NCBI GenBank assembly: GCA_020404895.1 | Contig: JADBWK010000019.1 | Location: 62,001-126,000 of the forward strand | Source: Pseudanabaena sp. M085S1SP2A07QC | GTDB lineage: Bacteria > Cyanobacteriota > Cyanobacteriia > Pseudanabaenales > Pseudanabaenaceae | DNA: 64,000 bases | Reading direction: 5' to 3' | Shown: positions 1 through 64,000 of the stretch, piece by piece | Numbering within the stretch: the first letter of the stretch is position 1 | Layout: each line of letters starts with the position of its first letter | Notes under the pieces: generated by a model | The model's input: the letters and a program-made list of their open reading frames with translations, nothing else | What the model was told of the DNA's origin: nothing | The model's database searches: none | Translations under genes and position numbers: made by a program

Positions 1-137
1 GAGATTTAGGCGATCAGGTTTTGTGGGTGTTGAGGGGGCGATCACTGTTTGATTTGAGGGAATAGGCGATCGGGTTTTGTGGGTGTGAGGGGCGATCTTT
101 GTTTTGATTGACTTCAGGATTTTGGCGATCGCAAATG
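1..137. repeat. HIP1-rich spacer block 1
   Basis: G/T-rich spacer made of a unit of about 55-60 bp that alternates a GGCGATCGCTGTTTGATT-like half with a GGCGATCGGGTTTTGTGG-like half, each carrying a full or decayed HIP1 octamer. The same unit recurs between nearly all gene pairs up to 7 kb. The last 31 bases (99-129) are repeated at 661-691 on the other side of hicBA. Confidence 0.85.
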
Positions 138-214
138 ATTCGTCAACCTATAGTAGACTAAGGCAATAACCTGAAAGCAATTTAGGCAAATCAAGATAAA
201 CGAGTTAGTCAAAA

Positions 215-430
215 ATGATTAGAGAATTTAACGTAGTTATCGAAAAAGACTCTGACGGGTATTTTGTCGCCTCAATCCCAAATTTAAGAGGCTGCCATAC
301 CCAAGCAAAATCACTTGATGTCCTCATGGAACGTATTCAAGAATCGGCTGAACTATGCTTGGAATTTGAGCGCCAAGATATTCCATCCCCAGAGTTTATA
401 GGTATACAGAAAATTTTAGTAACCGTATGA
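215..430 (+). CDS. hicB: HicB-family antitoxin
   Basis: Antitoxin of a type II HicBA module. HicB proteins neutralise the HicA ribonuclease and usually repress their own operon. The 71-residue protein shows the partial RNase H-like HicB fold signature near its start (DSDGYFVASIPNLRGCHTQA, residues 12-31) followed by a helix rich in acidic residues. It ends at PSPEFIGIQKILVTV, and no separate DNA-binding domain is visible, so this is the short HicB form. The stop overlaps the ATG of the toxin gene by four bases, so the two are translationally coupled. Here the antitoxin comes first, the reverse of the E. coli order but common in cyanobacteria. Confidence 0.9.
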   Translation: MIREFNVVIEKDSDGYFVASIPNLRGCHTQAKSLDVLMERIQESAELCLEFERQDIPSPEFIGIQKILVTV

Positions 431-651
431 GCAAACTACCAAGTTTGACAGGAAATCAACTAATCAAAGTTCTAGAGAAAATAGGCTTTGATATAGCGCG
501 AGTGAAAGGTAGTCATCATATTCTTATTCATGCTGATGGTAGACGCACAGTAGTTCCAGTTCATTCAGGTGAAGATATCGGAACTGGGCTACTTTCACAA
601 ATTCTAAGAGATTGTCAGATCGCAAGAGATGAACTTAGAGACTTGCTATAA
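427..651 (+). CDS. hicA: HicA-family mRNA interferase toxin
   Basis: Toxin partner of the upstream HicB. HicA proteins have a double-stranded-RNA-binding-like fold and cleave mRNA, using a conserved histidine. The 74-residue sequence has the typical order: TGNQLIKVLEKIGF, then the GSHHILIH strand with the candidate catalytic histidine, then VVPVHSGEDIGTGLL and a C-terminal helix. Length is normal for the family (about 60-80 residues). The pair lies between two copies of a 31-bp direct repeat (99-129 and 661-691, 29 of 31 identical), so it looks like a discrete insertable unit. No damage is visible. Confidence 0.9.
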   Translation: MSKLPSLTGNQLIKVLEKIGFDIARVKGSHHILIHADGRRTVVPVHSGEDIGTGLLSQILRDCQIARDELRDLL

Positions 652-655
652 GTTT

Positions 656-836
656 ATATCTTGTTTTGATTGACTTGAGGATATTGGCGATTAGGTTTGT
701 GGGTTGTGAGGGGCGATCGCTGGTTGATGATGAAGGAATAGGCGATCGGGTTTGATGTGTGAGGGGGCGATCGGGGTTTGATGTTGGGGGAATAGGCGAT
801 CGGGGTTTGTTGGGGGTGAGGGCGGAAATCTCACCA
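656..836. repeat. HIP1-rich spacer block 2
   Basis: About three tandem copies of the spacer unit. The reading frame on the minus strand across it is a translation of repeats, not a gene. It begins with the second copy of the direct repeat that flanks hicBA. Confidence 0.8.
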
Positions 837-844
837 TGCAACTT

Positions 845-1480
845 TTATGATTTACAAATAGCTTTAAGAACTTTAAGAATCTGTATAGAAGGTTCAGACT
901 CGATCAACGATAAAGAAGGGAATAACTGATAGATCGGTGATTCTCCTGCACAGATGCGAATAAACTGAAAATGTAAACCATTTGTTGCTAAACCCCAAAC
1001 CGAAGACTGAGAACGCAAAGACTCATGGGCATAGATTAATAATTGCGGAATTCCTGTAAAAGGTTCAATTCCTGCTTTCTTTGCTTCAACTATCAGCACC
1101 CAAAGTTTAGTTGAATTTTGGACTCCAGACTTTTTAACCGCCAAAATATCATATCTACCAGTAATGCTAGTATCCGCTTCGAGAATATCAATACGCTGAA
1201 TATTTTCTTCTAAAAGTAACTCGATCGCTTGGTTATAGTAACCTGTCAAATTCATCAGAGGCGCAAGAGCAAGAAACTTAATTTGTCCTTCGGAAACTCT
1301 ACCTGACAATAGATACCGCCGAAAATTAGTACAAATCTCGGTTAGTTCTGTTTGCTCAAAATCAGAAATAGATTCCAAATCCAAATAATCAGAAAAAACA
1401 CCCATCTCTCCAGACTCATGGAAGCCTAATAGATGTTGTACGTCTTCAAAATTTAAATTTTTCGCGGCAAGTGTAACCAT
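845..1480 (-). CDS. PD-(D/E)XK nuclease-like protein
   Basis: A 211-residue protein that resembles the stand-alone restriction-enzyme-like proteins found in many cyanobacteria. Its core reads ITGRYDILAV (about residues 105-114), then LWVLIVEAKKAG (about 125-136): an aspartate, a hydrophobic strand, then E-x-K. That spacing matches the PD-(D/E)XK nuclease active site. Residues after this (PQLLIYAHESL, VWGLATNGLHFQFI) fit the fold of type I restriction R-subunit N-terminal domains. No methylase, specificity or helicase partner lies nearby, so a complete restriction system is not supported. It stands alone between two spacer blocks. The function in vivo is unknown; a defence role or a DNA-repair role is inference. 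Confidence 0.6.
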   Translation of the reverse strand: MVTLAAKNLNFEDVQHLLGFHESGEMGVFSDYLDLESISDFEQTELTEICTNFRRYLLSGRVSEGQIKFLALAPLMNLTGYYNQAIELLLEENIQRIDILEADTSITGRYDILAVKKSGVQNSTKLWVLIVEAKKAGIEPFTGIPQLLIYAHESLRSQSSVWGLATNGLHFQFIRICAGESPIYQLFPSLSLIESEPSIQILKVLKAICKS

Positions 1481-1550
1481 ATCAATCTCTTGCTAAATTA
1501 GCGATATTTTCGATCTTAACATCTAAACAATTACTATTGAGGCTCAGTGA

Positions 1551-1637
1551 ATGGCGATCACTGTTTGATTTTGAGATTTAGGCGATTGGGTTTTATGGGT
1601 GGTGAAGGGCGATCGCTGTTTGGTGTGGGGAAATAGT
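1551..1637. repeat. HIP1-rich spacer block 3
   Basis: One and a half spacer units, with GGCGATCACTG, GGCGATTGGG and GGCGATCGCTG cores. It runs directly into the shared leader sequence. Confidence 0.8.
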
Positions 1638-1687
1638 CGATAGATATTTATGAAGAATCATAGAAATTGCGATCGCTAAGAAAGATC
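1638..1687 (+). repeat. Leader sequence shared with the decayed module at 7 kb
   Basis: This 50-base stretch upstream of the Phd-type antitoxin matches 7005-7054 at 46 of 50 positions by eye, including the GAAATTGCGATCGC core. The two copies lie in the same orientation upstream of different modules. It may carry a promoter, or mark a recombination boundary. No clear -35/-10 pair was seen. Confidence 0.7.
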
Positions 1688-1729
1688 AGCTATCATTAAA
1701 TTAGATCTGAATTAAGTGCTTTGACAACT

Positions 1730-2083
1730 ATGATCGAGCTAAAAAATATCCATTCCCTCAGCGACTTCAAGCGCAACGCCAAAGAATTTATTGAACGCAT
1801 TAAATCAACACAATCGCCTATGGTTCTAACCGTTAACGGTAAAGCTGAAGTCGTTGTGCAAGATGCTCATGCCTTTCAAGCAATATGCGATCGGGCAGAG
1901 CAAGCCGAAGCCGAACTTCGCGCCCTAAAACTTGCAACACTACAACAAGATATTAACCTCGGAATTGCACAACTCAAAAATGGTGACTACACCGAATACG
2001 ATTCCGACACATTGCCAACTCTATTAGAAAACATTAAAAATCGTGGTCAAAAACGTTTAGCTCATAAAAATGAATCGATTTAA
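1730..2083 (+). CDS. Phd/YefM-family antitoxin
   Basis: Antitoxin that would bind and neutralise the toxin encoded just downstream and repress the operon. Residues after the start read IELKNIHSLSDFKRNAKEF, the usual Phd/YefM N-terminal DNA-binding region, then SPMVLTVNGKAEVVVQDAHA, the family's beta-hairpin. The long C-terminal tail is charged and would wrap the toxin. I chose the ATG at 1730 over a TTG nine bases earlier because it is a stronger start and agrees with family starts. The gene overlaps the toxin gene by 14 bases. Confidence 0.85.
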   Translation: MIELKNIHSLSDFKRNAKEFIERIKSTQSPMVLTVNGKAEVVVQDAHAFQAICDRAEQAEAELRALKLATLQQDINLGIAQLKNGDYTEYDSDTLPTLLENIKNRGQKRLAHKNESI

Positions 2084-2357
2084 GATATCCCGACAAGCAG
2101 ATCGTGACCTTGAGGATATGTGGGTATATCTCGCTCAAAACGATTCTCTAGCAGCCGATTTATTACTCGCAAAAGTCCTTGACAAGTTTCCTATGCTTGC
2201 ACAGTTCCCAGAGATGGGTAGAAGCAGAAAAGAGCTTGCTGAAGAACTGCGTAGTTTTCCAATCAAGCCATACATTATCTTCTACAAAAGAATGGAAACT
2301 TACATTGAAATTGTTCGTATTCTGCATCAGTCTAGAGATATTGAAAATCAGTTCTAG
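2070..2357 (+). CDS. ParE/RelE-family toxin
   Basis: Toxin of the RelE/ParE superfamily, 95 residues, a normal length. The order is typical: N-terminal strand FKISRQADRDLEDMWVYLAQ, two helices, then FPEMGRSRKELAEELRSFPI, and the closing strands PYIIFYKRMETYIEIVRILH with the terminal basic HQSRD. The retained conserved arginine in the strand-rich C-terminus and the FPEMGR motif favour the ParE branch (gyrase poison) over RelE (ribosomal mRNA cleavage), but this cannot be settled from sequence alone. It overlaps the Phd-like antitoxin gene, so the two are co-expressed. Confidence 0.85.
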   Translation: MNRFKISRQADRDLEDMWVYLAQNDSLAADLLLAKVLDKFPMLAQFPEMGRSRKELAEELRSFPIKPYIIFYKRMETYIEIVRILHQSRDIENQF

Positions 2358-2359
2358 TG

Positions 2360-2480
2360 AAGGGACGATCGCTGTTTGATTTGATATTTAGGCGATCGGG
2401 TTTTGGTGTTGAGAGGCGATCGCTGTTTGGTTTGAGAGAATTGGCGATCAGGTTTTGGGTGTTGAGGGGCAATCGCTATA
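2360..2480. repeat. HIP1-rich spacer block 4
   Basis: Two spacer units starting three bases after the toxin stop. The small plus-strand frame at 2357-2542 is a translation of these repeats. Confidence 0.8.
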
Positions 2481-2557
2481 TTTTCATGAAATTTGATGAT
2501 TTTGCGATCACTAAAGACGCTAAATTTACCAAAGCAGCCTAATTTTTAACTTAGATA

Positions 2558-2869
2558 ATGGAAATACTTACCGACTACCAAAATCGCCAAATTAGGCTAA
2601 CCGAAGAACGCTTACAACACATTCTCGATCATCCAGAAATGGTAGATATGAGATTTCAACTAGAAATAGTGTTGCAAAACCCTGAAGTTGTAAGACAATC
2701 AAGATCGGATAGTAAAGTGTACTTGTACTATCGTTTTTACGAACAAACAATAGTTGGGGCAAAATGGTTATGTGTTGTAATAAAAGATAACTCTGACGAT
2801 GCCTTTATAATTACAGCTTATCTTACAGACAAACTAAAACAAGGATTAGAACTATGGCGCAATTTGTAA
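2558..2869 (+). CDS. Small nuclease-fold-like protein, possible toxin
   Basis: A 103-residue protein. It begins with IRLTEERLQHILDHPEM, a pattern seen at the start of small proteins of the barnase/EndoU/colicin/RelE-like group, in which a histidine and a glutamate sit in the first helix. It then has VYLYYRFYEQTIVGAKWLCV and a C-terminal DDAFIITAYLTDKL. These features suggest a small RNase-like fold. The downstream DUF2283 gene overlaps it by 16 bases, which matches the layout of the other modules around it. A toxin role is inference from fold hints and context; I cannot name the family with certainty. Confidence 0.6.
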   Translation: MEILTDYQNRQIRLTEERLQHILDHPEMVDMRFQLEIVLQNPEVVRQSRSDSKVYLYYRFYEQTIVGAKWLCVVIKDNSDDAFIITAYLTDKLKQGLELWRNL

Positions 2870-3069
2870 AGATTTGGTTCGATCCAGAAGCCGACTTTCT
2901 AGAAGTTCGCTTCTCAGATGAATTGGGATATATGCGAGAAACTGAAAACGACGACCTAATGGAGCGAGTAAACACTAATGGTCAGGTAATTGGCTTTTCT
3001 ATTTTTCAAGTAAGCACTCTTCCCAAAGACAAGCCATTATTTGCTCAACTAGCCGCAGTTTCTAGTTAA
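2854..3069 (+). CDS. DUF2283-family protein, possible antitoxin
   Basis: A 71-residue protein matching the DUF2283 pattern: KIWFDPEADFLEVRF, then an acidic stretch (RETENDDLMERVNTNGQVIG), then FSIFQVSTLP. DUF2283 proteins are small, acidic and mostly of unknown function, and often sit next to another small gene. It overlaps the preceding gene, which implies co-translation. By position and acidity it would be the antitoxin of the pair, but no experiment on this exact family is known to me, so that role is inferred. Confidence 0.75.
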   Translation: MAQFVKIWFDPEADFLEVRFSDELGYMRETENDDLMERVNTNGQVIGFSIFQVSTLPKDKPLFAQLAAVSS

Positions 3070-3081
3070 ACACCAATACGG

Positions 3082-3174
3082 GTAATTACTGTTTGATTTG
3101 AGGGAATAGGCGATCGGGTGTTGGGTGATTAGGGGCGATCGCTGTTTTATTTGGGGGAATAGGCGATTATTCAT
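3082..3174. repeat. HIP1-rich spacer block 5
   Basis: Spacer units with GGCGATCGGG and GGCGATCGCTG cores, lying between the convergent ends of the DUF2283 pair and the RelE pair. Confidence 0.8.
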
Positions 3175-3435
3175 CTAATCATAAACTTCTCTACGATGTC
3201 CGACCTGATGGATAGTGAGGCTTTTTTGTGATTGCGCGATCGCGTAAATAACTCGATAATCTCCAACACGCAGCTTAAAAAAGCTTGATAAATTGCCAGA
3301 AAGCGATAGAGGCGTAATTTGTTCAAAATTCTCGCCTAACCACTTGATTTTACGAGCTATCCGTATTTGATTAGTGCGGTCAATTTTTGCAAGATCGGCG
3401 ATCGCCTCAGAAGTAAAATCAATGCTATAGCTCAT
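3175..3435 (-). CDS. RelE/ParE-family toxin
   Basis: An 86-residue RelE-superfamily toxin, starting MSYSIDFTSEAIADLAKID. Motifs seen: the helix pair with RIARKIKWLGENFEQ, then PLSLSGNLSSFFKLRVGDYR and VIYAIAQSQKSLTIHQVGHR ending in REVYD. The KLRVGDYRVIY and GHRREVYD strings are the hallmark of RelE-type mRNA interferases. An in-frame GTG/TTG extension up to 3519 exists, but the ATG at 3435 is preferred because it overlaps the antitoxin stop in the usual way and gives normal length. Confidence 0.87.
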   Translation of the reverse strand: MSYSIDFTSEAIADLAKIDRTNQIRIARKIKWLGENFEQITPLSLSGNLSSFFKLRVGDYRVIYAIAQSQKSLTIHQVGHRREVYD

Positions 3436-3634
3436 CCCAATTAAGCCCCAAAGATTGCATAGCTTGAGCCGCAGGAATAACAGTTGGTTGATGTTGTTGT
3501 CGTAATAAACGTTCCACAACTGCTGTTTTTAACTTCTTACCTTCATCTAGATCGATATATTCTTCTAGCACTTCAATTACAACTTCACGAACTAGTAAAC
3601 GAAACTGTTCGGTAGTGAGTTCTTTTATTTGCAT
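3425..3634 (-). CDS. Antitoxin partner of the RelE-type toxin
   Basis: A 69-residue protein with an amphipathic N-terminal helix (QIKELTTEQFRLLVREVV), an acidic middle (EVLEEYIDLDEGKKL) and a C-terminus rich in hydrophobic residues. This is the size and charge layout of the small antitoxins paired with cyanobacterial RelE toxins. No DNA-binding motif was recognised. The gene comes before the toxin gene on the minus strand and overlaps its ATG by 11 bases, so identity as antitoxin rests on this arrangement. Confidence 0.75.
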   Translation of the reverse strand: MQIKELTTEQFRLLVREVVIEVLEEYIDLDEGKKLKTAVVERLLRQQHQPTVIPAAQAMQSLGLNWDEL

Positions 3635-3701
3635 AGCACTAAGGATCTAATATTTAGTTTTAACTAATTTTAACTTAGTCATCAATATAAATTAGCAAAG
3701 A

Positions 3702-3868
3702 GATCGCTGTTTGATGTGGAAATGGGCGATCAGGTTTTGTGGGTGGTGAGGGGCGATCGCTGTTTGATGTGGAGATTTAGGCGATCGGGTTTTGGATGAT
3801 GAGGGGCGATCGCTGTTTGATGTGGGAAATAGGCGATCGGGTTTTGTGAGTGATAAGGGCGATCTCAA
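3702..3868. repeat. HIP1-rich spacer block 6
   Basis: Nearly three tandem spacer units, the most regular copy in the window, with alternating GATCGCTGTTTGATGTGG and GATCGGGTTTTG halves. Confidence 0.85.
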
Positions 3869-3870
3869 TC

Positions 3871-4194
3871 TTAAAAGCTTAAATCCATTGCAAAAATGAT
3901 GGCTTTCTTAATTTGTAACATTACATCACTTGGTAAATCTCCCAACTTGCGCTCTAAACGTTCTGTTGGGATAGACCCAATACCTTGAACATTAGCGACA
4001 GATGATTGATTGAGAAACTTCAAGTTAGGACGTACGACCTCATACTCACTATTTCTATACTGAGTCGTCAGAGGAACATAAATCACTAAAACTCTTGGAG
4101 GATTTGTATCATAACGAGAAACAATGACAACAGGACGAGTCTTTGCAGCTATCCCTAAATCCGCTAACCAAACTTCACCCTGTTTAATATTCAT
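3871..4194 (-). CDS. MazF/PemK-family endoribonuclease toxin
   Basis: A 107-residue toxin of the MazF/PemK family; these cut mRNA at short sequence motifs. It starts MNIKQGEVWLADLG and continues TRPVVIVSRYD, the family signature where the arginine after the GEVW strand takes part in catalysis. The VIYVPLTTQ and SVANVQGIGSIPTERL strands are also typical. The 58-residue gene just upstream (4184-4360, minus) overlaps its start and is the likely antitoxin. Confidence 0.88.
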   Translation of the reverse strand: MNIKQGEVWLADLGIAAKTRPVVIVSRYDTNPPRVLVIYVPLTTQYRNSEYEVVRPNLKFLNQSSVANVQGIGSIPTERLERKLGDLPSDVMLQIKKAIIFAMDLSF

Positions 4195-4360
4195 CCAGCA
4201 AATCCAACACTTCTTGTTCCACGGAACGCGATCGCAAAATATCTAACGCATCCCGATCAGCTAAATCAATTATCTCCAAAATGAACTGTCTCGCCAATTC
4301 AGCAACATCTGGTTGCCATCTGGCTAATTTTACATTTAATGTTTGTGCTAAAGTATCCAT
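4184..4360 (-). CDS. Small antitoxin upstream of MazF toxin
   Basis: A 58-residue reading frame read directly from the sequence. It begins ATGGATACTTTAGC and encodes MDTLAQTLNVKLARWQPDVA, then a long helix with LARQFILEIIDLADRDAL, and ends LLDEY. The acidic, helical make-up and an 11-base overlap with the MazF start fit a MazE-like antitoxin. It was too short for simple gene finders. Similar small proteins occur before MazF genes in many cyanobacteria, but I do not recognise a named family. Confidence 0.75.
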   Translation of the reverse strand: MDTLAQTLNVKLARWQPDVAELARQFILEIIDLADRDALDILRSRSVEQEVLDLLDEY

Positions 4361-4409
4361 TTTTACCTTTGCTTAAAGCATCAACCTAATTCAGATTAAC
4401 ATATTTACT

Positions 4410-4510
4410 GAGAGGCGATCGCTGTTTGATTTGAGGGAGTAGGCGATCGGGTTTTGTGGATGGGGAGGGGCGATCGTTGTTTGATTTGAGGGAAATAGGC
4501 GATCGGGCTG
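4410..4510. repeat. HIP1-rich spacer block 7
   Basis: Two spacer units between the two MazF modules, which lie in the same orientation. Confidence 0.8.
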
Positions 4511-4517
4511 TAATTAA

Positions 4518-4847
4518 TTATAAACCTAGCCAAATTCTTAAAGATTGCTCAAGCCTCTCAATATCAACATCACCTAACTTCCCAATAGTCTTAATAACCA
4601 AACTTCTATTTACAGTATAGATACCACGCTTAACTGCTGTAGCAATATTAAGCCCTGCTGTCGCCCATTCAGCAACGACAAACTCTCCATCAAGCAAAAA
4701 GCCTGTTTTGCTAGTTAATGGCACAATTAGAATGTCTTGAGAGCTATGTGGTGCATTGACAATTACAGCAGGACGAACCTTCGCATTAGAAAGATCTGAA
4801 AATGGATATCTAACTAAAATGACGATATTTTTAGAGTAATTCGGCAT
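4518..4847 (-). CDS. MazF/PemK-family endoribonuclease toxin
   Basis: A 109-residue MazF-like toxin, different in sequence from its neighbour at 3.9 kb. Key motifs are ILVRYPFSDLSNAKVRPAVIV (PF-SD-x5-RPAVIV, the strand with the catalytic arginine) and ILIVPLTSKTG. I chose the ATG at 4847 (MPNYSKNIV) because it overlaps the antitoxin gene by 17 bases; the longer frame up to 4928 runs far into that gene. The two MazF modules in tandem are not simple duplicates: their sequences share only the family motifs. Confidence 0.87.
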   Translation of the reverse strand: MPNYSKNIVILVRYPFSDLSNAKVRPAVIVNAPHSSQDILIVPLTSKTGFLLDGEFVVAEWATAGLNIATAVKRGIYTVNRSLVIKTIGKLGDVDIERLEQSLRIWLGL

Positions 4848-5031
4848 AGATATCATCCTCAGTATTATCCCAAACTGCATCAAGAGATGTCTGACTCGCC
4901 CGAAGCCAAAACTCAGACTCATAGTCATCAGAAAGCACAGTCACCAATACCTTTGTTCCTTCTGTTAGGTCTAAAGCCTCTAACAACTCAATTTTTCCTT
5001 TTTGAACAGTAGCCCAAAGAGTTTTTAGCAT
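4831..5031 (-). CDS. Antitoxin partner of the second MazF toxin
   Basis: A 66-residue protein beginning MLKTLWATVQKGKIELLEAL. The N-terminal part, with LDLTEGTKVLVTVLSDDYES, resembles the swapped-hairpin AbrB-like region found in several small cyanobacterial antitoxins, and the C-terminus (DAVWDNTEDDIYAELL) is acidic and would bind the toxin. DDIYAELL endings are common in this group. It precedes and overlaps the MazF-type gene. Confidence 0.78.
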   Translation of the reverse strand: MLKTLWATVQKGKIELLEALDLTEGTKVLVTVLSDDYESEFWLRASQTSLDAVWDNTEDDIYAELL

Positions 5032-5105
5032 ATTCGATACTTGAATGTTACTGATCTGATTGTATTTCGTAGTATATGGTTTTTGCGATCTCGATTGAGT
5101 TTTAT

Positions 5106-5204
5106 TAGTATGCGATCTCTGGTTGATGTGGCAAATAGGCGATCGGGTTTGTGGGTAGGGAGGGGCGATCGCTGTTTAGTGTTGGGGAATTAGGCGATCG
5201 CTAA
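5106..5204. repeat. HIP1-rich spacer block 8
   Basis: Two spacer units between the MazF module and the HEPN gene. Confidence 0.8.
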
Positions 5205-5275
5205 TTTTAACAAAGTAGCATTTTAACTTCAGAAATAAAAGTTTGAGCGTTAGTGATCGCATTTTTCGCCATTAT

Positions 5276-5578
5276 TTAGTCCTCAGTCATATCGGATTCG
5301 TAATCACAAGTTTGTCTAGCATCGTAAGCCTCCCTCAGCAATTCTGCAACGCTTGGAGCTATTTTCCCTGTTTGCACAAAATGTAGACTAAGCATCTTGA
5401 GAACTCCTTTGTGAGTAGAAGTATCCAACCCTTCAGAGAGAAGTAAATATTGAGTCATATAAAACATTGCATAATATGCACGCAATATAGCAGAACGATA
5501 ACGTCCACAATCGCAAAGTAATTTAGCAGTTTCCATATCGTCTTTGGACAAAATCAAGAACTTTGCTAGTTCATTCAT
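5276..5578 (-). CDS. HEPN-domain toxin-like protein, C-terminally truncated
   Basis: A HEPN-family protein: SKDDMETAKLLCDCGRYRSAILRAYYAMFY holds the helix pair typical of HEPN partners of minimal nucleotidyltransferases. Many HEPN proteins are RNases, using an R-x4-6-H motif, which I do not see clearly here. The frame stops at a TAA (5276-5278) after 100 residues, yet the same frame stays open for 22 more codons to a TAA at 5207-5209. That extension reads MAKNAITNAQTFISEVKMLL, which looks like the normal C-terminal helix of the family. So the stop is probably a recent nonsense mutation. It forms a pair with the MNT gene upstream, overlapping by four bases. Confidence 0.82.
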   Translation of the reverse strand: MNELAKFLILSKDDMETAKLLCDCGRYRSAILRAYYAMFYMTQYLLLSEGLDTSTHKGVLKMLSLHFVQTGKIAPSVAELLREAYDARQTCDYESDMTED

Positions 5579-5910
5579 ATCTCAATACCTTCACGCTTAA
5601 CCACTCTTAGAAAAGAAATTTCACCTGCTAAAAACCGAGATTTTGACATGGGGATAATTGAGATTAGTTCATCATATTCCCTCAAGAAGTACCAAAAAAG
5701 AATAGACATTCTTGATCGCTCCTCAACTGTGTTAACAGGATCTGCCAAAACTACCATCACATCAATATCTGATTCAGAAGTAGCTTCTCCTCTTGCATGA
5801 GAACCAAAAAGAATTACCGAAAACAATCTATCTCCATAGAGTTCTACCAGACCAGACTTTAGCTCGTTCAACAAAACAAATAATTGCTTGTTCTTAATAT
5901 TTGTAATCAT
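5575..5910 (-). CDS. mntA: MNT-type minimal nucleotidyltransferase (HEPN/MNT antitoxin)
   Basis: A 111-residue nucleotidyltransferase. The active-site string is FGSHARGEATSESDIDVMVV: GS-x-ARG followed by SDIDV, with the two metal-binding aspartates intact. In studied HEPN/MNT pairs the MNT enzyme modifies the HEPN toxin (AMPylation near its active site) and thereby silences it. The rest (TVEERSRMSILFWYFLREYDELISIIP) is typical of the MNT domain. The gene comes first in the operon. Because its partner appears truncated, the enzyme may now lack its substrate site. Confidence 0.87.
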   Translation of the reverse strand: MITNIKNKQLFVLLNELKSGLVELYGDRLFSVILFGSHARGEATSESDIDVMVVLADPVNTVEERSRMSILFWYFLREYDELISIIPMSKSRFLAGEISFLRVVKREGIEI

Positions 5911-5965
5911 AGATTTAAGGCTAAAGCAAGCATTATCACCACTATTCTAATCTACGATCACTATA

Positions 5966-6190
5966 AAGAGGCGATCGCTGTTTGGTCGGGGAATAGGTGA
6001 TCGGATTTTATGGGTGATGAGGGGCGATCGTTGTTTGGTGGGGAAATAGGCGCTCGGTTTTTGTGCGTGATGAGGGGCAATCGCTGTTTGATGTGGATAA
6101 ATTAGCGATCGGGTTTTATGGGTGGTGAAGCGCGATCGCAGTTTTATGTTGGGGAGATTTGCGATCAGGTCTGTGGGTGTTGAGGTATCC
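5966..6190. repeat. HIP1-rich spacer block 9
   Basis: The longest spacer, about four units, between the MNT gene and the DUF4926 gene. A minus-strand frame of 99 codons across it is a translation of the repeat. Confidence 0.8.
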
Positions 6191-6205
6191 GATCTCGTAA
6201 AAACC

Positions 6206-6466
6206 TTAAGCCGCCACAAGCTCGTACTGCAAAGTAAGAAATTCATTAGATTTCAAATAGGCGATCGCAAACTCACACCCATCAGAATCTGCAAACTCCA
6301 CCAGATAGTGAACCTCTTGATTGTCCTGACGAATATCTACAATCGTACCCACCAAACCCACTGGCAAAGCTGAATTAAAATCATATTCTGCTTCCATCAG
6401 CGAAAGCCTATCTATAGAAATTGGTTTTAGAATGGCGATCGTATCAAGTAACTGTGGAGTTTTCAT
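6206..6466 (-). CDS. DUF4926-family protein
   Basis: An 86-residue protein with the DUF4926 pattern: PQLLDTIAILKPI, LPVGLVGTIVDIRQDN and VHYLVEFADSDG, then a short C-terminal helix. Proteins of this family are small, fold as an SH3-like barrel by prediction, and are often found as the second gene of a pair. It follows the DUF6883 gene with a one-base overlap (TAATG), so the pair is translationally coupled. An antitoxin or immunity role is inferred from context only. Confidence 0.8.
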   Translation of the reverse strand: MKTPQLLDTIAILKPISIDRLSLMEAEYDFNSALPVGLVGTIVDIRQDNQEVHYLVEFADSDGCEFAIAYLKSNEFLTLQYELVAA

Positions 6467-6804
6467 TATTTTTCTCTCTTCAAAAAAGCACTAATCAAAC
6501 GCGGATAACCAGAGTCTATACTAACTTCCCAAATAGTTCTCAGTTCAGTACCTCCTATATTAGGAATTTCCCAATCTACTTTATATTCCCTACCAAATTT
6601 CGTATTACTCTCCTGTACAACTTCACCTTCAACTGCCGCAATTTGAATTAATTTAACCAAGTGATCGGCATCTTGAGACGTGATACCCAACCCAGATTGA
6701 AATACTCTCGCCTTATCTTTACCCTTATCATGGTTGAAGTTTAAGCAATATCCTAAAATTTTTTGCATAGAAATTTCTGGATGATCACCGTTTGGTAATT
6801 TCAT
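6466..6804 (-). CDS. DUF6883-family protein
   Basis: A 112-residue protein that matches the DUF6883 pattern: an N-terminal MKLPNGDHPEISMQKILGYC and the motif FNHDKGKDKARVFQSGLGI, with HDKGKDKARVF as the most conserved string. The C-terminal part, LRTIWEVSIDSGYPRLISAF, is also typical. The invariant His, Lys and Arg and the WEV strand suggest a small RNase-like fold seen at the C-terminus of some polymorphic toxins, but function is not proven. It pairs with DUF4926 downstream; the same two-gene pair is common in cyanobacteria. Confidence 0.78.
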   Translation of the reverse strand: MKLPNGDHPEISMQKILGYCLNFNHDKGKDKARVFQSGLGITSQDADHLVKLIQIAAVEGEVVQESNTKFGREYKVDWEIPNIGGTELRTIWEVSIDSGYPRLISAFLKREK

Positions 6805-6819
6805 AGGCAGGAATAAATA

Positions 6820-6912
6820 TAGGACTTACGTAAAAACGCCATGAAAGCCTCATTTTGCCGTAGGGGCAATTCATGAATTGCCCCTACGGCTCGTTCTTTT
6901 GCGTAAGTCATA
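6820..6912. mobile_element. MITE-like element with TAGGACTTACG ends (copy 1)
   Basis: A 93-bp element with inverted ends TAGGACTTACG and CGTAAGTCATA, and a central perfect palindrome of 34 bp (6857-6890) with core GGGGCAATTCATGAATTG. It lies upstream of the DUF6883 gene. Related elements are at 30711-30808 and 38145-38237. Ends starting with TA suggest mobilisation by an IS630/mariner-type transposase, which is not in this window. Confidence 0.75.
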
Positions 6913-6945
6913 AAATAGTAAATTGATTTTAGTATATCTAATCTC

Positions 6946-7004
6946 AAGCGATCGCGATTTGATGCAGAGAAATAGGCGATCGCTATTTGATATTGAGATT
7001 TAGG
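6946..7004. repeat. HIP1-rich spacer block 10
   Basis: One spacer unit with two GCGATCGC-type sites, joined to the second copy of the shared leader. Confidence 0.75.
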
Positions 7005-7054
7005 CGATAGACATTTATGAACAATCAAAGAAATTGCGATCGCGAAGAAAGATC
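7005..7054 (+). repeat. Second copy of the shared module leader
   Basis: Matches 1638-1687 at 46 of 50 positions. Here it precedes a decayed gene pair rather than the Phd/ParE pair. Confidence 0.7.
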
Positions 7055-7079
7055 ATTTATTATTACTGATGTTAAGTGG

Positions 7080-7290
7080 AACGCAGATAATGAATCTCCT
7101 ACTGCTAGCGTGACAAGGCAAGCACGGAGGCATTGCCCTTACCTGTAGAATTCAGAACTTTCAGAAACAGAATATCAAGAACTCCAAGATTTAGGAAAGA
7201 TAGTCGATCGGATGATGTTGACCAAAGCTCATGCATGGGCAATCTACGGTGGCGCGGATATCCAGTCCCAACCCTAAATGAGTTGCTAAC
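7080..7290 (+). pseudogene. Decayed small gene, first half of a former module
   Basis: Coding traces appear in several frames. WNADNESPTASVTRQA is followed in another frame by LSETEYQELQDLGKIVDRMM and TKAHAWAI, then in a third frame by RWRGYPVPTLNELLTEA. These pieces join into one sensible small protein only if at least two frameshifts are assumed. No family name is secure. The order (shared leader, small gene, HNH-like remnant) mimics the intact modules upstream. Confidence 0.5.
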
Positions 7291-7299
7291 AGAAGCATA

Positions 7300-7481
7300 A
7301 TGTTCTTTAATCCACAAAAACAATTATGGATAGAACATTTTGCTTGGATAAATGGAGCAACTCAGGTTATTGGTGTCACAGCAACTGGTAGAGTCACAGT
7401 TACAGCTTTACGAATTAACCAATGAATATATTAGCAAAAAGAAGTATTTGGGTTGCTAGAGGCTGGCATCCACATTATTAG
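7300..7481 (+). pseudogene. HNH-endonuclease C-terminal remnant, frameshifted
   Basis: The first frame (7300-7425) reads MFFNPQKQLWIEHFAWING, then GVTATGRVTVTALRIN. That resembles the C-terminal end of cyanobacterial HNH endonucleases, where an FNPR-W-EHF string is followed by GRATV-LRMN. A second frame, overlapping from 7422, continues MNILAKRSIWVARGWHPHY and supplies the expected WVARGWHPP-like ending. The frames join by a one-base shift near 7422. The N-terminal catalytic HNH part is missing. Confidence 0.65.
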
Positions 7482-7664
7482 TCGTAATTTTTATCGCAGA
7501 TTTTGATGATGCGATCTCAATGTCTCTATAAAAGCATCTCAATCTCGTATTTTATATATATAAAAAATAAAGGAAAATATTCACCAGTCTTTACTTTAGA
7601 TTACACCCTGTCATTTGGTGATTAATATGCAGTAATTTAATTATGTGCGTTTACTTAAAGTGAT

Positions 7665-9923
7665 ATGACCCCAACCCTCCCCACCGAGCAAATCGATCGC
7701 ATTGTGTGGAATCAACACCACGACCCCTTTACAGTCCTCGGCCCCCATGAACTTGAGCAAGAAGGTAAGTCGGTATGGGTGGTTAGAGCTTATCTACCCG
7801 ACGCAGAAGCAGTATATGTAGTTAATCCCGAACAAAATAAAGAATATCCGATGCATTCCGTGCATCATCCTCACTTTTTTGAATGTGTGATCAGTGACGC
7901 GCCCCACCTGTTTAATTACCAGTTCAGAGTTAAGGCTGGAGACAGCGATCGGCTAATTCATGATCCTTACTATTTCAGATCTCCTTTACTGACAGAATTT
8001 GACGCTTACCTATTTGGTGAAGGCACTCATTACCAAATTTACGAAAAAATGGGCGCACATCCCACCACCATTGACGGTGTGAGTGGTGTTTATTTCGCAG
8101 TTTGGGCTCCCAATGCTCGTAACGTCTCAATCCTAGGCGACTTTAATAGCTGGGATGGACGTAAGCACCAAATGCGTAGAGGAAATACAGGCATTTGGGA
8201 TCTGTTTATTCCTGAATTAGTAGTTGGTACAGTTTACAAATACGAAATTAAAAGCCCTGAAGGACATATTTACGAAAAATCCGATCCCTACGGCTATTTT
8301 CAGGAAGTGCGTCCTAAAACCGCCTCGATTGTCACCGATCTCAGTACCTACGAATGGAATGATCAAGTATGGCTAGACAATCGCCGCACTGAAGATCCTC
8401 TTAAAAAGCCAATCTCCGTCTACGAAATGCATCTTGGCTCATGGATGCATGCCTCGGCAGCCAATCCTCCTGCTAGTGGATACCAGAGCGTATCAGCCGC
8501 CGATCTTAAACCTGGAGCAAGATTTCTCACCTATCGCGAACTCGCCGAAGACTTGATCCCCTATGTCAAGGAGATGGGCTATACCCACATTGAAATGATG
8601 CCTGTAGCCGAGCATCCCTTTGATGGCTCATGGGGCTATCAAGTGACGGGTTACTATGCCGCCACATCGCGTTATGGTACACCTCAAGACTTGATGTACT
8701 TCATCGATAAGTGTCACCAAAACGATATTGGCATTATTGTTGACTGGGTTCCAGCTCACTTCCCCAAAGATGGACATGGTTTATCTTTCTTTGATGGCAC
8801 GTTTCTTTACGAGCCAGAAGATGTCCGCATTGGTGAACATAAAGAATGGGGAACCAAAATTTTTAACTACAAGCGTAGTGAAGTTAAGAATTTCTTAATT
8901 GCCAATGTACTGTTCTGGTTCGACAAATATCACATTGATGGAATCCGCGTCGATGCAGTTGCCTCGATGATCTATCGCGATTACAACCGCGAACCAGGCA
9001 CATGGCTTGCCAACGAGTACGGCGGTCGTGAAAGTTTAGAAGCGATCGAGCTATTCCGCCATTTACATAGCATTCTGTTCACCTATTACCCAGGCGCTTT
9101 ATCCATTGCCGAAGAGTCCACCTCTTGGCCGATGGTGACATGGCCAGCCTATTCAGGTGGATTAGGCTTCAACCTGAAGTGGAATATGGGCTGGATGCAT
9201 GACATGCTCGATTATTTCAAACTCGATCCATATTTCCGTGGACATAACAACAATTATCTCACCTTCAGCATTTGGTATGCGTTCAGCGAAAACTTCATGT
9301 TGGCGCTTTCCCATGATGAAGTGGTGCATGGTAAGAGTCCGATGATCGGCAAGATGCCTGGTGATGAATGGCAGAAGTTTGCGAACTTGCGTTGCCTCTA
9401 TGGTTATATGTTCACCCATCCTGGCAAGAAAACCATGTTTATGGGCATGGAATTTGGACAATGGGCTGAATGGAACGTTTGGGGTGATTTGGAATGGCAT
9501 TTGTTGCAATATCCTAGCCACAAGACATTGCAAAAATATGTTGGCGATCTGAACAAACTTTTGCGATCGCTGCCTGAGCTTTACACGCAAGACTTCACTC
9601 AAGACGGATTTGAATGGATTGAGTGTAATGACACTCAGAACTCAGTCATCTCTTTCTTGCGTAAAGGTCTAGATGGCGAGTTTGTTTTGGTGGTCTGCAA
9701 CTTTACGCCTGTTGTCCATCACAACTATCGTGTTGGCGTTCCTGAAAAGGGCTTCTATAAAGAAGTTCTTAATAGCGATGCCCCGATCTACGGCGGCAGT
9801 GGTGTCGGCAATCTTGGCGGCAAATATTCCGATGACTACGGCAGTCATGGCAAGCCCTATTCTGTCGATGTGACAGCTCCGCCATTAAGTGTGGTTGTGC
9901 TGAAATATCTAGGCGAAGTCTAA
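7665..9923 (+). CDS. glgB: 1,4-alpha-glucan branching enzyme
   Basis: GlgB adds alpha-1,6 branches to glycogen by cutting and transferring a glucan segment. The 752-residue protein has a family N-terminus (DRIVWNQHHDPFTVLGPHEL), a CBM48 module (VWAPNARNVSILGDFNSWDG, about residues 145-165), then a GH13 barrel with the four conserved regions: DWVPAHFP, DGIRVDAVASMI (nucleophile Asp), SIAEESTSWP (acid/base Glu) and LSHDEVVHGK. The C-terminal all-beta domain is complete. The full length is normal for GH13 subfamily 9. A hairpin terminator follows immediately. No other glg gene is adjacent. Confidence 0.98.
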   Translation: MTPTLPTEQIDRIVWNQHHDPFTVLGPHELEQEGKSVWVVRAYLPDAEAVYVVNPEQNKEYPMHSVHHPHFFECVISDAPHLFNYQFRVKAGDSDRLIHDPYYFRSPLLTEFDAYLFGEGTHYQIYEKMGAHPTTIDGVSGVYFAVWAPNARNVSILGDFNSWDGRKHQMRRGNTGIWDLFIPELVVGTVYKYEIKSPEGHIYEKSDPYGYFQEVRPKTASIVTDLSTYEWNDQVWLDNRRTEDPLKKPISVYEMHLGSWMHASAANPPASGYQSVSAADLKPGARFLTYRELAEDLIPYVKEMGYTHIEMMPVAEHPFDGSWGYQVTGYYAATSRYGTPQDLMYFIDKCHQNDIGIIVDWVPAHFPKDGHGLSFFDGTFLYEPEDVRIGEHKEWGTKIFNYKRSEVKNFLIANVLFWFDKYHIDGIRVDAVASMIYRDYNREPGTWLANEYGGRESLEAIELFRHLHSILFTYYPGALSIAEESTSWPMVTWPAYSGGLGFNLKWNMGWMHDMLDYFKLDPYFRGHNNNYLTFSIWYAFSENFMLALSHDEVVHGKSPMIGKMPGDEWQKFANLRCLYGYMFTHPGKKTMFMGMEFGQWAEWNVWGDLEWHLLQYPSHKTLQKYVGDLNKLLRSLPELYTQDFTQDGFEWIECNDTQNSVISFLRKGLDGEFVLVVCNFTPVVHHNYRVGVPEKGFYKEVLNSDAPIYGGSGVGNLGGKYSDDYGSHGKPYSVDVTAPPLSVVVLKYLGEV

Positions 9924-9925
9924 AA

Positions 9926-9964
9926 ACATAAGAAAAGGAGCGCTTCGCGCTCCTTTTCTTATGT
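9926..9964 (+). terminator. Hairpin terminator after glgB
   Basis: Perfect stem of 18 bp with core GGAGCGCTTCGCGCTCC and A/T-rich flanks, three bases after the stop codon. Confidence 0.85.
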
Positions 9965-10049
9965 CATACACCTCGGAAACCGATCGCAGTATCCATTTTT
10001 TGGTGGTGTTTCAGATTTGTTGTAAGATAAAAGTTGGTATGTAGCGACG

Positions 10050-10430
10050 TTGATTAGATTTATGTGCCTTGTGCGGTTTGGATTGCGTGCGATCGGTTAT
10101 GTTGAGCCACATTGGCTGATGCAACAACTAGGCGCTCCTTTGGATTTTAATCTGCAAATGCCTTACATCATCTGGGTGTGGTCGATTAGAGATATGGTCT
10201 TAGCTATTTTGGTGGTCTTTTCTAATCACGTTACGATCAAAGTACTTTTATTTGCTTGCATTGCCATTGATTTGACTGATATTTGGTCAGCCCACTTGAG
10301 GGGTTTGGAGGGGCTGTTCAGCGCAACAGATACATGGTCATTAAAACTGACCGCGATCGCTGCCTTGCTTCCTGTGTCAGATGCCTTGGCTTTAATCATG
10401 CGAAGTTCTAGCCAAATACTGGAAAAATAA
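10050..10430 (+). CDS. Small integral membrane protein, DUF4267-like
   Basis: A 126-residue hydrophobic protein with about three to four membrane segments: LGAPLDFNLQMPYIIWVWSI, DMVLAILVVF, VTIKVLLFACIAIDLTDIW and a C-terminal LTAIAALLPVSDALALIM. It resembles the DUF4267 group of small membrane proteins, of unknown function. The start is uncertain: TTG at 10050 or ATG at 10062 (MCLVRFGLR). It lies between glgB and a hairpin and appears to be transcribed alone. Confidence 0.6.
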   Translation: MIRFMCLVRFGLRAIGYVEPHWLMQQLGAPLDFNLQMPYIIWVWSIRDMVLAILVVFSNHVTIKVLLFACIAIDLTDIWSAHLRGLEGLFSATDTWSLKLTAIAALLPVSDALALIMRSSSQILEK

Positions 10431-10441
10431 GCTTATCAAGT

Positions 10442-10490
10442 AGCAAAAAAGCTGTACCCTTCGCACAGCGAAGGGTACAGCTTTTTTGCT
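10442..10490. terminator. Long hairpin after the membrane protein gene
   Basis: Stem of 22 bp with a five-base loop (AGCTGTACCCTTCG arm), ending in a T-rich tail on the plus strand. Confidence 0.75.
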
Positions 10491-10518
10491 CTATTTTTTA
10501 ATTATGATGGGGTACTTA

Positions 10519-10567
10519 CAGCGACAAATGAGATAGAGCACATTGTGCCGTATCTCATTTGTCGCTG
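10519..10567. repeat. Inverted repeat with 17-bp arms
   Basis: Arms CAGCGACAAATGAGATA and its exact reverse complement around a 15-base loop. It is not next to a stop codon, so it is more likely a repeat or a regulatory RNA fold than a terminator. Confidence 0.65.
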
Positions 10568-10782
10568 CATCATCTAGCCTGTTAGGTGAAGGTAAGAAAC
10601 TTTTTGTAAATTACAATCGTCTCTTAATGCATTAACGTACTATGTTGCAGACAACCTATAAACACCAGACCAAATTTAGATTAAGTATTTAGATTTAGTC
10701 CTAGTTAAATTTGTCAGAATCTCTAAAGATACGATCTAAACTTTGCTAACCACATCATAGCCTGATATTTTCGGGGAATTTT

Positions 10783-11685
10783 ATGAGCCGTCCTTTGAAA
10801 CTTGTTTTTGAATCTGTATCTGTCTCCTTGATGGCAGCATTAATCACAGTCGCCACAGTGAGCCCTAGCTTTGCTGCCGATCCATTCCGTTCCTCAAATG
10901 CTAGGGCGATCGGTAGTGAAACCCAGAAAGCCTTTGAATTAATGTTCAAAGAAGGAAATTACACGGCAGCAGTAAAGCAGTTGGATTTAGCGGTTAGAAC
11001 TGAAGCTAGTGATCCACTCCTATTTGCTTTAAGGGCTTCTACCGCCTATGCCAAAGAAGAATACTTGCTAATGCACGATGCTGGTAAGCGAGTCAGATCT
11101 AACGCCCAAGCTTTGAAGGGTATAGACAGCCTTAGATCCTATATGTATATCGCTGTAAGCGATTTGATTGAGGCTGGATATATTGTTAAAACTGAAGGTT
11201 TGTCTAGTTCTCCTAAAGCTCTACCACTAGTGCAAAGCGTTTTTGACAATATCCAAAAAGCTAAGGATATTGACCCTAATGATCCTGAACTAAATTTGGT
11301 TAAGGGCTATATCGATATGCTAATTGCCTCGGTATTGCCTCTATCGGATCTTGAAACTGCATTGGAAAGCCTAAGGAAACATGCAGCGCCCGATTATCTG
11401 AAATGGCGTGGTATTGCTCTTGCCTATCGTGATGCACGTAAGCCTGATCTTGCATTAGATGCAGTGAATAAGGCTCTTGTCTCCGCTCCAAATAACCCAG
11501 AACTACAGTACCTGAAGGGACAGGTGTTATGGATGCAAGGCGGCAACAATATTTTGTCTGCCAAGAAGTACTTTGAAATGGCTTTGAGTAAGTCCAAGCA
11601 AATGAACCCCAGTTTATTAGCAGAAATCCGTCAGCAATGCCGTAACATTTCGGGCGGTGCAACCTGTCCTGAACAGACCAATTAA
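10783..11685 (+). CDS. Exported TPR-repeat protein (Sll0314/Alr1548-like)
   Basis: A 300-residue protein with a Sec signal peptide (hydrophobic SLMAALITVATVSPSFAA, cleavage likely after residue 32) and TPR-type helix pairs: GNYTAAVKQLDLAVR, ARKPDLALDAVNKALVSAP and ILSAKKYFEMALSKSKQMNP. Length and pattern match a conserved cyanobacterial family of TPR proteins whose role is unknown; the name Sll0314/Alr1548-like is from memory. It should act in the periplasm as a scaffold. It stands alone in the plus strand. Confidence 0.8.
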   Translation: MSRPLKLVFESVSVSLMAALITVATVSPSFAADPFRSSNARAIGSETQKAFELMFKEGNYTAAVKQLDLAVRTEASDPLLFALRASTAYAKEEYLLMHDAGKRVRSNAQALKGIDSLRSYMYIAVSDLIEAGYIVKTEGLSSSPKALPLVQSVFDNIQKAKDIDPNDPELNLVKGYIDMLIASVLPLSDLETALESLRKHAAPDYLKWRGIALAYRDARKPDLALDAVNKALVSAPNNPELQYLKGQVLWMQGGNNILSAKKYFEMALSKSKQMNPSLLAEIRQQCRNISGGATCPEQTN

Positions 11686-11730
11686 AGGTATTTCTCGTAA
11701 GAACCCACATCATCTAGACATAAGTCGGAC

Positions 11731-11813
11731 TTACCCCCTTTAATTCCCCCTTGGAAAGGGGGCAAACTAGAAATCTTGTTCCCTCCCCTTTGCAAGGGGA
11801 GGGCTAGGGTGAG
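11731..11813. repeat. Intergenic C/G-run inverted repeat
   Basis: CCCCCTTTAATTCCCCC followed by GGAAAGGGGGC and then CCCTCCCCTTTGC/AAGGGGAGGGC. This is the common interspersed cyanobacterial repeat with paired poly-C and poly-G runs. Confidence 0.7.
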
Positions 11814-11833
11814 GTAAATTTTAAAGGTATTAT

Positions 11834-11873
11834 AAAAAAGTAGGGTCAATTCATGAATTGACCCTACTTTTTT
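11834..11873. repeat. Perfect palindrome with CAATTCATGAATTG core
   Basis: A 40-bp perfect palindrome (arm AAAAAAGTAGGGTCAATTCA). The same core sits in the MITE-like elements and inside the PP2C gene at 63.2 kb. Here it lies 24 bases upstream of the HAD gene start and may also act as a terminator for the gene before it. Confidence 0.85.
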
Positions 11874-11896
11874 TATACAAATCAAAAAGAAAACTC

Positions 11897-12733
11897 ATGG
11901 CGCAAGACATTAAACTGATCGTGGTAGATATCGATGGCACGATTAGCGGTGATGCCAATCAGGTCAATGATGCAGTTAAGCAAGCGGTAAAAGCAGCTCA
12001 AGCAAAGGGTGTCAAAGTCGCGATCGCAACGGGTAGAATGTATCGCTCGGCTGTCCGATTTCACGAATTGATTGCCTCTGATATGCCATTAATTTCCTAT
12101 CAAGGCGCATTCATTAAAGATCCCAAAACCGATGAATTAGTTGGACATTGGCCAGTTGAACTTAAACAAGCGCTCTCTTTACTAGATGATTTGGGAGAAT
12201 TTGCGACTAATGACAAACTATCGATTCATATCTATGTTAATGATGAACTCTATGTTCGCAAGATGACAGCGCAAACTCAAGCCTATGCCGAACGCTCTAA
12301 AGTTGGAGTCACAGTAGTTGGTGACTTGCGAGAATTCCTGACGAGTGAAAGTACAGACCATCCGCCGACCAAGATTCTTGCCTTGAGTGATACTGCTGAA
12401 TTAGTCACAGAAATGCTCCGAGTCCTCAAGGATCGCTATACACCGCAACAACTTTATCTCACCAAATCTGTAGCAACATTCTTTGAAGCAACTAATCCGA
12501 TCGCAAATAAAGGAACTGCGGTAAAGCATTTAGCTGAGAATATTTTGGGATTTGACCGATCGCAGGTTTTAGCGATTGGTGACAATTTCAACGATTTAGA
12601 GATGATCGAATATGCAGGCATCGGCGTGGTGATGGGAAATGCTCCTGAAGGATTGAAACCTCTTGGGGATTGGGTTGCCCCAAGTGTTGAGAATGATGGA
12701 GCGGCTGTAGCGATCGAAAAATTCGTGCTATAA
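11897..12733 (+). CDS. Cof-type HAD-IIB family hydrolase
   Basis: A 278-residue sugar-phosphatase-like enzyme. Motif I is VVDIDGTISGD (two catalytic aspartates), motif II is IATGR, and motifs III and IV are KHLAENILGF and IGDNFNDLEMIEYAGIGVVM. The GDNFNDLEM string and the insertion between motifs II and III place it in HAD-IIB (Cof). Substrates are usually phosphorylated sugars or flavin phosphates; none can be assigned. The ATG at 11897 is chosen over an upstream TTG inside the palindrome. Confidence 0.9.
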   Translation: MAQDIKLIVVDIDGTISGDANQVNDAVKQAVKAAQAKGVKVAIATGRMYRSAVRFHELIASDMPLISYQGAFIKDPKTDELVGHWPVELKQALSLLDDLGEFATNDKLSIHIYVNDELYVRKMTAQTQAYAERSKVGVTVVGDLREFLTSESTDHPPTKILALSDTAELVTEMLRVLKDRYTPQQLYLTKSVATFFEATNPIANKGTAVKHLAENILGFDRSQVLAIGDNFNDLEMIEYAGIGVVMGNAPEGLKPLGDWVAPSVENDGAAVAIEKFVL

Positions 12734-12736
12734 ATC

Positions 12737-12774
12737 CTTCGAGCAAAGATTTCTAAAGCAATCTTTGCTCGAAG
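12737..12774. terminator. Hairpin after the HAD gene
   Basis: 15-bp arms CTTCGAGCAAAGATT and their reverse complement with an eight-base loop, three bases after the stop. Confidence 0.7.
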
Positions 12775-12812
12775 TGATCGAAGACTTCTTAACATTCGAT
12801 TAGGAGAAAATA

Positions 12813-13742
12813 ATGCTGCGATCGCTTTTTAAACGCTTTAAATATTTTCATGTCTCTTGGCTTTGTTGCATCGCGATCGCAGGCTGCTCAAATCCCTTCA
12901 CGACTGCAAATGCTCCTGATCAAATACGACTGGGAACTTTCAATCTGGAAAATTTTGACGGACTAAATACCGAGAAATTAGAAGCCGTGAGCCAGATTAT
13001 AGAACGCAATTTTGATGTAATCGGTTTGCAGGAAGTCAGCCCAATTGCTGCTGATAAGCTAAAAGAAAAGCTGAACAAATCCAAACAATGGGAGTTTATC
13101 TTAGGAGAGACAGGCGGTAAACAGAGAATCGCAATGTTTTATCGTAAAGATGCGATCGCTGCTCAAAAAGTAACCGAATGGCGACAGGTCAATATAACGG
13201 GAACTTTGCGATCTCCGCTTGTGACATATCTCAAGGCTGGTAAAGATTTCGACTTCACCTTAGTCGTTGTGCATCAGAAAGGTGGTGGTGGCAAAGATGC
13301 CGATCGCTTACGTCAAAATCAAAGCGACATTCTGCGCAAAGAAGTCGATAAATATCAAAAAAACACTCAATCTGATCCCGATCTGATTCTTGTCGGTGAT
13401 TTCAATAGTCCGACATGGGCTGACCAAAATCGAGGGTTACGTGATGCACCAGTGACTTTTTTGACGAAAGCGATCGAAACCGATGCAAAAGAGAACTGCT
13501 TAAAAAAACGCGGTCAGCCGAAAATGATAGATGGTCGTCCTAGATATTCTAATCGTGGCATTGGTTGCGTCATCGATCATATCGCTATTTCTAAAGTTCC
13601 CAAGGGTGCAGAAGAAGAATATATTCCTCAGTCAATACAAATTCTCGATCCTCAAAAGGATCTTGGCTTTGATAGCGATCGCACCTATTTTGCAAAAGTA
13701 TCCGATCATTTGCCCGTAAGAGCAATTTTTCGCAGTAAATAA
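12813..13742 (+). CDS. Lipoprotein of the endonuclease/exonuclease/phosphatase family
   Basis: A 309-residue EEP-superfamily hydrolase. A signal peptide ends in a lipobox (IAIAGC, Cys about residue 25), so it is predicted to be a lipoprotein. The EEP core motifs are present: LGTFNLENFDGL (Asn), IGLQEVSP (catalytic Glu), LVVVHQKGGG, LVGDFNSP (Asp/Asn) and the final KVSDHLPVRA (Asp-His). Substrate could be nucleic acid or phosphoesters outside the cytoplasm; this is not resolved. A good Shine-Dalgarno (AGGAG) precedes the ATG. Confidence 0.88.
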   Translation: MLRSLFKRFKYFHVSWLCCIAIAGCSNPFTTANAPDQIRLGTFNLENFDGLNTEKLEAVSQIIERNFDVIGLQEVSPIAADKLKEKLNKSKQWEFILGETGGKQRIAMFYRKDAIAAQKVTEWRQVNITGTLRSPLVTYLKAGKDFDFTLVVVHQKGGGGKDADRLRQNQSDILRKEVDKYQKNTQSDPDLILVGDFNSPTWADQNRGLRDAPVTFLTKAIETDAKENCLKKRGQPKMIDGRPRYSNRGIGCVIDHIAISKVPKGAEEEYIPQSIQILDPQKDLGFDSDRTYFAKVSDHLPVRAIFRSK

Positions 13743-13757
13743 TCCAGTAAATAAAAG

Positions 13758-13778
13758 AAGCGGCGCAATGCGCCGCTT
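13758..13778. terminator. Bidirectional terminator between convergent genes
   Basis: GCGGCGC stem with AAT loop, flanked by AAAAGAA and TTTTTTTA. It lies between the convergent EEP and C39 peptidase genes and can serve both. Confidence 0.85.
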
Positions 13779-13781
13779 TTT

Positions 13782-14624
13782 TTATAGCCCTGAAGGTAAA
13801 CCCGTTGGCTTACCCTTAATGCTAGTAACAATTCTGCCCCAGCCAGCTTCACCGCCTCCATCCCAAAAAATTTGCTGCATTACTGCATAGCTATAGGGAT
13901 CATAAACGCCGCCAACGCCTACATCATAGCTATCGCTAGCACCATGACGAGTGCCGTAAGGATCATGCACCAGCCAAACTTTTTTATCAGGATCATGTCC
14001 GACAACTACGCAAATGTGACCACTGCCTTTGTAGGCAAAACCTACAACTACGGGGATATTTGCTTTGAGCGATAGTAGTACGTCTTTGGCGGAGAGAGAA
14101 TAGCTAAAGTAAGAGTTAATACCAAGTTCCTTCAAAGCCCATGTTTGAGCATCATGATCGATAGTATCCCCATACTTGCCCACTAGTCGCATATAGACTG
14201 ACTCTGGCTCTGGGAATCCCTGTGCTTTTGCCATTGTTGTCAAGGCTCCATTTAGCACATAGTCGGCTAGCATAGCGTTACTAGTCGTATTACACTGTCG
14301 CCAACCAGCTCCGAAGATCGCTTGATCGTTGTCTAGTTGTGAACAATATTTGACAGGTAACTTGATCAGCTTATTGAGATCTTCCCCTTCAATTTTGATA
14401 TGAGGATCGTAGGCATAGACCTTCTGTAATTGAGACTTGCCATCCAGTGTAGGAAAGGGAGATGCAAGGGTAAGAAAAAGATGCTGATTGCGATCAGGGC
14501 TATATTCGGTGAAAAAAAATTCCTGCCCCTTTTTGATAAAAATTTTCTCGGAATCGGCTAAATCCGTTGAGCCAAGCAGCTTTTTTTTAAGAAAAGTATC
14601 TGCTTGAGCGATCGCTTTGGGCAT
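13782..14624 (-). CDS. C39-type cysteine peptidase-like protein
   Basis: A 280-residue protein with a papain-fold C39-like domain in its C-terminal half: catalytic Cys in GAGWRQCNTTSNAML (about residue 110), His in GSGHICVVVGHDPD and an Asp/Asn in WLVHDPYGTRHG. The N-terminal region (FIKKGQEFFFTEYSPD) looks like a bacterial SH3-like domain. No signal peptide, ABC transporter or bacteriocin precursor is near, so it is not a peptide exporter. Its substrate is unknown. Proteins with this arrangement are common in cyanobacteria. Confidence 0.8.
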   Translation of the reverse strand: MPKAIAQADTFLKKKLLGSTDLADSEKIFIKKGQEFFFTEYSPDRNQHLFLTLASPFPTLDGKSQLQKVYAYDPHIKIEGEDLNKLIKLPVKYCSQLDNDQAIFGAGWRQCNTTSNAMLADYVLNGALTTMAKAQGFPEPESVYMRLVGKYGDTIDHDAQTWALKELGINSYFSYSLSAKDVLLSLKANIPVVVGFAYKGSGHICVVVGHDPDKKVWLVHDPYGTRHGASDSYDVGVGGVYDPYSYAVMQQIFWDGGGEAGWGRIVTSIKGKPTGLPSGL

Positions 14625-14704
14625 AGGACAACCTCGGAATGAATGCGATAACGCTATAAATCATCGCATATCATCTATAAAATATAGCGAAATATAGCTT
14701 TTGC

Positions 14705-14755
14705 CGTTAAGCCCAAAAAGTTAATAGCGCCGCTATTAACTTTTTGGGCTTAACG
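14705..14755. repeat. Long palindrome CGTTAAGCCCAAAAAG family
   Basis: Near-perfect 51-bp hairpin with 25-bp arms and a one-base centre. It lies in the 290-bp gap between the peptidase and phosphatase genes and matches no coding sequence. Confidence 0.75.
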
Positions 14756-14827
14756 ACAATTGTGCCTACGGCACAACAAAGCCCCAATAGTATTATGTAG
14801 CTGTGAAAGAGATAGCTAGGACAAATC

Positions 14828-14882
14828 AAACGCCAAATAAATGAAGGCGGCGCTTTGCGCCGCCTTCATTTATTTGGCGTTT
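14828..14882. repeat. GGCGGCGC-type hairpin element (copy 1)
   Basis: 55-bp hairpin with arms AAACGCCAAATAAATGAAGG and a GGCGGCGCTTTGCGCCGCC tip. It is flanked by AGCTAGGACAAATC and TTCTAAGCAAAACTTTCATT, sequences also seen around the hairpins at 31.9, 39.0 and 39.9 kb. Confidence 0.75.
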
Positions 14883-14913
14883 ATGTTCTAAGCAAAACTT
14901 TCATTGCTATAAA

Positions 14914-15552
14914 TTATAAATATTTGGTAATCTCCATAGGAGAGTTAGCAATCAAATCTACTCCATGAATTCGTAGCTCCTCCTCTGAGCCATAACCATA
15001 GGTAACGCCGATCGCTAATAGCTGATTTTTTTTAGCGCCGATCACATCATGGGAGCGGTCACCTACCATAACTGTTTTAGCAGGGCTCAAATTTTCGGTG
15101 AGGAGAATATAACGAATTAGTTCTCCTTTGTCACTGCGAGTGCCATCTAATTCACTGCCATAAATACCATCAAACAGAGAAGTCAGTTCAAAATGATCAA
15201 TAATCCGCTTGGCAAACACATGGGGTTTGGATGTGGCAATGTGAGTTTGATAACCTGCGGCGCGAATGAGTTTTAGCGTCTCAGGAATTTGTGGGTATAG
15301 AACATTCTCAAATAGACCAACTGTGGCAAAGCGATCGCGATAAAGGGCAATAGCGCGATCAATTATTATTTGATCGGTAGTTTGGAGTAGTTTGGCAAAA
15401 CTGACTGTCAATGGTGGACCAATACACCAGAGGAGGCGATCAGTCTCTGGGGCTTCGTAGTCAAGTTGCTTGAGTGCATATTGAATACAAGTAGTAATCC
15501 CAATTTTGGGATCGGTTAAAGTTCCATCAAGATCGAATAGTATTGTATCCAT
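14914..15552 (-). CDS. HAD-family phosphatase, phosphoglycolate-phosphatase-like
   Basis: A 212-residue HAD hydrolase of the PGPase subgroup: MDTILFDLDGTLTDPKIGIT (motif I), HIATSKPHVFAKRII (motif II/Lys), and MVGDRSHDVIGAKKN (motif IV). The cap domain is the small helical type. It resembles bacterial Gph-like proteins that act on phosphoglycolate or on 5'-nucleotides; which one is open. It is monocistronic on the minus strand. Confidence 0.88.
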   Translation of the reverse strand: MDTILFDLDGTLTDPKIGITTCIQYALKQLDYEAPETDRLLWCIGPPLTVSFAKLLQTTDQIIIDRAIALYRDRFATVGLFENVLYPQIPETLKLIRAAGYQTHIATSKPHVFAKRIIDHFELTSLFDGIYGSELDGTRSDKGELIRYILLTENLSPAKTVMVGDRSHDVIGAKKNQLLAIGVTYGYGSEEELRIHGVDLIANSPMEITKYL

Positions 15553-15675
15553 ATGTTGTCATTCTATCTAAGTATCTAGGCACAATTAAATAGGGCTTGC
15601 TGAGAAAGGCAGAAACATTTGATATTAATGGTTTTTATTGTTCTTGATTTTCATGTTTGGCTCTCTTATTCTTTT

Positions 15676-16176
15676 TTAGAGATGCCTAGAGCTTTCATTT
15701 GCCGATCCTGTAAGGGCTACAAGATTATCCGCTTCGTCAGAGAAAATTCCTAACTTCTCATGATAGATGCCTCTCTGATTGCGAATATCCTTACGAATAG
15801 CGAGCTTAATCTCTAAAATATTTTTGCTCAAAAGCCACGCAAGACAGGCTAAACGATCTTTGACAACCACTTCAAACTCTTGATCTAATTCCTTTAATAA
15901 ACTTTGTGTAATAACCTCATCTCGCTGTTTGAGCCCCAGTGCGATCGCTTCAGCATCCTGCTCTGACAAACATGGTGCAGCAATCAAGCGCATCTTACCG
16001 CCCAAACGAAGTAATGACATTAGCCCCTTGGCGACTGTTGCCATTGAGGTGCTAGAAAAAAATCCCACTGCTCGACTATAGAGAATAGAGTTCTCTAAAT
16101 AAGGAATGTAAAAATCTTGTACTAAATCGCAGGTATCGCTGCGATATTCACTTTGAAGATTTAGAGCGTTCAGCAC
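15676..16176 (-). pseudogene. Truncated phospholipase-D-domain protein (helicase-associated type)
   Basis: The 166-residue frame starts with GTG after a strong AGGAGAGG site and encodes the N-terminal domain seen in large PLD-domain/helicase proteins: LVQDFYIPYLENSILYSRAV, GFFSSTSMATVAKGL and GGKMRLIAAPCL, and an HKD-like motif (IYHEKLGIFSDEADN) with TGSANESS. Known relatives are several hundred residues longer. The frame ends right after SANESSRHL at a TAG inside the 10-bp string TAGAGATGCC (15677-15686), the same terminal repeat as the element inside IS1 at 53 kb. The rest of the gene is missing. Confidence 0.75.
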
Positions 16177-16250
16177 TTTTGCCTCTCCTAATTGTTAAAC
16201 CAAAAAGAGATCGCCCTCAATCCCCCTTCCCAATGGCGACTGGGCAGGAT

Positions 16251-17534
16251 CTAGACAATTTTTAAATGATCAAGAAACTCACCAACTAAATATAATGAGC
16301 CGCAGAGAATGACAATATCATGCGATCGCTGATCATCAAAAGCTGCCTCAAGTCCTAATTGCAGATGCTCATAAGCATGAGGTTTAGTCTTGAGGATTGT
16401 AGAGGCAATCTTAGCTAAATCCTGCGGCGATGTGGTTGCGGGATTAGGAACAGGTACTGGATAAAGTAAATCATCAGGATGCAGCAGTGCTTGGAGAATC
16501 CCAGATTGATCCTTCGTATTGAGAATTCCCATTACCCAAAGCTTTCGTTGATTTGGAAAAGATTCATTTACAAATTGTCTAAGATATTCTGCCGCTGCGA
16601 CATTATGCGCTCCATCAATTAAAATTTTGCGCGACTTTCCATTTAAGTTAAATTCTATCCATTGTAATCGACCTGCCCATTCTGTATTCGCCATTCCTGT
16701 TCGGATCGCATCATCACTAATTTGCCAACCTTGTGTTCTCAACGATTGCACTACAGCGATCGCGATCGCCGAATTAATTAACTGATGATTTCCCAGTAAC
16801 GGCAAAGGATATGCAAAGCCCTGCCATACAGCGCCTGTAGCTGTGCGAGTAGCTGCATTGACCCAAGTTATTGGCGCATCACATGCTGTTGATTTTGTTT
16901 GTAAAGCCTTGAGCGCTTCAGGAGCATTCTCGGCAATAACTACGGGACATTTAGGTTTGATGATTCCTGCTTTCTCTGATGCGATCGCACCTAAGGTATG
17001 TCCCAATTGCTGACAATGATCTAGTCCAATTGAGGTGATTGCACTAACTAAAGGGCGATCGCATACATTGGTTGCGTCTAGTCTACCACCCAAGCCTGTC
17101 TCAATAATTGCAATATCTAGATTTTGCTGTGATTTTTGTTGAGCGAAATACCACCACATCGCTGCCGTGAAAACTTCAAACTGCGTTGGTGGAAACTCTG
17201 ATGCGATCGCTGCATCAACTTGGTGCAAAGAATCTAATAAATCCTGATTACTAATCCATTTCCCGTTAATCGTAATTCGTTCGCGCCAATCAAGTAAATG
17301 TGGTGAAGTATAACGCCCGACGCGATAGCCTGCGGCTTGTAAAATTGACAACAAAAAAGCACAAACAGAACCTTTTCCATTTGTGCCTGCGACATGAATC
17401 ACGGGAACTTGTTGATGGGGGGAGCCTAAAGTTTCGAGCAGTTGTTGAATGCGCTCTAGACCAAGGTGGATGCCAAATTTATCAAAACTGGCAAGATATT
17501 CTTCAATTGATGGGTTAACTAGCTTTGGATACAT
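16251..17534 (-). CDS. folC: Folylpolyglutamate synthase / dihydrofolate synthase
   Basis: FolC adds glutamate to dihydropteroate and folates in the cytoplasm with ATP. The 427-residue protein has the Mur-ligase pattern: P-loop VIHVAGTNGKGSVCAFLLSI, the TSPHLLDWRERITING string, GLGGRLDATN, GLDHCQQLGHT, and ILIDGAHNVAAAEYL. Length is normal. Its ATG lies inside the 3' end of the upstream NTF2-like gene (20-base overlap), so the two are co-transcribed. Confidence 0.96.
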   Translation of the reverse strand: MYPKLVNPSIEEYLASFDKFGIHLGLERIQQLLETLGSPHQQVPVIHVAGTNGKGSVCAFLLSILQAAGYRVGRYTSPHLLDWRERITINGKWISNQDLLDSLHQVDAAIASEFPPTQFEVFTAAMWWYFAQQKSQQNLDIAIIETGLGGRLDATNVCDRPLVSAITSIGLDHCQQLGHTLGAIASEKAGIIKPKCPVVIAENAPEALKALQTKSTACDAPITWVNAATRTATGAVWQGFAYPLPLLGNHQLINSAIAIAVVQSLRTQGWQISDDAIRTGMANTEWAGRLQWIEFNLNGKSRKILIDGAHNVAAAEYLRQFVNESFPNQRKLWVMGILNTKDQSGILQALLHPDDLLYPVPVPNPATTSPQDLAKIASTILKTKPHAYEHLQLGLEAAFDDQRSHDIVILCGSLYLVGEFLDHLKIV

Positions 17535-17871
17535 GAACTTCTAAGGCGTAGATTTTGCCTTGGGCATCAACTTCGGCAATATGTCTGCCCTGCATCGCGA
17601 ATAGTTCACCACTATCACGCTTACCTGCGATCGCCCAAATAGCTTCTAGTCCATTCTCGGTCTTTCTGGTCGTCCAAACACGTTGCATCCCATAATAAGA
17701 TTGAAAAAATTTGCGATATAGTTGTGCAATTTCATCTTTGCCAACTACTTTTTTTGCCCCCGATGGATGAACTTCGGCTTGCTCAGCGAATAACTCTACC
17801 AATTCGTTAAATGCTTTCTCGTCATCATTAGCGCGATCGGAAAGTTCAAAATATTGGTCTAAAATGGTCAT
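17515..17871 (-). CDS. NTF2-like / SnoaL-type small protein
   Basis: A 118-residue protein of the NTF2 superfamily (nuclear transport factor 2-like cone fold): ILDQYFELSDRANDDEKAFN, LVELFAEQAEVHP, GKDEIAQLYRKFFQSY and MQRVWTTRKTENGLEAIWAI. Such proteins bind small ligands or dimerise, and some are enzymes. It has no signal peptide and overlaps folC downstream. Function is unknown. Confidence 0.75.
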   Translation of the reverse strand: MTILDQYFELSDRANDDEKAFNELVELFAEQAEVHPSGAKKVVGKDEIAQLYRKFFQSYYGMQRVWTTRKTENGLEAIWAIAGKRDSGELFAMQGRHIAEVDAQGKIYALEVHVSKAS

Positions 17872-18031
17872 ATTCCTTTACCTCAGTTAATCTCAATCGC
17901 AAAACTTCATTAAATGAAACTAGACACGATTTATTGAAGTTTTTCTATTAGTCTTAGTTTACTTGTAAACATATGTTAAGGCTTGTTTTACAAAATTAGC
18001 TTCACCCTATTGGGCATAAAAAATCAAAAGA

Positions 18032-18068
18032 TTTTACTTCGTAGCGCCTTCGGCGCTGTGAAGTAAAA
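18032..18068. terminator. Imperfect hairpin, likely terminator
   Basis: TTTTACTTCGTAGCGCC paired with GGCGCTGTGAAGTAAAA. It lies just beyond the 3' end of the minus-strand CGLD27-like gene and ends in a T-run for that strand. Confidence 0.65.
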
Positions 18069-18076
18069 AACTGGTT

Positions 18077-18559
18077 TTAAAGAATATTTAGAGCCCCAAA
18101 GCCAAGAACTAGAAATCCGATGATTCCCAAAAGTGTCTTTTGCAATCTACTTAATACGGGTTTAATCTCATAAGCTACTAATAAGCGATCCTTGACTAAA
18201 TCCGCTTCTGGCTTTTCCCAAGTTTGTCCGTCATACCAGCCTGACTCTTCATAAAAAATCTTCGCACTGTCAAGCCTTTGCTTCACATGACTCCATCCTG
18301 ACAGCAATAGCAACACTGGCAAAATTAGCCCTACAGCGCCGCCAATACTCGCCACACAGATAAATTGCCACAAATGTCGGCTTGGTGACTCAATACTCAT
18401 CGCCACTGGCAAAAAAACAACTGTGAAACCTAGCCACAAGAGCAACAACACTCGCAAATACTGCGATCGCGCTAGCTTTGCCCAGCGATAAAAGAAAGCT
18501 TCCTTAAGCTCGACATATTCATTAAGTGGTTGTTGCTCTTTAGGAACTGGGCAGGTCAT
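18077..18559 (-). CDS. CGLD27/Ycf36-family membrane protein
   Basis: A 160-residue protein starting MTCPVPKEQQPLNEYVELKE, the signature N-terminus of the CGLD27/Ycf36 family conserved in cyanobacteria and plastids. It has three or four membrane segments: YLRVLLLLWLGFTVVFLPVA, ICVASIGGAVGLILPVLLLL and a C-terminal KTLLGIIGFLVLGFGALNIL. The soluble loop between holds SGWYDGQTWEKPE. In plants CGLD27 is linked to iron and photosynthetic functions; the bacterial role is unknown. Confidence 0.87.
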   Translation of the reverse strand: MTCPVPKEQQPLNEYVELKEAFFYRWAKLARSQYLRVLLLLWLGFTVVFLPVAMSIESPSRHLWQFICVASIGGAVGLILPVLLLLSGWSHVKQRLDSAKIFYEESGWYDGQTWEKPEADLVKDRLLVAYEIKPVLSRLQKTLLGIIGFLVLGFGALNIL

Positions 18560-18745
18560 GAGTTATAAGATGATCAAATATTCTGTCAGTGTAACTCGTT
18601 TCAATGAATTTGAGCTATGACTAGACTTTCGGAAATTGGTGTTAGCCAGAAACTTGACTTTCTGCACCTATACATTATATATTGATCGTCAAATATTCAT
18701 TTAGTGCTTGATTTAATTCAGGTCATTGTCAGGAATGTCCCAATA

Positions 18746-19375
18746 ATGTCAATAGATGAGGTACTGCAAGTCCCTATCCATGAAACTTTTCAGAGCACTG
18801 TGCAGGGAGAAGGTTTTTGGATAGGCGCTTTAGTAGATTTTATTCGCCTTTCAGGATGTCCAGTTCGTTGTAGCTGGTGTGACACAGGCTACAGTGATGG
18901 AGGTCTTAACGCACCCAGAGAGATGAAATCATTCGCAGAATTACTCAAGGAATTACGATCTCCTAGGGTTGTGATTAGCGGAGGAGAACCGTTTATCCAT
19001 AAGCAGTTACCGCAACTGGTACAAGCATTATTGGATGCAGACCGACAAGTTAATATTGAAACTTCTGGAGCTTTCTGGCAAGAAATTCCATCATCAGCTT
19101 GGATTACTCTTTCTCCTAAGCATCATCTTAGTCCATCCTACCCAGTCAAAGAGTTATTTTGGAGGCGTGCAAACGAAATCAAATTTGTAATTAGTACGGG
19201 GCAAGAATTGGAATTTTACAAGGACTACTTACTAATAGTGCAAGATTGTCCTATATTCCTACAGCCAGAATGGAATGTTCGCGATCGCGCTATTTCTATC
19301 ATTCTAGAGCTACTTCAACAAAACCCAAATTACCGACTCTCTCTACAAACTCATAAATACATAGGTGTTGCATGA
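18746..19375 (+). CDS. queE: 7-carboxy-7-deazaguanine synthase
   Basis: QueE is a radical-SAM enzyme that makes 7-carboxy-7-deazaguanine from 6-carboxytetrahydropterin, a step toward queuosine. The CX3CX2C cluster (SGCPVRCSWCDTGYSDGG) is present, preceded by the family motif FQSTVQGEGFWIG, and later VVISGGEPFIHKQLPQLV and PKHHLSPSYP. I start at the ATG at 18746 (MSIDEVLQVP) rather than the GTG at 18704. Its TGA overlaps the queD ATG by four bases. Confidence 0.95.
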   Translation: MSIDEVLQVPIHETFQSTVQGEGFWIGALVDFIRLSGCPVRCSWCDTGYSDGGLNAPREMKSFAELLKELRSPRVVISGGEPFIHKQLPQLVQALLDADRQVNIETSGAFWQEIPSSAWITLSPKHHLSPSYPVKELFWRRANEIKFVISTGQELEFYKDYLLIVQDCPIFLQPEWNVRDRAISIILELLQQNPNYRLSLQTHKYIGVA

Positions 19376-19812
19376 CGAATGAATGGATTCTGGGTAAAGA
19401 GTTTCGCTTTGAAGCTGCCCACGAACTTCCTCACCATGACGGCAAATGTGCCCGATTGCATGGACATAGCTGGCGTGGAGTAGTTTACGTTAGTGGAACT
19501 GCATTGCATGAATCTGGTCCTAAAGCGGGGATGTTGATTGACTATGCTGATATTAAGCATTTTCTGAAACCTTTATTGGATGACTATTTAGATCATTATT
19601 TTCTTAACAAAACTACTGGTTTAGAGAACCCTACTAGTGAAGAGATTGCACGATGGATTTTTGAGAAACTTGAGAAACAAGGATTAGCAGGATTACTTGC
19701 TGTCCGAATTGATGAAACCTGTACTTCAAGCTGTGTGTATACTCTAACCCCTAGATCAAGTTTTCAGTTTATAAAGGAAAGTCATGCCATTAATATAGGA
19801 TTACTTTCATGA
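19372..19812 (+). CDS. queD: 6-carboxy-5,6,7,8-tetrahydropterin synthase
   Basis: QueD converts dihydroneopterin triphosphate to 6-carboxytetrahydropterin. The 146-residue protein has the PTPS zinc site and catalytic Cys: RFEAAHELPHHDGKCARLHG, continuing HSWRGVVYV, with MLIDYADIKHFLKPLLDDYL and LDHYFLN. It is translationally coupled to queE. The substrate supplier (GTP cyclohydrolase I) and the later QueF are not in this window. Confidence 0.95.
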   Translation: MTNEWILGKEFRFEAAHELPHHDGKCARLHGHSWRGVVYVSGTALHESGPKAGMLIDYADIKHFLKPLLDDYLDHYFLNKTTGLENPTSEEIARWIFEKLEKQGLAGLLAVRIDETCTSSCVYTLTPRSSFQFIKESHAINIGLLS

Positions 19813-19902
19813 TTAAAACATATATTTCACTCCTAAGTAGGCACGCTTAATTAATTACACATCCTAACCTTACGGGTTGGGGTAATTTATTCAGCAAAGG
19901 CA

Positions 19903-19996
19903 CTTATTATCAATTCACGAAAGTGTAGCAACACTTTGACAGATTATAACCCAAGCCCAGCAAGGGTTTTAATCTGTCAAATGGCTATAACATTTT
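19903..19996. repeat. Interspersed inverted repeat between queD and queC
   Basis: TCAATTCACGAAAGTGTAG and CAACACTTTGACAG match the short repeat near 38.37 and 43.56 kb. GACAGATTATAACCC and AGGGTTTTAATCTGTC pair in the same stretch. There is no coding sequence in this 224-bp gap. Confidence 0.6.
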
Positions 19997-20036
19997 ATAC
20001 TAGAGCTGAAATTCTTTCTTAAATTAGGAGATCATC

Positions 20037-20756
20037 ATGACACGATCTAAAGCATTATGTGTTCTTAGCGGAGGGCAGGATTCAACAACCTGTGCTGCTA
20101 TTGCTTGTCAACAGTTTGATGAAGTCCATGCAATTACATTTGATTATGGACAACGCCATGTGATTGAACTGGAAAGTGCGATCGCGATCGCTAAATCTCT
20201 TAACCTCGCGAGTCATGAAATTATTCAATTAGGTCCTATTTTAAAAGGGACATCTCCTCTAGTTTCAGACACCCCTTTGGAGCAATACGATTCCACAGAG
20301 GAATTGCCTGAAGGTGTTGAACCAACTTTTGTCCCAGCAAGAAATATTTTGTTTCTTACCTTGGCAGGAAATCGGGCGGCTGTACTTGGTATTAAAGATA
20401 TTTTTATAGGGGTCTGTGAAGCCGACTTTGCAGGTTACTATGATTGCCGTCAAGTATTTATCGATTTCATGGCGAAGGCGATCGGAGAAGGTATATGGGG
20501 CAATCCTGATTCCTTTATCATTCATACTCCCTTGATGCAATTAACCAAGGCAGAGAGCGTCAATCTTGCAGTTGACGTATTAGGCGATCGCTTTGAGGAA
20601 ATTCTTGCGCTAACTCATACTTGCTATGCTGGAATTAAGGGCGGTTGCGGTAAATGCCATGCTTGTCTGATCCGCGATCGCGGTTTTTCTCAAGCAGGAA
20701 TTGAAGATCCAATTTGGAAATATCGTCAACCTGAACTCAGCCAAGAACAAACATGA
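20037..20756 (+). CDS. queC: 7-cyano-7-deazaguanine synthase
   Basis: QueC uses ATP and ammonia to turn 7-carboxy- into 7-cyano-7-deazaguanine (preQ0). The PP-loop is LSGGQDSTTCA near the start, then HAITFDYGQRH, VPARNILFLTLAG and the C-terminal zinc site CYAGIKGGCGKCHACLIR. The 239-residue length is normal. It follows queED in the same orientation after a 224-bp gap. Good Shine-Dalgarno (GGAG) upstream of ATG. Confidence 0.96.
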   Translation: MTRSKALCVLSGGQDSTTCAAIACQQFDEVHAITFDYGQRHVIELESAIAIAKSLNLASHEIIQLGPILKGTSPLVSDTPLEQYDSTEELPEGVEPTFVPARNILFLTLAGNRAAVLGIKDIFIGVCEADFAGYYDCRQVFIDFMAKAIGEGIWGNPDSFIIHTPLMQLTKAESVNLAVDVLGDRFEEILALTHTCYAGIKGGCGKCHACLIRDRGFSQAGIEDPIWKYRQPELSQEQT

Positions 20757-20828
20757 TCACCCATCATCAGAATGATTTTCGGATTATCTGCATTACTTCT
20801 GTAATTTCAGCTCTGGGTAGTTTAGATC

Positions 20829-20906
20829 AAAGAGAATCTTGAAAGCGTTGCAAAGCAACACTTTCAAGATTCTCTTTGGTTTGGGTTTGAGCGCAAAGCG
20901 CTGTAA
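20829..20906. repeat. Hairpin element with GAGCGCAAAGCGCTGTAAG tail (copy 1)
   Basis: A 49-bp hairpin (arms AAAGAGAATCTTGAAAG) is followed by GGTTTGGGTTTGAGCGCAAA and GCGCTGTAAG. The same tail follows or precedes hairpins at 40.17, 53.33 and 54.63 kb. It fills the 198-bp gap between queC and cobD. Confidence 0.7.
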
Positions 20907-20954
20907 GTGGCTGCTGAAACGCGCATTTCATTAACAAAAAAACAAATACACCGA

Positions 20955-22049
20955 TCATGATTTAGCTGGCCAGCGACTTGATAGAGCATTTATTAATTTT
21001 TGATTTTCATGTTCCAGACGTACAGCCACTCGAAAGTAGCGATCGCCTAATTCAGGAAAACTCAGACAATCACGAATGAGAATTTGCTCATTTTGCAATA
21101 GTTCCTTTTGTAAAAGAGAACCCGCAACTTCAGTTTTTACTAATAGATAATTGGCAACATTTGGCAAGGGATTTAAACCAGCTATTTGCGATAAACCTGT
21201 AAATAGTTGCGATCTTGCTTCCGCAAGCCAAGTCCAAGTTTGTTGTTGAAATTCCTGATCTTCAAGTACAGCAATTCCTGCTGCTACCGCCAAAGCATTC
21301 ACACACCAAGGATCGCGCCATTCTTGCCAACGCTGTAAACGATCAGGATGGGCGATCGCATAGCCAAGTCGTAAACCTGGCAAGCTATAAAATTTAGTCA
21401 GCGATCGTAAAATCACTAAATTAGGATGTAATGGAACTAAATCAATTAAACTTTGCTGCTGCTCTGGTGATAGAAAGTCCATAAATGCTTCATCAATTAC
21501 AACTAGGGCAAATTGTTCTAGATAAGGCAAAAGACTATCCCTAGAAAATAAATAACCTGTAGGATTGTGGGGATTATTGATTAATATTCCTTTTGTATGA
21601 GAATTGATAATTGGGGGGGATTCTATCTTCAACTTTAAATCCTGATTGTCAAGTAGAAATGGATGCTTTTCTACTTGGCAATCAAAAGTTTTGAGAGCGC
21701 GATAATAATCAGTGAAAGCTGGCGTAAATAGAACTGTTGCCGATAGTTGCGAAAGATCGTGCCCCACCCAAGTTAATAGCTCCGCCACACCATTTCCCGC
21801 CAAAATCCATTCTGGCGATAATTGGTGAAACTTTCCTAAAGCTTGTCTGAGCAATATATATTCGGGATCAGGATAATGATTTAGCTCAGTTAAGTGAGAT
21901 TGAATCGCCGCGATCGCAGATTGAGGGGGACCAAGAGGATTAATACTTGCCGAAAAATCTAAAATTTGCTCTTGCTCAATACCAGCAAGACTCGCCGCCC
22001 ATTGACGATTTCCCCCATGTGTTGGACGTTCGCGATCAGTTACTTGCAT
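20955..22049 (-). CDS. cobD: Threonine-phosphate decarboxylase / aminotransferase-like, CobD
   Basis: A PLP-dependent fold-type I enzyme of the CobD/HisC group. CobD makes aminopropanol phosphate for the cobalamin lower ligand. The N-terminal GGNRQWAASLAGIEQEQIL and DFSASINPLGPP string is the CobD signature. The PLP lysine lies in VILRSLTKFYSLPGLRLGYA, and NNPHNPTGYLFSRDSL is the second pyridoxal motif. The 364-residue length is normal. A cobU/cobP gene lies at 44.8 kb; no cobalamin riboswitch was seen. Confidence 0.9.
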   Translation of the reverse strand: MQVTDRERPTHGGNRQWAASLAGIEQEQILDFSASINPLGPPQSAIAAIQSHLTELNHYPDPEYILLRQALGKFHQLSPEWILAGNGVAELLTWVGHDLSQLSATVLFTPAFTDYYRALKTFDCQVEKHPFLLDNQDLKLKIESPPIINSHTKGILINNPHNPTGYLFSRDSLLPYLEQFALVVIDEAFMDFLSPEQQQSLIDLVPLHPNLVILRSLTKFYSLPGLRLGYAIAHPDRLQRWQEWRDPWCVNALAVAAGIAVLEDQEFQQQTWTWLAEARSQLFTGLSQIAGLNPLPNVANYLLVKTEVAGSLLQKELLQNEQILIRDCLSFPELGDRYFRVAVRLEHENQKLINALSSRWPAKS

Positions 22050-22161
22050 AGGTTTTATATTAGTTGATTTGAATTCATTATTAATTTACGATCCTTATTC
22101 ACACAACTTACAGGAATACAGGTTAAGCTAGGATTAATCATCGCTTCTTACGTCACAATCT

Positions 22162-23460
22162 ATGCTACGAATTGTCACCCAGAGAACTGAAGCAGAATCC
22201 GAAATTAAGCGGATTTGCGATCGCATCTATGACGATCAGATGATCCATAAAGAAGCCACCGTCACAGAAATCATTCAAACGATTAGGCGCAAAGGCGATA
22301 GCGCCCTTTTGCATTACACCTCAGAGTTTGACGGACAAGACTTTACGGCGGCTGAACTGCGTGTAAGTGGATCAGAACTTGATGCTGCTTATCAGCAAGT
22401 CAAAGGCGGACTGCTTAAAGCAATCGAATTAGCGCATCAGCGTATCGAAGAATTTCACAAAATGCGTGTACCCCAAAGCTGGGTGCACTTTGGCGATAAA
22501 GATGTGGTGTTGGGCAAGCGCTATACACCTGTTGACTCGGCTGGTATTTATATTCCTGGGGGGAAAGCCGCCTATCCAAGTACTGTTTTGATGAATGCCG
22601 TTCCTGCAAGAGTAGCAGGGGTGAAAAAGATTGTGATGGTTACACCACCAGGGCAGGAACGTACGATTAATCCTGCGATTTTAGTAGCAGCACAGGTGGC
22701 GGGGGTCGAAGAAATTTATCGCGTGGGTGGAGCACAGGCGATCGCGGCTTTGGCTTATGGGACTGAAACCATCCCCAAGGTTGATATGATCACAGGACCA
22801 GGCAATATCTATGTCACTCTTGCCAAGAAACAGGTATTTGGCAGGGTGGGGATCGACTCGATCGCAGGACCTTCTGAAGTTTTGATCATTGCTGATGCTA
22901 GTGCTAATCCTACTTATGTAGCTGCTGATATGCTAGCCCAAGCCGAACATGACCAGATGGCAGCTTCGATCCTAATTACCAATGATTCCCGCCTTGCTAA
23001 TCGTGTTAGCGAAGAAGTGAATCGCATGTTAGAAAGTCATCCGCGTCGCTTGATGACAGAGAAAGCGATCGCTCATTATGGCTTAATCGTTGTCGTCGAT
23101 AGTCTCAAAACCGCCGCTGAGCTATCCAATCAATTTGCGCCCGAGCATCTAGAACTCGAAGTTGAAGAGCCTTGGCAGCTAGTTGATCAAATCCGTCACG
23201 CGGGGGCGATTTTCATCGGACATGCCACGCCTGAAGCCGTGGGTGACTATCTAGCGGGACCAAATCATACTTTGCCAACCTGTGGTGGGGCGCGTTATTC
23301 ATCGGCACTGGGGGTCGAGACTTTCATCAAGCATTCCAGCTTAATTCAGTACAGTCCTGAAGCCTTGAAGGAAGTATCGGGTGCGATCGCCTTACTCACC
23401 GAAGCTGAAGGCTTACCATCCCACGGTGATTCGGTAAGATTACGACTACAAGATTTGTAA
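22162..23460 (+). CDS. hisD: Histidinol dehydrogenase
   Basis: HisD carries out the last two steps of histidine biosynthesis, oxidising histidinol to histidine with two NAD. The 432-residue sequence shows VDSAGIYIPGGKAAYPSTVL, GPGNIYVTLAKKQVFG, IDSIAGPSEVLIIAD and the catalytic Glu-His region QAEHDQMAASILIT, plus HATPEAVGDYLAGPNHTLP. It stands apart from other his genes, as is usual in cyanobacteria. Confidence 0.97.
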   Translation: MLRIVTQRTEAESEIKRICDRIYDDQMIHKEATVTEIIQTIRRKGDSALLHYTSEFDGQDFTAAELRVSGSELDAAYQQVKGGLLKAIELAHQRIEEFHKMRVPQSWVHFGDKDVVLGKRYTPVDSAGIYIPGGKAAYPSTVLMNAVPARVAGVKKIVMVTPPGQERTINPAILVAAQVAGVEEIYRVGGAQAIAALAYGTETIPKVDMITGPGNIYVTLAKKQVFGRVGIDSIAGPSEVLIIADASANPTYVAADMLAQAEHDQMAASILITNDSRLANRVSEEVNRMLESHPRRLMTEKAIAHYGLIVVVDSLKTAAELSNQFAPEHLELEVEEPWQLVDQIRHAGAIFIGHATPEAVGDYLAGPNHTLPTCGGARYSSALGVETFIKHSSLIQYSPEALKEVSGAIALLTEAEGLPSHGDSVRLRLQDL

Positions 23461-23475
23461 AATTTTGGTATTTGT

Positions 23476-23853
23476 ATGGATATTTTGATTGAGTCAACTA
23501 GTAGGTTTGAGCAAGATCTTTCCAGTGTGAGTGAAGGCGAGAAAGATATTGCTATTCAAAAAATCAATGACTGTGCTGCTCTTTTTCCTGAGCATAAGAT
23601 CAACGCATATCGTAAGCTAAGGCGCTTACCATTAAGTATTAGTGGTTATGATTCCTCACTATATACAATGCAAATTTCTCCAGAATCAAGAATAATTTTA
23701 ACGGTTGACGAAGATCCCATCTTTGATCAAGTGATCTTTACTCTGTTTGGGGTAGCTAATCGGGATGATTTTAATAAAGCCTATCAAGTTGTGGTTGAGT
23801 CCTTGTATAAAGATCTGCTTCGTCAAGAATTAGAAGTGGTTCTGGCTTCGTAA
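23476..23853 (+). CDS. RelE-like small protein, possible toxin (first of two)
   Basis: A 125-residue protein. DILIESTSRFEQDLSSVSEG, then helices, then KLRRLPLSISGYDSSLYTMQ, PESRIILTVDEDPIFDQVIF and TLFGVANRDDFNKAYQ follow the general RelE/HigB-like order: N-terminal strand, helices, basic hairpin, strand pair with R-I-I-L, and a closing helix. It starts 16 bases after hisD and ends 8 bases before a second small gene of similar design. No antitoxin is recognised next to them. Confidence 0.5.
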   Translation: MDILIESTSRFEQDLSSVSEGEKDIAIQKINDCAALFPEHKINAYRKLRRLPLSISGYDSSLYTMQISPESRIILTVDEDPIFDQVIFTLFGVANRDDFNKAYQVVVESLYKDLLRQELEVVLAS

Positions 23854-23861
23854 ATTTAATT

Positions 23862-24197
23862 ATGGCTCAAACCCTTACTCTCTATGACGAGCATGGCATC
23901 ATTTACGAAGCGATGAAGATTTTGCCCACCAATGCACTCAAAATTTGTTTTCTGGAAGCCTTGGCAGAACTTGAAGATAATGAGTGTCATCGAATGCGGA
24001 AATTCCCCAAGACAAGACTGCATAAAGTGACTGGTGTAAAGCAAGCCATTTATCGGGCTGATATCGATAAGGTCTCTGGTTGGCGTATTCATGTGCAGTA
24101 CATCAATCATCAAATTCACCTTAAGGACATTATTGAAGGTCAAAAACATGACAACGTAATTGAAATCATTAAGTCCAAAAAGGCAAGATACGAATAG
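23862..24197 (+). CDS. RelE-like small protein (second of two)
   Basis: A 111-residue protein. The segment KTRLHKVTGVKQAIYRADID and VSGWRIHVQYINHQIHLKDI reads like the RelE-type core (L-x-G-x-YR-A-D-x2-WRI-x-V). It ends EGQKHDNVIEIIKSKKARY, similar to RelE C-termini. It lies 8 bases after its neighbour, implying co-transcription. Whether it is a toxin, or the pair acts together, is not known. Confidence 0.5.
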   Translation: MAQTLTLYDEHGIIYEAMKILPTNALKICFLEALAELEDNECHRMRKFPKTRLHKVTGVKQAIYRADIDKVSGWRIHVQYINHQIHLKDIIEGQKHDNVIEIIKSKKARYE

Positions 24198-24236
24198 TAA
24201 AGAACCCCACGCGCTCGCGCGTGGGGTTCTTTACTA
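24195..24236. terminator. Bidirectional hairpin terminator
   Basis: Perfect 20-bp arms (AAAGAACCCCACGCGC) overlapping the last bases of both convergent genes, with A/T-rich flanks. Confidence 0.8.
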
Positions 24237-25334
24237 AAATCCCATTACCTTGGCAACACTCGTAATGTCTGGCGCTATGCCTTTGTGTAATTTAGATTCG
24301 GCACAGGCGATCGCAGTGTCAGGATCTTTTATTCCATTACCTGTTAAGACGCAAACAATCGTTGCTCCTGAAGGAATTTGATCGCTTACTTTCAGCAAAC
24401 CAGCCACCGAAGCCGCACTTGCAGGTTCACAGAACACACCCTCTTCACCTGCTAAGAACTTGTAGGCTGACAAAATCTCAACATCAGTGACACTATTAAA
24501 AGCCCCATCGCTTTCTTCTCTTACCCTGAGAGCCTTTGCCCAGTTGGCAGGATTACCAATTCTGATCGCCGTTGCGATCGTTTCGGGCTGATCAAAAATT
24601 TTGCCTGTTACTAACGGTGCAGAACCAGCAGCTTGAAAACCCATCATGCGAGGCAATTTTGTAGCCTTACCTAACGCATGGTACTGCGAAAATCCCATCC
24701 AATAGGCAGTGATATTTCCTGCATTTCCCATGGGAATACAGAGCCAATCAGGAGCATCACCGATCGCTTCTACCAGTTCAAAGGCAGCCGTTTTTTGTCC
24801 TTCTAGACGATATGGATTGACAGAGTTAACGAGAGTAATTGGGAATTTCTCAGACATTTCCCGCACAATTTCTAGAGCTTGGTCAAAGTTGCCATCGATC
24901 GCAATTACTTCTGCTCCATAAATTAATGCTTGACTCAATTTACCAAGCGCAATTTTGCCATCAGGAATTAATACAAATGCTTTTAGCCCACCCCGCTTAG
25001 CGTAGGCTGCGGCCGCCGCCGATGTATTACCTGTACTGGCACAAATTACTGCCGCCGAACCAGCTTCCTTAGCTTTAGAGATCGCCATGGTCATGCCACG
25101 ATCTTTAAAGCTACCAGTAGGGTTAAGCCCATCATATTTGAGTAAGACTTTGATATTTCGTCCGAGCCTCTGGCTCAGAGCGATCGCAGGAATAAGGGGA
25201 GTATTGCCTTCATGCAAAGTTACGATCGGGGTCTGGTCTGTAACTGGCAAATAATCCGCATAGCGACATATCAGTCCGGGCCAACCATGAGGAACTGTAG
25301 AGGCAGGGTAAAGATCGAGACGAGTATCAATCAC
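24234..25334 (-). CDS. thrC: Threonine synthase
   Basis: ThrC turns O-phosphohomoserine into threonine with PLP. The 366-residue protein has [12 protein letters not shown], the PLP lysine motif [40 protein letters not shown], and [16 protein letters not shown]. Length and motifs match the short bacterial (class II-type) threonine synthases. It does not overlap any other gene and lies convergent to the RelE-like pair. Confidence 0.97.
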
Positions 25335-25396
25335 GCTTTCTTAGTGTCTACAAAAATTTATAATTTATTAAACCTAGTTTAGCCCCTGTTTAACCT

Positions 25397-25669
25397 TTAG
25401 TCGAAGCGATCGCCAAAATATCGATTTAGTAAGCTCTCAACCTGCGACGACTTAACATAGCTATGGTGATCCTTATTAGGCATGATTACCAAATTAGGTG
25501 CTTGTTTGCATCGCTTCTGGCATCCTGTTTTTTGGATTTGGACGCGATTACTTAAGCCGCGATCGCGTAGTTCTTCTTCCAAGCGCTGATAAATTTCTTT
25601 GCCACCACTTTGCCAACAGTCTGATTTTTGGCAAATCAAAATACAAGCTAAATCATTCTTTTTCTTCAA
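25397..25669 (-). CDS. Thioredoxin-fold [2Fe-2S] ferredoxin-like protein
   Basis: A 90-residue protein with four cysteines placed as in thioredoxin-like [2Fe-2S] ferredoxins: ILICQKSDCW (C-x4-C) near the start and TGCQKRCKQAPNLVIMP (C-x3-C) in the middle. The length is typical. It could carry electrons to a reductase in the cytoplasm. The function is unknown; an SVESLL-type C-terminal helix completes the fold. Confidence 0.82.
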   Translation of the reverse strand: MKKKNDLACILICQKSDCWQSGGKEIYQRLEEELRDRGLSNRVQIQKTGCQKRCKQAPNLVIMPNKDHHSYVKSSQVESLLNRYFGDRFD

Positions 25670-25695
25670 TTTTATCTAGCCACAAGTACCTTATC

Positions 25696-25740
25696 CCCAA
25701 AACCTATTCCGCCCGCAGCGCGGGCGGAATAGGTTTTGGG
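25696..25740. terminator. Hairpin, likely terminator or repeat
   Basis: Perfect 21-bp arms (CCCCAAAACCTATTCCGCCC) with a three-base loop. It lies on the 5' side of the ferredoxin gene and beyond the S9 peptidase start region's partner hairpin. Confidence 0.6.
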
Positions 25741-25775
25741 TTTGTATATTCTTAGCTACTTATAGTAATCCTAAA

Positions 25776-25820
25776 TAGTTTGTGGGATTGTTCACCTTTA
25801 GTGAACAATCCCACAAACTA
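25776..25820. terminator. Hairpin terminator after the S9 peptidase gene
   Basis: Perfect 20-bp arms (TAGTTTGTGGGATTGTTCAC) with a short loop. It lies just beyond the peptidase stop on the minus strand. Confidence 0.8.
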
Positions 25821-25824
25821 TAAA

Positions 25825-27804
25825 TTATTTTTGTAAATACTTTTTGAAGAAGTCAAGAGTGTATCCAATTTCCAAAACTTGGTTGCTACGTTTGCTAGAG
25901 CCGTGACCTTCATCGGGGAAAATGACGAGTTGCGAGGGAATTTTTTTCTGCTCTAGAATTTTTTGGATTTGGATTGCTTCGCCAACAGGAACACGCGGAT
26001 CGTTAGCACCTTGGATAATTAGTAAGGGAGCTTTGATGCGATCGCTATAGGTTACAGGCGATAACTCAATTAGAGCCTCACGATCCTTGACAGGATCACC
26101 ATATTCACTGATGCGGAGAATGCGACGATAGGGTGCGGTGTTATTTAAAAAAGTAACTAGATTGCTAATCCCCACAATGGATACACCTGCATCATAACTA
26201 CCTGCAAATTTGGACATACCGAGTAGAGCAGAATAGCCACCATAGCTGCCGCCAACGATACCGATTTTGGGCGTGATTCCATTAATTTGCCAGTTTTTGC
26301 GAATGTAGATTGATGCGTCTTCGATGTCAGTAATGACTTTGAGGCGATCTCGTCCATTATCGGCATTCAGCCAAGTTTTACCATAGCCATCACTGCCACG
26401 CACATTCGGATCAACAAATATAAATCCTGCATTCACGAATAACTGCGCATAACGATTGAAACCTGCGGTACTCTGTCCTTCTGGTCCCCCATGAAAATGG
26501 ACAATGACTGGACATGGTTTTTCAAGGGGATTTTGAGCATTAGTTTCGCATTGAGGAGATCTATATACAAACATCGGAATCGATGTGCCATCTCTGGTTG
26601 TGTAGTTCTCAAGTTTAGCTGCGGCAAACTTGCTAGTATCAATTTCGGGAGTGCTAGGCAATACCCATTGGGTGAGTTTCTGGGTTTCCCAATCATATAC
26701 ATAGCTCAGGCGAGGCGCTTTGGCGGTTTCGACACCGATGGTTGTAAAGCGTCCGTTGCGGGTAGTAGTGCCTGTGTAAATATGATCGGCGTTGATAAAA
26801 TCTGGAAACTTAATTTGCTCGAAGGTGTCGGCTGCGATCGCTTTCAAACGGGTGTAACCACCATCATTAATCGAGTAGAGAATCCGTTGGCGCTGGTCAT
26901 CAATCTCAAAGTTAGACACATCCGCCTTTAGCTCTGGCGTGATCGGAGTAAATTTTTTGTCTTTGTAATGATAAAGGCGACGAAATTCACTAAATTTTGG
27001 TGTTAATACGAGGTATTCATCAGCTTTTACGCCGTAGCTAATACTGTATTCTTGCTGCTCATTCTGACCAATCAGAGGAGTGGTTTGCCTAGTTTTGACA
27101 TCGTATTCGTAATATTCTTGCGATTGGCTACCTGTGGCTTTGGCAAAGAGAAACTTTTCGCGATCGCCTGTTTGTGGATTCACATACACATCAGCAATCC
27201 ACCAAATACCATCACCACCAGAAATTTGCACTTTCTTTTTGGATTGCAAATCATAGCGATAGATCACAACAGAGTCTGGTTTGATATCGTTAGCACTAAA
27301 ATAAATCGTGCGAGAGTCATTTCCCACATATTGCAGTGAAGTTCGCACACCTGCTTGATGCTGAATTAACTCTAATTCACCACCCTTAGTCGATTGTAAA
27401 TATAGCCCTGGATTTTCTTCGCCTTGGCGATCGCGTGACAGGATTAAATATTTTCCATCTGGAGTCATGCCTGAAATGGTGGTAGCATCCTGTCCGCCTG
27501 TTACTTGCACAGGAAATTTTTGCGCTCCATCCAATCGCCATACTTGCACGGTTCCCGTAATTCCCCATGTAAAGAACATCCGCTTCCCGTCGGGTGTCAC
27601 CATGCCCATCCCTGGCGATCGCACATCCAAGATGGATTCAATTGGTCTCGTCACCGTTGGCGGTAATGGCGTAGGCGCATAGCGTTTGAGGATTGCAGGG
27701 TCGAGGCTCTCTTTACCTAGTCCTGTATATTGAGCCACCGCAGGTGAAGTTGAGAATGCCAAGCTAGCAAGAATAATTGGAAAAATTAGCGATCGCTTAT
27801 TCAT
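25825..27804 (-). CDS. S9-family prolyl oligopeptidase-like peptidase
   Basis: A 659-residue serine peptidase. A signal peptide (SLIFPIILASLAFSTSPAVA) implies export. The N-terminal half has beta-propeller-like repeats (MTPDGKYLILSRDRQGE, VGNDSRTIYFSANDI). The C-terminal alpha/beta hydrolase carries the triad: Ser in GIVGGSYGGYSALLG, Asp in IIQGANDPRVPVG and His in FPDEGHGSSKRSN. It resembles the dipeptidyl-peptidase/acylaminoacyl-peptidase branch, so substrates would be short peptides. It is monocistronic. Confidence 0.93.
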   Translation of the reverse strand: MNKRSLIFPIILASLAFSTSPAVAQYTGLGKESLDPAILKRYAPTPLPPTVTRPIESILDVRSPGMGMVTPDGKRMFFTWGITGTVQVWRLDGAQKFPVQVTGGQDATTISGMTPDGKYLILSRDRQGEENPGLYLQSTKGGELELIQHQAGVRTSLQYVGNDSRTIYFSANDIKPDSVVIYRYDLQSKKKVQISGGDGIWWIADVYVNPQTGDREKFLFAKATGSQSQEYYEYDVKTRQTTPLIGQNEQQEYSISYGVKADEYLVLTPKFSEFRRLYHYKDKKFTPITPELKADVSNFEIDDQRQRILYSINDGGYTRLKAIAADTFEQIKFPDFINADHIYTGTTTRNGRFTTIGVETAKAPRLSYVYDWETQKLTQWVLPSTPEIDTSKFAAAKLENYTTRDGTSIPMFVYRSPQCETNAQNPLEKPCPVIVHFHGGPEGQSTAGFNRYAQLFVNAGFIFVDPNVRGSDGYGKTWLNADNGRDRLKVITDIEDASIYIRKNWQINGITPKIGIVGGSYGGYSALLGMSKFAGSYDAGVSIVGISNLVTFLNNTAPYRRILRISEYGDPVKDREALIELSPVTYSDRIKAPLLIIQGANDPRVPVGEAIQIQKILEQKKIPSQLVIFPDEGHGSSKRSNQVLEIGYTLDFFKKYLQK

Positions 27805-27842
27805 AAATTTAGATTAGTTAAATTGATTAGATGGAAAATAAT

Positions 27843-30188
27843 TTAGATTGGCGATCGCGTATCTTGTTGATCGCGGAGGGTATGAAAATCTTTGTCAGGA
27901 TTCCATTGAATCGCACCATCGCGACCTGTATAAAACACTCTGATTTTATCTTCATAAAGTTGATTGACCATCGCTTCCACAACGCTAGTTGCAGAAGCGA
28001 TCGCAATTTTAGGACTGATCGCTTTTAAAATAGCTGGTTCTATTTGCCCACCTGTCCACCAGAGTATATTCGCAGATAGTTTGGGAAGTAGATCTTTTTG
28101 GGTAGCGATCGCTTGTAAAGATTTTGGATCGGCATTAGGCAGTAAGAGCCATGTAAGTTCACCCGTTTTGATTTTTAAGACATCAGGGGATTGATTGAGT
28201 AATTGAATATCTACTTGGTTATTAATCGTTAAGGTTTCGCCAACTTTGAGAGAAGCAAGAGGAGTTTTGGCACTAGCGAGGGCTTGTTGGAGATTTTGAT
28301 AAGGTTTTGGGGTGACACCAAGACTGATATCTCGAAACTGAGCGATCGCAACTGAGCTAGATATTAGAGTATTCCAGCCATCGCTGACATCAGGCTGCGT
28401 ATCGGTGGATATCGCCCAATCAATGCGATTGACACCAAGCTTTTGTAAAAAAGGTTGCAATGTAAAACTGGCAAATTGCTGATCGCCGCTATTGATTAGT
28501 ACCGTTTGATTTTGGTTTTTGATCAACATAATCGGGACATCGTTAAAGGCTGGCAATGTCACTTGAAAGACATTGGCTTGAGCGATCGCATTCGGGACAA
28601 ACAAAACTACGCAAGCTAAAACAAAAGCGATCGTCCAACGCTGCATTTTGCCAAACCAAGGCACTAACCAAATCGCCATAAACAAACCATAGGCAATTAA
28701 CATTTGCCAGAGATTAATTGTGCCGACACTAGTACTAGCATTAGGCAAAGTATTAACCCATTGTGCGAGGTCAATCGTCCAATGAAGCAAGGGATAGAGG
28801 AGCCAAGCGATCACTGCACCAATTGGCACAAAAATAATTCCTAAAAGTCCGCTAACAATGCCGCCATAGGTTGATATCGAGACTAATGGCGTAGTAAAAA
28901 CATTAGCAAGCAAGCTATAGGGAGAAAGCTTACCAAATACTATTAGTTGTAAAGGCAATGTCCAGATGTAGGCTGCGATCGGTACAGAGAGTAATTCGGC
29001 GATCGCAGGTGGTAGCCACTCTAAACGATCAGAAATTGAGCGCGAGGTGGTGATTAAACCGAATGTGGCAAGAAAACTAAACTGAAATCCTAAATCCCAA
29101 ATCCAAAGCGGTTGATATAGCAATAACAATACGGCGGTAACGATTAGACCGATTACTGGACGGCTTCGGCGTTGCACCACTAACCCAATCAAACTGCCGA
29201 AGCCAATGACCACAGCCCGTAAAATCGACGGACTAGCCCCCGTCAGCAGCAAATATCCACCTAAACAAAGGCTCCCAATCACAAATTGCAGCTTCAGTGA
29301 TTTATTCCGACTCAGAGCGATCGCCGCACCTAGTACCAATGTCACCTGAAAGCCTGAAGCCGCCAGTACTGCTGCTAATCCCGCCTGAATAAAAGCATCC
29401 TTCAGATCACTTGGCAAGTCTACCGCCCGACCACCCAAAACCAACGAGCTAAGTAATGCCCCCTCTGGTACACCTGCCCCCATCACATGGGCGCGGACAA
29501 TCCGACTGACAAACCACCATTCACCAAAGCTAGGCGCATCACCTTGTTCTATTAGCGATCGCCCACTCATGCCCGCAAATACACCCTGACGCGCTAAATA
29601 GGATTTAAAATCAAAGGCTCCAAAATTATCGGCGCGATTTGGCAAATACAATCTTCCTGAAAGCTCGACTGCTTGTCCTGAGCGTAAACCTGTCACCTCG
29701 ATCAATGGCACAGTTACATACAATTTGCCCGAAGCTGCTACAAATTTACTAGATTCATCAGGTTTTGCTTCAGCATTGCCGGGATTCGTCGTAGGCGTTT
29801 GAGTAAGATCTTTAATGTTTAATTTTCCAGAGGTATTGATCTCTCTCACCTCTAGCAAAAACTTTGCCCGCTCACTTCGAGTCAAGCTAGGCGATTCGAT
29901 TACCTGTCCTCGCACGATCGCATTAGACAACGGTGCATACTTGGAAATATCTTCGGCTTGAGGCTGGGGTGTGCGAATTTTGACATAAAAGCAAGCTAAA
30001 ACAGCAATTAAAGTTGCTAGCAGATAAACCCAGCGTTTTGGACCTAAGCGCCAAATGGCAGGAACCGCTAACGACAAGACAAAACCGAGACACAAAACCA
30101 CTATAAAACCTGTCCAGTCTGGTAAAAAACTGGCATAGGCTCCTGCCACAAAAAACAAAGATAAAACTAAAACAACTTGCGATTTCAT
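27843..30188 (-). CDS. comEC: ComEC/Rec2-family DNA uptake channel, degenerate MBL domain
   Basis: ComEC forms the inner-membrane channel for single-stranded DNA during transformation. This 781-residue protein has an N-terminal OB-like domain, the Competence domain with many membrane segments (GLAAVLAASGFQVTLVLGAA, PSILRAVVIGFGSLIGLVVQ) and a C-terminal region that matches the usual metallo-beta-lactamase domain in strand order (NQTVLINSGD, FLQKLGVNRIDWAISTD). The zinc motif HxHxDH is absent: where T-H-x-D-x-D-H should be it reads STDTQPDVSDG. The nuclease-like domain is therefore probably inactive. The gene upstream, a zinc-ribbon protein, is four bases away. Confidence 0.92.
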   Translation of the reverse strand: MKSQVVLVLSLFFVAGAYASFLPDWTGFIVVLCLGFVLSLAVPAIWRLGPKRWVYLLATLIAVLACFYVKIRTPQPQAEDISKYAPLSNAIVRGQVIESPSLTRSERAKFLLEVREINTSGKLNIKDLTQTPTTNPGNAEAKPDESSKFVAASGKLYVTVPLIEVTGLRSGQAVELSGRLYLPNRADNFGAFDFKSYLARQGVFAGMSGRSLIEQGDAPSFGEWWFVSRIVRAHVMGAGVPEGALLSSLVLGGRAVDLPSDLKDAFIQAGLAAVLAASGFQVTLVLGAAIALSRNKSLKLQFVIGSLCLGGYLLLTGASPSILRAVVIGFGSLIGLVVQRRSRPVIGLIVTAVLLLLYQPLWIWDLGFQFSFLATFGLITTSRSISDRLEWLPPAIAELLSVPIAAYIWTLPLQLIVFGKLSPYSLLANVFTTPLVSISTYGGIVSGLLGIIFVPIGAVIAWLLYPLLHWTIDLAQWVNTLPNASTSVGTINLWQMLIAYGLFMAIWLVPWFGKMQRWTIAFVLACVVLFVPNAIAQANVFQVTLPAFNDVPIMLIKNQNQTVLINSGDQQFASFTLQPFLQKLGVNRIDWAISTDTQPDVSDGWNTLISSSVAIAQFRDISLGVTPKPYQNLQQALASAKTPLASLKVGETLTINNQVDIQLLNQSPDVLKIKTGELTWLLLPNADPKSLQAIATQKDLLPKLSANILWWTGGQIEPAILKAISPKIAIASATSVVEAMVNQLYEDKIRVFYTGRDGAIQWNPDKDFHTLRDQQDTRSPI

Positions 30189-30192
30189 TTGC

Positions 30193-30468
30193 TCAGATTA
30201 GATCATCGCCATAGATGTTCCGAATTGCGCGATCGCTAAATTCTGAGGGTGGGCGATCATTGCTCCAAGCCCACCAGACTGCTTGGCACTCACAGTGATA
30301 AAACTCTTGCCACTTGCGTTGATGATTTTCAGTATAAACAGGCGATCGGCGGTTAATCCACACAGCTTTAGCTTTGCTTGGGGGCTGTCCACATTTAGGA
30401 CAACAAAACCCATTAGCATGTGTAGCCTTTTCGACCCACTCTGGAGGTATTGGATTAAAAGCATCCAT
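30193..30468 (-). CDS. Small zinc-ribbon protein
   Basis: A 91-residue protein with two cysteine pairs: NGFCCPKCGQPPSKAKAVWI (C-P-x-C) and EFYHCECQAVWWAWSNDRP (C-x-C). This is a rubredoxin-knuckle or zinc-ribbon pattern. It lies four bases upstream of comEC, and both are transcribed on the minus strand, so they probably form an operon. The function is unknown; no link to DNA uptake can be shown. Confidence 0.7.
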   Translation of the reverse strand: MDAFNPIPPEWVEKATHANGFCCPKCGQPPSKAKAVWINRRSPVYTENHQRKWQEFYHCECQAVWWAWSNDRPPSEFSDRAIRNIYGDDLI

Positions 30469-30651
30469 AAAAATGATTAGGTAACGCGACTTTGCGATCG
30501 ATATTTCTAGAGATTCTGCTGAACTTATGTTGCTTTAAGTTAACGCAAGATTACCAATAAATGTCTTACATTGCTATAGCTCCACAATTCTGGGCTATGG
30601 GAATGTAAGTTTTGTTTACCCAAAAGATAAAATGATATTTTTACTTAAGGC

Positions 30652-30703
30652 AAAACCACAAAGAGGGTTGCGGCGCAAGTACCGCAACCCTCTTTGTGGT
30701 TTT
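30652..30703. repeat. Palindromic hairpin AAAACCACAAAGAGGGTTGC
   Basis: 52-bp hairpin with 22-bp arms in the 532-bp gap between the zinc-ribbon gene and the metalloprotease fragment. Apart from this hairpin, the MITE-like element next to it and A/T-rich sequence, I see nothing coding in the gap. Confidence 0.7.
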
Positions 30704-30710
30704 GGGAGAA

Positions 30711-30808
30711 TTAGGACTTACACAAAAGAACTAAATGTAGGGGCAATACATGAATTGCCCCTACTATGATGAAATACAGGTTTTAAATCATTTTTGCGTA
30801 AGTCCTAA
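30711..30808. mobile_element. MITE-like element with TAGGACTTAC ends (copy 2)
   Basis: 98-bp element with perfect 11-bp ends TTAGGACTTAC and GTAAGTCCTAA. The interior has the GGGGCAATACATGAATTGCC core, one base off the palindrome of the other copies, and an extra stretch after it. Confidence 0.78.
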
Positions 30809-31000
30809 TTTATAACTTTCTGATAACTTTCTGATAACTTTTGGGTAGTGACAACAGATATATGTCCGCGTTATCGTATTAATGAAATTAACTCAGTTAG
30901 CTATTAATTCAGTTAATTTATATAGTTTCGTATGTATCCGTTGTCTTTAAGAAATTGATGTTGGGGGAATCCAACTTAAAATTTGGGGGGCAGGAAAGTA

Positions 31001-31420
31001 ATGCAATTTAATTTTAGTTACGCACAAGGCTTATCCCAGATTCAGATGACTGCTTTTGAGATGGCTGGCAAAATCTGGTCTTCATACTTGACCGACAACG
31101 TGACCATCAATATTGCTGTTGATATCCAAAAAGACTTTGCTGGCAATACCATTGCTGGCGCTATTGCTCGTTCTAACGATTATTCGTTTAGTACCTATGC
31201 TAATGCCCTTAAAAATGATGCTGATCCCACCAATACCGATCAAACAGTAGTTAGATCACATACCGTTCACTTGAAGCATCAATATTTTAGGAATAAATTT
31301 GATCTGCCACTTAATAAAACCCTGCAATCATCCCCTCCATTAAAAGTAAAATCCTTTGCTAGCGAGTATTTTGGATTTGCTGTATCATTTCACATTCCGA
31401 GTTTGGAATTGCTGGAATAA
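31001..31420 (+). pseudogene. Remnant of an NF38122-type metalloprotease
   Basis: About 139 residues starting MQFNFSYAQGLSQIQMTAFE and MAGKIWSSYLTDNVTINIAV, which is the N-terminus of the NF38122 metalloprotease family. Later parts (AIARSNDYSFSTYANALKND) also fit. The HExxH active-site region, expected further on, is absent and the sequence turns into an unrelated tail (LNKTLQSSPPLKVKSFASEY). It is likely a truncated or fused remnant. RBS and start at ATG 31001 seem intact. Confidence 0.65.
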
Positions 31421-31434
31421 GTTGATAAAAGATC

Positions 31435-31823
31435 ATGTCGTTCAATCATCTGAATCCGCTACGCAGACTAAATAAGAGCTTGATTCGAGCCGTAGAGAAA
31501 GTCCAATCGAGCATATTTACGGCTCCCATTTTGATCGTTACTCTAGTTATTTTGGTACAGGTATTTGGTGCATTTCAATTACTAGAGTTAAGGTTCTTAG
31601 ACAAACTCTTTGAGTTCCGAAATGCTGAAAGTTTAGATCCTAAAATTGTTATTATCACTTTTGATGATGATGACATTGCCAAAATTGGAAAGTGTCCTTT
31701 TTCGGATGCTGTAGTGGCGAATCTAGTTACTACAGTCAAATCAGGCAATCCGCGCGAATGGGTTTAGATGTTTATCGAAACCTCCCAGTAGAGCCAAGAT
31801 TTGAAGAATTAAAAAGAGTTTAG
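31435..31823 (+). pseudogene. CHASE2 sensor protein remnant, frameshifted
   Basis: The first frame starts MSFNHLNPLRRLNKSLIRAV, has a membrane segment (SIFTAPILIVTLVILVQVFG) and reaches KIVIITFDDDDIAKIG, the start of a CHASE2 extracellular sensor domain. It then reads NLVTTVKSGNPREWV and stops. One base back, the other frame continues MGLDVYRNLPVEPRFEELKR, the next CHASE2 motif, so one base was lost near 31752. It then stops at 31823. The rest (cyclase or kinase output domain) is absent. Confidence 0.75.
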
Positions 31824-31851
31824 TGATAGTTATAGCCATCGCGAAGTTAGC

Positions 31852-31906
31852 AAAACCCAAAACAAAAGTGGCGGCGCTTCGCGCCGCCACTTTTGTTTTG
31901 GGTTTT
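31852..31906. repeat. GGCGGCGC-type hairpin element (copy 2)
   Basis: 55-bp hairpin with 26-bp arms (AAAACCCAAAACAAAAGTGG) and tip GGCGGCGCTTCGCGCCGCC. It is followed by CCTAAGTAAACCGTTCATT and GCTATAA, as at the other copies. Its arm sequence differs from copy 1, but both arms changed together. Confidence 0.75.
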
Positions 31907-32058
31907 ATTTCCTAAGTAAACCGTTCATTGCTATAAAACAGATTTTTAAAATATGAATTGCTTTGGCTAGACAGTAGTTGCATTAAAATGTAAATATTTA
32001 GGCTAAGATGTGAAGGTTTGTTACAGATTTTTGATAGTCCTACCAAAGTTAGTGAACC

Positions 32059-33750
32059 GTGCCAGCTTTACCGTCTGAACCAAATTATCGCTGGAGTCGT
32101 GACAACTACTCTGAATTCGCCCGCAGCATCGACATTTGGCGAACAGTCCTGACCTTTTCGTGGATGGTTTGGATCGATGGCAAAAAATGGAGCTATGTAG
32201 GTGGCAAGAATGAAGCCAAAGTCAAAAAGCGTACTCGCAAACGCGCTGTTTGGCTACGTGAGTCCATGCTTCAATTGGGGCCAACCTTTATCAAGGTCGG
32301 TCAATTACTCTCTACTCGCGCCGACATTTTACCTGCGGAGTCAGTAGAGGAGCTATCAAAATTACAAGATAAAGTTCCCGCCTTCACAGCCACCAAAGCA
32401 CAACAAATCATTGAGTCAGATTTAGGCAAGCCGATCGCCGAAATGTTTGGTTATTTCGATCCGATCCCCCTTGCGGCAGCAAGTCTTGGACAGGTGCATA
32501 AGGCGCAATTGCATACAGGCGAAGAAATTGTCGTCAAAGTCCAACGGCCGGGATTATTAAAATTATTTGCGATCGATTTAGGAATTCTTAAGCGAATCGC
32601 GCAATATTTTCAAAATCACCCTAAACATGGGCGAGGACGCGATTGGGTGGGCATTTATGAGGAATGCAGCAAAATTCTTTACGAAGAAGCCGATTATTTA
32701 AATGAAGGTAAGAACGCAGATACCTTTCGGCGTAACTTCAAGAGCGATCGCCGTATTATGGTTCCGCGTGTGTATTGGCGCTATGCTTCACGGCGGGTAC
32801 TGACGCTGGAGTATATGCCAGGAATCAAGGTTAGCAATTATGGGGCACTGGAAGCCGCTGGCATTGATCGCACAGTTATTGCTCGAATTGGTGCAGAAGC
32901 CTATCTAGAACAACTACTCAATCATGGCTTTTTTCATGCCGATCCTCATCCCGGAAACTTAGCGGTGACTGGTAAAGGTGAATTGATTTTCTATGATTTT
33001 GGGATGATGGGGCAGATCCAATCAATTACCCGCGAAAAATTATTAAAGACTTTCTTCGGGATCGCTCAAAAAGATGCAGAAGCAGTAGTTAATTCCTTAA
33101 TCGAGCTGGGCGCTTTAGAAGTTACAGGTGATACTGGTCCAATTAGACGGTCTGTGCAGTACATGCTAGATAACTTCATGGGGCAGCCGATGGAAAAACA
33201 GTCGGTTGCTGCCATCAGTGATGATTTGTACGATATTGCTTATGACCAACCATTTCGATTTCCCGCCACATTTACCTTTGTCTTAAGAGCAATTTCTACG
33301 CTTGAAGGTCTAGGTAAAGGACTCGATCCTAATTTTAACTTTATGGAAGTAGCCAAACCCTACGCAACAAATCTTATGGAAAATGGTAGTTCTAAAGAAT
33401 CAGGAAATTTGTCTACAGCTTTCTTTGGTGAGTTAGGTAGGCAAGCCGCACAGGTTAGTAATACTGCGATCGCTTTACCCCGTCGCATTGATGACACCCT
33501 CGCCAAGCTCGATCGCGGAGATATTCGGGTTAGAGTCAAATCGCAAGAAACTGATCGCTTATTACGGCGATTAAGTAATGTGGGTATAGGTGGAATTTAT
33601 GCTTTGTTGGGCGCAACTAGTTTATTGTGCGCCACACTTTTATTTGTGAATGGCGCACAGATCCCCGCTTTGATGGCTGCGATCGTAGCAGGGCTGTTTG
33701 TCTTAGTTTTATTACGGTTGCTATCAAAAATCGATCGTCCTGAAAGATAA
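32059..33750 (+). CDS. ABC1/UbiB/AarF-family kinase-like protein
   Basis: A 563-residue protein of the atypical kinase family that supports quinone biosynthesis and membrane functions. It has KxGQ motif LGPTFIKVGQLLSTRADILP, the A-rich loop PLAAASLGQVHKAQL with the Lys in EEIVVKVQRPG, the catalytic HADPHPGNLAV and the Mg-binding YDFGMMGQI. Two C-terminal membrane helices (GGIYALLGATSLLCATLLFV, ALMAAIVAGLFVLVLLRLL) anchor it. It starts with GTG. In cyanobacteria such proteins are several per genome. Confidence 0.93.
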   Translation: MPALPSEPNYRWSRDNYSEFARSIDIWRTVLTFSWMVWIDGKKWSYVGGKNEAKVKKRTRKRAVWLRESMLQLGPTFIKVGQLLSTRADILPAESVEELSKLQDKVPAFTATKAQQIIESDLGKPIAEMFGYFDPIPLAAASLGQVHKAQLHTGEEIVVKVQRPGLLKLFAIDLGILKRIAQYFQNHPKHGRGRDWVGIYEECSKILYEEADYLNEGKNADTFRRNFKSDRRIMVPRVYWRYASRRVLTLEYMPGIKVSNYGALEAAGIDRTVIARIGAEAYLEQLLNHGFFHADPHPGNLAVTGKGELIFYDFGMMGQIQSITREKLLKTFFGIAQKDAEAVVNSLIELGALEVTGDTGPIRRSVQYMLDNFMGQPMEKQSVAAISDDLYDIAYDQPFRFPATFTFVLRAISTLEGLGKGLDPNFNFMEVAKPYATNLMENGSSKESGNLSTAFFGELGRQAAQVSNTAIALPRRIDDTLAKLDRGDIRVRVKSQETDRLLRRLSNVGIGGIYALLGATSLLCATLLFVNGAQIPALMAAIVAGLFVLVLLRLLSKIDRPER

Positions 33751-33929
33751 TCCATATTTCCGTTTTTCGATGACTTTGAAATTGGTTTCATAGTGAGCAT
33801 CTGCTACAACATAGAAAAACTAAAATATGGATTGTTTGGATATTTCTGTAGATTTTGCCTGTGAAGGGTAAACTAAAGATTGCTGTAGCAAAACTGGTCA
33901 ATTCAATACGTCGAGCCGAACCACCTAAC

Positions 33930-34676
33930 ATGAAGCGTCTATTTGCGGGAGCAACCGATACTGGCTGCGTCAGATCAGCCAACCAAGATTCTTACCATAT
34001 CGACCCTGAGGGACGATTTTTTGTCGTTGCTGATGGAATGGGAGGACATGCAGGCGGTGAGGTAGCAAGCAAGATTGCTGTCGATTCCATACGCGCATGT
34101 TTAGAAGAACTTTGGGATGTAAAAATAGACACCCAAACACTAATGCAAGATGCGATTAGTAAAGCAAATCAAGCAATTATTAACGATCAAGCTGCTAATC
34201 CTGTGCGATCAGATATGGGCACAACTATCGTCGTATTACTATTTCGAGATGAACAGCCTTGGTACTCCCATATTGGTGATTCGCGGTTATATCGATTGCG
34301 CGGCGCAAAACTTGATCAAATCAGTGAAGACCATACATGGATTGCTAGAGCAATTCAAACAGATGTTGTCAACCCTGAAGAAGCTAAAAGCCATCCTTGG
34401 CGACATATGTTGCTGCAATGTCTGGGACGTGAAGATGTTAAAGCAACCGCAGCTCGTGAAATCGAATGGCAACCAGGCGATCGCTTCTTGATCTGTAGTG
34501 ATGGTTTGACTGAAGAACTCAGTGATGATCGAATTGCACACCATCTCAAGGGCATTCGTAACTGCCAACAAGCAGCTCAAACTCTGATCGAATCAGCTAA
34601 ATTACGCGGCGGTCGCGACAACATCACTGTTGTGATTGTTTCTAACGAACTAAATCAAAACTCTCAAGACGATTAG
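33930..34676 (+). CDS. PP2C-family serine/threonine phosphatase
   Basis: A metal-dependent protein phosphatase. The motifs are GATDTGCVRSANQDSYHIDP, FVVADGMGGHAGGEVASKIA (metal site DGMGGH), TIVVLLFRDEQPWYSHIGDS, FLICSDGLTEELSDDRI and GGRDNITVVIVS, so all the metal-binding aspartates seem present. The ATG at 33930 (MKRLFAG) matches usual family starts; a TTG at 33855 would add 25 residues. It is monocistronic. Substrates would be phosphorylated proteins in the cytoplasm. Confidence 0.92.
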   Translation: MKRLFAGATDTGCVRSANQDSYHIDPEGRFFVVADGMGGHAGGEVASKIAVDSIRACLEELWDVKIDTQTLMQDAISKANQAIINDQAANPVRSDMGTTIVVLLFRDEQPWYSHIGDSRLYRLRGAKLDQISEDHTWIARAIQTDVVNPEEAKSHPWRHMLLQCLGREDVKATAAREIEWQPGDRFLICSDGLTEELSDDRIAHHLKGIRNCQQAAQTLIESAKLRGGRDNITVVIVSNELNQNSQDD

Positions 34677-34698
34677 TTAAAATCAAGAAACAAATTTT

Positions 34699-34725
34699 TA
34701 TTGGCGCGGCGAAGCCGCACCAATA
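34699..34725. terminator. Hairpin after the PP2C gene
   Basis: TATTGGCGCGGC paired with GCCGCACCAATA around GAA, 22 bases after the stop. Confidence 0.65.
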
Positions 34726-34763
34726 ATTTAAATTGCAGAATCCTAAAAGCTCTGTAAAGCATT

Positions 34764-35348
34764 ATGAATAGCTTTCGTAGAATAGTCTTTTTAATTTTGC
34801 TGACTCTTGCATTAGCCGCAACCATAGGCATGTCAGATGTCAGTTTTTTTGCGGACTCGGAAACAAAATCGAGCCTAGCTGATGAAGCTTGGGGACAGGC
34901 TGGCTCGATCGCATATCAAGCGGCCTCTAGAACCATGCGTTCAAAGAATGGCGAAGGTGTACCTTTGGACAATGTTCAGAAGCGTTATCTTAGGAGATAT
35001 TTTATTGATTACATTGATCGTGTGCAGGTCATTTATAACGCCCAAATGATGGATCGTTGGGTATTGGGTAATGTCGCTGTCCATTTTGGTCAAGTTGAGA
35101 CAATCGCCCAAACCTATTGCGATCGCATTTATCTGCGAGATGGTTTCAAGCCCGAAGACCCCCGACAACTATCAATTTTGGCTCACGAAATGGTGCATGT
35201 GCGCCAATGCTTTCAAAATGGGGGGCTAGACCAATTTGGCTATCAATATTTTGTGGAATATAAACGAGCCCAGCAAAAGTACGAAAATAATCTCATGGAA
35301 AGAGAAGCTTACGATTTACAAAATCGTTTTGCTAAAGCTAATTTATAA
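34764..35348 (+). CDS. Exported minimal zinc-metalloprotease, DUF4157-like
   Basis: A 194-residue protein with an N-terminal signal anchor (RIVFLILLTLALAATIGMS) and a zinc site HEMVH in SILAHEMVHVRQCFQNGG, with a downstream glutamate region (LMEREAYDLQNRF). This resembles DUF4157-type minimal metalloproteases. The region before the motif (FGQVETIAQTYCDRIYLRDG) is also typical. It might cleave periplasmic proteins. It stands alone, with hairpins on both sides. Confidence 0.78.
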   Translation: MNSFRRIVFLILLTLALAATIGMSDVSFFADSETKSSLADEAWGQAGSIAYQAASRTMRSKNGEGVPLDNVQKRYLRRYFIDYIDRVQVIYNAQMMDRWVLGNVAVHFGQVETIAQTYCDRIYLRDGFKPEDPRQLSILAHEMVHVRQCFQNGGLDQFGYQYFVEYKRAQQKYENNLMEREAYDLQNRFAKANL

Positions 35349-35385
35349 AAGTAAAGAGCAGCGCTTCGCGCCGCCCTTTACTTTT
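35349..35385. terminator. Hairpin directly after the metalloprotease gene
   Basis: AAAGTAAAGAGCAGCGC paired imperfectly with GCGCCGCCCTTTACTTT, next to the stop codon. Confidence 0.65.
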
Positions 35386-35396
35386 ATGATTTTAAG

Positions 35397-35433
35397 CATG
35401 AAGTAACGTTAAAATTGTTAACGTTACTTCATG
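35397..35433. repeat. Palindrome CATGAAGTAACGTTAA upstream of recR
   Basis: Exact 16-bp arms with a five-base loop. It ends 11 bases before the proposed recR start and covers an in-frame TTG, which makes that TTG an unlikely start. Confidence 0.75.
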
Positions 35434-35444
35434 CCTTCGCCGTT

Positions 35445-36041
35445 TTGTATACTCGACCCTTAGCTAATCTCATCGAACAATTGCAACGACTGCCAGGTGT
35501 TGGGGCGAAAACTGCTCAACGCTTATCGCTTCATATTCTCAAACGCCCCACAGAAGAAGTTGAAGCTCTTGCTCAAGCATTAATTCAGGCTAAGCAACAG
35601 GTAGGTAGTTGCACCATATGCGGTCATCTTTCGGCAGAACCAATTTGTGAAATTTGCGCTACTCCTAGCCGTGATAATGCCTTAATTTGTGTAGTCGCGG
35701 ACTCCCGTGATCTGATTGCTCTTGAAAGAACTCGCGAATATCGTGGGAAATATCACGTTCTTGGAGGATTAATCTCGCCAATGGACGGGATTAGTCCTGA
35801 TCAACTGAATATCCAAAGTTTAGTGCGGCGCGTCAGCGGCAACAAAGTCTCTGAGGTGATTATGGCGATCGCGCCCAGCGTTGAAGGTGAAACTACGACT
35901 TTATATGTGGGCGGATTATTAAGACCCTTTACAAAAGTTACGCGAATTGCCTTTGGCATTCCGATGGGTGGTGATTTAGAATATGCAGATGAGGTAACTC
36001 TTGCTAAAGCGATCGAGGGCCGACGCGAATTAGATTTTTAG
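35445..36041 (+). CDS. recR: Recombination mediator RecR
   Basis: RecR acts with RecF/RecO to load RecA at gaps. It has a helix-hairpin-helix ([20 protein letters not shown]), a zinc finger of four cysteines ([16 protein letters not shown]), a Toprim domain ([20 protein letters not shown]) and the Walker-like C-terminus ([19 protein letters not shown]). I place the start at TTG 35445 ([13 protein letters not shown]), which fits the usual family start; a TTG at 35415 lies inside a hairpin. Length from there is 198 residues, normal. Confidence 0.93.
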
Positions 36042-36153
36042 ATTATTAAGATACTTACCAAAAGGGTGAGTATCTTAATAATCTACGGAAATATCTTGTT
36101 GCATATTGTTCCATCAAGCAGATAATATTTTGCTGATTCGCAACGCATTAATA

Positions 36154-36705
36154 ATGATGATTAACCAATTCCCTAGCAAAAGTTCTATGACAGCTTTAAC
36201 TGGGTTAATTGGCTCTGGATGCATGATTTTTGGAGTGCCATGCTTACCACCAATCAGCTCCACTCCTGCGCCTAAAGAACCACAAGCGATTTTAGTGTTG
36301 GGGGGCTCTCCCACCCGCGAAAAATTTGCTGCTCAGTTTGCTTTACAACATCCACAACTCCCGATTTTTGTATCATCAGGTAGTCCTGAGGAATACGCTG
36401 AATATGTGTTTGATCAAGCTGGGGTAAAACGCGATCGCATTCACTTAGATTATCGTGCTGTCGATACGGTCACCAATTTTACGGTAATGGTGACTGAGCT
36501 TCAACAGCGCAAAATTACGGATGTGTATGTACTGACTTCGGAGTTTCATATGCCCCGCGCTCTTGTGATTGGCAAGATTATTTTAGGCAGTCGTGGGATT
36601 GAGATGCACCCTATCTCAATCCCTTCTAGTATTAAATCCGAGAATCCTGCCAAATCTCTGCGTGATGGTTTTCGATCAGTTGTTTGGCTAGTCACTGGAT
36701 CGTAG
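36154..36705 (+). CDS. YdcF/ElyC-family (DUF218) protein
   Basis: A DUF218-family protein. After a short hydrophobic N-terminus (TALTGLIGSGCMIFGVPC), it has the motifs QAILVLGGSPTREKFAAQFA, LPIFVSSGSPEEY, IHLDYRAVDTVTNFTVMVTE and VLTSEFHMPRALVIGKIIL. Family members such as ElyC and SanA act in cell-envelope processes; exact chemistry is unsettled. Start ATG at 36154 is chosen because a TTG at 36106 would add a poorly conserved leader. It is monocistronic. Confidence 0.85.
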   Translation: MMINQFPSKSSMTALTGLIGSGCMIFGVPCLPPISSTPAPKEPQAILVLGGSPTREKFAAQFALQHPQLPIFVSSGSPEEYAEYVFDQAGVKRDRIHLDYRAVDTVTNFTVMVTELQQRKITDVYVLTSEFHMPRALVIGKIILGSRGIEMHPISIPSSIKSENPAKSLRDGFRSVVWLVTGS

Positions 36706-36768
36706 TGATGCTACTAGATAAAGAGAGGTGGCGCATCGAGCCGACTCTCTGAAATATAATATAAGGTC

Positions 36769-36811
36769 ATAAAAGCTGTATCGCTTGCACCGCAGGCGAT
36801 ATAGCTTTTAT
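36769..36811. terminator. Hairpin after the DUF218 gene
   Basis: ATAAAAGCTGTATCGC paired with GCGATATAGCTTTTAT, 64 bases after the stop. The rest of this 223-bp gap up to the tRNA gene holds nothing coding. Confidence 0.6.
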
Positions 36812-36928
36812 GGCTTTATATTTAATTGTACTTAGCTACTTATTACAAGCTTCTAAAAAAATTTTAAATTCTATTGCTCGAAAATCCCCTTCAGTGTTAT
36901 CTTGGTAAAGCGCTAAAAAACGCACAGC

Positions 36929-37001
36929 GCCGGGATAGCTCAGTTGGTAGAGCAGTGGACTGAAAATCCACGTGTCACGAGTTCAAATCTCGTTCCTGGC
37001 A
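36929..37001 (+). tRNA. trnF-GAA: tRNA-Phe (GAA)
   Basis: A 73-base cloverleaf. The acceptor stem GCCGGGA pairs with TCCTGGC (one G-U). The D-arm is GCTCAGTTGGTAGAGC, the anticodon loop is CTGAAAA with GAA at 36962-36964, and the T-arm is CACGAGTTCAAATCTCGT-like. The discriminator base is A. CCA is not encoded, as usual for cyanobacteria. A strong terminator follows. Confidence 0.97.
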
Positions 37002-37005
37002 TGTT

Positions 37006-37044
37006 AAACAAAAAAGAGTCCGCTCAGCGAACTCTTTTTTGTTT
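37006..37044 (+). terminator. Terminator after tRNA-Phe
   Basis: AAACAAAAAAGAGT and its complement flank CCGCTCAGCGA, with a run of Ts. Confidence 0.85.
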
Positions 37045-37134
37045 TTTGCATAAGTGAAGTGTAGTCATACTTTACTTAATTGGTATAAGATTCCAAAAGC
37101 TAAGTCATCACATAATTGATTGGAGAATGTAACC

Positions 37135-37653
37135 TTGAAAGGAATTTTGATTAGCTTTGGCATTATGGCAGTTGCTGTCCTAGTCATTGTAGTTGCTCAA
37201 ATTACAGGCGGACAGCCAGCAGTTGCTAGTACTGGTGCACCATCTACAGGTGTACCAAATCAAACAGAAGTAAAAATAGCGGCAGCACCTTTAATTAGTA
37301 TGAGTGATTCTGAAATCAAAGAAACTGGCACTGGTCTCAAATATAAAGTGATCACTGCGGGGACAGGTGCAACTCCTAAGAAGGGCGATACTGTAATCGT
37401 GCATTACACTGGTACGCTCGAAGATGGTACTAAGTTCGATAGTTCCCGCGATCGCAATAGTCCTTTTTCGTTCAAGCTTGGCGTTGGTCAAGTGATCAAG
37501 GGTTGGGATGAAGGCCTATCGATTATGCGTGTTGGCGATCGCTACACCTTGATTATTCCACCAGATCTCGGTTATGGCGCTCGTGGAGCAGGTGGAGTCA
37601 TTCCTCCTAATGCGACATTAATGTTCGATGTCGAGCTACTGCGCATTTCTTAA
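37135..37653 (+). CDS. FKBP-type peptidyl-prolyl cis-trans isomerase
   Basis: A 172-residue FKBP with an N-terminal membrane anchor or signal ([19 protein letters not shown]), a linker, then the FKBP domain: [56 protein letters not shown] and [20 protein letters not shown]. It acts outside the cytoplasm, in thylakoid lumen or periplasm. I set the start at TTG 37135 because GGAG lies nine bases upstream; the longer frame from TTG 37120 includes that site. Confidence 0.92.
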
Positions 37654-37665
37654 ATCATTCAATCT

Positions 37666-37697
37666 CCAAAAGCACTGCCTTTAGGTAGTGCTTTTGG
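37666..37697 (+). terminator. Terminator after the FKBP gene
   Basis: CCAAAAGCACTGCC paired with GGTAGTGCTTTTGG around TTTA, then GTTT. Confidence 0.85.
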
Positions 37698-37716
37698 GTT
37701 TATTAGGATCAATGTT

Positions 37717-38360
37717 ATGCAGGGAAAGTTGAGTGCGATCGCTTTAATCACTATTTTGTTGAGCTTGCCTGTGCAAACATTGGTATGTGAGCGGATATGG
37801 GCGCAAGAGCAAAGCGATCGCAAGACACAATCGGCTCAATTACTCAACCAAGGACTTCGGCAATATCGTGGGGGGAGTATGAGGAAGCCTTTCAGTCTTG
37901 GCAAAGTGCCTTAAAGATTTATCAAGAAGTCAAAGACCGTGCTGGTGAAAGCAAGGTATTGAATAATCTGGGCATTGCTTACTACAGTCTTGGACAATTT
38001 ACAAAGGCAGTCCCTTTATTTCAGCAACGTTTGACCATCTCTCGTGAATTAAACGATCGTCAGGCTGAAGCCTATGCCCTTGATAGTCTGGGGCTGAACT
38101 ATATTCAATTAGGACAGTATAAACAAGCGATCGCTTTTTATCAATAGGACTTACGCAAAAATGCCCTGAAAGCCTCATTTTGCCGTAGTGGCAATTCATG
38201 AATTGCCACTACGGCTCGTTCTTTTGAGTAAGTCCTAATTTCTACATCTCTGCGAGAAGCTCAGTTAAGCATGATTAATCACAATATTAAAGAAGGCGCT
38301 GTGAATTATAATCATCCTTATTTTTGGTCGGCTTTTGTTCTGATTAGTAATAGTTTGTAA
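37717..38360 (+). pseudogene. TPR-CHAT protein remnant, frameshifted, core replaced by a MITE
   Basis: The N-terminus has a signal-like sequence (LSAIALITILLSLPVQTLVC) and the first TPR helix (SAQLLNQGLRQYRG). The frame is lost in a run of six G (37870-37875) and continues in another frame: GEYEEAFQSWQSALKIYQEV and KVLNNLGIAYYSLGQFTKAV, up to QAIAFYQ, which is the third or fourth TPR. There a MITE-like element begins and its first bases TAG supply the stop. After the element, codons 38250-38357 read LREAQLSMINHNIKEGAVNY and NHPYFWSAFVLISNSL, the very end of a CHAT domain. The TPR array end and most of the CHAT protease-like domain are gone. Confidence 0.82.
38145..38237. mobile_element. MITE-like element with TAGGACTTACGCAAAA ends (copy 3)
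   Basis: 93-bp element, inverted ends TAGGACTTAC and GTAAGTCCTA, with a perfect 34-bp central palindrome (38182-38215) and nearly the same sequence as copy 1. It lies exactly between the TPR and CHAT parts of the broken gene. Confidence 0.82.
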
Positions 38361-38404
38361 TACCAATTCTCGAAAGTGTGGCTACACTTCTGTGAATTGG
38401 TATT
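38361..38404. repeat. Short repeat TACCAATTCTCGAAAGTGTG
   Basis: Inverted repeat with ACCAATTC and GAATTGGT ends around AAGTGTGGCTACACTT. Near relatives are at 19.9 kb and 43.56 kb. Confidence 0.65.
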
Positions 38405-38447
38405 ATTCTATTCTTTCGGTGGAAAGGGAGTATATTGCCAAATTCCA

Positions 38448-39031
38448 TCAAAGGTCGTCAGAATGGTGTGTTGATTGGGAAGTATCTTTAGATATATTTG
38501 CAGTTGTATAGGTTCCTTTAAAATCTATGCTGGACGTGATTGCAGGCGCTGGACTACTGTGCGACACATAGCGACCGATCACTTGAACGCGGCGATTGTT
38601 AAACCGAGTCAAATCCGACTTTGTTTTAACAATATCCAACTCTTCTTGCAGCACTTGAAAAGAATGATTAAAGCGATGGCTAGTCGTCGCTACGGCGGGT
38701 ACGAACTTGAATGCCTCTTAAGGCTGTAAATCCTCCTGTTTCATAGCCTACATATTTAAATGATCGCCCTAAAACAGGCTTGGCAACTTGCGCTGTCATA
38801 AACAGATTAAATTCGATAGTTACGGGCTTGAGCGAGAGGGCGATCGTTCACAGTTTCGACGCTTAACACATCTCTTGGGCTAGCTTTTGCACCTAATTCT
38901 CCTTGGCGAACGACACCTGCGATCGTGATAATTTTACCGAGAGGCTGCCCCAAATGACCAAGCAAAGGCTTCTGCTCAAGATCGTTGACAGTACCCAAAT
39001 AAACGAAGGTGGCGCTTCTCGCCACCTTCAT
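38448..39031 (-). pseudogene. Decayed protein gene, at least two frameshifts
   Basis: Read on the minus strand, three frames join in order: FVYLGTVNDLEQKPLLGHLG ... DVLSVETVNDRPL, then KPVTIEFNLFMTAQVAKPVL ... GYETGGFTALRGIQ, and then HRFNHSFQVLQEELDIVKTK. These make one plausible protein, with shifts near 38820 and 38690. I do not recognise the family. The 5' end is cut by a hairpin element (38997-39043) that supplies the apparent start. Confidence 0.55.
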
Positions 39032-39043
39032 TTATTTGGGTTT
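38997..39043. repeat. GGTGGCGC-type hairpin element (copy 3)
   Basis: Arms AAATAAACGAAGGTGGCG and CGCCACCTTCATTTATTT, followed by ATATCCTAAGCAAAACATTG and CTATAG. It stands at the 5' end of the decayed minus-strand gene. Confidence 0.65.
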
Positions 39044-39098
39044 TATATCCTAAGCAAAACATTGCTATAGTTTTCGTGGTTGACTTTCTTAGCCTTTT

Positions 39099-39680
39099 TT
39101 AGAGGTTCCCTGTTGTAATTGCGCCTAAGCGATCGCCAAAAGGAAAAAATCTAATAGTCGCTTTACCAATCACATTTTCCTTGGGCAAAAATCCCCAAAT
39201 ATGCGAATCATTGCTGTGATTGCGATTGTCTCCCATCATCCAATAACAACCTTTTGGTACAGTCACAGTACGCATCATGTATTTAGGAGCTTCCGCAATA
39301 TATGGTTCATCAAGAGGTTCCTCATTGCGATAGACTTTACCGCCTCGTACTGCAATGCGATCGCCTTCGATACCAATCAAGCGCTTGATATAAGCTTTAG
39401 TATTATCTTCAATAGCAGGGGACTTAGGCGGATAGAAAATTAAAATATCGCCGCGTTGGGGTTCTTGCCATTGCTGTGAGATCTTATCGACTAAGATGCG
39501 ATCGCCTACTTGCAGAGTGGGCTCCATCGAGCCTGAGGGAATGAATCGTGGCTCCACAATAAAAGTCCGCAAAAATACTGCGATTGCAAGGGCTATAACA
39601 AAAATCCGAATGGTTTCACCATGTTGTTGCCACCAAGGTTTAATGGGAGATTGAGGATCTAACTTAATTTCTGTGGACAT
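39099..39680 (-). CDS. lepB: Signal peptidase I
   Basis: LepB cleaves signal peptides from exported proteins at the membrane. The 193-residue protein has one N-terminal transmembrane helix (IFVIALAIAVFLRTFIV), the catalytic Ser in FIPSGSMEPTLQVGD, the catalytic Lys in AYIKRLIGIEGDRIAVRGG, and the box GCYWMMGDNRNHSNDSH. All conserved boxes are present. It stands alone and reads away from an ISAs1 remnant. Confidence 0.96.
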   Translation of the reverse strand: MSTEIKLDPQSPIKPWWQQHGETIRIFVIALAIAVFLRTFIVEPRFIPSGSMEPTLQVGDRILVDKISQQWQEPQRGDILIFYPPKSPAIEDNTKAYIKRLIGIEGDRIAVRGGKVYRNEEPLDEPYIAEAPKYMMRTVTVPKGCYWMMGDNRNHSNDSHIWGFLPKENVIGKATIRFFPFGDRLGAITTGNL

Positions 39681-39839
39681 GTATCAATTTCTGTGAGAGG
39701 ACAAATCTTTCTCCCTCTCTCCTTTTGGGAGAGCAGGGTGGTTTCATTTTCGGGAAGGGATAGGGGGAAGGGGATACAGAAAAACAAGTAGCCACAACAG
39801 TAAACAAATGGTCTGTTAAAATCTAAGCAAGACCAGACC

Positions 39840-39930
39840 ATGAACTTTATAGAACAATTAAAGCAGATCCCAGCCCATCGGAAAAGCAAAGGTAATCGGC
39901 ATCCACTTTTTCTAGTAATGAAAGTTTTAT
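39840..39930 (+). pseudogene. ISAs1-family transposase N-terminal remnant
   Basis: ATG at 39840 opens a frame reading MNFIEQLKQIPAHRKSKGNR and HPLFLVMKVLF. This is the N-terminal DDE_Tnp_1-associated segment of ISAs1-type transposases, where DHRKxKGKRHPL is typical. It breaks after about 30 codons, next to a hairpin element that begins at 39940. The rest of the transposase is absent. Confidence 0.7.
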
Positions 39931-39939
39931 TTAGGACAT

Positions 39940-39994
39940 AAAACCCAAATAAATGAAGGCGGCGCTTCTCGCCGCCTTCATTTATTTGGGTTTT
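39940..39994. repeat. GGCGGCGC-type hairpin element (copy 4)
   Basis: AAAACCCAAATAAATGAAGG arms with the GGCGGCG/CGCCGCC tip. It is flanked by TTTAGGACAT and TTGTCCTAGCCATCTC, as copy 1, and followed by TTTCATTGCTATAG. Confidence 0.75.
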
Positions 39995-40055
39995 GATTTG
40001 TCCTAGCCATCTCTTTCATTGCTATAGCAAACCCTGTAAGGGTTTTAAAACACAA

Positions 40056-40083
40056 AATGGCGTAGCCATTTTGTGTTTTGGTA
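40056..40083. repeat. Hairpin ACACAAAATGGCGTAGCC
   Basis: AACACAAAATGGC pairs with GCCATTTTGTGTT around GTA. A matching string lies near 43.5 kb. Confidence 0.65.
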
Positions 40084-40096
40084 TTACAGATGTTAT

Positions 40097-40169
40097 CCAA
40101 TCAAACTCACCAAAAGAAAATTATTGAAATCATTGATTTCAATAATTTTCTTTTGGTGAGTTTGATTGG
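40097..40169. repeat. 73-base near-perfect palindrome
   Basis: 36-bp arms (starting CCAATCAAACTCACCAAAAG) with a single-base centre at 40133. It is followed by TTTGAGTGCAAAGCGCTGTA, the tail seen with other hairpins. It lies in the 561-bp gap between lepB and the beta-helix gene, which holds only repeats and the ISAs1 remnant. Confidence 0.85.
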
Positions 40170-40241
40170 ATTTGAGTGCAAAGCGCTGTAAGAGATCGCA
40201 CTGAATGAACTAAGAGAGACTTAATTAAGCCCCTTGTTTTT

Positions 40242-41702
40242 CTATCGAAAGGGAATGATTTCCGCTTTTAAACCTGATTGAGCGAGTTTCTGTACTAGTT
40301 GATTTGCCGTGGTGCTCTCGCTATAGGCTCCCACTTGCATCATAGTTCTACCACTACGCGATAACCGAAATGCATCGGGAACAACCGTTTTTACCCGTTG
40401 AGTTACAGCGATGGAAGTAACTGGCACAACTACCCGATATTGGAAAGGCTTACCTGTAGTAGGATCGAGGGCGGGTGGTAAAGCCGCAACTCTAGGAGGA
40501 GTCTCAGGAACCCTATAGTCACGCTCAATGATGATTGTTGTTGGTGCAGTATTAGGATTAGTGGAAATTACAGGACTTGGCAATACTTGACCAGAGTTAG
40601 GAGGCTTGGCAGGTACAAATACTGTAGTCGGTGTGGGACGAGGATTAGATTGAATTGGAATAGGAGTGACCGTATTGGCTGGTGGTGATGGAATCGATGT
40701 TAATGGTGCAGGAGTGATAGAAGTCGCGATCGCATTGGTAATCGGAGAACTTGATGCTCTCAGATCCAGTAATCCTTTCACCCGCGATTGATTAATTTGA
40801 TTGCCCACTGCCACTAAAGGAATAGTCGTAGCATTATTAATATCGAATTCACGATTGTTTCTGAAAGTATTATTTCCTAGCGAAACCGTTGTGCCAAGGT
40901 CAGGGCGGGGAGAACCATTGGAGCTACTGAGAACTACTAGCCCATTGCGCTGATTATCAGCGATCGCATTGCCTCTTAGAGTTGGTTGAGCCGTATTTGA
41001 AATAATAATTCCATCCACATTGCGAGAGATATTATTATTCGCTAAAAGAACTTGAGATTGCTGTCCAATCGACAGTCCAAAACCTGTATTCTCAAATTTG
41101 TTATCGCGAATTTCCCCTGTACTTGTGCCAAGTGCCGAAATGCCACTACCTTTATTATTTGTAAATAGATTGTTGCCAATGAAAGCATTAGCACTGCCTG
41201 TGAGAAAGATGCCATCGTGGGTACTGCTCACAAAACTATTGTTAGCAATAATGACATTTCGGCTGGATTCTAACCATAGTCCATAACCGCGTGGGTTGCT
41301 ATTGGTAACTGTAATGCCTTCGATGCGAGAGTTGGTTGCGGCGGCGATCGCAATATTTTGACTTGCAAAAGTTGGACTGACAAAGCGCCCACCACCGCTA
41401 ATTACTACACCATTTCCATTCGTGCTAGGATTACCTCGTAAGATTGCACCTTTAGGAAGTCTAATCGGAAAACTTTCGCCCGTAGTTTGGCTATATGTGC
41501 CATTACTTAATTGGAAAATCGTTCCTTCTTGAGGATTGGCTGCGATCGCAGCCGTGATTGTACGATAGGTCTGTGCATCATTACCTTGTGGAGATACATA
41601 AACAATCTTTTGTTGAGCAGTTTGCGCCCAAACAATAGAGGGTGTGACGAGTGATGCGAGAAAAACTATACTAATAAGACGAGGACAGGGAAACTTATTC
41701 AT
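40242..41702 (-). CDS. Exported beta-helix (DUF1565-like) protein with C-terminal SPOR-like domain
   Basis: A 486-residue protein. A signal peptide (LISIVFLASLVTPSIVWA) is followed by KIVYVSPQGNDAQTYRTITA, a DUF1565-like start, then right-handed beta-helix repeats such as NNSFVSSTHDGIFLTGSANA and NNLFTNNKGSGISALGTSTG. A proline-rich linker (SITPAPLTSIPSPPANTV) leads to a SPOR-like end (GRTMMQVGAYSESTTANQLV, QKLAQSGLKAEIIPF). Such folds bind or degrade polysaccharides; SPOR domains bind peptidoglycan. So it is likely a cell-envelope protein; substrate unknown. Confidence 0.88.
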   Translation of the reverse strand: MNKFPCPRLISIVFLASLVTPSIVWAQTAQQKIVYVSPQGNDAQTYRTITAAIAANPQEGTIFQLSNGTYSQTTGESFPIRLPKGAILRGNPSTNGNGVVISGGGRFVSPTFASQNIAIAAATNSRIEGITVTNSNPRGYGLWLESSRNVIIANNSFVSSTHDGIFLTGSANAFIGNNLFTNNKGSGISALGTSTGEIRDNKFENTGFGLSIGQQSQVLLANNNISRNVDGIIISNTAQPTLRGNAIADNQRNGLVVLSSSNGSPRPDLGTTVSLGNNTFRNNREFDINNATTIPLVAVGNQINQSRVKGLLDLRASSSPITNAIATSITPAPLTSIPSPPANTVTPIPIQSNPRPTPTTVFVPAKPPNSGQVLPSPVISTNPNTAPTTIIIERDYRVPETPPRVAALPPALDPTTGKPFQYRVVVPVTSIAVTQRVKTVVPDAFRLSRSGRTMMQVGAYSESTTANQLVQKLAQSGLKAEIIPFR

Positions 41703-41775
41703 ATTCAGACACCAACAAGATATCTAGCAAACATGTCTAACTAGACTAGCAGCAAGTTGCTTTTGTTTCATACAA

Positions 41776-41806
41776 AAAAAAGGAGGTGCAGCGCACCTCC
41801 TTTTTT
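41776..41806. terminator. Terminator between the beta-helix gene start and thiC end
   Basis: AAAAAAGGAGGTGC and its complement around AGC, with T-run on either strand. It serves thiC (minus). Confidence 0.8.
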
Positions 41807-41817
41807 AGATTTTTTGA

Positions 41818-43302
<1,485 letters not shown>

Positions 43303-43375
43303 CTTGAGATCATAGCACTGTAAAGCTAGTGCTTATAGGTAGAGATAAGCTGGACTATAAAAATTAACTATTGCC

Positions 43376-43600
43376 ATCCAGCGCGTTGCGCTGAATTATA
43401 GTACAGATAAATTTTTGAAAGCGCTGCTAAGCGGCTCTTTCAAAAATTTATCTGTACTATAATTAGGCTGAAGACGCAAAGCATCTCTAATACCAAAACA
43501 TAAAAGGGCGTAGCCATTTTGTGTTTTTAAAACCCTTACAGAGCTTGGGTTTTAATTCACAGAAGTGTTGCCACACTTTTGTGAATTGGTATAACCTATG
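43376..43600. repeat. Composite of hairpin repeats
   Basis: Three repeat pieces: a hairpin with arms TAGTACAGATAAATTTTTGA (43399-43462), a GCGTAGCCATTTTGTGTTT copy of the 40.06-kb repeat, and an AATTCACAGAAGTGTTGCC copy of the repeat at 38.37 kb. This, with the riboswitch, fills the 400-bp gap between thiC and the Uma2 gene. Confidence 0.65.
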
Positions 43601-43603
43601 GGG

Positions 43604-44179
43604 TTAAGTGAAATCAATATTGTCGTAAAGATCGGCTATTTGGATTTGCACATCTGCAAACCTTAGAGAAATCGTTACGGTTGGATCATCATATTCCGAA
43701 AATAGCCATTGATTGACCGCAGTTTTCACATGATGCTCTACACGGATACGATACTGATCAATTAATACATATTCCTGAAAAGTATTAATAGTTCGGTAAG
43801 CAGCAAATTTTTCACTGCGATCGTAGTTTTGGGTGGATCTAGACAACACTTCCGCAATAAAGCAAGGATTAGTAATCGTATCTTTACGACCGTCTTGCAT
43901 TTCCAAAGGTTTTGGTGCAACCATGACATCAGGATAGGTATGGATCTTAACATCAGGAATCCAAAGCCGCTGATCGGCTGAAAATAGACGGAAAGGTTGA
44001 CCACGCAGGGCAATTTTGACGATTGACAACAAATTTACGGCGATTTCAGTATGGTTTGGTGTTCCACCAGTCATTGGAATAATTTCTCCATTACGGTATT
44101 CGTTGCGAGTTTCTGACGCTATTTCTAGCTCTAGGTATTCGTCAACGGTGTAAGTTTTCTTGGCAAGTTGAGTAACCAT
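43604..44179 (-). CDS. Uma2-family (DUF820) endonuclease-like protein
   Basis: A 191-residue protein of the large cyanobacterial Uma2 family, which has a PD-(D/E)XK fold. Motifs are YTVDEYLELEIASETRNEYR, GEIIPMTGGTPNHTEIAVNL, KIHTYPDVMVAP and NPCFIAEVLSRSTQNYDR (E-V active-site strand), then FAAYRTINTFQEYVLIDQYR. These sites fit an active nuclease, though Uma2 functions are mostly unproven. It lies six bases after a small hypothetical gene on the same strand. Confidence 0.88.
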   Translation of the reverse strand: MVTQLAKKTYTVDEYLELEIASETRNEYRNGEIIPMTGGTPNHTEIAVNLLSIVKIALRGQPFRLFSADQRLWIPDVKIHTYPDVMVAPKPLEMQDGRKDTITNPCFIAEVLSRSTQNYDRSEKFAAYRTINTFQEYVLIDQYRIRVEHHVKTAVNQWLFSEYDDPTVTISLRFADVQIQIADLYDNIDFT

Positions 44180-44185
44180 GATGTT

Positions 44186-44566
44186 TTACCTGCGATCGCG
44201 TCCCGATGAAATTTGTTTGAAATATGGCTTGTTAGAGTTAAGACACTCTTGCAATTCAGGCGATCGCTCTGTGCTTACATTACCTTCACGCTTATAGACT
44301 GATCCCTCACGCACAAAGCGTCCAACTAATTTACCAAAGGTAATCTGATCTCTTTTGAAAGCATATTGCTGAATGGCAAGATTTTTTACGCCTTGCAATG
44401 TATAAACTTCATAATCAAGCCCTGTCAGATAGCGAGGAATCTTGATATTGAGAGAGGCAATCATTGCACCATTGGGTGAGGAGCCACTATAACAATAGCG
44501 ATCGCTCTCACTTGTCTGACGAAGCTTCAGTATCAAGGGAATTATTAGCAGTTTCATGTGTAGCAA
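44186..44566 (-). CDS. Hypothetical protein upstream of the Uma2 gene
   Basis: A frame of up to 126 residues. The reliable part may start at an internal ATG (MIASLNIKIPRYLTGLDYEV) at about residue 35. Later it reads YTLQGVKNLAIQQYAFKRDQ and FGKLVGRFVREGSVYKREGN. A short frame just upstream (44508-44582, MTQAIIATHETANNSLDTEA) looks like a lost N-terminus in another frame, so the gene may be frameshifted. I do not recognise a family. It is six bases from the Uma2 gene. Confidence 0.45.
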   Translation of the reverse strand: MLHMKLLIIPLILKLRQTSESDRYCYSGSSPNGAMIASLNIKIPRYLTGLDYEVYTLQGVKNLAIQQYAFKRDQITFGKLVGRFVREGSVYKREGNVSTERSPELQECLNSNKPYFKQISSGRDRR

Positions 44567-44599
44567 TGATCGCTTGAGTCATGATGGATTCCTACGATG

Positions 44600-44755
44600 A
44601 GCGATATCGTAATAGTATAGCAATTCGTCAGAATCACAGATTAGACGGATTATGGGATTGCACAGATTTTAATTTTTCGTAATCCATAGACTCATCCGCA
44701 GCACATAGCGCTGTAAAATCTGCTAATCTGCGAAATCCTTCAATCCATATAATCC
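44600..44755. repeat. Intergenic repeat with ATTATGGGATTG and ATCTGCTAATCTGCG
   Basis: The gap between the hypothetical gene and cobU/P holds inverted motifs CAGATTAGACGGATTATGGG and CATATAATCCGTGATC, together with a GCGCTGTAAAATC string. No cobalamin riboswitch boxes were found. Confidence 0.5.
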
Positions 44756-44761
44756 GTGATC

Positions 44762-45292
44762 ATGATTAGTTTAGTAACGGGCGCAACTAGCTCAGGTAAA
44801 AGTGAATGGGCAGAAAATCTAGCAATGCGATCGCAAAAAAATGTAATTTATATCGCCACAGCAACTCGTTATCCCGATGATGCGGAATGGGAAGCCCGTT
44901 TACAGAAACATAGCGATCGCCGTCCTGAGAATTGGCAAACTTTAGAAGTCCCAATTGCTTTAGCAACAAGTATTTTAGAGATTAATGGTGATGCTTATAT
45001 TCTGGTAGATTCCCTTGGTACTTGGTTAGCAAATCTTTTGGAAGAGGATGAACTAGCTTGGAATAAAATAGAAGTAGAACTCTTACAAGCAATTCAAGCT
45101 TGTACTGTCGATATCACTTTTGTTGCGGAAGAGGTGGGCTGGGGACTTGTGCCAGAATATAAATCGGGAAGAATATTTTGCGATCGCCTTGGTGGTCTTA
45201 GTCGCAAGATTGGTGCGATCGCAGATGATGTCTATCTAGTTACAGGTGGATATGCTGTTAATCTCACCCAAATTGGCGAAAAACTGCCATGA
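44762..45292 (+). CDS. cobU: Adenosylcobinamide kinase / adenosylcobinamide-phosphate guanylyltransferase
   Basis: CobU/CobP phosphorylates adenosylcobinamide and adds GMP, in cobalamin assembly. The 176-residue enzyme has P-loop VTGATSSGKSEWAENLAM, the histidine region IYIATATRYPDDAEWEARLQ and KHSDRRPENWQTLEVP, YILVDSLGTWLANLL, and VAEEVGWGLVPEYKSGR. The ATG at 44762 is used (a GTG lies six bases before). A related cobalamin gene, cobD, lies at 21 kb. Confidence 0.94.
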   Translation: MISLVTGATSSGKSEWAENLAMRSQKNVIYIATATRYPDDAEWEARLQKHSDRRPENWQTLEVPIALATSILEINGDAYILVDSLGTWLANLLEEDELAWNKIEVELLQAIQACTVDITFVAEEVGWGLVPEYKSGRIFCDRLGGLSRKIGAIADDVYLVTGGYAVNLTQIGEKLP

Positions 45293-45337
45293 CTTTACGC
45301 TACTTGTGCAGACGCATCATCACTTGAGAATCTAAAG

Positions 45338-45412
45338 GCGATCGCCTCAACAATCTATCTTCTAAAGGCGATCGCTATTACCGTAAGCCGTGATTTTTCG
45401 GCGATCGCTTAA
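45338..45412. repeat. Second HIP1-rich intergenic repeat family, copy A
   Basis: Contains CTCAACAATCTATCTTCTAA, GGCGATCGCTATTACCGTAA and GCCGTGATTTTTCGGCGATC. Related copies are near 45.68, 47.69, 49.47, 49.57 and 52.28 kb. It differs from the spacer of the TA array. Confidence 0.75.
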
Positions 45413-45562
45413 CTATTATTTGTCTTTGCGGCGGGAAGCATCCTGAAAGTAATCGCCGATAACTTCATCGCCGAGAAGTTATCGGAACTAAACAACGAAG
45501 CGAACCATTTTGCTTGCGTAATCTCGACTAGAAACAGCCAGCCTTAATGGGCGTATCGTTTC

Positions 45563-45652
45563 GGCATAACGGCTTAATTGAGCGACAAGTGATCCCCCTC
45601 CAAATTAACACAAAATATCCTGATTTTGTCCGCTCGAATGTTTTGTTATGCC
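45563..45652. other. Possible attC-like integron recombination site
   Basis: Ends are GGCATAAC (45563-45570) and GTTATGCC (45645-45652). Inner boxes are TTAATTGAGCGAC (45574-45586) and GTCCGCTCGAAT (45628-45639), which pair with one or two unpaired extra bases. The overall layout R''-L''-loop-L'-R', about 90 bp, resembles attC sites with extrahelical bases. The end boxes follow GCATAAC...GTTATGC, which deviates at one place from the RYYYAAC consensus. No integrase gene lies in this window. The rest of the 667-bp gap up to the acg-like gene holds HIP1-type repeats and two degenerate copies of GATAACTTCT-CGGAACT-AACAACGAAG (45458 and 45768). Confidence 0.45.
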
Positions 45653-45901
45653 CCGAGCACCTATCAATTTCTTAACTTTGCGATCGCTATTCCTGTGAGT
45701 CATGAGTTCTGATCGCTCAACAAATATTTTTCTTTGGATAAGCTCAAACCACCATATTCATTGCTGATAACTTCTCGGAACTCAACAACGAAGTCAATCA
45801 TTTTTAATAACCCAATTTTGACAAGGAACAGACAATAACAATCTTTTATAACTTGATTAAACAACTACGCACCGTCAACCCATTGAAAAAAAAGAATACT
45901 C

Positions 45902-45930
45902 TTGACAACATTCCTAGGAATGTTAATATA
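45902..45930 (+). promoter_or_regulatory. Promoter with perfect palindromic operator, upstream of acg-like gene
   Basis: TTGACA (45902-45907), a 17-base spacer and AATATA (45925-45930). The spacer is nearly filled by AACATTCCTAGGAATGTT (45907-45924), a perfect 18-bp palindrome. A partial second copy, TTCTTGGGAATGTT, follows at 45931-45944. The same palindrome core lies at 47900-47917. It should bind a repressor, most simply the MarR protein encoded after the acg-like gene. Confidence 0.8.
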
Positions 45931-45959
45931 TTCTTGGGAATGTTTTTTGGTGTTTCATA

Positions 45960-47111
45960 ATGCTTTCTAGACGTAACTTTATTCTAATGGCAGGGACTAC
46001 AGCCGTGATTGTGGCGGCGGGTAGTGCGGCGGTCAATCTAGACGAGATGCCATCAAGTGCGATCGCTGCTTGGTCTGAGCCTAGTTCAACTGAATCCGAC
46101 ATTCGCAAGCGAGTATTATCCTATGCAATTCTGGCTCCAAACCCTCACAATATGCAACCTTGGCTTGTGGATCTGCGCCAGCCCGACCAGATTATTCTCT
46201 ATTGCGATCGCAGTCGCTTATTGCCTCAAACCGATCCGTTCTCTCGTCAGATTTTGATCGGTCATGGGGCTTTTCTCGAATTGTTAGATCTTGCCGCTGG
46301 TGCAGCAGGACATCGGGCGGAAATCACTTACTTCCCAAAGGGCGAGTTTGGCGATCTCATTGACGATCGTCCTATTGCTTCAATTCGACTAATTCCAGAC
46401 CCAAACAGGGAACCCGATCCTTTGTTTCAGCAAATTCTGAAGCGTCGAAGTGCTAAAGTTCCCTTCGATTCTGCGAAACCTCTAAGTCCCGATCATGTGA
46501 AAGGTCTAGCGACGGCATATACCAATCCTGATTGCAAATTCTCGATTACAACTGAAAACCCGCAAGTATTGGGATTGCAGGGAATTGTGAGATCGGGAAT
46601 GGAAATCGAGATGCGAACTCCGCGCACATATCAAGAAAGTGTTGATGTAATGAGGATTGGAGCAAAAGAAGTCGAGCAAAATCGCAATGGGATTAGCTTA
46701 ACTGGAGCACCAATTGGATGGGGACGTATATTGGGCTTAATCAGTAGGGAAAAACTAGCCGATCCTACCTCTCAAGCTTTTCAATCAGGAGTAACTATGT
46801 ACCGTAATATTGCCGAAGCTTCTCCTGCATTTGCTTGGATGACCACAAGCCGTAATTCGCGATCGATGCAATTAGCCGTGGGAAGAGCCTATGCAAGACT
46901 CAATCTCAAAGCGACCGAACTAGGGGTTGCGATGCATCCCATGAGTCAGGTTCTTCAAGAATATAAAGAGATGCAAGCTTTGCAAAGAGGGTTTTTAAGG
47001 ATGCTTGATATTCCTGAAGGTCATACTGTGCAAATGTTGGTGCGATTGGGATATACTAAAAATCCTAATCCTTCACCCCGTCGAGCTTTGCAAGATTTAC
47101 TGTTAACTTAA
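45960..47111 (+). CDS. Acg-type FMN-binding nitroreductase-like protein
   Basis: A 383-residue protein of the Acg-like nitroreductase family. The N-terminus MLSRRNFILMAGTTAVIVAA has SRRNF, so export by Tat is possible. The core has ILAPNPHNMQPWLVDLRQPD, ILIGHGAFLELLDLAAGAAG, KRRSAKVPFDSAKPL and MHPMSQVLQEYKEMQALQ. Acg proteins bind FMN with a lid and often lack ordinary reductase activity. It is followed 5 bases on by a marR gene and preceded by a strong regulated promoter. Confidence 0.85.
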   Translation: MLSRRNFILMAGTTAVIVAAGSAAVNLDEMPSSAIAAWSEPSSTESDIRKRVLSYAILAPNPHNMQPWLVDLRQPDQIILYCDRSRLLPQTDPFSRQILIGHGAFLELLDLAAGAAGHRAEITYFPKGEFGDLIDDRPIASIRLIPDPNREPDPLFQQILKRRSAKVPFDSAKPLSPDHVKGLATAYTNPDCKFSITTENPQVLGLQGIVRSGMEIEMRTPRTYQESVDVMRIGAKEVEQNRNGISLTGAPIGWGRILGLISREKLADPTSQAFQSGVTMYRNIAEASPAFAWMTTSRNSRSMQLAVGRAYARLNLKATELGVAMHPMSQVLQEYKEMQALQRGFLRMLDIPEGHTVQMLVRLGYTKNPNPSPRRALQDLLLT

Positions 47112-47116
47112 AAAAC

Positions 47117-47596
47117 ATGAACTTACACGATCCTGAGAAGTTAAAGCAAGTGATGATTTGGATTGGGGTTGCAAATCAGTTAAACACCACACGATTTAAT
47201 CAACTGATGGCTGAATATAATTTGCCATTACCACAATTCACTATGTTGAATCACTTTAGACGCGATCCACATCAAGGGCGCACTATAACCCAACTTGCTT
47301 CAGCTTTTCAGGCAAATCAACCCGCTATTACAAAAACAGTGCAGCACCTTATTCAGAAAGGCTATTTGGAAGTCCAAGTGAGTAAGGAGGATAAGCGAGT
47401 TAAATATCACTATATCACTAAGGCAGGTTTAGATGCCCATAAGCAAGCGATCGCTCTTATCCTTCCCGATGCTCAACTTATCTTTGCTGAATGGAGTTCT
47501 GAAGAGGTTGATTCGTTGCATAAGTCTTTATTTCGGTTAAAGAATTGGTTAGACGATCACCGAGATACATTAGAGAGTAATAATTGCGAAGTATAA
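47117..47596 (+). CDS. MarR-family transcriptional regulator
   Basis: A 159-residue winged-helix protein: LPQFTMLNHFRRDPHQGRTI, then QLASAFQANQPAITKTVQHL (recognition helix) and IQKGYLEVQVSKEDKRVKYH (wing). MarR proteins usually bind a palindrome upstream of their own operon and release it when a small molecule binds. It is six bases from the acg-like gene, so they share a transcript. The 18-bp palindromes at 45907 and 47900 are its likely targets. Confidence 0.9.
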   Translation: MNLHDPEKLKQVMIWIGVANQLNTTRFNQLMAEYNLPLPQFTMLNHFRRDPHQGRTITQLASAFQANQPAITKTVQHLIQKGYLEVQVSKEDKRVKYHYITKAGLDAHKQAIALILPDAQLIFAEWSSEEVDSLHKSLFRLKNWLDDHRDTLESNNCEV

Positions 47597-47686
47597 CGTC
47601 TAAAGCTTTAGATAATCGCTCCGCTAAAACTTTAGTGAAATTGAACTGTTAATAGATGTCGCCGAACAATTTTATGTTTTTGTGAT

Positions 47687-47742
47687 AGGCGATCGCCTCA
47701 ATTGTCTATACTATCAAAGGGTTTGCTGTAAGCGATCGCTAA
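47687..47742. repeat. Second HIP1-rich repeat family, copy C
   Basis: GGCGATCGCCTCAATTGTCT and GTAAGCGATCGCTAA, matching the family at 45.34 kb in part. It lies in the 629-bp gap between marR and the membrane-protein gene. Confidence 0.6.
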
Positions 47743-47894
47743 ATGTTAATTGCTGTAAAATTAGCAACCAAACAAATGCGTAGGTTCTCAACCCTACATA
47801 TTTGGGTTAGAAATTAGTTATACCGTTCAAACTGTTTAGCATCAACCAAATTATTTTTTTAGATTTCGTGGAATTTTAAGAGAGAGAAAAGAAC

Positions 47895-47923
47895 TTGACA
47901 ACATTCCTTGGAATGTTTATTAT
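47895..47923 (+). promoter_or_regulatory. Second MarR-type operator and promoter
   Basis: TTGACA (47895-47900), a 17-base spacer and TATTAT (47918-47923). The spacer carries AACATTCCTTGGAATGTT (47900-47917), the same palindrome as at 45907 with one changed central base. The nearest downstream gene starts 300 bases later. The leader between contains two tiny frames (MFALTAIK; MTNMTRSLSTKLVAVLNFKS) that may be remnants of a lost gene. Confidence 0.78.
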
Positions 47924-48225
47924 ATCTAAAGGAACATTTATTGCGTTCTAAAAATATTATTAGAGGTAGATTATGTTTGCTCTAACAGCTATAAAGTGAG
48001 CATCAAAATAAGTAAATCGCGGATTTAAATATGACAAATATGACACGCTCTCTATCTACTAAACTTGTCGCCGTTTTAAATTTTAAAAGCGTCTAAAGCG
48101 CTGACGTACCACGAGTTGGCTAGCTGTTTGAGAAGATTTGGGACTTTTGACGCATGTTGATCGTACATTTTATTAAGCTACGAGATTATTAAAACAACAT
48201 TAATTTTAAAAATATTAATTTAATT

Positions 48226-48960
48226 ATGATAGACAAAAATTTAGCAAGAACAAACTTTAAAATGCATTTGCTCGCAGGATGCGTTCTTTTCTTAGGAGGT
48301 TTTCTTTCTATTCCTGGTCAAATACTCTTGCCAGCAACTGGCTTCCCCGAAAGTTTACAAGGCATGGGTGGCAGTGAAGCAATATCATTGTTTCTAGTAA
48401 ATGAATTTGCGTTCCGTGTAGGGTATTTATCAAATGCAATTTCTGCGCTATTAGTGTTTTTTGGAATGATTTATCTAGCCAAGGTTTCGTATAATAAAAT
48501 TCCAAATCTTTTGAGTTCAAAACCTTTACTGGGTCTTGCTATTTCCTCAGGTGCCCTCCGATCTATTTGGTGGTTTGCACTTCTAACACAAGTTCCATTA
48601 ATGGCAAAATTGTGGCAAGAGGCTGACAGTGCAGGAAAAGCAATAATCAATGTTAATTATATACTTTTAAATGATTTACTCTCTACCATTCAGGAAGATT
48701 TGGGGGTTAATATTCTTGGTGGTCTTTTTCTCATTTTATTCTCTGTAAGCGTGTTTAAAAATAAAGTCTATCCAAAATGGGTTGCGATTATGGCAGGAAT
48801 TGCCGCACTGTCATTCATTGCCTCTAGTTCAGAGTTTTTGGGAATTCCAGGTGGCTCTGTGCTTCCATTTATTGGACCAACTGTTTCAGGGTTTATGTTT
48901 ATGGGCATTGGTATTCTTGAGTTGCTGAGAGCCAGAAACGTGCATACTAAATTACTATGA
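48226..48960 (+). CDS. DUF4386-like multi-pass membrane protein
   Basis: A 244-residue protein with about six membrane segments: LAGCVLFLGGFLSIPGQILL, GYLSNAISALLVFFGMIYLA, LGLAISSGALRSIWWFALLT, LGVNILGGLFLILFSVSVF, WVAIMAGIAALSFIASSSEF, and LPFIGPTVSGFMFMGIGILE. Its pattern matches DUF4386, a family of uncharacterised membrane proteins. The operator at 47900 places it in the probable MarR regulon. Confidence 0.75.
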   Translation: MIDKNLARTNFKMHLLAGCVLFLGGFLSIPGQILLPATGFPESLQGMGGSEAISLFLVNEFAFRVGYLSNAISALLVFFGMIYLAKVSYNKIPNLLSSKPLLGLAISSGALRSIWWFALLTQVPLMAKLWQEADSAGKAIINVNYILLNDLLSTIQEDLGVNILGGLFLILFSVSVFKNKVYPKWVAIMAGIAALSFIASSSEFLGIPGGSVLPFIGPTVSGFMFMGIGILELLRARNVHTKLL

Positions 48961-49040
48961 TCAGAATTAACCGAGTTCAAGTCTGCCACTAGAATAAGTC
49001 CGAGCTTCAGGCTTCTCAATAAACTCTCTTAAACCGTTAT

Positions 49041-49442
49041 GAGTCTATCCAATGGTTAATGTGGCAAATGGGAGGAATTAGTCTAATGGCAGGGTAAGCA
49101 TATCATTTTCTTAAGGTAGCACCCGAAGATATTCCCTACGCAAAAAATCGCTATATGGATGAAACAAAGCGGCTTTTAGGCGTGATGGAAAAGCATCTAG
49201 GTAATCGAGACTATCTGGCAGGAAGCTATTCTATAGCCGACATTGCCATTTATCCTTGGCTAAAAGCGACAAATCTCATTGGAATTGTTTTGGCAGAAGA
49301 TTATCCAAAAATTGCTCAATGGGCGGATCAAATAGCTGCTAGACCAGCCGTCCAACGTGCCTATGCAGTTGGAGAAGCAACAAGAGAAAATCAAAAAATG
49401 GATGGAAGTATTCCAAAAGCATCTGTTTCTACAAATTCTTAA
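49041..49442 (+). pseudogene. Glutathione S-transferase C-terminal part, interrupted by TAA
   Basis: The frame reads NRYESIQWLMWQMGGISLMA then G-TAA-AYHFLKVAPEDIPYAKNR and continues YMDETKRLLGVMEKHLGNRD and YLAGSYSIADIAIYPWLKAT, the GST C-terminal helix domain (YfcG/GstB-like). In relatives the codon at the TAA (49095-49097) is Gln (CAA), so one C-to-T change made the stop. The N-terminal thioredoxin-fold domain is absent upstream. The intact 96-codon frame from 49155 is only the end of the gene. Confidence 0.82.
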
Positions 49443-49468
49443 GAGCATTGATTAACGATTTTAGATGC

Positions 49469-49626
49469 GATCACCTCAATAATCTATCTTCTCAAGGAGA
49501 TCGGAATTACTGTGAGGCGTGATTTTTAGGCGATCGCTTTAACGATATTTTCTGTGGGTTTACTGAAGGCGATCGCTAGTACTGTGTGAGTCGTGATTGT
49601 TAAGCGATCGCCTCAATTATCTATCT
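49469..49626. repeat. Second HIP1-rich repeat family, two copies
   Basis: CACCTCAATAATCTATCTTC, GAATTACTGTGAGGCGTGAT and TTTTAGGCGATCGC, then a second copy with GTACTGTGTGAGTCGTGATT. It lies between the GST remnant and the tetR-like gene, whose 3' end it overlaps. Confidence 0.7.
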
Positions 49627-50209
49627 GTTAAAGATTTACTGATGGCACTCTCTAATGCACCTTCATGTACTGCAAAAGCAATCCGATCGGATAAACTCTC
49701 ATCCTGCACCGCTCTAGCCAAAGTTACACCTCCAATCATTAAAGCCATCAACACCCAAGCTCGATTCTGATTTTCTTGCTCGTCACCAATAGTCAAACCT
49801 GCCGCGATCGCTTCATTCAGTTTTACCAATTCCGTTTGATAGGCAAAACGCACTCTGCCCTCAGCACGAATTACCTCTGGCGAAAAGATGGGTAAGGCAC
49901 AACCATTGGTTAAATTCTCACGATGCTGCCTACCAAAGTAGTAATCAATTAGCCCCGTAGTCCAGCGATCGCCATTATTGCTGCGATACTTGCCAACACC
50001 TGCTCGGAACTCAGCTAATCCAGTTACAACAGTCTCTAGGAAAGCATCTTCTTTAGACCGAAAATGCCCGTAAAATGCCCCCGATGTCACACCCGCTTCT
50101 TTGGCTAGGGCATCAATGCCAATGCCGCTATAACCTTTAGTCCGAAAACCACAGGCTGCGGCTTCGAGGATTCTTTCTTTGGTGTTTTTTGTATGATCGA
50201 TTTCCGCAT
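49617..50209 (-). pseudogene. TetR/AcrR-family regulator, frameshifted at its 5' end
   Basis: The body encodes a TetR-like protein: ERILEAAACGFRTKGYSGIG, KEAGVTSGAFYGHFRSKEDA (helix-turn-helix), then the ligand domain. But no start codon opens this frame until GTG 50090, inside the helix-turn-helix. An ATG at 50209 is one base out of frame: ATGCGGAAATCGATCAT would read MRKIDHTKNTKERI if one more A were in the run. So the gene has lost a base in an A-run near 50200. A sequencing error would look the same. Confidence 0.8.
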
Positions 50210-50303
50210 GGACAGGTTCGCTTGGAACTGGATTAAGAGCGACTGACTCTCGTTCTATGGATGATATTCCACTTAACTGTTGGGCGATCGCACTAACGAT
50301 CGA

Positions 50304-50654
50304 TCATTTCTGACTAACTTGAGATGAGTTTTTTTGTCCGTACCAACGCTGGGCGAGCACATCAATTTGTTCAATGACCCCCATGAGTTCCTGCCCGCGA
50401 TCGGTCAAACCGTAGGTGACTTGGGGCGGAATTGTTGCCTGATATTCGCGATAGATAATGCCTTCTGCTTCCAGCATTCGCAATCTTTCTGTGAGAACCT
50501 TCGTGGAAATGCCCTGAATTTCTCGGCTCAAAGCCCCGAATCGCATAGACTTCCTACTCCCTAATACCCAGAGAATATACAGTGTCCAAGGACCTGAGAG
50601 GAGGGAGACAAGGATGCTAACGGGGGGGGGATCACAACTTTCGGATGGGGGCAT
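50304..50654 (-). CDS. HxlR-family transcriptional regulator
   Basis: A 116-residue winged-helix regulator: CDPPPVSILVSLLSGPWTLY, ILWVLGSRKSMRFGALSREI, QGISTKVLTERLRMLEAEGI and REYQATIPPQVTYGLTDRGQ. The N-terminal Cys and the G-P-W-T string are typical of HxlR. Proteins of this type respond to electrophiles or oxidants, often through that Cys. It diverges from a medium-chain dehydrogenase gene, its probable target. Confidence 0.9.
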   Translation of the reverse strand: MPPSESCDPPPVSILVSLLSGPWTLYILWVLGSRKSMRFGALSREIQGISTKVLTERLRMLEAEGIIYREYQATIPPQVTYGLTDRGQELMGVIEQIDVLAQRWYGQKNSSQVSQK

Positions 50655-50683
50655 AGCTTCAAAGAAATATTTTGTTACCTTAT

Positions 50684-50722
50684 TAGTTACCTTGGAGTAA
50701 CTAGATTACTTTAGGGTAACTA
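50684..50722. promoter_or_regulatory. Tandem GTTAC/GTAAC operators between hxlR and MDR genes
   Basis: TAGTTACCTTGGAGTAACTA (50684-50703) is a near-perfect palindrome, followed by TAGATTACTTTAGGGTAACTA-like sequence (50702-50722). This type of paired dyad is typical of HxlR-family operators. It lies 30 bases upstream of the hxlR start. Confidence 0.72.
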
Positions 50723-50840
50723 CTTTACTTTAAAAAGCTAGTTGCTTTAGTATGTACGGAGTATAGCACTTCAATAGTTTGTTTCCAAGAAGATTATTGA
50801 AGCTATTAATGACCTCTGAATTTATGGAGTACTTGAAAGT

Positions 50841-51887
50841 ATGAGCAACAAGCAAGTTATTATTTCGGCCTTTGGCACTCCCGATATAATCAAGGTGATT
50901 AATACCCCTGCTTTGCCAGAACCTAAACGGGGTGAAGTTCGCATCAAGATAGAAGCTTCCAGTGCAACGTTCTCCGATGTAATCATTCGTAAAGGCCTTT
51001 ACCCAAATCTTAATCCCACATTTCCCTTGGCGCTGGGATATGACTTGGTTGGCGTAGTCGATAAGCTAGGGGAAGAAGTGACAAATCTGACGATCGGGCA
51101 GCGAGTTGCTGATCTTACTCGGACGGGAAGTAATGCCGAATACATTTGTCGTCCAAGCGATCGGTTGGTTTCTGTACCCACCACTGTTGATGCCGCAGAA
51201 GCCGAGACCATGGTCTTAACTTACATGACAGCGTATCAGATGTATCGCCGTGTAGCTAAGGTGAAACTAGGACAAACCGTACTCATTCACGGCGGAGCCG
51301 GGGCTGTGGGTTCGGCATTGTTAGACCTGGGGAGGCATCTAGGACTGAATATGGTAGCTACTGCTTCTGCAAAAAAACTGGATTTACTTAGAGCCTACGG
51401 TGCAACAGCCATTGATTATCGCGCAACCCATTACACGCAACAGTTACAACGTGCTGGTGGCGATGGTTATGATGCCGTCTTTGATGGTGTTGGTTTCCAG
51501 AGCTTTATGCGATCGTTTCGATTACTCAAACGTGGCGGTACATTAGTTACTTACGGTGCTGCTAGCTCAGCAAGTAGCGTATCCCAGCGCTCCCTTGTCA
51601 CCAGCATCTTTGGACCAGCATTGTTCTTTGTGATTGATATCACCTTATTGCTGTTGAATTACTTGCCCAACGATCGATCGACGAAGTCCTACGATATTTC
51701 CAAAATGCGTACAGAGCAACCAGATTGGTTTGTTGCAGATCTCCAAGATCTGTTTGACCTCTTGGTATCCGACAAAATTAAGCCAGAAATTGCCGAGCTA
51801 TTGTCCCTCGATGATGCCATTCGCGCTCACGAGTTAATTGAAAGTGGCAATGTAAGCGGCAGGTTAGTTTTTGTGACGAAGCAATGA
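50841..51887 (+). CDS. Zinc-independent medium-chain dehydrogenase/reductase, quinone-oxidoreductase-like
   Basis: A 348-residue MDR-family enzyme. It begins SNKQVIISAFGTPDIIKVIN and LPEPKRGEVRIKIEASSATF, has FPLALGYDLVGVVDKLGEEV, TYMTAYQMYRRVAKVKLGQT and the NAD(P)-binding VLIHGGAGAVGSALLDLGRH, then YDAVFDGVGFQSFMRSFRLL. The zinc-ligand Cys/His pair of alcohol dehydrogenases is missing, so it belongs with quinone reductases. The HxlR gene upstream suggests induction by reactive carbonyls or quinones. Confidence 0.9.
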   Translation: MSNKQVIISAFGTPDIIKVINTPALPEPKRGEVRIKIEASSATFSDVIIRKGLYPNLNPTFPLALGYDLVGVVDKLGEEVTNLTIGQRVADLTRTGSNAEYICRPSDRLVSVPTTVDAAEAETMVLTYMTAYQMYRRVAKVKLGQTVLIHGGAGAVGSALLDLGRHLGLNMVATASAKKLDLLRAYGATAIDYRATHYTQQLQRAGGDGYDAVFDGVGFQSFMRSFRLLKRGGTLVTYGAASSASSVSQRSLVTSIFGPALFFVIDITLLLLNYLPNDRSTKSYDISKMRTEQPDWFVADLQDLFDLLVSDKIKPEIAELLSLDDAIRAHELIESGNVSGRLVFVTKQ

Positions 51888-52142
51888 AGCAATGAAGCAC
51901 CTCCATAACATTCAAAGAGGAAATTTTAGATTATTGTGGGCGATGCCTACCCTCCCTGCTAAAACGGGTGCGTTCCCTGTCCGTCGTTCGCCTCAAGAAA
52001 TCGCATAACGATGATTATTGGCGATTTTAAACCAAGTCACAGCAGATGAGATGGAAAATCAAGTTCGATATATCTGAATCACTGAGTTGGGCGGCTCAAG
52101 TTTGGATTGTCAAGTTTTAGCACCCTTCCATACCCTTCCATT

Positions 52143-52247
52143 CCTTACGCGATCGCTGCCCGTCGCCTCGATCTCTTAGAAGATCTCGCTCGACGCATTC
52201 AAGACAAAGGTGGCAACGACTTGGCGATCGCTCAGATTAAAACATAA
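52143..52247 (+). pseudogene. Short-chain dehydrogenase/reductase remnant
   Basis: One frame of 34 codons reads PYAIAARRLDLLEDLARRIQ then DKGGNDLAIAQIKT and stops. It matches the stretch after the first cofactor-binding strand of SDR enzymes (AARR-x-L-x-L-AxxI). No start and no continuation exist. Confidence 0.6.
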
Positions 52248-52280
52248 TTAATCTCAATTGATTTATTGTTTTTCTGAGTT

Positions 52281-52353
52281 GGCGATCGCTATTACTATGA
52301 GTCGTGATTTGTGTGCGATCGCACCAACAATCTATCTACAAAAGGCGATCGCC
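52281..52353. repeat. Second HIP1-rich repeat family, copy F
   Basis: Order of pieces (GCTATTACTATGAGTCGTGA, GCGATCGCACCAACAATCTA) matches 45.34 kb and 49.5 kb. Confidence 0.7.
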
Positions 52354-52403
52354 CTTAATCAAACATCAAAAACAGCGATCGTAAATTTCACGGTGTGAGG
52401 AAA

Positions 52404-53321
52404 GGGTAGTCCTAAAAAGGAAAGGACGCACACGGATGTAAAGAATCGTTGTAATGATGAATAAAATTCCAAATAGCTCCAATGTGATTTTCCAATTTCT
52501 TAGAAAAGGATAAGGTCTTTCTAACTAGTCTAGATACTCGTTGACGTAACGTACAGTTGAATCTCTCAATATAGTTGGTTTTTCCCGTTTCTTTGCCCAC
52601 AGCCCTATGACGTTTGCTGGGCAGGACAACTGGATAAGACGAGTAGAAGTCAGTGTAAATAATCGCACATTGGCGATAGACACTAGGCAACGACTGCCAT
52701 AATTTCTGAGCTGAGTCGCTAGAGCGATCGCCAATATAACAACCGACAATTTCACGAGTCTCGGCATCAATGGCAAGCCATACCCACTATTTATTGCCTT
52801 TGTCGTCCACAAAAGACCACAATTCATCCATCTGGTCAAACGGCGTTTTGGTTTTGGTTCTACCTCCACCTGCTGAGGAACGTTTTCATATTTATGATTG
52901 ACGTAACTCTGCAACCATCTCTCTGAGACCTTGAGGACTCTGGCTATTCCAGCTAGTGGGATTTTTTCTAGTAGTAGTTTCTCTAAAAGGTCATAAGGAC
53001 ATCTCTAAAAATAGCTCTATTCTCAATAAGACAAGACTAAAACCCTCATTTTATCGTTGCTATTCTCAATAATTTTGAATTAATAGAGATGCCCATAAGT
53101 GTCTTGGTTATGCTCTGAAACTCTCTGCCACTGTGGATTTTCTACAAATTGACGACCACAGTCTCGACATTTATAATTTTGTTTTCCATGTCGTGTACTG
53201 CCGTTTTTTACCACGGATACGGACTGGCAGGATGGACAGGATGACCTTGCTTCTGACATTACTTTACTTTGTATCAACTATCTGGATATTTTCCTACATC
53301 CCTTCCTTTTTAGGACTACCC
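52404..53321 (-). mobile_element. IS1-family insertion sequence, multiply damaged
   Basis: Inverted ends GGGTAGTCCTAAAAAGG are at 52404 and 53321 (23 bp, 22 matching by eye). The transposase on the minus strand starts MIQSKVMSEARSSCPSCQSV with a zinc-ribbon (CPSCQ, CRDCGRQF), then is cut by a 96-bp element. After it, YDLLEKLLLEKIPLAGIARV resumes, then KTPFDQMDELWSFVDDKGNK, a TAG in place of Gln, WVWLAIDAETREIVGCYIGD and the catalytic end NYIERFNCTLRQRVSRLVRK. There is also a frameshift near 52820. It cannot transpose on its own. Confidence 0.85.
52998..53093. mobile_element. Small MITE-like element inside the IS1 transposase
   Basis: 96-bp element with ends GACATCTCTA and TAGAGATGCC, flanked by a 6-bp target duplication CATAAG (52992-52997 and 53094-53099). 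Removing the element and one CATAAG copy restores the reading frame ...EHNQDTYDLLEKLLLEKI... in the transposase. The same 10-bp end cuts off the PLD gene at 15.7 kb. Confidence 0.82.
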
Positions 53322-53346
53322 AGAGCTTTGCGCTCAAATCCAAGCC

Positions 53347-53393
53347 AAGAAGTTTTTAAAAGTGTTGCTTTGCAACACTTTTAAAAGCTTCTT
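53347..53393. repeat. Hairpin element with GCGCTCAAATCCAAG flank (copy 2)
   Basis: 22-bp arms AAGAAGTTTTTAAAAGTGTT with a TTT loop. It is preceded by AGAGCTTTGCGCTCAAATCC, as at 20.88 and 54.63 kb. The IS1 right end lies directly next to this flank, so IS1 may have inserted in the element. Confidence 0.68.
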
Positions 53394-53413
53394 ATGGTTC
53401 GTTTGATTGGTAA

Positions 53414-54412
53414 TTACGAAATTGGATTGTATACACGCTCAGGCGAGGGGAATCCACAGGAAGTTCCATCCTTATAGACGACCTCATCTTCCCAAGGGAG
53501 ACAATACTTGCCTTTGACCATATCCTGCATATAAGTATAAGGACAGTCTTGAGCGCCGCCTTTGACCGCAACATAGCCACGATGCCCAAATTGGTAAATA
53601 TTATTCTCGACGCTCCAATATTTGCGGGCTTCTCGAACAAGATCAGGACGCACTTCGGCTGTGATAATTTCATCAGGACGATGACTACCCATTACCAAAG
53701 GCTCCCCATCGAAATTAACAATCATTCCTTCGCCCATAGAGTCAAAACTGCCATCGGAGCCACACATACAGACTGAAGCTGTTACCATGAGGTTACAAAA
53801 AGCATTTGCTTGATTAGTAATCTGCCAAGAATGACGAATTGGAGCAGTATATCCAGCGGTGCGAATCATGATTTCAGCACCTTTATAGGCACATTCTCTA
53901 GCCATTTCTGGAAACATGCCATCATGACAAATAATTAGAGCGAGAGTGCTACCGTTTGGCCCCTCACAAACTGGAATACCCACATCACCAGGTTCCCAAG
54001 GTTCGACAGGAACCCAAGGATGTAGCTTGCGATAGTAAAGCTTCAATTCCCCCTGATTGTCGATGATAAGCCCACTGTTGTAGGGATTTCCTTGAGGATT
54101 GAATTCCATTATGGAAAAGCATCCCCAAATATTATTATCAATACAAGCTTGTTTAAAAGCTGCAACCTCTACCCCGTCTAATTTACACATGATGTCTGGA
54201 TTTGTATCCATTGACAAACCATGCAAAGAGTATTCAGGAAATACCACTAAGTCCATAGTTGGCATATTGCGCCTTGCCTTGGCTACCATCTCACAAATAC
54301 GTTGGGTCTGGGCTGCTAAGTCTTGCTGGGTAACAACTGTTGGTAGTTGAAGTTGCACCATCCCTAGGACTAATCCATTAGGGGTTTTATTTAGGCCGCC
54401 AAGTCCACTCAT
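53414..54412 (-). CDS. amiF: Formamidase
   Basis: A 332-residue nitrilase-superfamily amidase, 1:1 in length and motifs with formamidases such as H. pylori AmiF. The catalytic triad is Glu in LVVFPEYSLHGLSMDTN, Lys in LKLYYRKLHPWVPVEPWEPG and Cys in LALIICHDGMFPEMARECAY. NLMVTASVCMCGSDGSF and NIYQFGHRGYVAVKGGAQD also match. It would hydrolyse formamide (or short amides) to formate and ammonia, a nitrogen-scavenging step. It is monocistronic on the minus strand. Confidence 0.9.
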   Translation of the reverse strand: MSGLGGLNKTPNGLVLGMVQLQLPTVVTQQDLAAQTQRICEMVAKARRNMPTMDLVVFPEYSLHGLSMDTNPDIMCKLDGVEVAAFKQACIDNNIWGCFSIMEFNPQGNPYNSGLIIDNQGELKLYYRKLHPWVPVEPWEPGDVGIPVCEGPNGSTLALIICHDGMFPEMARECAYKGAEIMIRTAGYTAPIRHSWQITNQANAFCNLMVTASVCMCGSDGSFDSMGEGMIVNFDGEPLVMGSHRPDEIITAEVRPDLVREARKYWSVENNIYQFGHRGYVAVKGGAQDCPYTYMQDMVKGKYCLPWEDEVVYKDGTSCGFPSPERVYNPIS

Positions 54413-54565
54413 GAATATTTCTCTAGTTTCTCGAATTTACGTGGTTTATTATTAATGGTACATGGAAGAAAAATAGTATTTTTTGATAGATAAACCTAAT
54501 TACCAAAATAAAAAATGGTTGGTTCTAACGTTATTACTACAGCAATTTCTGATCAAATGAACCAC

Positions 54566-54648
54566 AAGTAAATTTTTGAGAGTATTGCAAAGCAACACTT
54601 TCAAAAATTTACTTGGTTTGGTTTTGAGAGCAAAGCGCTGTAAATTAT
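54566..54648. repeat. Hairpin element with GAGAGCAAAGCGCTGTAAA tail (copy 3)
   Basis: 22-bp arms AAGTAAATTTTTGAGAGTAT with loop, then GGTTTGGTTTTGAGAGCAAA and GCGCTGTAAATTA. It lies between formamidase and the next gene. Confidence 0.7.
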
Positions 54649-54672
54649 TGGACAAGTCAGCAGCTAGCAATT

Positions 54673-54999
54673 TCAACTTTGGTCTTCTAAATATTCGGTA
54701 ACTGCTTGCAAATCGGCTAAACCTCGGTTGAGCAGATCGCACATTGCTTCATTGAGTTTAGGATTTTGGAATGCGACTTCTTGAATTGCTTCTAGCCATT
54801 TGGACATCGGCACATGACGCACAGCTTCACGAAGTCCCATGTTTGCCAAAATGCCGAGATAAAATCCTGTTAAGTCTTGTCCACCATAACCATAGAATCC
54901 ACTCCATAACTCTAGTTTTTCGGGTGTGTATTCAAAGTATTGATCAGAGGTGATTGGAGTGCGATCGAGTTGAGGTTGGGGGAGAGGTGGAGTAGACAT
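54673..54999 (-). CDS. Conserved hypothetical protein
   Basis: A 108-residue protein with a proline-rich start (STPPLPQPQLDRTPITSDQY) and a conserved block EYTPEKLELWSGFYGYGGQD, then LTGFYLGILANMGLREAVRH and VPMSKWLEAIQEVAFQNPKL. I recall similar cyanobacterial proteins without known function. A degraded, partial second copy of its C-terminal block appears near 55.68 kb. It lies upstream of formamidase, 260 bases away, with a hairpin between. Confidence 0.6.
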   Translation of the reverse strand: MSTPPLPQPQLDRTPITSDQYFEYTPEKLELWSGFYGYGGQDLTGFYLGILANMGLREAVRHVPMSKWLEAIQEVAFQNPKLNEAMCDLLNRGLADLQAVTEYLEDQS

Positions 55000-55037
55000 A
55001 TTGGGATCAATTCAAATGTTTAAAGATGACCTACTAA

Positions 55038-55628
55038 CTAGGATTCAATTTCAGAGATAGTCATAATTTTACGAGAGTGAAATTCAAGAATGCGGTTATC
55101 TGTCCGTAAAGCAACCGACATGTTTTCATTATCTCTAATGATTTCGGCTTTGGACAGTTGTTTTAGTAAGCTTTGCAAATCATTTCTGGCTTGAGTAAAG
55201 TTAGTCTCACGTTCTAATACCTCTAGCCTTGGTGATATATTTCTTGCCGCAGCCATAGCTAACTGGTGAGACTGTTTATGAAGTTCTTCTTTATAACCTT
55301 TAATCCATATCCACGTAACATCGTGAGCAAGTATTGCGTTATCGAGATTATCCCATAAATCTAAATTAGATTTACGTTTCCAATGTGACTGTATACAATT
55401 TATTAGAAATTGACAATTAGTATAAAGTTCTACTTGGCAAGGACGCTTGAGGTGTTTCAAGGCTTCAGTAACTGCAATCATATCTATTCGAGGTTTACTC
55501 GATTCAATTATATTCCCAGAAAATTCTTTGATTGTCTCTCCATATTTAAGAATACATCCCCAACCTCCACAAGGTTCTTTGTAGTAACCATCAACATAAA
55601 TTGTTACTAAATTTGCTTTACTACTCAT
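55038..55628 (-). CDS. RNase H-fold protein with altered active site
   Basis: A 196-residue protein with an RNase HI-like N-terminal domain: VTIYVDGYYKEPCGGWGCIL (first Asp), RIDMIAVTEALKHL (Glu), LYTNCQFLINCIQSHWKRKS where the usual YTDS is YTNC, and TWIWIKGYKEELHKQSHQLA where G-H and D-E-L-A should be. So two catalytic aspartates and the flexible-loop histidine appear replaced. The C-terminus (FTQARNDLQSLLKQLSKAEI) is an unrelated helical tail. It is likely not an active RNase H; a nucleic-acid-binding role is possible. Confidence 0.75.
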   Translation of the reverse strand: MSSKANLVTIYVDGYYKEPCGGWGCILKYGETIKEFSGNIIESSKPRIDMIAVTEALKHLKRPCQVELYTNCQFLINCIQSHWKRKSNLDLWDNLDNAILAHDVTWIWIKGYKEELHKQSHQLAMAAARNISPRLEVLERETNFTQARNDLQSLLKQLSKAEIIRDNENMSVALRTDNRILEFHSRKIMTISEIES

Positions 55629-55695
55629 AATGATTTTTATCAGAATATATTATTGTTTTGTAAACCACTTCTTGAATTGCTTGTAGCCATTTATA

Positions 55696-55882
55696 TCAAT
55701 TTATCAAATAAGTTTGTCGATAATTTCTATCTGCCATATATACTGCCTCTGGTTCAGTCCATTGCTTCATCGGCTCCAAGTCGGCAACCATCGCAAACTG
55801 ACTTAAATATAAATTATCCCCAAGCACATTAGCGATAACTTTGGCGATCGCCTTAGGGAGCATGTCACTTTTTTGGGATAGT
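55696..55882 (-). pseudogene. Short remnant, C-terminal part of an unknown protein
   Basis: On the minus strand, MLPKAIAKVIANVLGDNLYL, SQFAMVADLEPMKQWTEPEA and VYMADRNYRQTYL form a coherent coding stretch ending near 55697. Just downstream, KWLQAIQEVVY (55670-55702) resembles SKWLEAIQEVAF of the 54.7-kb protein, so these look like parts of related genes brought together by the ISKra4 insertion. The start is lost in the transposase end. Confidence 0.45.
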
Positions 55883-56946
55883 CTAGAAAGCCAATAAACC
55901 ATTGAGATAAGCACAACGATGGGCAAGCACCTGAGGGACATTATCTTTGTTCCACTGAGCACCAGAGATTTTAGTGCGACGGTCAATCTGCTTTACCGCA
56001 GACTCAACTGCTCCTGAACCGATAGAACAAATCTGCTCACTCTGATAGTAATCATAATTGACAATACGGTGTCTATGTTTTCGGAGATAGGCACAGAAAT
56101 TAACAGCTTGCCTGCGTTTACACTGTTCAATAAGAGTAATAGTATCATCAACATTACCTTTCCAAAGTAAAGCTCTCGCATCTTTTAAGCGACGTATTGA
56201 ACCACCCACTTTTTCTAGATTCTCCATCAGATGATACCAATCGAGAATTTCACGTCGTTGCTCTTCAGTAGCCATGGGCTTAATCAAATTCCATACTCCA
56301 TCATGTCCATCCCCTAAACAAGTTATTGGCGTACTCAAAGGTTGCTGGCGTACCCAATCGACTAACTGCTGATTGTCCTGAAAGCAAGCTCCAGTAGCAA
56401 ACTCATGCAATCTCACTCCTTTATAGTCTAGCCATCGACATTCTTCCCCCAGAGGTGTTCTGATGCGAATCTTACCGCCATCTGCACTCAGTTCGTTAAT
56501 CTCTTGCTCTGCTTGGGGTAATTCAAAGGTTTGTCGATGGACTAAACGCTGTTGGGTCTTGGCTGGGACTCGAATTCCTGTAAACATTGTCACATCTGCT
56601 TCGGTGTGTTCATAGGAGCTATTTGCACTGACTCGCAAACAACACATTTCCAGATATGGACTCAGACGAGTATGTGCCTTAATTCCCAGTTGCTCTGCTT
56701 GTTGAGTGGTTACAGTTATTTCTCCAAGGATGCTTTTGAGCTTGCGTTCTCGTCCTTCTGTTGTTCCTGTACTTGTTGAGACAAAAAAATTCCTACTTCG
56801 GGCATCACATGCTGTTGCATCTGTTCTCGCACGGCTTGTTCGATCCCTGAAAATTTCTTTAGCGCTTCTAGTTAGGTATTTGCGTAAAGTATTTTGGCGA
56901 TCTCCTGCACATGTTCTTGTAATTTCTCGGCTTGTTCTGGTGTCAT
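55883..56946 (-). mobile_element. ISKra4-family transposase, nonsense and frameshift mutations
   Basis: The transposase starts MTPEQAEKLQEHVQEIAKIL at 56946, meets a TAA after YANT, continues in frame as EALKKFSGIEQAVREQMQQH, and then shifts frame near 56770 to TEGRERKLKSILGEITVTTQ and LGIKAHTRLSPYLEMCCLRV. The long open part holds the catalytic domain: TMFTGIRVPAKTQQRLVHR, LGDGHDGVWNLIKPMA (Asp), DWYHLMENLEKVGGSIRRL and IGSGAVESAVKQIDRRTKIS (Glu). The element is dead. Its ends were not resolved. Confidence 0.82.
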
Positions 56947-56965
56947 GCTTTTACTGGCCTCTAAA

Positions 56966-57691
56966 TTATTCTATTTTCCCGCCTTTTTCTCGCTTTTTGC
57001 AAAAGTGACATGCTCCCATCGCCTTACAGCAACTTTGTGGATAACGGACTACTTGCTCTTCACTGAAACGAATCACCAGCCAATTTTTATTAAGGAAAAA
57101 GTTATTACGATTTGCATCTTTATTAGCCCCAACAAAGTGAGTAGGAACTTTGCTGTTAAATGCATAAGGCTCGTCAATTTCTATGTCAATGTATAAATTT
57201 ACTGACTTGTCGATATAAACAAAATCAGGACTGTAATGATACTTAAAATTTGGAATATTTAGCGTAAGTCCGCGTTTTACTTTGTCCTTGAAATAGTGGT
57301 TGAGATATGCATAAAACTTGGCTTCTGAGAATCCTGCTTGCGCTTTACTATTTCCTCCATCATTGGGCTGAGTTTCCCAAAGTATCCGCAAAAGTTCTAA
57401 TTTTCGATACGAAGCTATATTTTCGGGGTTCAGGATATGCTTTACCTCTTGCTCGTATTCTCGTTTCGCCTGTTGATAGGACTGTCGTAACTTCGGATAC
57501 TTCCTTATTTGGTCATCGTGTACACGTTTTCGTTGTGGAAAACTTTGATTCATTGACCATGCGAGATAAGCGACCACACCAGCACTTAGCGCGATCGCGG
57601 AAATACCTAGCCAAATATGACCTAGCCAAATATGAAAAAAGGCAAGCACCAATGACGCGACAAAGCCAAAAATTCCCCATCTTGCTAACAC
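56966..57691 (-). CDS. Membrane protein with nuclease-like (VSR/DUF559-type) domain
   Basis: A 241-residue protein. The N-terminus has two membrane helices (IFGFVASLVLAFFHIWLGHI, LGISAIALSAGVVAYLAWSM). The soluble part ends in YSPDFVYIDKSVNLYIDIEI, DEPYAFNSKVPTHFVGANKD, NRNNFFLNKNWLVIRFSEEQ, and QSCCKAMGACHFC. That order (PDF, D-I-E-I-D-E, R-N-x-FF, WLVIRFSE) fits the endonuclease fold of VSR/DUF559-type proteins. The frame is open further upstream (PVPVFTETAPQKPSSPPEIY) with no start, so the true 5' end may be lost. GTG at 57691 is the first possible start. Confidence 0.6.
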   Translation of the reverse strand: MLARWGIFGFVASLVLAFFHIWLGHIWLGISAIALSAGVVAYLAWSMNQSFPQRKRVHDDQIRKYPKLRQSYQQAKREYEQEVKHILNPENIASYRKLELLRILWETQPNDGGNSKAQAGFSEAKFYAYLNHYFKDKVKRGLTLNIPNFKYHYSPDFVYIDKSVNLYIDIEIDEPYAFNSKVPTHFVGANKDANRNNFFLNKNWLVIRFSEEQVVRYPQSCCKAMGACHFCKKREKGGKIE

Positions 57692-58165
57692 TCCCTTGTC
57701 ATAGATTTCTGGCGGTGAAGATGGTTTTTGTGGTGCTGTCTCTGTGAATACAGGTACAGGTGGATTAACACTTTGGGCGCGTTGTATGGAGTTAGGAATT
57801 AAGATAATTGGATAGGTAGATATGGGTTTAGGGTTTTATGTAGAAAGACTTGGGTGTTTTACGCTAGCCAAAATGAAAACTGTACTAGTATTCGCATTGT
57901 AGCGAAATATATGTATTGGCTGATAGTCGTTTGAGAGCTTTTGGCAAACTCTAACACAGGCGATCGCTTGATCTACTGTCGGCATGATTGACTGATAAAT
58001 TTGACAAGCCTTACTTGACTAGACTTTAAAATTTCAGACTTAAGTTTCATTTTTAGGAAACTTTTGAGACTTTGGGCAACTAGGCAAGCCTGTCAAAAAG
58101 ATGTAATAATTTGTAACAGAATTGACAAGCGATCGCCTAAACATACATTCAAAACGATCAAACCC
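57692..58165. other. Intergenic interval upstream of rubA
   Basis: Contains the eroded upstream frame of the membrane protein (57692-57830) and otherwise A/T-rich sequence without a clear gene. The rubA promoter should lie here; no strong -35/-10 pair was picked. Confidence 0.5.
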
Positions 58166-58567
58166 ATGGAACCCGAATCAATAAATACGGAAATCTCTAA
58201 ATCAGAAACTAAACCCGTAATAAATATCACCATAGTTGAAGCCACTGAAGCTGACGAAGAGCTGCATCGTCATGAATGTGGCGTATGTGGCTATATATAT
58301 GAACCATCTATCGGCGATACTAAACGCAATATCCCTGCTGGTACAGCCTTTGAGACCATAAGTGAAGATTGGCGATGCCCTGTGTGCAACACCAAGAAAA
58401 AAGCCTTCTCAGATATTGGTATTGCCTCCAAGCCCTCAGGCTTTACCGAAAATCTCGGCTACGGATTTGGTGTCAATGTCATGACCCCAGGTCAAAAAAA
58501 TCTACTCATATTTGGCTCTTTAGCCTTAGCAGTAGCATTCTTTATCAGCCTCTATGCCTTGGATTAA
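58166..58567 (+). CDS. rubA: Membrane-bound rubredoxin RubA
   Basis: RubA is a membrane rubredoxin needed for photosystem assembly in cyanobacteria. The 133-residue protein has iron ligands in HECGVCGYIYEPSIGDTKRN and DWRCPVCNTKKKAFSDIG (C-x2-C twice) and a C-terminal membrane helix (NLLIFGSLALAVAFFISLYA). I start at the ATG at 58166; the upstream extension is not conserved. It is followed 58 bases later by ycf48, as in other cyanobacteria. Confidence 0.93.
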   Translation: MEPESINTEISKSETKPVINITIVEATEADEELHRHECGVCGYIYEPSIGDTKRNIPAGTAFETISEDWRCPVCNTKKKAFSDIGIASKPSGFTENLGYGFGVNVMTPGQKNLLIFGSLALAVAFFISLYALD

Positions 58568-58625
58568 TTTATTCATTCGCAATTTTAATTAGCATCACAA
58601 CCATCATTATTTTTACCAAATTTTT

Positions 58626-59627
58626 ATGAAAAAAAGCCTAAAACGCTTTCTTAGCTCCTTCTCGATTTGTGTATTACTTATTTGCTTAACCTTATTGGGC
58701 AATATTCCTAGCGCCTTTGCAAGTAGCGGTAGTTGGCATAAAGTTGAACTTCCAGTAGCAATTACGCCCCTTGATTTATGGTTTGACAAGTCTGAACCTA
58801 ATCATGGCTGGCTCGTTGGTACTGATGCAACTTTGCTCGAAACCACCGATGGCGGTAACACTTGGGAAGAGCGCAAACTTGATCTTGGTGATAGTATTTA
58901 TCGCTTCTCGTCGGTTAGCTTCTCTGGTGCTGAAGGCTGGATTACGGGACAACCTGCACTGTTACTGCATACCACTGATAGCGGTAAATCTTGGTCACGG
59001 ATCGGACTTAGCTCTAAGCTACCTGGCGATCCCTTTGCGATCGTTGCTTCTGGTAAAAACTCTGCCGAAATGGTTACAGATTTGGGTGCAATCTATGCCA
59101 CTGAAGATGCTGGACAAAATTGGAGAGCCTTAGTTACCCAAGCCGTTGGTAATGCTCGTAACCTCAACCGTAGCAAAGATGGTCGTTATGTTGCCATCTC
59201 AGCAAATGGCAACTTTTATTCCACATGGCAACCAGGTGATATGACGTGGATTCAACACAATCGTAATAGCTCTCGCCGTGTGCAGAATATGGGCTATACG
59301 CCCGACAATCGACTCTGGATGTTGAATCGTGGTGGTCAAGTCCAGTTTAGTGAAGCTGGTGAATTAGATACATGGGAGAAAAAGCAAACTCCTAGAGAAG
59401 GTGGTGGATTTGGACTGTTGGATTTAGCTTATCAAGATGAAAATAATGTCTGGATATCAGGTGGTAGCTCCAGATTGCTCCATAGTGAAGATGGAGGCAA
59501 AACATGGAAACGTGATATGTCTGCGGCTAATGTTGGCGCTAATCTCTATCAGATTGCCTTCTTTTCACCCGATCGCGGTTTTGTAATTGGACAAAACGGC
59601 ACATTACTTGCCTATTCTCCAGATTAA
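58626..59627 (+). CDS. ycf48: Photosystem II assembly factor Ycf48/HCF136
   Basis: Ycf48 binds precursor D1 and helps build photosystem II. A signal peptide (LSSFSICVLLICLTLLGNIP) is followed by a seven-bladed propeller. Repeats end with DGGNTWEE, DSGKSWSR, DAGQNWRA, DTWEKK and DGGKTWKR. The basic patch region NRNSSRRVQNMGYTPDN is typical. 333 residues is a normal length. Cyanobacteria usually have psbEFLJ next, but here a terminator and the plsC gene follow. Confidence 0.96.
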   Translation: MKKSLKRFLSSFSICVLLICLTLLGNIPSAFASSGSWHKVELPVAITPLDLWFDKSEPNHGWLVGTDATLLETTDGGNTWEERKLDLGDSIYRFSSVSFSGAEGWITGQPALLLHTTDSGKSWSRIGLSSKLPGDPFAIVASGKNSAEMVTDLGAIYATEDAGQNWRALVTQAVGNARNLNRSKDGRYVAISANGNFYSTWQPGDMTWIQHNRNSSRRVQNMGYTPDNRLWMLNRGGQVQFSEAGELDTWEKKQTPREGGGFGLLDLAYQDENNVWISGGSSRLLHSEDGGKTWKRDMSAANVGANLYQIAFFSPDRGFVIGQNGTLLAYSPD

Positions 59628-59659
59628 GTAAATAGAATCCTTTCGCGAGATTATTTGTT

Positions 59660-59702
59660 AAAAAAATAGGTTGAGGCTCTTTGTGCCTCAACCTATTTTT
59701 TT
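59660..59702 (+). terminator. Terminator after ycf48
   Basis: AAAAAAATAGGTTGAGGC paired with its complement around TCTTTGT, with a T-run. Confidence 0.85.
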
Positions 59703-59792
59703 CTAGCTGTAAAAAAAACAAAAGTAGAGTTGTGGCGCGAAGCGCTGCAAATTCTCTTTTAGGCTTTATTCTGACTTAGTGAGGGCTTTTAG

Positions 59793-59826
59793 GAAAGAAA
59801 TGGTTCTATTTAGAACCATTTCTTTC
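59793..59826. terminator. Hairpin at the end of plsC
   Basis: GAAAGAAATGGTTCT arms around ATTT, overlapping the plsC stop on the minus strand. Confidence 0.7.
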
Positions 59827-60533
59827 TATCTTCCTAATTCGTGCAGAGCGTTAATCGTATCCGCACATCTTTGTGTATATGCTTCTAAAGTCGCGCGATC
59901 GCTTGCTTCAGGTGGTGGAAGTAGCTCCCCGATCCTGACCGTGACAGGCTGAAATAACTTTGGAAATTTTGCCCCCTTCGGTAAAATTGTTTCTGTCCCC
60001 CAAATACTAATTGGCAAAAATGGAGCTTGAGTTTTTGCCGCAATCATTGCAGCACCCAACTTTGGTTCTGTTACCCGTCCATCCAAAGTACGTGTGCCTT
60101 GCAAAAAAATACCCGTTGCCCAACCTTTCTCAATAGAAGCGATCGCAGCGCGGATTGCAGCGCGATCGCCAGCTCCACGCTTAACTGGATAAGCTCCAAA
60201 GGCGAGAATTGCTTGTTTGAGCACAGGTATTTCAAATAATTCCTCTTTTGCCATAAATGCGACAGGACGACCCATGCAACTACCCACAATTAGAGGATCG
60301 AAGTCACTAGCATGATTACTAACGACGATAAGATTGCCTGTGAGTGGCACATTCTCAGCACCATAAATTCGCTCTTGATAAAACAAATACAACAGTGGTC
60401 TAACTACCAGCCACTTGAACATTTTATATAAGAAAGGATTGCCACCTTTATCTTTTGAACTGTTAATAGCACCAGTATTTGCACCAGTATTTACATCAGT
60501 ATTTTTGATTTCAGAGCTTTTATCGTGTTCCAT
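59826..60533 (-). CDS. plsC: 1-acyl-sn-glycerol-3-phosphate acyltransferase (PlsC-like)
   Basis: A 235-residue membrane acyltransferase of phospholipid synthesis. It has block I NLIVVSNHASDFDPLIVGSC (H-x4-D), block II AYPVKRGAGDRAAIRAAI, block III GIFLQGTRTLDGRVTEPKLG and block IV APFLPISIWG. The N-terminus before them has a short hydrophobic helix (WLVVRPLLYLFYQE). The start ATG follows a normal spacer. It is upstream of no other gene on its strand. Confidence 0.9.
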   Translation of the reverse strand: MEHDKSSEIKNTDVNTGANTGAINSSKDKGGNPFLYKMFKWLVVRPLLYLFYQERIYGAENVPLTGNLIVVSNHASDFDPLIVGSCMGRPVAFMAKEELFEIPVLKQAILAFGAYPVKRGAGDRAAIRAAIASIEKGWATGIFLQGTRTLDGRVTEPKLGAAMIAAKTQAPFLPISIWGTETILPKGAKFPKLFQPVTVRIGELLPPPEASDRATLEAYTQRCADTINALHELGR

Positions 60534-60612
60534 TTAACAAGTTCCTACAACATTTCTTTAACAAGCAAATTCAATTTGAGCAGCAGAATTATTGCTATTT
60601 TTAATACTCAAA

Positions 60613-60897
60613 TTAAATTTGCTGCCATTGTTCGGGCGTATAAGTTTTGAGCGATAGGGCATGAATCGTGGTTTGCATCTGATCGGATAGAGCTGCATAG
60701 ACCATGCGATGCTGCTGCATCATGGTTTTGCCTGCAAAACTAGCAGCAACAACGATCGCATCAAAATGACCACTCCCGACTGGGGCATTCATGCGTCCTT
60801 GGTGGTGCTTATGCAAATCACTGCGATCTTCAATTTCGACAATTGTTGCACCGATTTTTTCTTGCAAAATAGTTTTGATTGTTGCTGTTACATCCAT
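60613..60897 (-). CDS. BolA-family protein
   Basis: A 94-residue BolA protein: VTATIKTILQEKIGATIVEI, NAPVGSGHFDAIVVAASFAG (GHF), MQQHRMVYAALSDQMQTTIH and ALSLKTYTPEQW. BolA proteins work with monothiol glutaredoxins in iron-sulfur trafficking. Length is typical. It reads away from plsC's start by 80 bases on the same strand. Confidence 0.9.
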   Translation of the reverse strand: MDVTATIKTILQEKIGATIVEIEDRSDLHKHHQGRMNAPVGSGHFDAIVVAASFAGKTMMQQHRMVYAALSDQMQTTIHALSLKTYTPEQWQQI

Positions 60898-60973
60898 GTT
60901 TTTGCGATGGCAATGTTTTGACCTAGATTACTATATCGTTTTGCAAGCACTCTAATACAGCGTGGTGAAGCCC

Positions 60974-61012
60974 AAAAATGAGAGGCGGCGCTTTGGGCCG
61001 CCTCTCATTTTT
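60974..61012. terminator. Hairpin at the end of the DEDD-like gene
   Basis: AAAAATGAGAGGCGGC arm, seven-base loop, T-run. It overlaps the stop of the minus-strand gene. Confidence 0.7.
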
Positions 61013-61725
61013 TAACTAGAGGGTCTTTGTAATGCAGCCCCCCTTCTAGACCTAATGCGTTGCTCCGATCGCGGATCAATTTTTAGGTTGATTATCTGGT
61101 GTTTATGGCGATCGACTAGGGGAAATTGAGTTTGCCAATTGCTGATTATATGAAAATAGTTCTCGGCATCTTCTAAACAATATTCATAGATTTCATTAAG
61201 AATTGTTTCATATCCTCTTTCTTTGCGTAGTACCTTAATTCCATTCCGAAAAACATAATATCCCTTGATTCTTTTATAAATAGGAATTTCCAAATAAGCA
61301 AATAAGTTATTTAAACCTTGATTGAGATCTGTCCGTTGGATAATTCTTTGTAAATCTAGGATTTTAATACTATCTACCTTGGGAATAAAATCTAGAGCCT
61401 CAATTCTTTGGCGTAAGCAAAACATATCACTAGTCGATAGACCGTAACCAATAAAGTACTTACTCTGTAAGCTCTGTAAGTCATATAAGATGTCTTGAAT
61501 TATCTTTTTTTCTTGGGTGCTTGATTCAATAAATTGAATTTTTATATATTGCTCATTGCTGTCTTCTAAAATACGAGTAAGCGTATAACCAAATATTTTT
61601 TGTACTAATCCATCTTTATGAAAATCGCGACACCATTCTAAGTCTAAAAAAACAAGATCGTAGATTGAGCCATCGTAGAAGTTGTTTATATATCGACTTG
61701 GAAGCTTGAGTTCCTTTTTATACAT
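61012..61725 (-). CDS. DEDD-type exonuclease-like protein
   Basis: Protein of about 237 residues. IYDLVFLDLEWCRDFHKDGL (D-x-E), YFIGYGLSTSDMFCLRQRIE (Asp) and YEYCLEDAENYFHIISNWQT (Asp) follow the three-aspartate-glutamate order of DEDD (RNase T/Pol proofreading) exonucleases. I did not find the final DEDDh/DEDDy residue with certainty. The ATG at 61725 (MYKKELKLPSRYIN) is preferred over TTG at 61749. Function is unknown; 3'-5' exonuclease activity is a prediction. Confidence 0.55.
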   Translation of the reverse strand: MYKKELKLPSRYINNFYDGSIYDLVFLDLEWCRDFHKDGLVQKIFGYTLTRILEDSNEQYIKIQFIESSTQEKKIIQDILYDLQSLQSKYFIGYGLSTSDMFCLRQRIEALDFIPKVDSIKILDLQRIIQRTDLNQGLNNLFAYLEIPIYKRIKGYYVFRNGIKVLRKERGYETILNEIYEYCLEDAENYFHIISNWQTQFPLVDRHKHQIINLKIDPRSEQRIRSRRGAALQRPSS

Positions 61726-61885
61726 AAAGTTTGACTTAGAGGTGGGCAAGGCAAAAAGCTAACAAATCTATTGATTATTTTGATCGGTACTGCTGTACCT
61801 ATCCATCCTAACTGTAATACTCAGTTTGAGATCACTAATTTAGCGATCACCCCTTAATATCTGTCGTCATGCTTGCTATGACATA

Positions 61886-61938
61886 AAATCCCCAAAATAG
61901 ATGTCGGCGCTTCGCGCCGACATCTATTTTGGGGATTT
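61886..61938. terminator. Hairpin at the end of the Nudix gene
   Basis: 25-bp arms (AAATCCCCAAAATAGATGTC) with tip GTCGGCGCTTCGCGCCGAC; belongs to the same hairpin family as copies 1-4. Confidence 0.75.
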
Positions 61939-62626
61939 AGATTTCAAAATTAAATCCCTTTTGTTTTAACTGTAGGTATTTATTCTCATCAAACTGATAA
62001 AGCTTAGCAGCTCGATGAGCTACATTGTGTTCGACTTTACCCGTATCGATAAGTAAGTCCATGCCGAGAATTTTTTTGCGAAAATTACGCTTGTCTAGAG
62101 GTCGATCTAATACAGTTTCGTAAAGTCTTTGTAGTTGAGACAGGCTAAAGTTTTGGGGTAGTAGCTCAAACCCGATAGGCTCATAACGAATTTTGCTACG
62201 TAACCTAGCGATCGCTATTTGCAAGATCTGATTGTGGTCAAAGGCAAGTTGAGGAATGTTAGAAATCGCAAACCATTCAGCCGCACGGGCATCTGTAGAA
62301 GCTTGAATTTTTTGCTCGACCAAATTTATAAGGGCGAAATAAGCAACGGTAACTGTGCGATCGCGGGGATCTCGCCCCAAATCACCAAAGGTATAAAGCT
62401 GCTCTAAGAAAATATGATGAATGCCTGTTTCCTCTTGCAGCTCTCGTAAAGCCGCCTCTTCAAGGGTTTCGTCAATGCGCACAAATCCCCCTGGGATCGC
62501 CCATTGTCCCTGAAACGGTGGAATATCACGCTGAATCAGCATGACTTTGAGCTCTTGCTGAGCATTAAGTCCAAATACAATGCAATCAACGGTGAGGGCT
62601 GGACGAGGGTATTCGTAGTTGTACAT
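61937..62626 (-). CDS. nrtR: Nudix-related transcriptional regulator, NrtR-type
   Basis: A 229-residue protein made of a Nudix domain and a C-terminal winged helix. The Nudix box is intact: [20 protein letters not shown] then ETG. Before it, [20 protein letters not shown] fits the NrtR/ADPR type. The C-terminal [40 protein letters not shown] and [13 protein letters not shown] are the NrtR DNA-binding signature. NrtR proteins are repressors of NAD genes that let go of DNA when ADP-ribose binds. Here the neighbours are a PP2C phosphatase and an ADP-ribosylglycohydrolase. Confidence 0.93.
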
Positions 62627-62635
62627 TTTTGTAAT

Positions 62636-62690
62636 TAGAGATTTAGAAATTACGAATTACGAATTACGAGTTGATACTTCGTAATTCGTA
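62636..62690. repeat. Inverted repeat AATTACGAATTACGA
   Basis: AAATTACGAATTACGAATTA and TCGTAATTCGTAATTA pair around GTTGATACT. It lies between the Nudix start and the operators, in the leader of the Nudix gene. Confidence 0.65.
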
Positions 62691-62703
62691 ATTATTTTCA
62701 CTC

Positions 62704-62755
62704 TTGACATAGTGTAAAAATAACACTATAGTTGTTTGTGTAGTTTATACACTAT
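62704..62755 (+). promoter_or_regulatory. Promoter with two NrtR-type operators
   Basis: TTGACA (62704-62709), a 17-base spacer and TATAGT (62727-62732). Operator 1 is ATAGTGT-AAAAATA-ACACTAT (62709-62729), a 7+7+7 palindrome that covers the spacer and both boxes. Operator 2 is TTTGTGT-AGTTTAT-ACACTAT (62735-62755), 5 of 7 positions paired, just downstream. These 21-bp dyads should be bound by the NrtR-like protein. They control the PP2C gene 6-30 bases downstream and perhaps the Nudix gene too. Confidence 0.82.
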
Positions 62756-62761
62756 ATCGTT

Positions 62762-63664
62762 ATGCAAGAGCAAGTTGAAGTCCCTGATATGCGATCGCCA
62801 CAAATTCCTGACTTAGAAATGCTGAATGAAATTCAAAATGAAATTCAAAATTTGTCAAGTCAGTTTGAGTATGCCTGCGGATCAATTATTGGGCGCAACC
62901 ATGTTCTTGCTAGTAAGAATAATCAGGATGCTCTACGGATTGTCCTGTGGGATAACTTTGTAACGGCTGTAGTTTGTGACGGCTGCGGCAGTGGTAAACA
63001 TAGCGAAGTTGGGGCAAAGATCGGTTCGCGGATGGTAACTGACGCGATCGCGGATTTACTCAATCATGGTTTGGCAATATCTGAGCCTGACTTTTGGAAT
63101 GTTCTCAAAATAAACTTGTTGCAAAAATTGAAGGATTTTGTCGCGATCGCCTATGCGAATCATGAATTAGCATCTGTAGTGGCAATTCATGAATTGCCAC
63201 TACAGATGGAATTTGTGAATAATTATCTATTATTTACAATTGTGGGCTTAGTTATCACTCCTAGCGAAACGGTTACTTTCTCAATGGGCGATGGTGCGAT
63301 CGCAGTTAATGGCAAGCTCATTCAAATCCCTGCTTATCCTGACAATGCACCGCCCTATCTTGCCTACGGTTTATATCGCCCTGATGCTATTGAGTTTGAG
63401 ATTCGCGATCGTATACCTACCTCAGAATTAGAATCTATTCTAATTGCTACAGATGGAATTGATGATTTGATTGCTGTTGAAGAAGTTCGTCAATTCTGGC
63501 AAGAAGATCGTTACTTTAAAAATCCTGATGCCATAAGGCGTAAGTTAGCGATGCTGAATCGTGAAGACATCAAGCCCGATTGGAATAAACGAGAGCTAAC
63601 TAAGCGATCAGGTGTTTTGTCAGATGATACAACCTTAATAACAATAAGAAGAAGCTTACCGTAG
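62762..63664 (+). CDS. PP2C-family phosphatase next to NrtR
   Basis: A 300-residue phosphatase-fold protein. Metal-site motifs are present: FVTAVVCDGCGSGKHSEVGA, VTFSMGDGAIAVNG, ILIATDGIDDLIAVEEVRQF and SGVLSDDTTLITIRRSL. The family core is unusual in one place: codons 63171-63208 form a perfect 38-bp palindrome and insert about 13 residues (SVVAIHELPLQM) between ANHELA and EFVNNYLLFTIVGL. The gene begins 6 bases after operator 2, so its leader is short. An ADP-ribosylglycohydrolase gene follows after 66 bases. Confidence 0.88.
   Translation: MQEQVEVPDMRSPQIPDLEMLNEIQNEIQNLSSQFEYACGSIIGRNHVLASKNNQDALRIVLWDNFVTAVVCDGCGSGKHSEVGAKIGSRMVTDAIADLLNHGLAISEPDFWNVLKINLLQKLKDFVAIAYANHELASVVAIHELPLQMEFVNNYLLFTIVGLVITPSETVTFSMGDGAIAVNGKLIQIPAYPDNAPPYLAYGLYRPDAIEFEIRDRIPTSELESILIATDGIDDLIAVEEVRQFWQEDRYFKNPDAIRRKLAMLNREDIKPDWNKRELTKRSGVLSDDTTLITIRRSLP
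63171..63208. repeat. 38-bp perfect palindrome inside the PP2C gene
   Basis: Arm CATCTGTAGTGGCAATTCA is followed by its exact complement. The same core as at 6.87, 11.85 and 38.2 kb. It is translated in frame and would form a hairpin in the mRNA. An imperfect copy lies directly after the stop (63662-63690). Confidence 0.9.
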
Positions 63665-63690
63665 AGGTAATTCATGAATTGTCCCTACAG
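63662..63690. repeat. Imperfect palindrome in the PP2C-ARH gap
   Basis: TAGAGGTAATTCATGAATTG followed by TCCCTACA, a variant of the same repeat with two mismatches in the arms. Confidence 0.7.
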
Positions 63691-63730
63691 ATGGAACAAC
63701 ATAGAAAATTTATTTCAGAGGTAAAAAATA

Positions 63731-64000
63731 ATGTTAGGTGCAATTGTTGGCGATATCGTTGGTTCGATTTATGAATTTAATAATCATCGCTCGAAAGACT
63801 TCCCTCTCTTTGGCGAAGACTGTAAATTCACTGATGACACAGTATTAACTGTAGCAGTTGCTGATTGTTTAATGAACAACGGTAACTACACCGAATACAT
63901 CAAGAACTATGCTCGTAAATATACAGGTCGAGGCTATGGAGGTCGCTTTAGACAATGGGTTAGCTCTGAGAGTATGGAACCTTATAATAGCTGGGGTAAT
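63731..64000 (+). CDS. ADP-ribosylglycohydrolase (partial, runs off the window)
   Basis: The first 90 codons of a DraG/ARH-family hydrolase, which removes ADP-ribose from proteins or small molecules. It starts MLGAIVGDIVGSIYEFNNHR, has the metal-binding motif KFTDDTVLTVAVADCLMN, then GRGYGGRFRQWV, typical of the family. An AGAGG ribosome site precedes the ATG. The frame is open at the window's right edge, so the 3' end and any later genes are unseen. Confidence 0.93.
   Translation, partial: MLGAIVGDIVGSIYEFNNHRSKDFPLFGEDCKFTDDTVLTVAVADCLMNNGNYTEYIKNYARKYTGRGYGGRFRQWVSSESMEPYNSWGN

Follow-up and report, generated by a model that had tools for sequence, protein, structure and literature searches.

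A nicotinamidase-like hydrolase linked to a TerY-P-type phosphorylation triad in a putatively NrtR-controlled operon of cyanobacteria and very large phages

We analyzed a 64,000-nucleotide stretch of a Pseudanabaena contig (hereafter, the window) and followed the locus at its right end into the sequence past the edge. A first-pass annotation had described here a Nudix/NrtR regulator with an intact Nudix box on the minus strand, diverging from PP2C phosphatase and ADP-ribosylglycohydrolase (ARG) genes on the plus strand, and Pfam and motif searches confirm this arrangement. Past the right edge, the operon reads PP2C, ARG, kinase, PD-(D/E)XK-like, CYSH and vWA-like. The features, in window numbering, are:

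61937-62626, minus strand: NrtR2, a regulator of 229 aa with Nudix and NrtR winged-helix domains (Pfam) and an intact Nudix box
62704-62732, plus strand: promoter TTGACA-17-TATAGT, called by motif score, its layout repeated in relatives
62709-62729, unstranded: putative operator dyad 1, ATAGTGT-N7-ACACTAT, filling the spacer of the promoter and reaching into its -35 and -10 boxes
62735-62755, unstranded: putative operator dyad 2, TTTGTGT-N7-ACACTAT, 26 bp downstream of dyad 1
62762-63664, plus strand: PP2C-type phosphatase of 300 aa, operon gene 1 (Pfam PP2C_2)
63731-64000 in the window, gene end at 64513, plus strand: ARG (Pfam), cut by the edge
64482-66347, past the edge: kinase-like gene with predicted zinc ribbon and propeller
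66475-67071, past the edge: PD-(D/E)XK-like gene
67096-68148, past the edge: CYSH, a nicotinamidase-like cysteine hydrolase of 350 aa
68428-69201, past the edge: vWA-like gene
69256-71979, past the edge, strand opposite to the operon: topA, after the vWA-like gene

A kinase, vWA or macro-domain gene had been anticipated beyond position 64000. The kinase-like and vWA-like genes fit this expectation, but Pfam finds no macro domain in the seven downstream ORFs; nor did it find an ADP-ribosyltransferase or sirtuin among the locus genes run through it. The idea of a single operator-controlled, NAD-linked signaling locus is supported, and the locus continues rightward through these genes. Locus comparison shows operon content and order conserved between cyanobacterial families, so the neighbors are indeed kept together. 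An enzyme that probably recycles vitamin B3 and one that removes ADP-ribose share this operon with a kinase, a phosphatase and a vWA-like protein.

The -35 box (TTGACA, 62704-62709) and the -10 box (TATAGT, 62727-62732), with a 17-bp spacer, give 11 of 12 promoter matches, bearing out the promoter first proposed, with one 21-bp dyad over it and a second after it. As the region holds 8 promoter-like sites where 6.4 are expected, the call rests on score and on conservation, the same layout recurring in relatives. Dyad 1 matches WTAGTGT-N7-ACACTAW perfectly and dyad 2 with one mismatch. At up to one mismatch the window contains these two matches (100 shuffles: mean 0.02, none with two), and they are the only such sites in the whole genome; at up to two mismatches there are 37 sites, versus 78 for a control pattern, per strand. 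The genome-wide search for the dyad that had been called for in the first-pass annotation thus returns no close copy beyond the local two, and we rejected a genome-wide NrtR2 regulon in this genome. Dyads occur at the cassette promoter in all 49 CYSH-linked NrtR2 loci examined (27 from one set and 22 of 24 named NrtR loci, some genomes being in both), within 400 bp of NrtR2 in 46 and directly before PP2C in three. Left out of the 49 were L094, with a cut gene, and L147, whose dyad, scored apart, reaches 12/14. In genome G088, a cassette without a nearby NrtR2 still has two 14/14 dyads; the NrtR2 of this genome, with dyads of its own, is about 2 Mb away. A candidate palindromic operator with a 7-bp spacer is therefore conserved at NrtR2's own divergent promoter, and the same spacer is found in a known NrtR operator (PMC6800001, in part). 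We propose that the dyads are a putative NrtR2 operator, their conservation pointing to binding.

NrtR2 has the architecture of the NrtR family, a Nudix domain (NUDIX, 75.9 bits) followed by a winged helix (NrtR_WHD, 96.2 bits). It scores 181.6 bits against NCBIfam NF050029, an equivalog of ADP-ribose-responsive repressors with a curated cut-off of 400, and is accordingly not assigned to it. Its Nudix box (G-x5-E-x7-R-E-U-x-E-E-x-G-U) is complete and is intact in 27 of 27 NrtR2 proteins, whereas it is degenerate in six of six proteins of the pncB-type paralog NrtR1, the second NrtR of the window genome, which is placed with pncB and nadD. This strict conservation makes it plausible that, as first suggested, the box destroys the signal. 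That signal is presumed to be ADP-ribose by analogy with other NrtR proteins; in M. smegmatis, ADP-ribose (50 mM as printed) releases NrtR from DNA (PMC6800001, in part). Among 70 genomes, NrtR2 exceeds our own 90-bit presence threshold only where CYSH is also present. In 17 of 21 genomes no more than 9 kb separate it from CYSH; it is distant in the other four, three of which have no dyad at its own promoter; the neighbors of these unlinked genes were uninformative on inspection. An operator common to NrtR1 was rejected, the best such dyad reaching 9-10/14 in six stretches upstream of pncB or NrtR1. With no other close operator in the genome, and with NrtR1 beside pncB and nadD, NrtR2 looks like a local rather than a genome-wide regulator.

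The locus could also be an ordinary NrtR regulon of NAD metabolism that carries PP2C, kinase and vWA along as unrelated passengers. NrtR control of NAD genes is well known (PMC6800001, in part), and divergent NrtR with CYSH alone, or NrtR with PP2C and CYSH, each occurs in two named loci. However, PP2C and the vWA-like gene are each present in 21 of 22 kinase-bearing named loci, and CYSH, vWA, PP2C and kinase remain together in 70 of 80 IMG/VR viral loci, making this explanation improbable.

CYSH is the most widespread cassette member, more constant than ARG. It has no PDB match by sequence, and Pfam (PF00857 included) yields no hit up to E 10, so we do not file it as a PF00857 member, while retaining the claim that it may work like one. 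A phage relative does reach the PF00857 cut-off (28.7 versus 27). Foldseek places the structural model closest to nicotinamidase 2wta (E 2.8e-7), and in VIA it aligns with fly nicotinamidase (Z 18.3, rmsd 2.8 over 215) and yeast Pnc1 (Z 17.0), consistent with a PncA-type nicotinamidase fold. D60, D108-x-H110, K223-G224 and C275 are invariant in eight distant members; from PncA-type residue roles, we take D60, K223 and C275 to be the catalytic D-K-C triad and D108-x-H110 the metal motif. CYSH thus appears to have fold, triad and metal motif in common with PncA-type nicotinamidases (PDB 9u8m, 3v8e, 2wta), but it differs from them in having about 50 additional N-terminal residues and a long insertion ahead of the lysine, and it falls below PF00857 detection.

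It is quite improbable, in our view, that CYSH instead hydrolyzes another amide, as a cysteine amidohydrolase of the biuret, maleamate or N-carbamoylsarcosine type with an indirect link to NAD. Such hydrolases have the fold predicted for CYSH, whose lack of a sequence-family match would also fit. N-carbamoylsarcosine amidase is the second Foldseek match of the model (E 2.6e-4), and in VIA the lowest-ranking nicotinamidases (13.1) fall in the range of uncharacterized isochorismatase-family proteins (Z 13.5) and maleamate/biuret hydrolases (13.3 and below). Against this, nicotinamidases occupy every one of the top 15 VIA rows for the model (Z 18.3 to 13.7), the D-x-H motif is retained, the phage neighbors include pncB, nadE and nadD, and CYSH co-occurs with pncB and excludes NAMPT. 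In hand-picked genomes, with counts that ignore shared ancestry, a cyanobacterial-type NAPRTase is found in 39 of 40 genomes with CYSH versus 4 of 30 without, and NAMPT-type proteins in 0 of 40 versus 7 of 30. The NAPRTase of the window genome matches solved nicotinate phosphoribosyltransferases, and two of the seven NAMPT-type proteins were tested, both matching solved NAMPT; one genome, G192, has CYSH and the cassette but no NAPRTase match. A canonical PncA was rejected in the window genome, whose only two PF00857 matches (L171 and L172) lack D-x-H by eye and, we assume, resemble biuret-type hydrolases. CYSH would supply cyanobacteria with a candidate nicotinamidase that escapes family libraries.

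The other constant genes appear to form a TerY-P triad. The PP2C matches PP2C_2 (72 bits), as expected of a TerY-P phosphatase, although a PDB search with its profile gave no match. The kinase-like protein falls below the Pfam Pkinase cut-off, yet G21-G22, K36, D149, N154 and D166, which we take to be Ser/Thr kinase motif positions, are invariant in 15 sequences, as are cysteines 301, 304, 313 and 316. It is predicted to be a Ser/Thr kinase with a C-terminal zinc ribbon, the ribbon being read from the cysteines. Its model (mean pLDDT 75.7, pTM 0.53, weak at 219-332) first matches the kinase-WD40 half of LRRK2, with IRAK4 kinase lower and many propellers. The vWA-like protein found no support from Pfam vWA, PDB or hhalign, and its profile did not match a Pfam-recognized vWA profile. 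Its invariant D58-D59-S60-G61-S62, T127 and D163 presumably form a MIDAS, and on this conserved motif the vWA assignment is putative. The protein and its phage counterpart fall in the same PHROG, 7371.

ARG scores 26.8 bits for the piece inside the window and 121.8 for the complete gene (PF03747 cut-off 26.2). Its FTDDT- and GGDSDT-type motifs, which we assume to be catalytic, are each at least 80% conserved per position in 24 sequences. The DraG (TIGR02662, 48 versus a cut-off of 337) and Tri1 (NF041672, 44.9 versus 490) equivalogs were both rejected. The gene is present in 13 of 22 kinase-bearing named loci and missing from nine; being optional, it cannot supply the general trigger, ADP-ribose release, first assigned to it. 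Some relatives carry tandem ARG copies.

These genes also invite a reading as anti-phage defense, proposed in 2022, in which ARG reverses the modification of host proteins by phage ADP-ribosyltransferases, NrtR senses the freed ADP-ribose and vWA acts as chaperone. The combination of ARG, Nudix-HTH regulator, phosphatase and vWA fits the published description (PMC9503650, in part), an antiphage function is reported for stand-alone TerY-P-like modules whose kinase has an OB fold (PMC11090510, in part), the PD-(D/E)XK-like gene matches PADLOC PD_DExK (161 bits), the Nudix part of NrtR weakly matches PDC-S07 (34 bits), and the tandem ARG copies would suit such a role. Yet PADLOC matched none of PP2C, ARG, kinase, CYSH or vWA; the nine ARG-less loci, and an ARG in just 1 of 80 viral loci by the cyanobacterial profile, also argue against it. 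Moreover, viral contigs carry the quartet themselves, and 27 other aligned cyanobacterial CYSH sequences are 66-97% identical to ours, slow for a defense protein. We regard defense as rather unlikely.

The four core genes recur in very large phages, often with the remaining NAD recycling genes close by: PncB-, NadE- or NadD-like genes lie nearby in 34 of the 80 viral loci ("NadM" counts were discarded, as that model detects Nudix regulators too). Locus L259 reads PncB-NadE-CYSH-vWA-PP2C-kinase-NrtR-NadD, with tandem dyads on TTGACA-17-TATAAA. Since a relaxed threshold yields tandem dyads in 2 of 80 viral loci versus 1 of 80 in a reversed control, the case for this site comes from its position and layout rather than from any enrichment across phages. 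For gut phages, the part of PMC10607447 consulted names a nicotinamidase as well as a cysteine hydrolase, without kinase or vWA.

Collectively, we favor, at a probability of roughly 0.6, a model in which the locus is the regulator-proximal end of an ADP-ribose-derepressed NAD-repair operon with nicotinamide salvage and a TerY-P-type switch. NrtR2 would sit as a repressor on the two tandem dyads; when ADP-ribosyltransferases or NAD hydrolases break down NAD+, ADP-ribose would rise and, as with studied NrtR proteins, release it. The derepressed operon would make enzymes for both breakdown products: ARG, where present, would strip ADP-ribose off macromolecules, and CYSH would turn nicotinamide into nicotinate, to be rebuilt into NAD+ by PncB, NadD and NadE, whose genes lie elsewhere in cyanobacterial genomes but often next to CYSH in those of large phages. 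Kinase, PP2C and vWA-like protein would form the phosphorylation switch, and the conserved Nudix box probably cleaves ADP-ribose, resetting the system; we infer such a closed loop of release, derepression and signal cleavage. The first interpretation was right in outline but centered on the wrong gene; the most constant partner is CYSH, which lies outside the window. A bolder and tentative proposal is that the hitherto unnamed quartet is an NAD-status switch common to cyanobacteria and very large phages, its kinase/phosphatase pair controlling NAD salvage or reading its state, and that the ADP-ribose-cleaving NrtR paralog, with the same tandem operator, activates this switch upon NAD+ consumption, for host repair or for phage survival of NAD-depleting defense.

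The locus is less novel than the "little-described" system first announced. Section 3.8 of PMC9503650 predicted systems of ARG, Nudix transcription factor, phosphatase and vWA in 2022; in the part used here, these ARG-centered systems, with Nudix or WYL regulators, have in common with ours the ARG, a one-component Nudix-HTH regulator, phosphatase, vWA, REase-fold extras and proposed ADP-ribose induction. Their phosphatases are rhodanese-type, calcineurin-like, HD or HAD rather than PP2C, their lineages are actinobacteria, planctomycetes and diverse proteobacteria, and in our loci ARG may be missing and the most constant gene is the nicotinamidase-like one, which corrects a likely ARG-centered reading of such loci. 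As whole words, PP2C, PncA, nicotinamidase and isochorismatase are absent from that paper's main text. The vWA, PP2C and zinc-ribbon Ser/Thr kinase make up the TerY-P triad, described as a hypothesized metal-sensing switch (PMC11090510, in part); there it accompanies restriction or tellurite genes, whereas here it is tied to CYSH under NrtR2 and the kinase has a further C-terminal beta-propeller, as modeled. NrtR regulons (PMC6800001, in part) likewise have a divergent regulator gene, a palindromic operator with 7-bp spacer and NAD-linked targets, but NrtR2 is a second paralog with an intact Nudix box, another operator sequence and, in the window genome, one target operon of salvage and signaling genes. 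What appears new is the nicotinamidase-like/TerY-P link under NrtR2, for which we found no report among the matches listed in openly licensed literature, including the portions of PMC9503650 and PMC7824862 covered. If correct, our model gives TerY-P triads a concrete biochemical setting, NAD+ recycling, and a single regulator-operator arrangement serves this operon both in cells and on at least one large phage contig.

CYSH also occurs outside the cassette. Of the 80 closest named loci, 49 have CYSH but lack NrtR, PP2C, ARG, kinase and vWA (some contigs being short), suggesting that it also works alone; by eye, no recurrent NAD gene was recognized among the largest clusters of its neighbors. 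A MAG labeled Proteobacteria has the gene order NrtR-CYSH-PncB, and in Variovorax NrtR diverges from CYSH. In one genome without CYSH, G020, a D-x-H isochorismatase-family gene lies beside pncB and may have displaced CYSH.

The first-pass annotation suspected a kinase or a larger module past the right edge of the window, and reading the sequence beyond 64000 located it: a kinase-like gene and, further on, a vWA-like gene follow the ADP-ribosylglycohydrolase (ARG). The genome comprises 4.8 Mb in 190 contigs; coordinates are those of the window, extended past its edge by adding 60000 to positions in the fetched stretch L008. Among the cassette proteins, three match Pfam families over cut-off.

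Genes and sites of the locus
61937-62626, minus strand: NrtR-type regulator (NrtR2), over Pfam cut-off
between the NrtR-type gene and PP2C: promoter with two dyads, from the sequence
62762-63664, plus strand: PP2C phosphatase, over Pfam cut-off
63731-64513, plus strand: ARG, over Pfam cut-off
64482 (ATG)-66347: kinase-like gene, its start overlapping the end of ARG; weak Pfam match (E 0.058)
66475-67071: PD-(D/E)XK-like gene, named by PADLOC
67096-68148: CYSH, a nicotinamidase-like cysteine hydrolase, assigned by structure, motif and context
68182-68352: small ORF
68428-69201: vWA-like gene, assigned by structure, motif and context
after the vWA-like gene: topA, convergent with the operon

Several smaller features lie in and around these genes. 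Downstream of NrtR2 is an RNase_H_2-like gene (61012-61749, minus strand; 22 bits, just at the Pfam cut-off), and a 20-pair hairpin directly 3' of the NrtR2 stop (61890-61934) is terminator-like on both strands. A member of a second palindromic repeat family sits between NrtR2 and the operator (62648-62694), with a copy between CYSH and the vWA-like gene (L008 8350-8396) and others elsewhere. PP2C itself contains a perfect palindrome, 28 bp or longer (63176-63203), with six further 100% copies in the genome and more at lower identity; the in-frame insert of about 11 residues that carries it is absent from the five aligned relatives.

Of 388 genomes in the class, 245 have CYSH (E ≤0.001; a few weak), and its closest named relatives are mostly from Pseudanabaena, at up to 99% identity. 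In 40 CYSH neighbourhoods picked for spread over families, NrtR lay within the fetched stretch in 26 and the kinase in 25. We also surveyed named loci, the best 80 of at least 562 relatives and hence biased to close ones, with some genomes common to both sets. Among these best 80, NrtR accompanied CYSH in 24, vWA in 24, PP2C in 23, the kinase in 22, ARG in 14 and PD-(D/E)XK in 5, and CYSH stood alone in 49; reduced forms included divergent NrtR-CYSH (2), NrtR-PP2C-CYSH (2) and CYSH-vWA (3). The 22 kinase loci among them carried PP2C in 21, vWA in 21, NrtR in 18 and ARG in 13. Because of these counts, the single locus of regulator, phosphatase and ARG read by the first-pass annotation is not undone by scattering of its neighbours: the cassette is kept together, but ARG is a dispensable member. 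In the relatives L042 and L046-L054, ARG occurs in two or three diverged tandem copies.

The operator is conserved as well. We scored dyads of the ATAGTGT-N7-ACACTAT type out of 14, counting position 1 as A or T, within 400 bp of NrtR2. The best dyad reached 12-14 in 46 of 49 loci, compared with 1.7% of 400-bp pieces drawn at random from these loci reaching 12 (pieces that include real sites). Two sites of at least 11 were present in 44/49, spaced by 22-27 bp in 41 and by 36-37 bp in 3. In the three exceptions (L059, and L061 and L089, which share one site) the tandem dyads stand immediately ahead of PP2C instead. The first dyad of L059 comes after a TTGACA, and the last base of its second directly adjoins an ATG; this locus has another pair immediately in front of its kinase gene. 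In 13 of 15 printed loci, drawn from several families, a perfect TTGACA leads into the first dyad, the exceptions being L056 (TTGACT) and L093 (none). In the genome G088 the cassette has dyads, and NrtR2, encoded elsewhere, has dyads of its own. Among 11 scored CYSH loci without a nearby NrtR, one (L063) reaches 14 and the other ten at most 11; a CYSH-vWA locus, L060, has a site scoring 13.

NrtR2 has a paralogue, NrtR1. In 70 chosen genomes, 40 with and 30 without CYSH, NrtR2 was detected in 21 (our cut-off being more than 90 bits for the winged helix), every one CYSH-positive; a copy in G028 falls below it at 88 bits. Of the 42 genomes that have both NrtR1 and the cyanobacterial-type pncB, 36 place them no more than 4 kb apart, and in the window genome NrtR1 comes after pncB and nadD. 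The Nudix box is intact in 27/27 NrtR2 proteins and in another 5/5 copies, of which four lie apart from CYSH, but lost in 6/6 NrtR1 proteins; the protein of L147, a MAG labelled Proteobacteria, is off at one position. As an M. smegmatis NrtR with a degenerate Nudix box had undetectable hydrolase activity (PMC6800001), the difference between the paralogues suggests that NrtR2 has kept the ability to cleave its ligand.

What might CYSH do? Its AlphaFold2 model (mean pLDDT 83.1) best matches solved nicotinamidases, with other cysteine hydrolases next at overlapping scores. Across an alignment of cyanobacteria, phages, Variovorax, Vibrio and a MAG, D60, D108-x-H110, K223-G224 and C275 are invariant, while H117 varies. 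The cyanobacterial-type NAPRTase, the pncB product, occurs in 39/40 CYSH-positive versus 4/30 CYSH-negative genomes, or 1/27 without three incomplete or contaminated ones (Fisher p 2.6e-16, shared ancestry ignored). Other high-scoring matches of its Pfam family show the reverse, 0/40 versus 7/30. NAMPT bypasses the nicotinamidase step. Two of those seven were tested, and both match solved NAMPT (best entry, "Pre-B cell enhancing factor related protein", E 5.5e-168 and 2.9e-180; human-type chains E <1e-122); the window genome's pncB-type protein matches nicotinate phosphoribosyltransferases. This test of two proteins came out in favour of CYSH as a nicotinamidase. L147 has the order NrtR-CYSH-PncB, and on Variovorax sp. 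SRS16 plasmid 2 (L207) NrtR diverges from CYSH. The L207 relative is on a very large replicon beside NrtR-like, Nudix, macro-domain and NAD kinase genes; that of a Vibrio vulnificus plasmid (L208), also very large, is beside an RNA ligase and a TerD-family gene. In G020, which lacks CYSH, pncB and NrtR1 have next to them an isochorismatase-family gene with a D-x-H motif (G020:C26:584490-587828), possibly a replacement for CYSH.

At the level of sequence, the locus presents a gene set and order, a promoter and an overlying operator that are both conserved, paralogy and conserved active-site residues. When NAD+ is cleaved, nicotinamide is released together with ADP-ribose, the latter either free or attached to macromolecules. 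In the model we propose, NrtR2 would repress the operon, ADP-ribose would be the inducer, and the Nudix domain would hydrolyse it; CYSH would act as a nicotinamidase, and kinase, PP2C and vWA as a phosphorylation switch. Such an operon would encode a handler for each cleavage product, plus a sensor of ADP-ribose. A published prediction (PMC9503650, section 3.8) already has ARG joined by Nudix regulators, phosphatases and vWA chaperones, with the same induction idea, and the TerY-P triad of vWA-like protein, PP2C and kinase is described in PMC11090510. In the literature searched, available in part and without the original 2012 TerY-P paper, we found no report that connects a nicotinamidase with TerY-P or NrtR2.

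The CYSH-vWA-PP2C-kinase quartet also occurs in large phages. A tblastn search with CYSH hit four records from phages, of which three measure 462-595 kb, and an IMG/VR scan gave 121 contigs with relatives, of which 80 were kept (phage status by collection labels). Viral profiles strongly matched the window genome's CYSH (1.8e-71), kinase (1.2e-52), vWA (1.5e-28) and PP2C (4e-21). With profiles seeded from GenBank phage loci, the quartet is complete in 70 of the 80, in the plain order CYSH-vWA-PP2C-kinase in 63; of the ten incomplete loci, two end less than 1 kb from CYSH and eight lack one or more of the genes in the 8 kb covered. PncB-like genes occur in 25 of the 80, NadE in 19, NadD-like in 16 and any of the three in 34, with NADAR in 6, ARG in 1 and NrtR-like genes in 9 (five above 140 bits). 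One 436-kb contig, L259, reads PncB-NadE-CYSH-vWA-PP2C-kinase-NrtR-NadD; Pfam confirmed PncB (weakly), NadE, PP2C and NrtR, with NadD a cytidylyltransferase-like fold. Tandem dyads were not in excess over all 80 loci (2 versus 1 in the control), and the strong-NrtR loci L228, L230, L234 and L241 had no site above 11. In L259, the only dyads of at least 12 within 16.8 kb are an adjacent pair (5365 and 5387). They occupy the start of the PncB frame and lie on a TTGACA-17-TATAAA, the same layout as in cyanobacteria; the reversed control for this locus gave zero of at least 11. In L206, a gut phage contig, a DUF2828/DUF7788 vWA-containing gene (2255-3703) directly precedes the CYSH-vWA-PP2C-kinase set.
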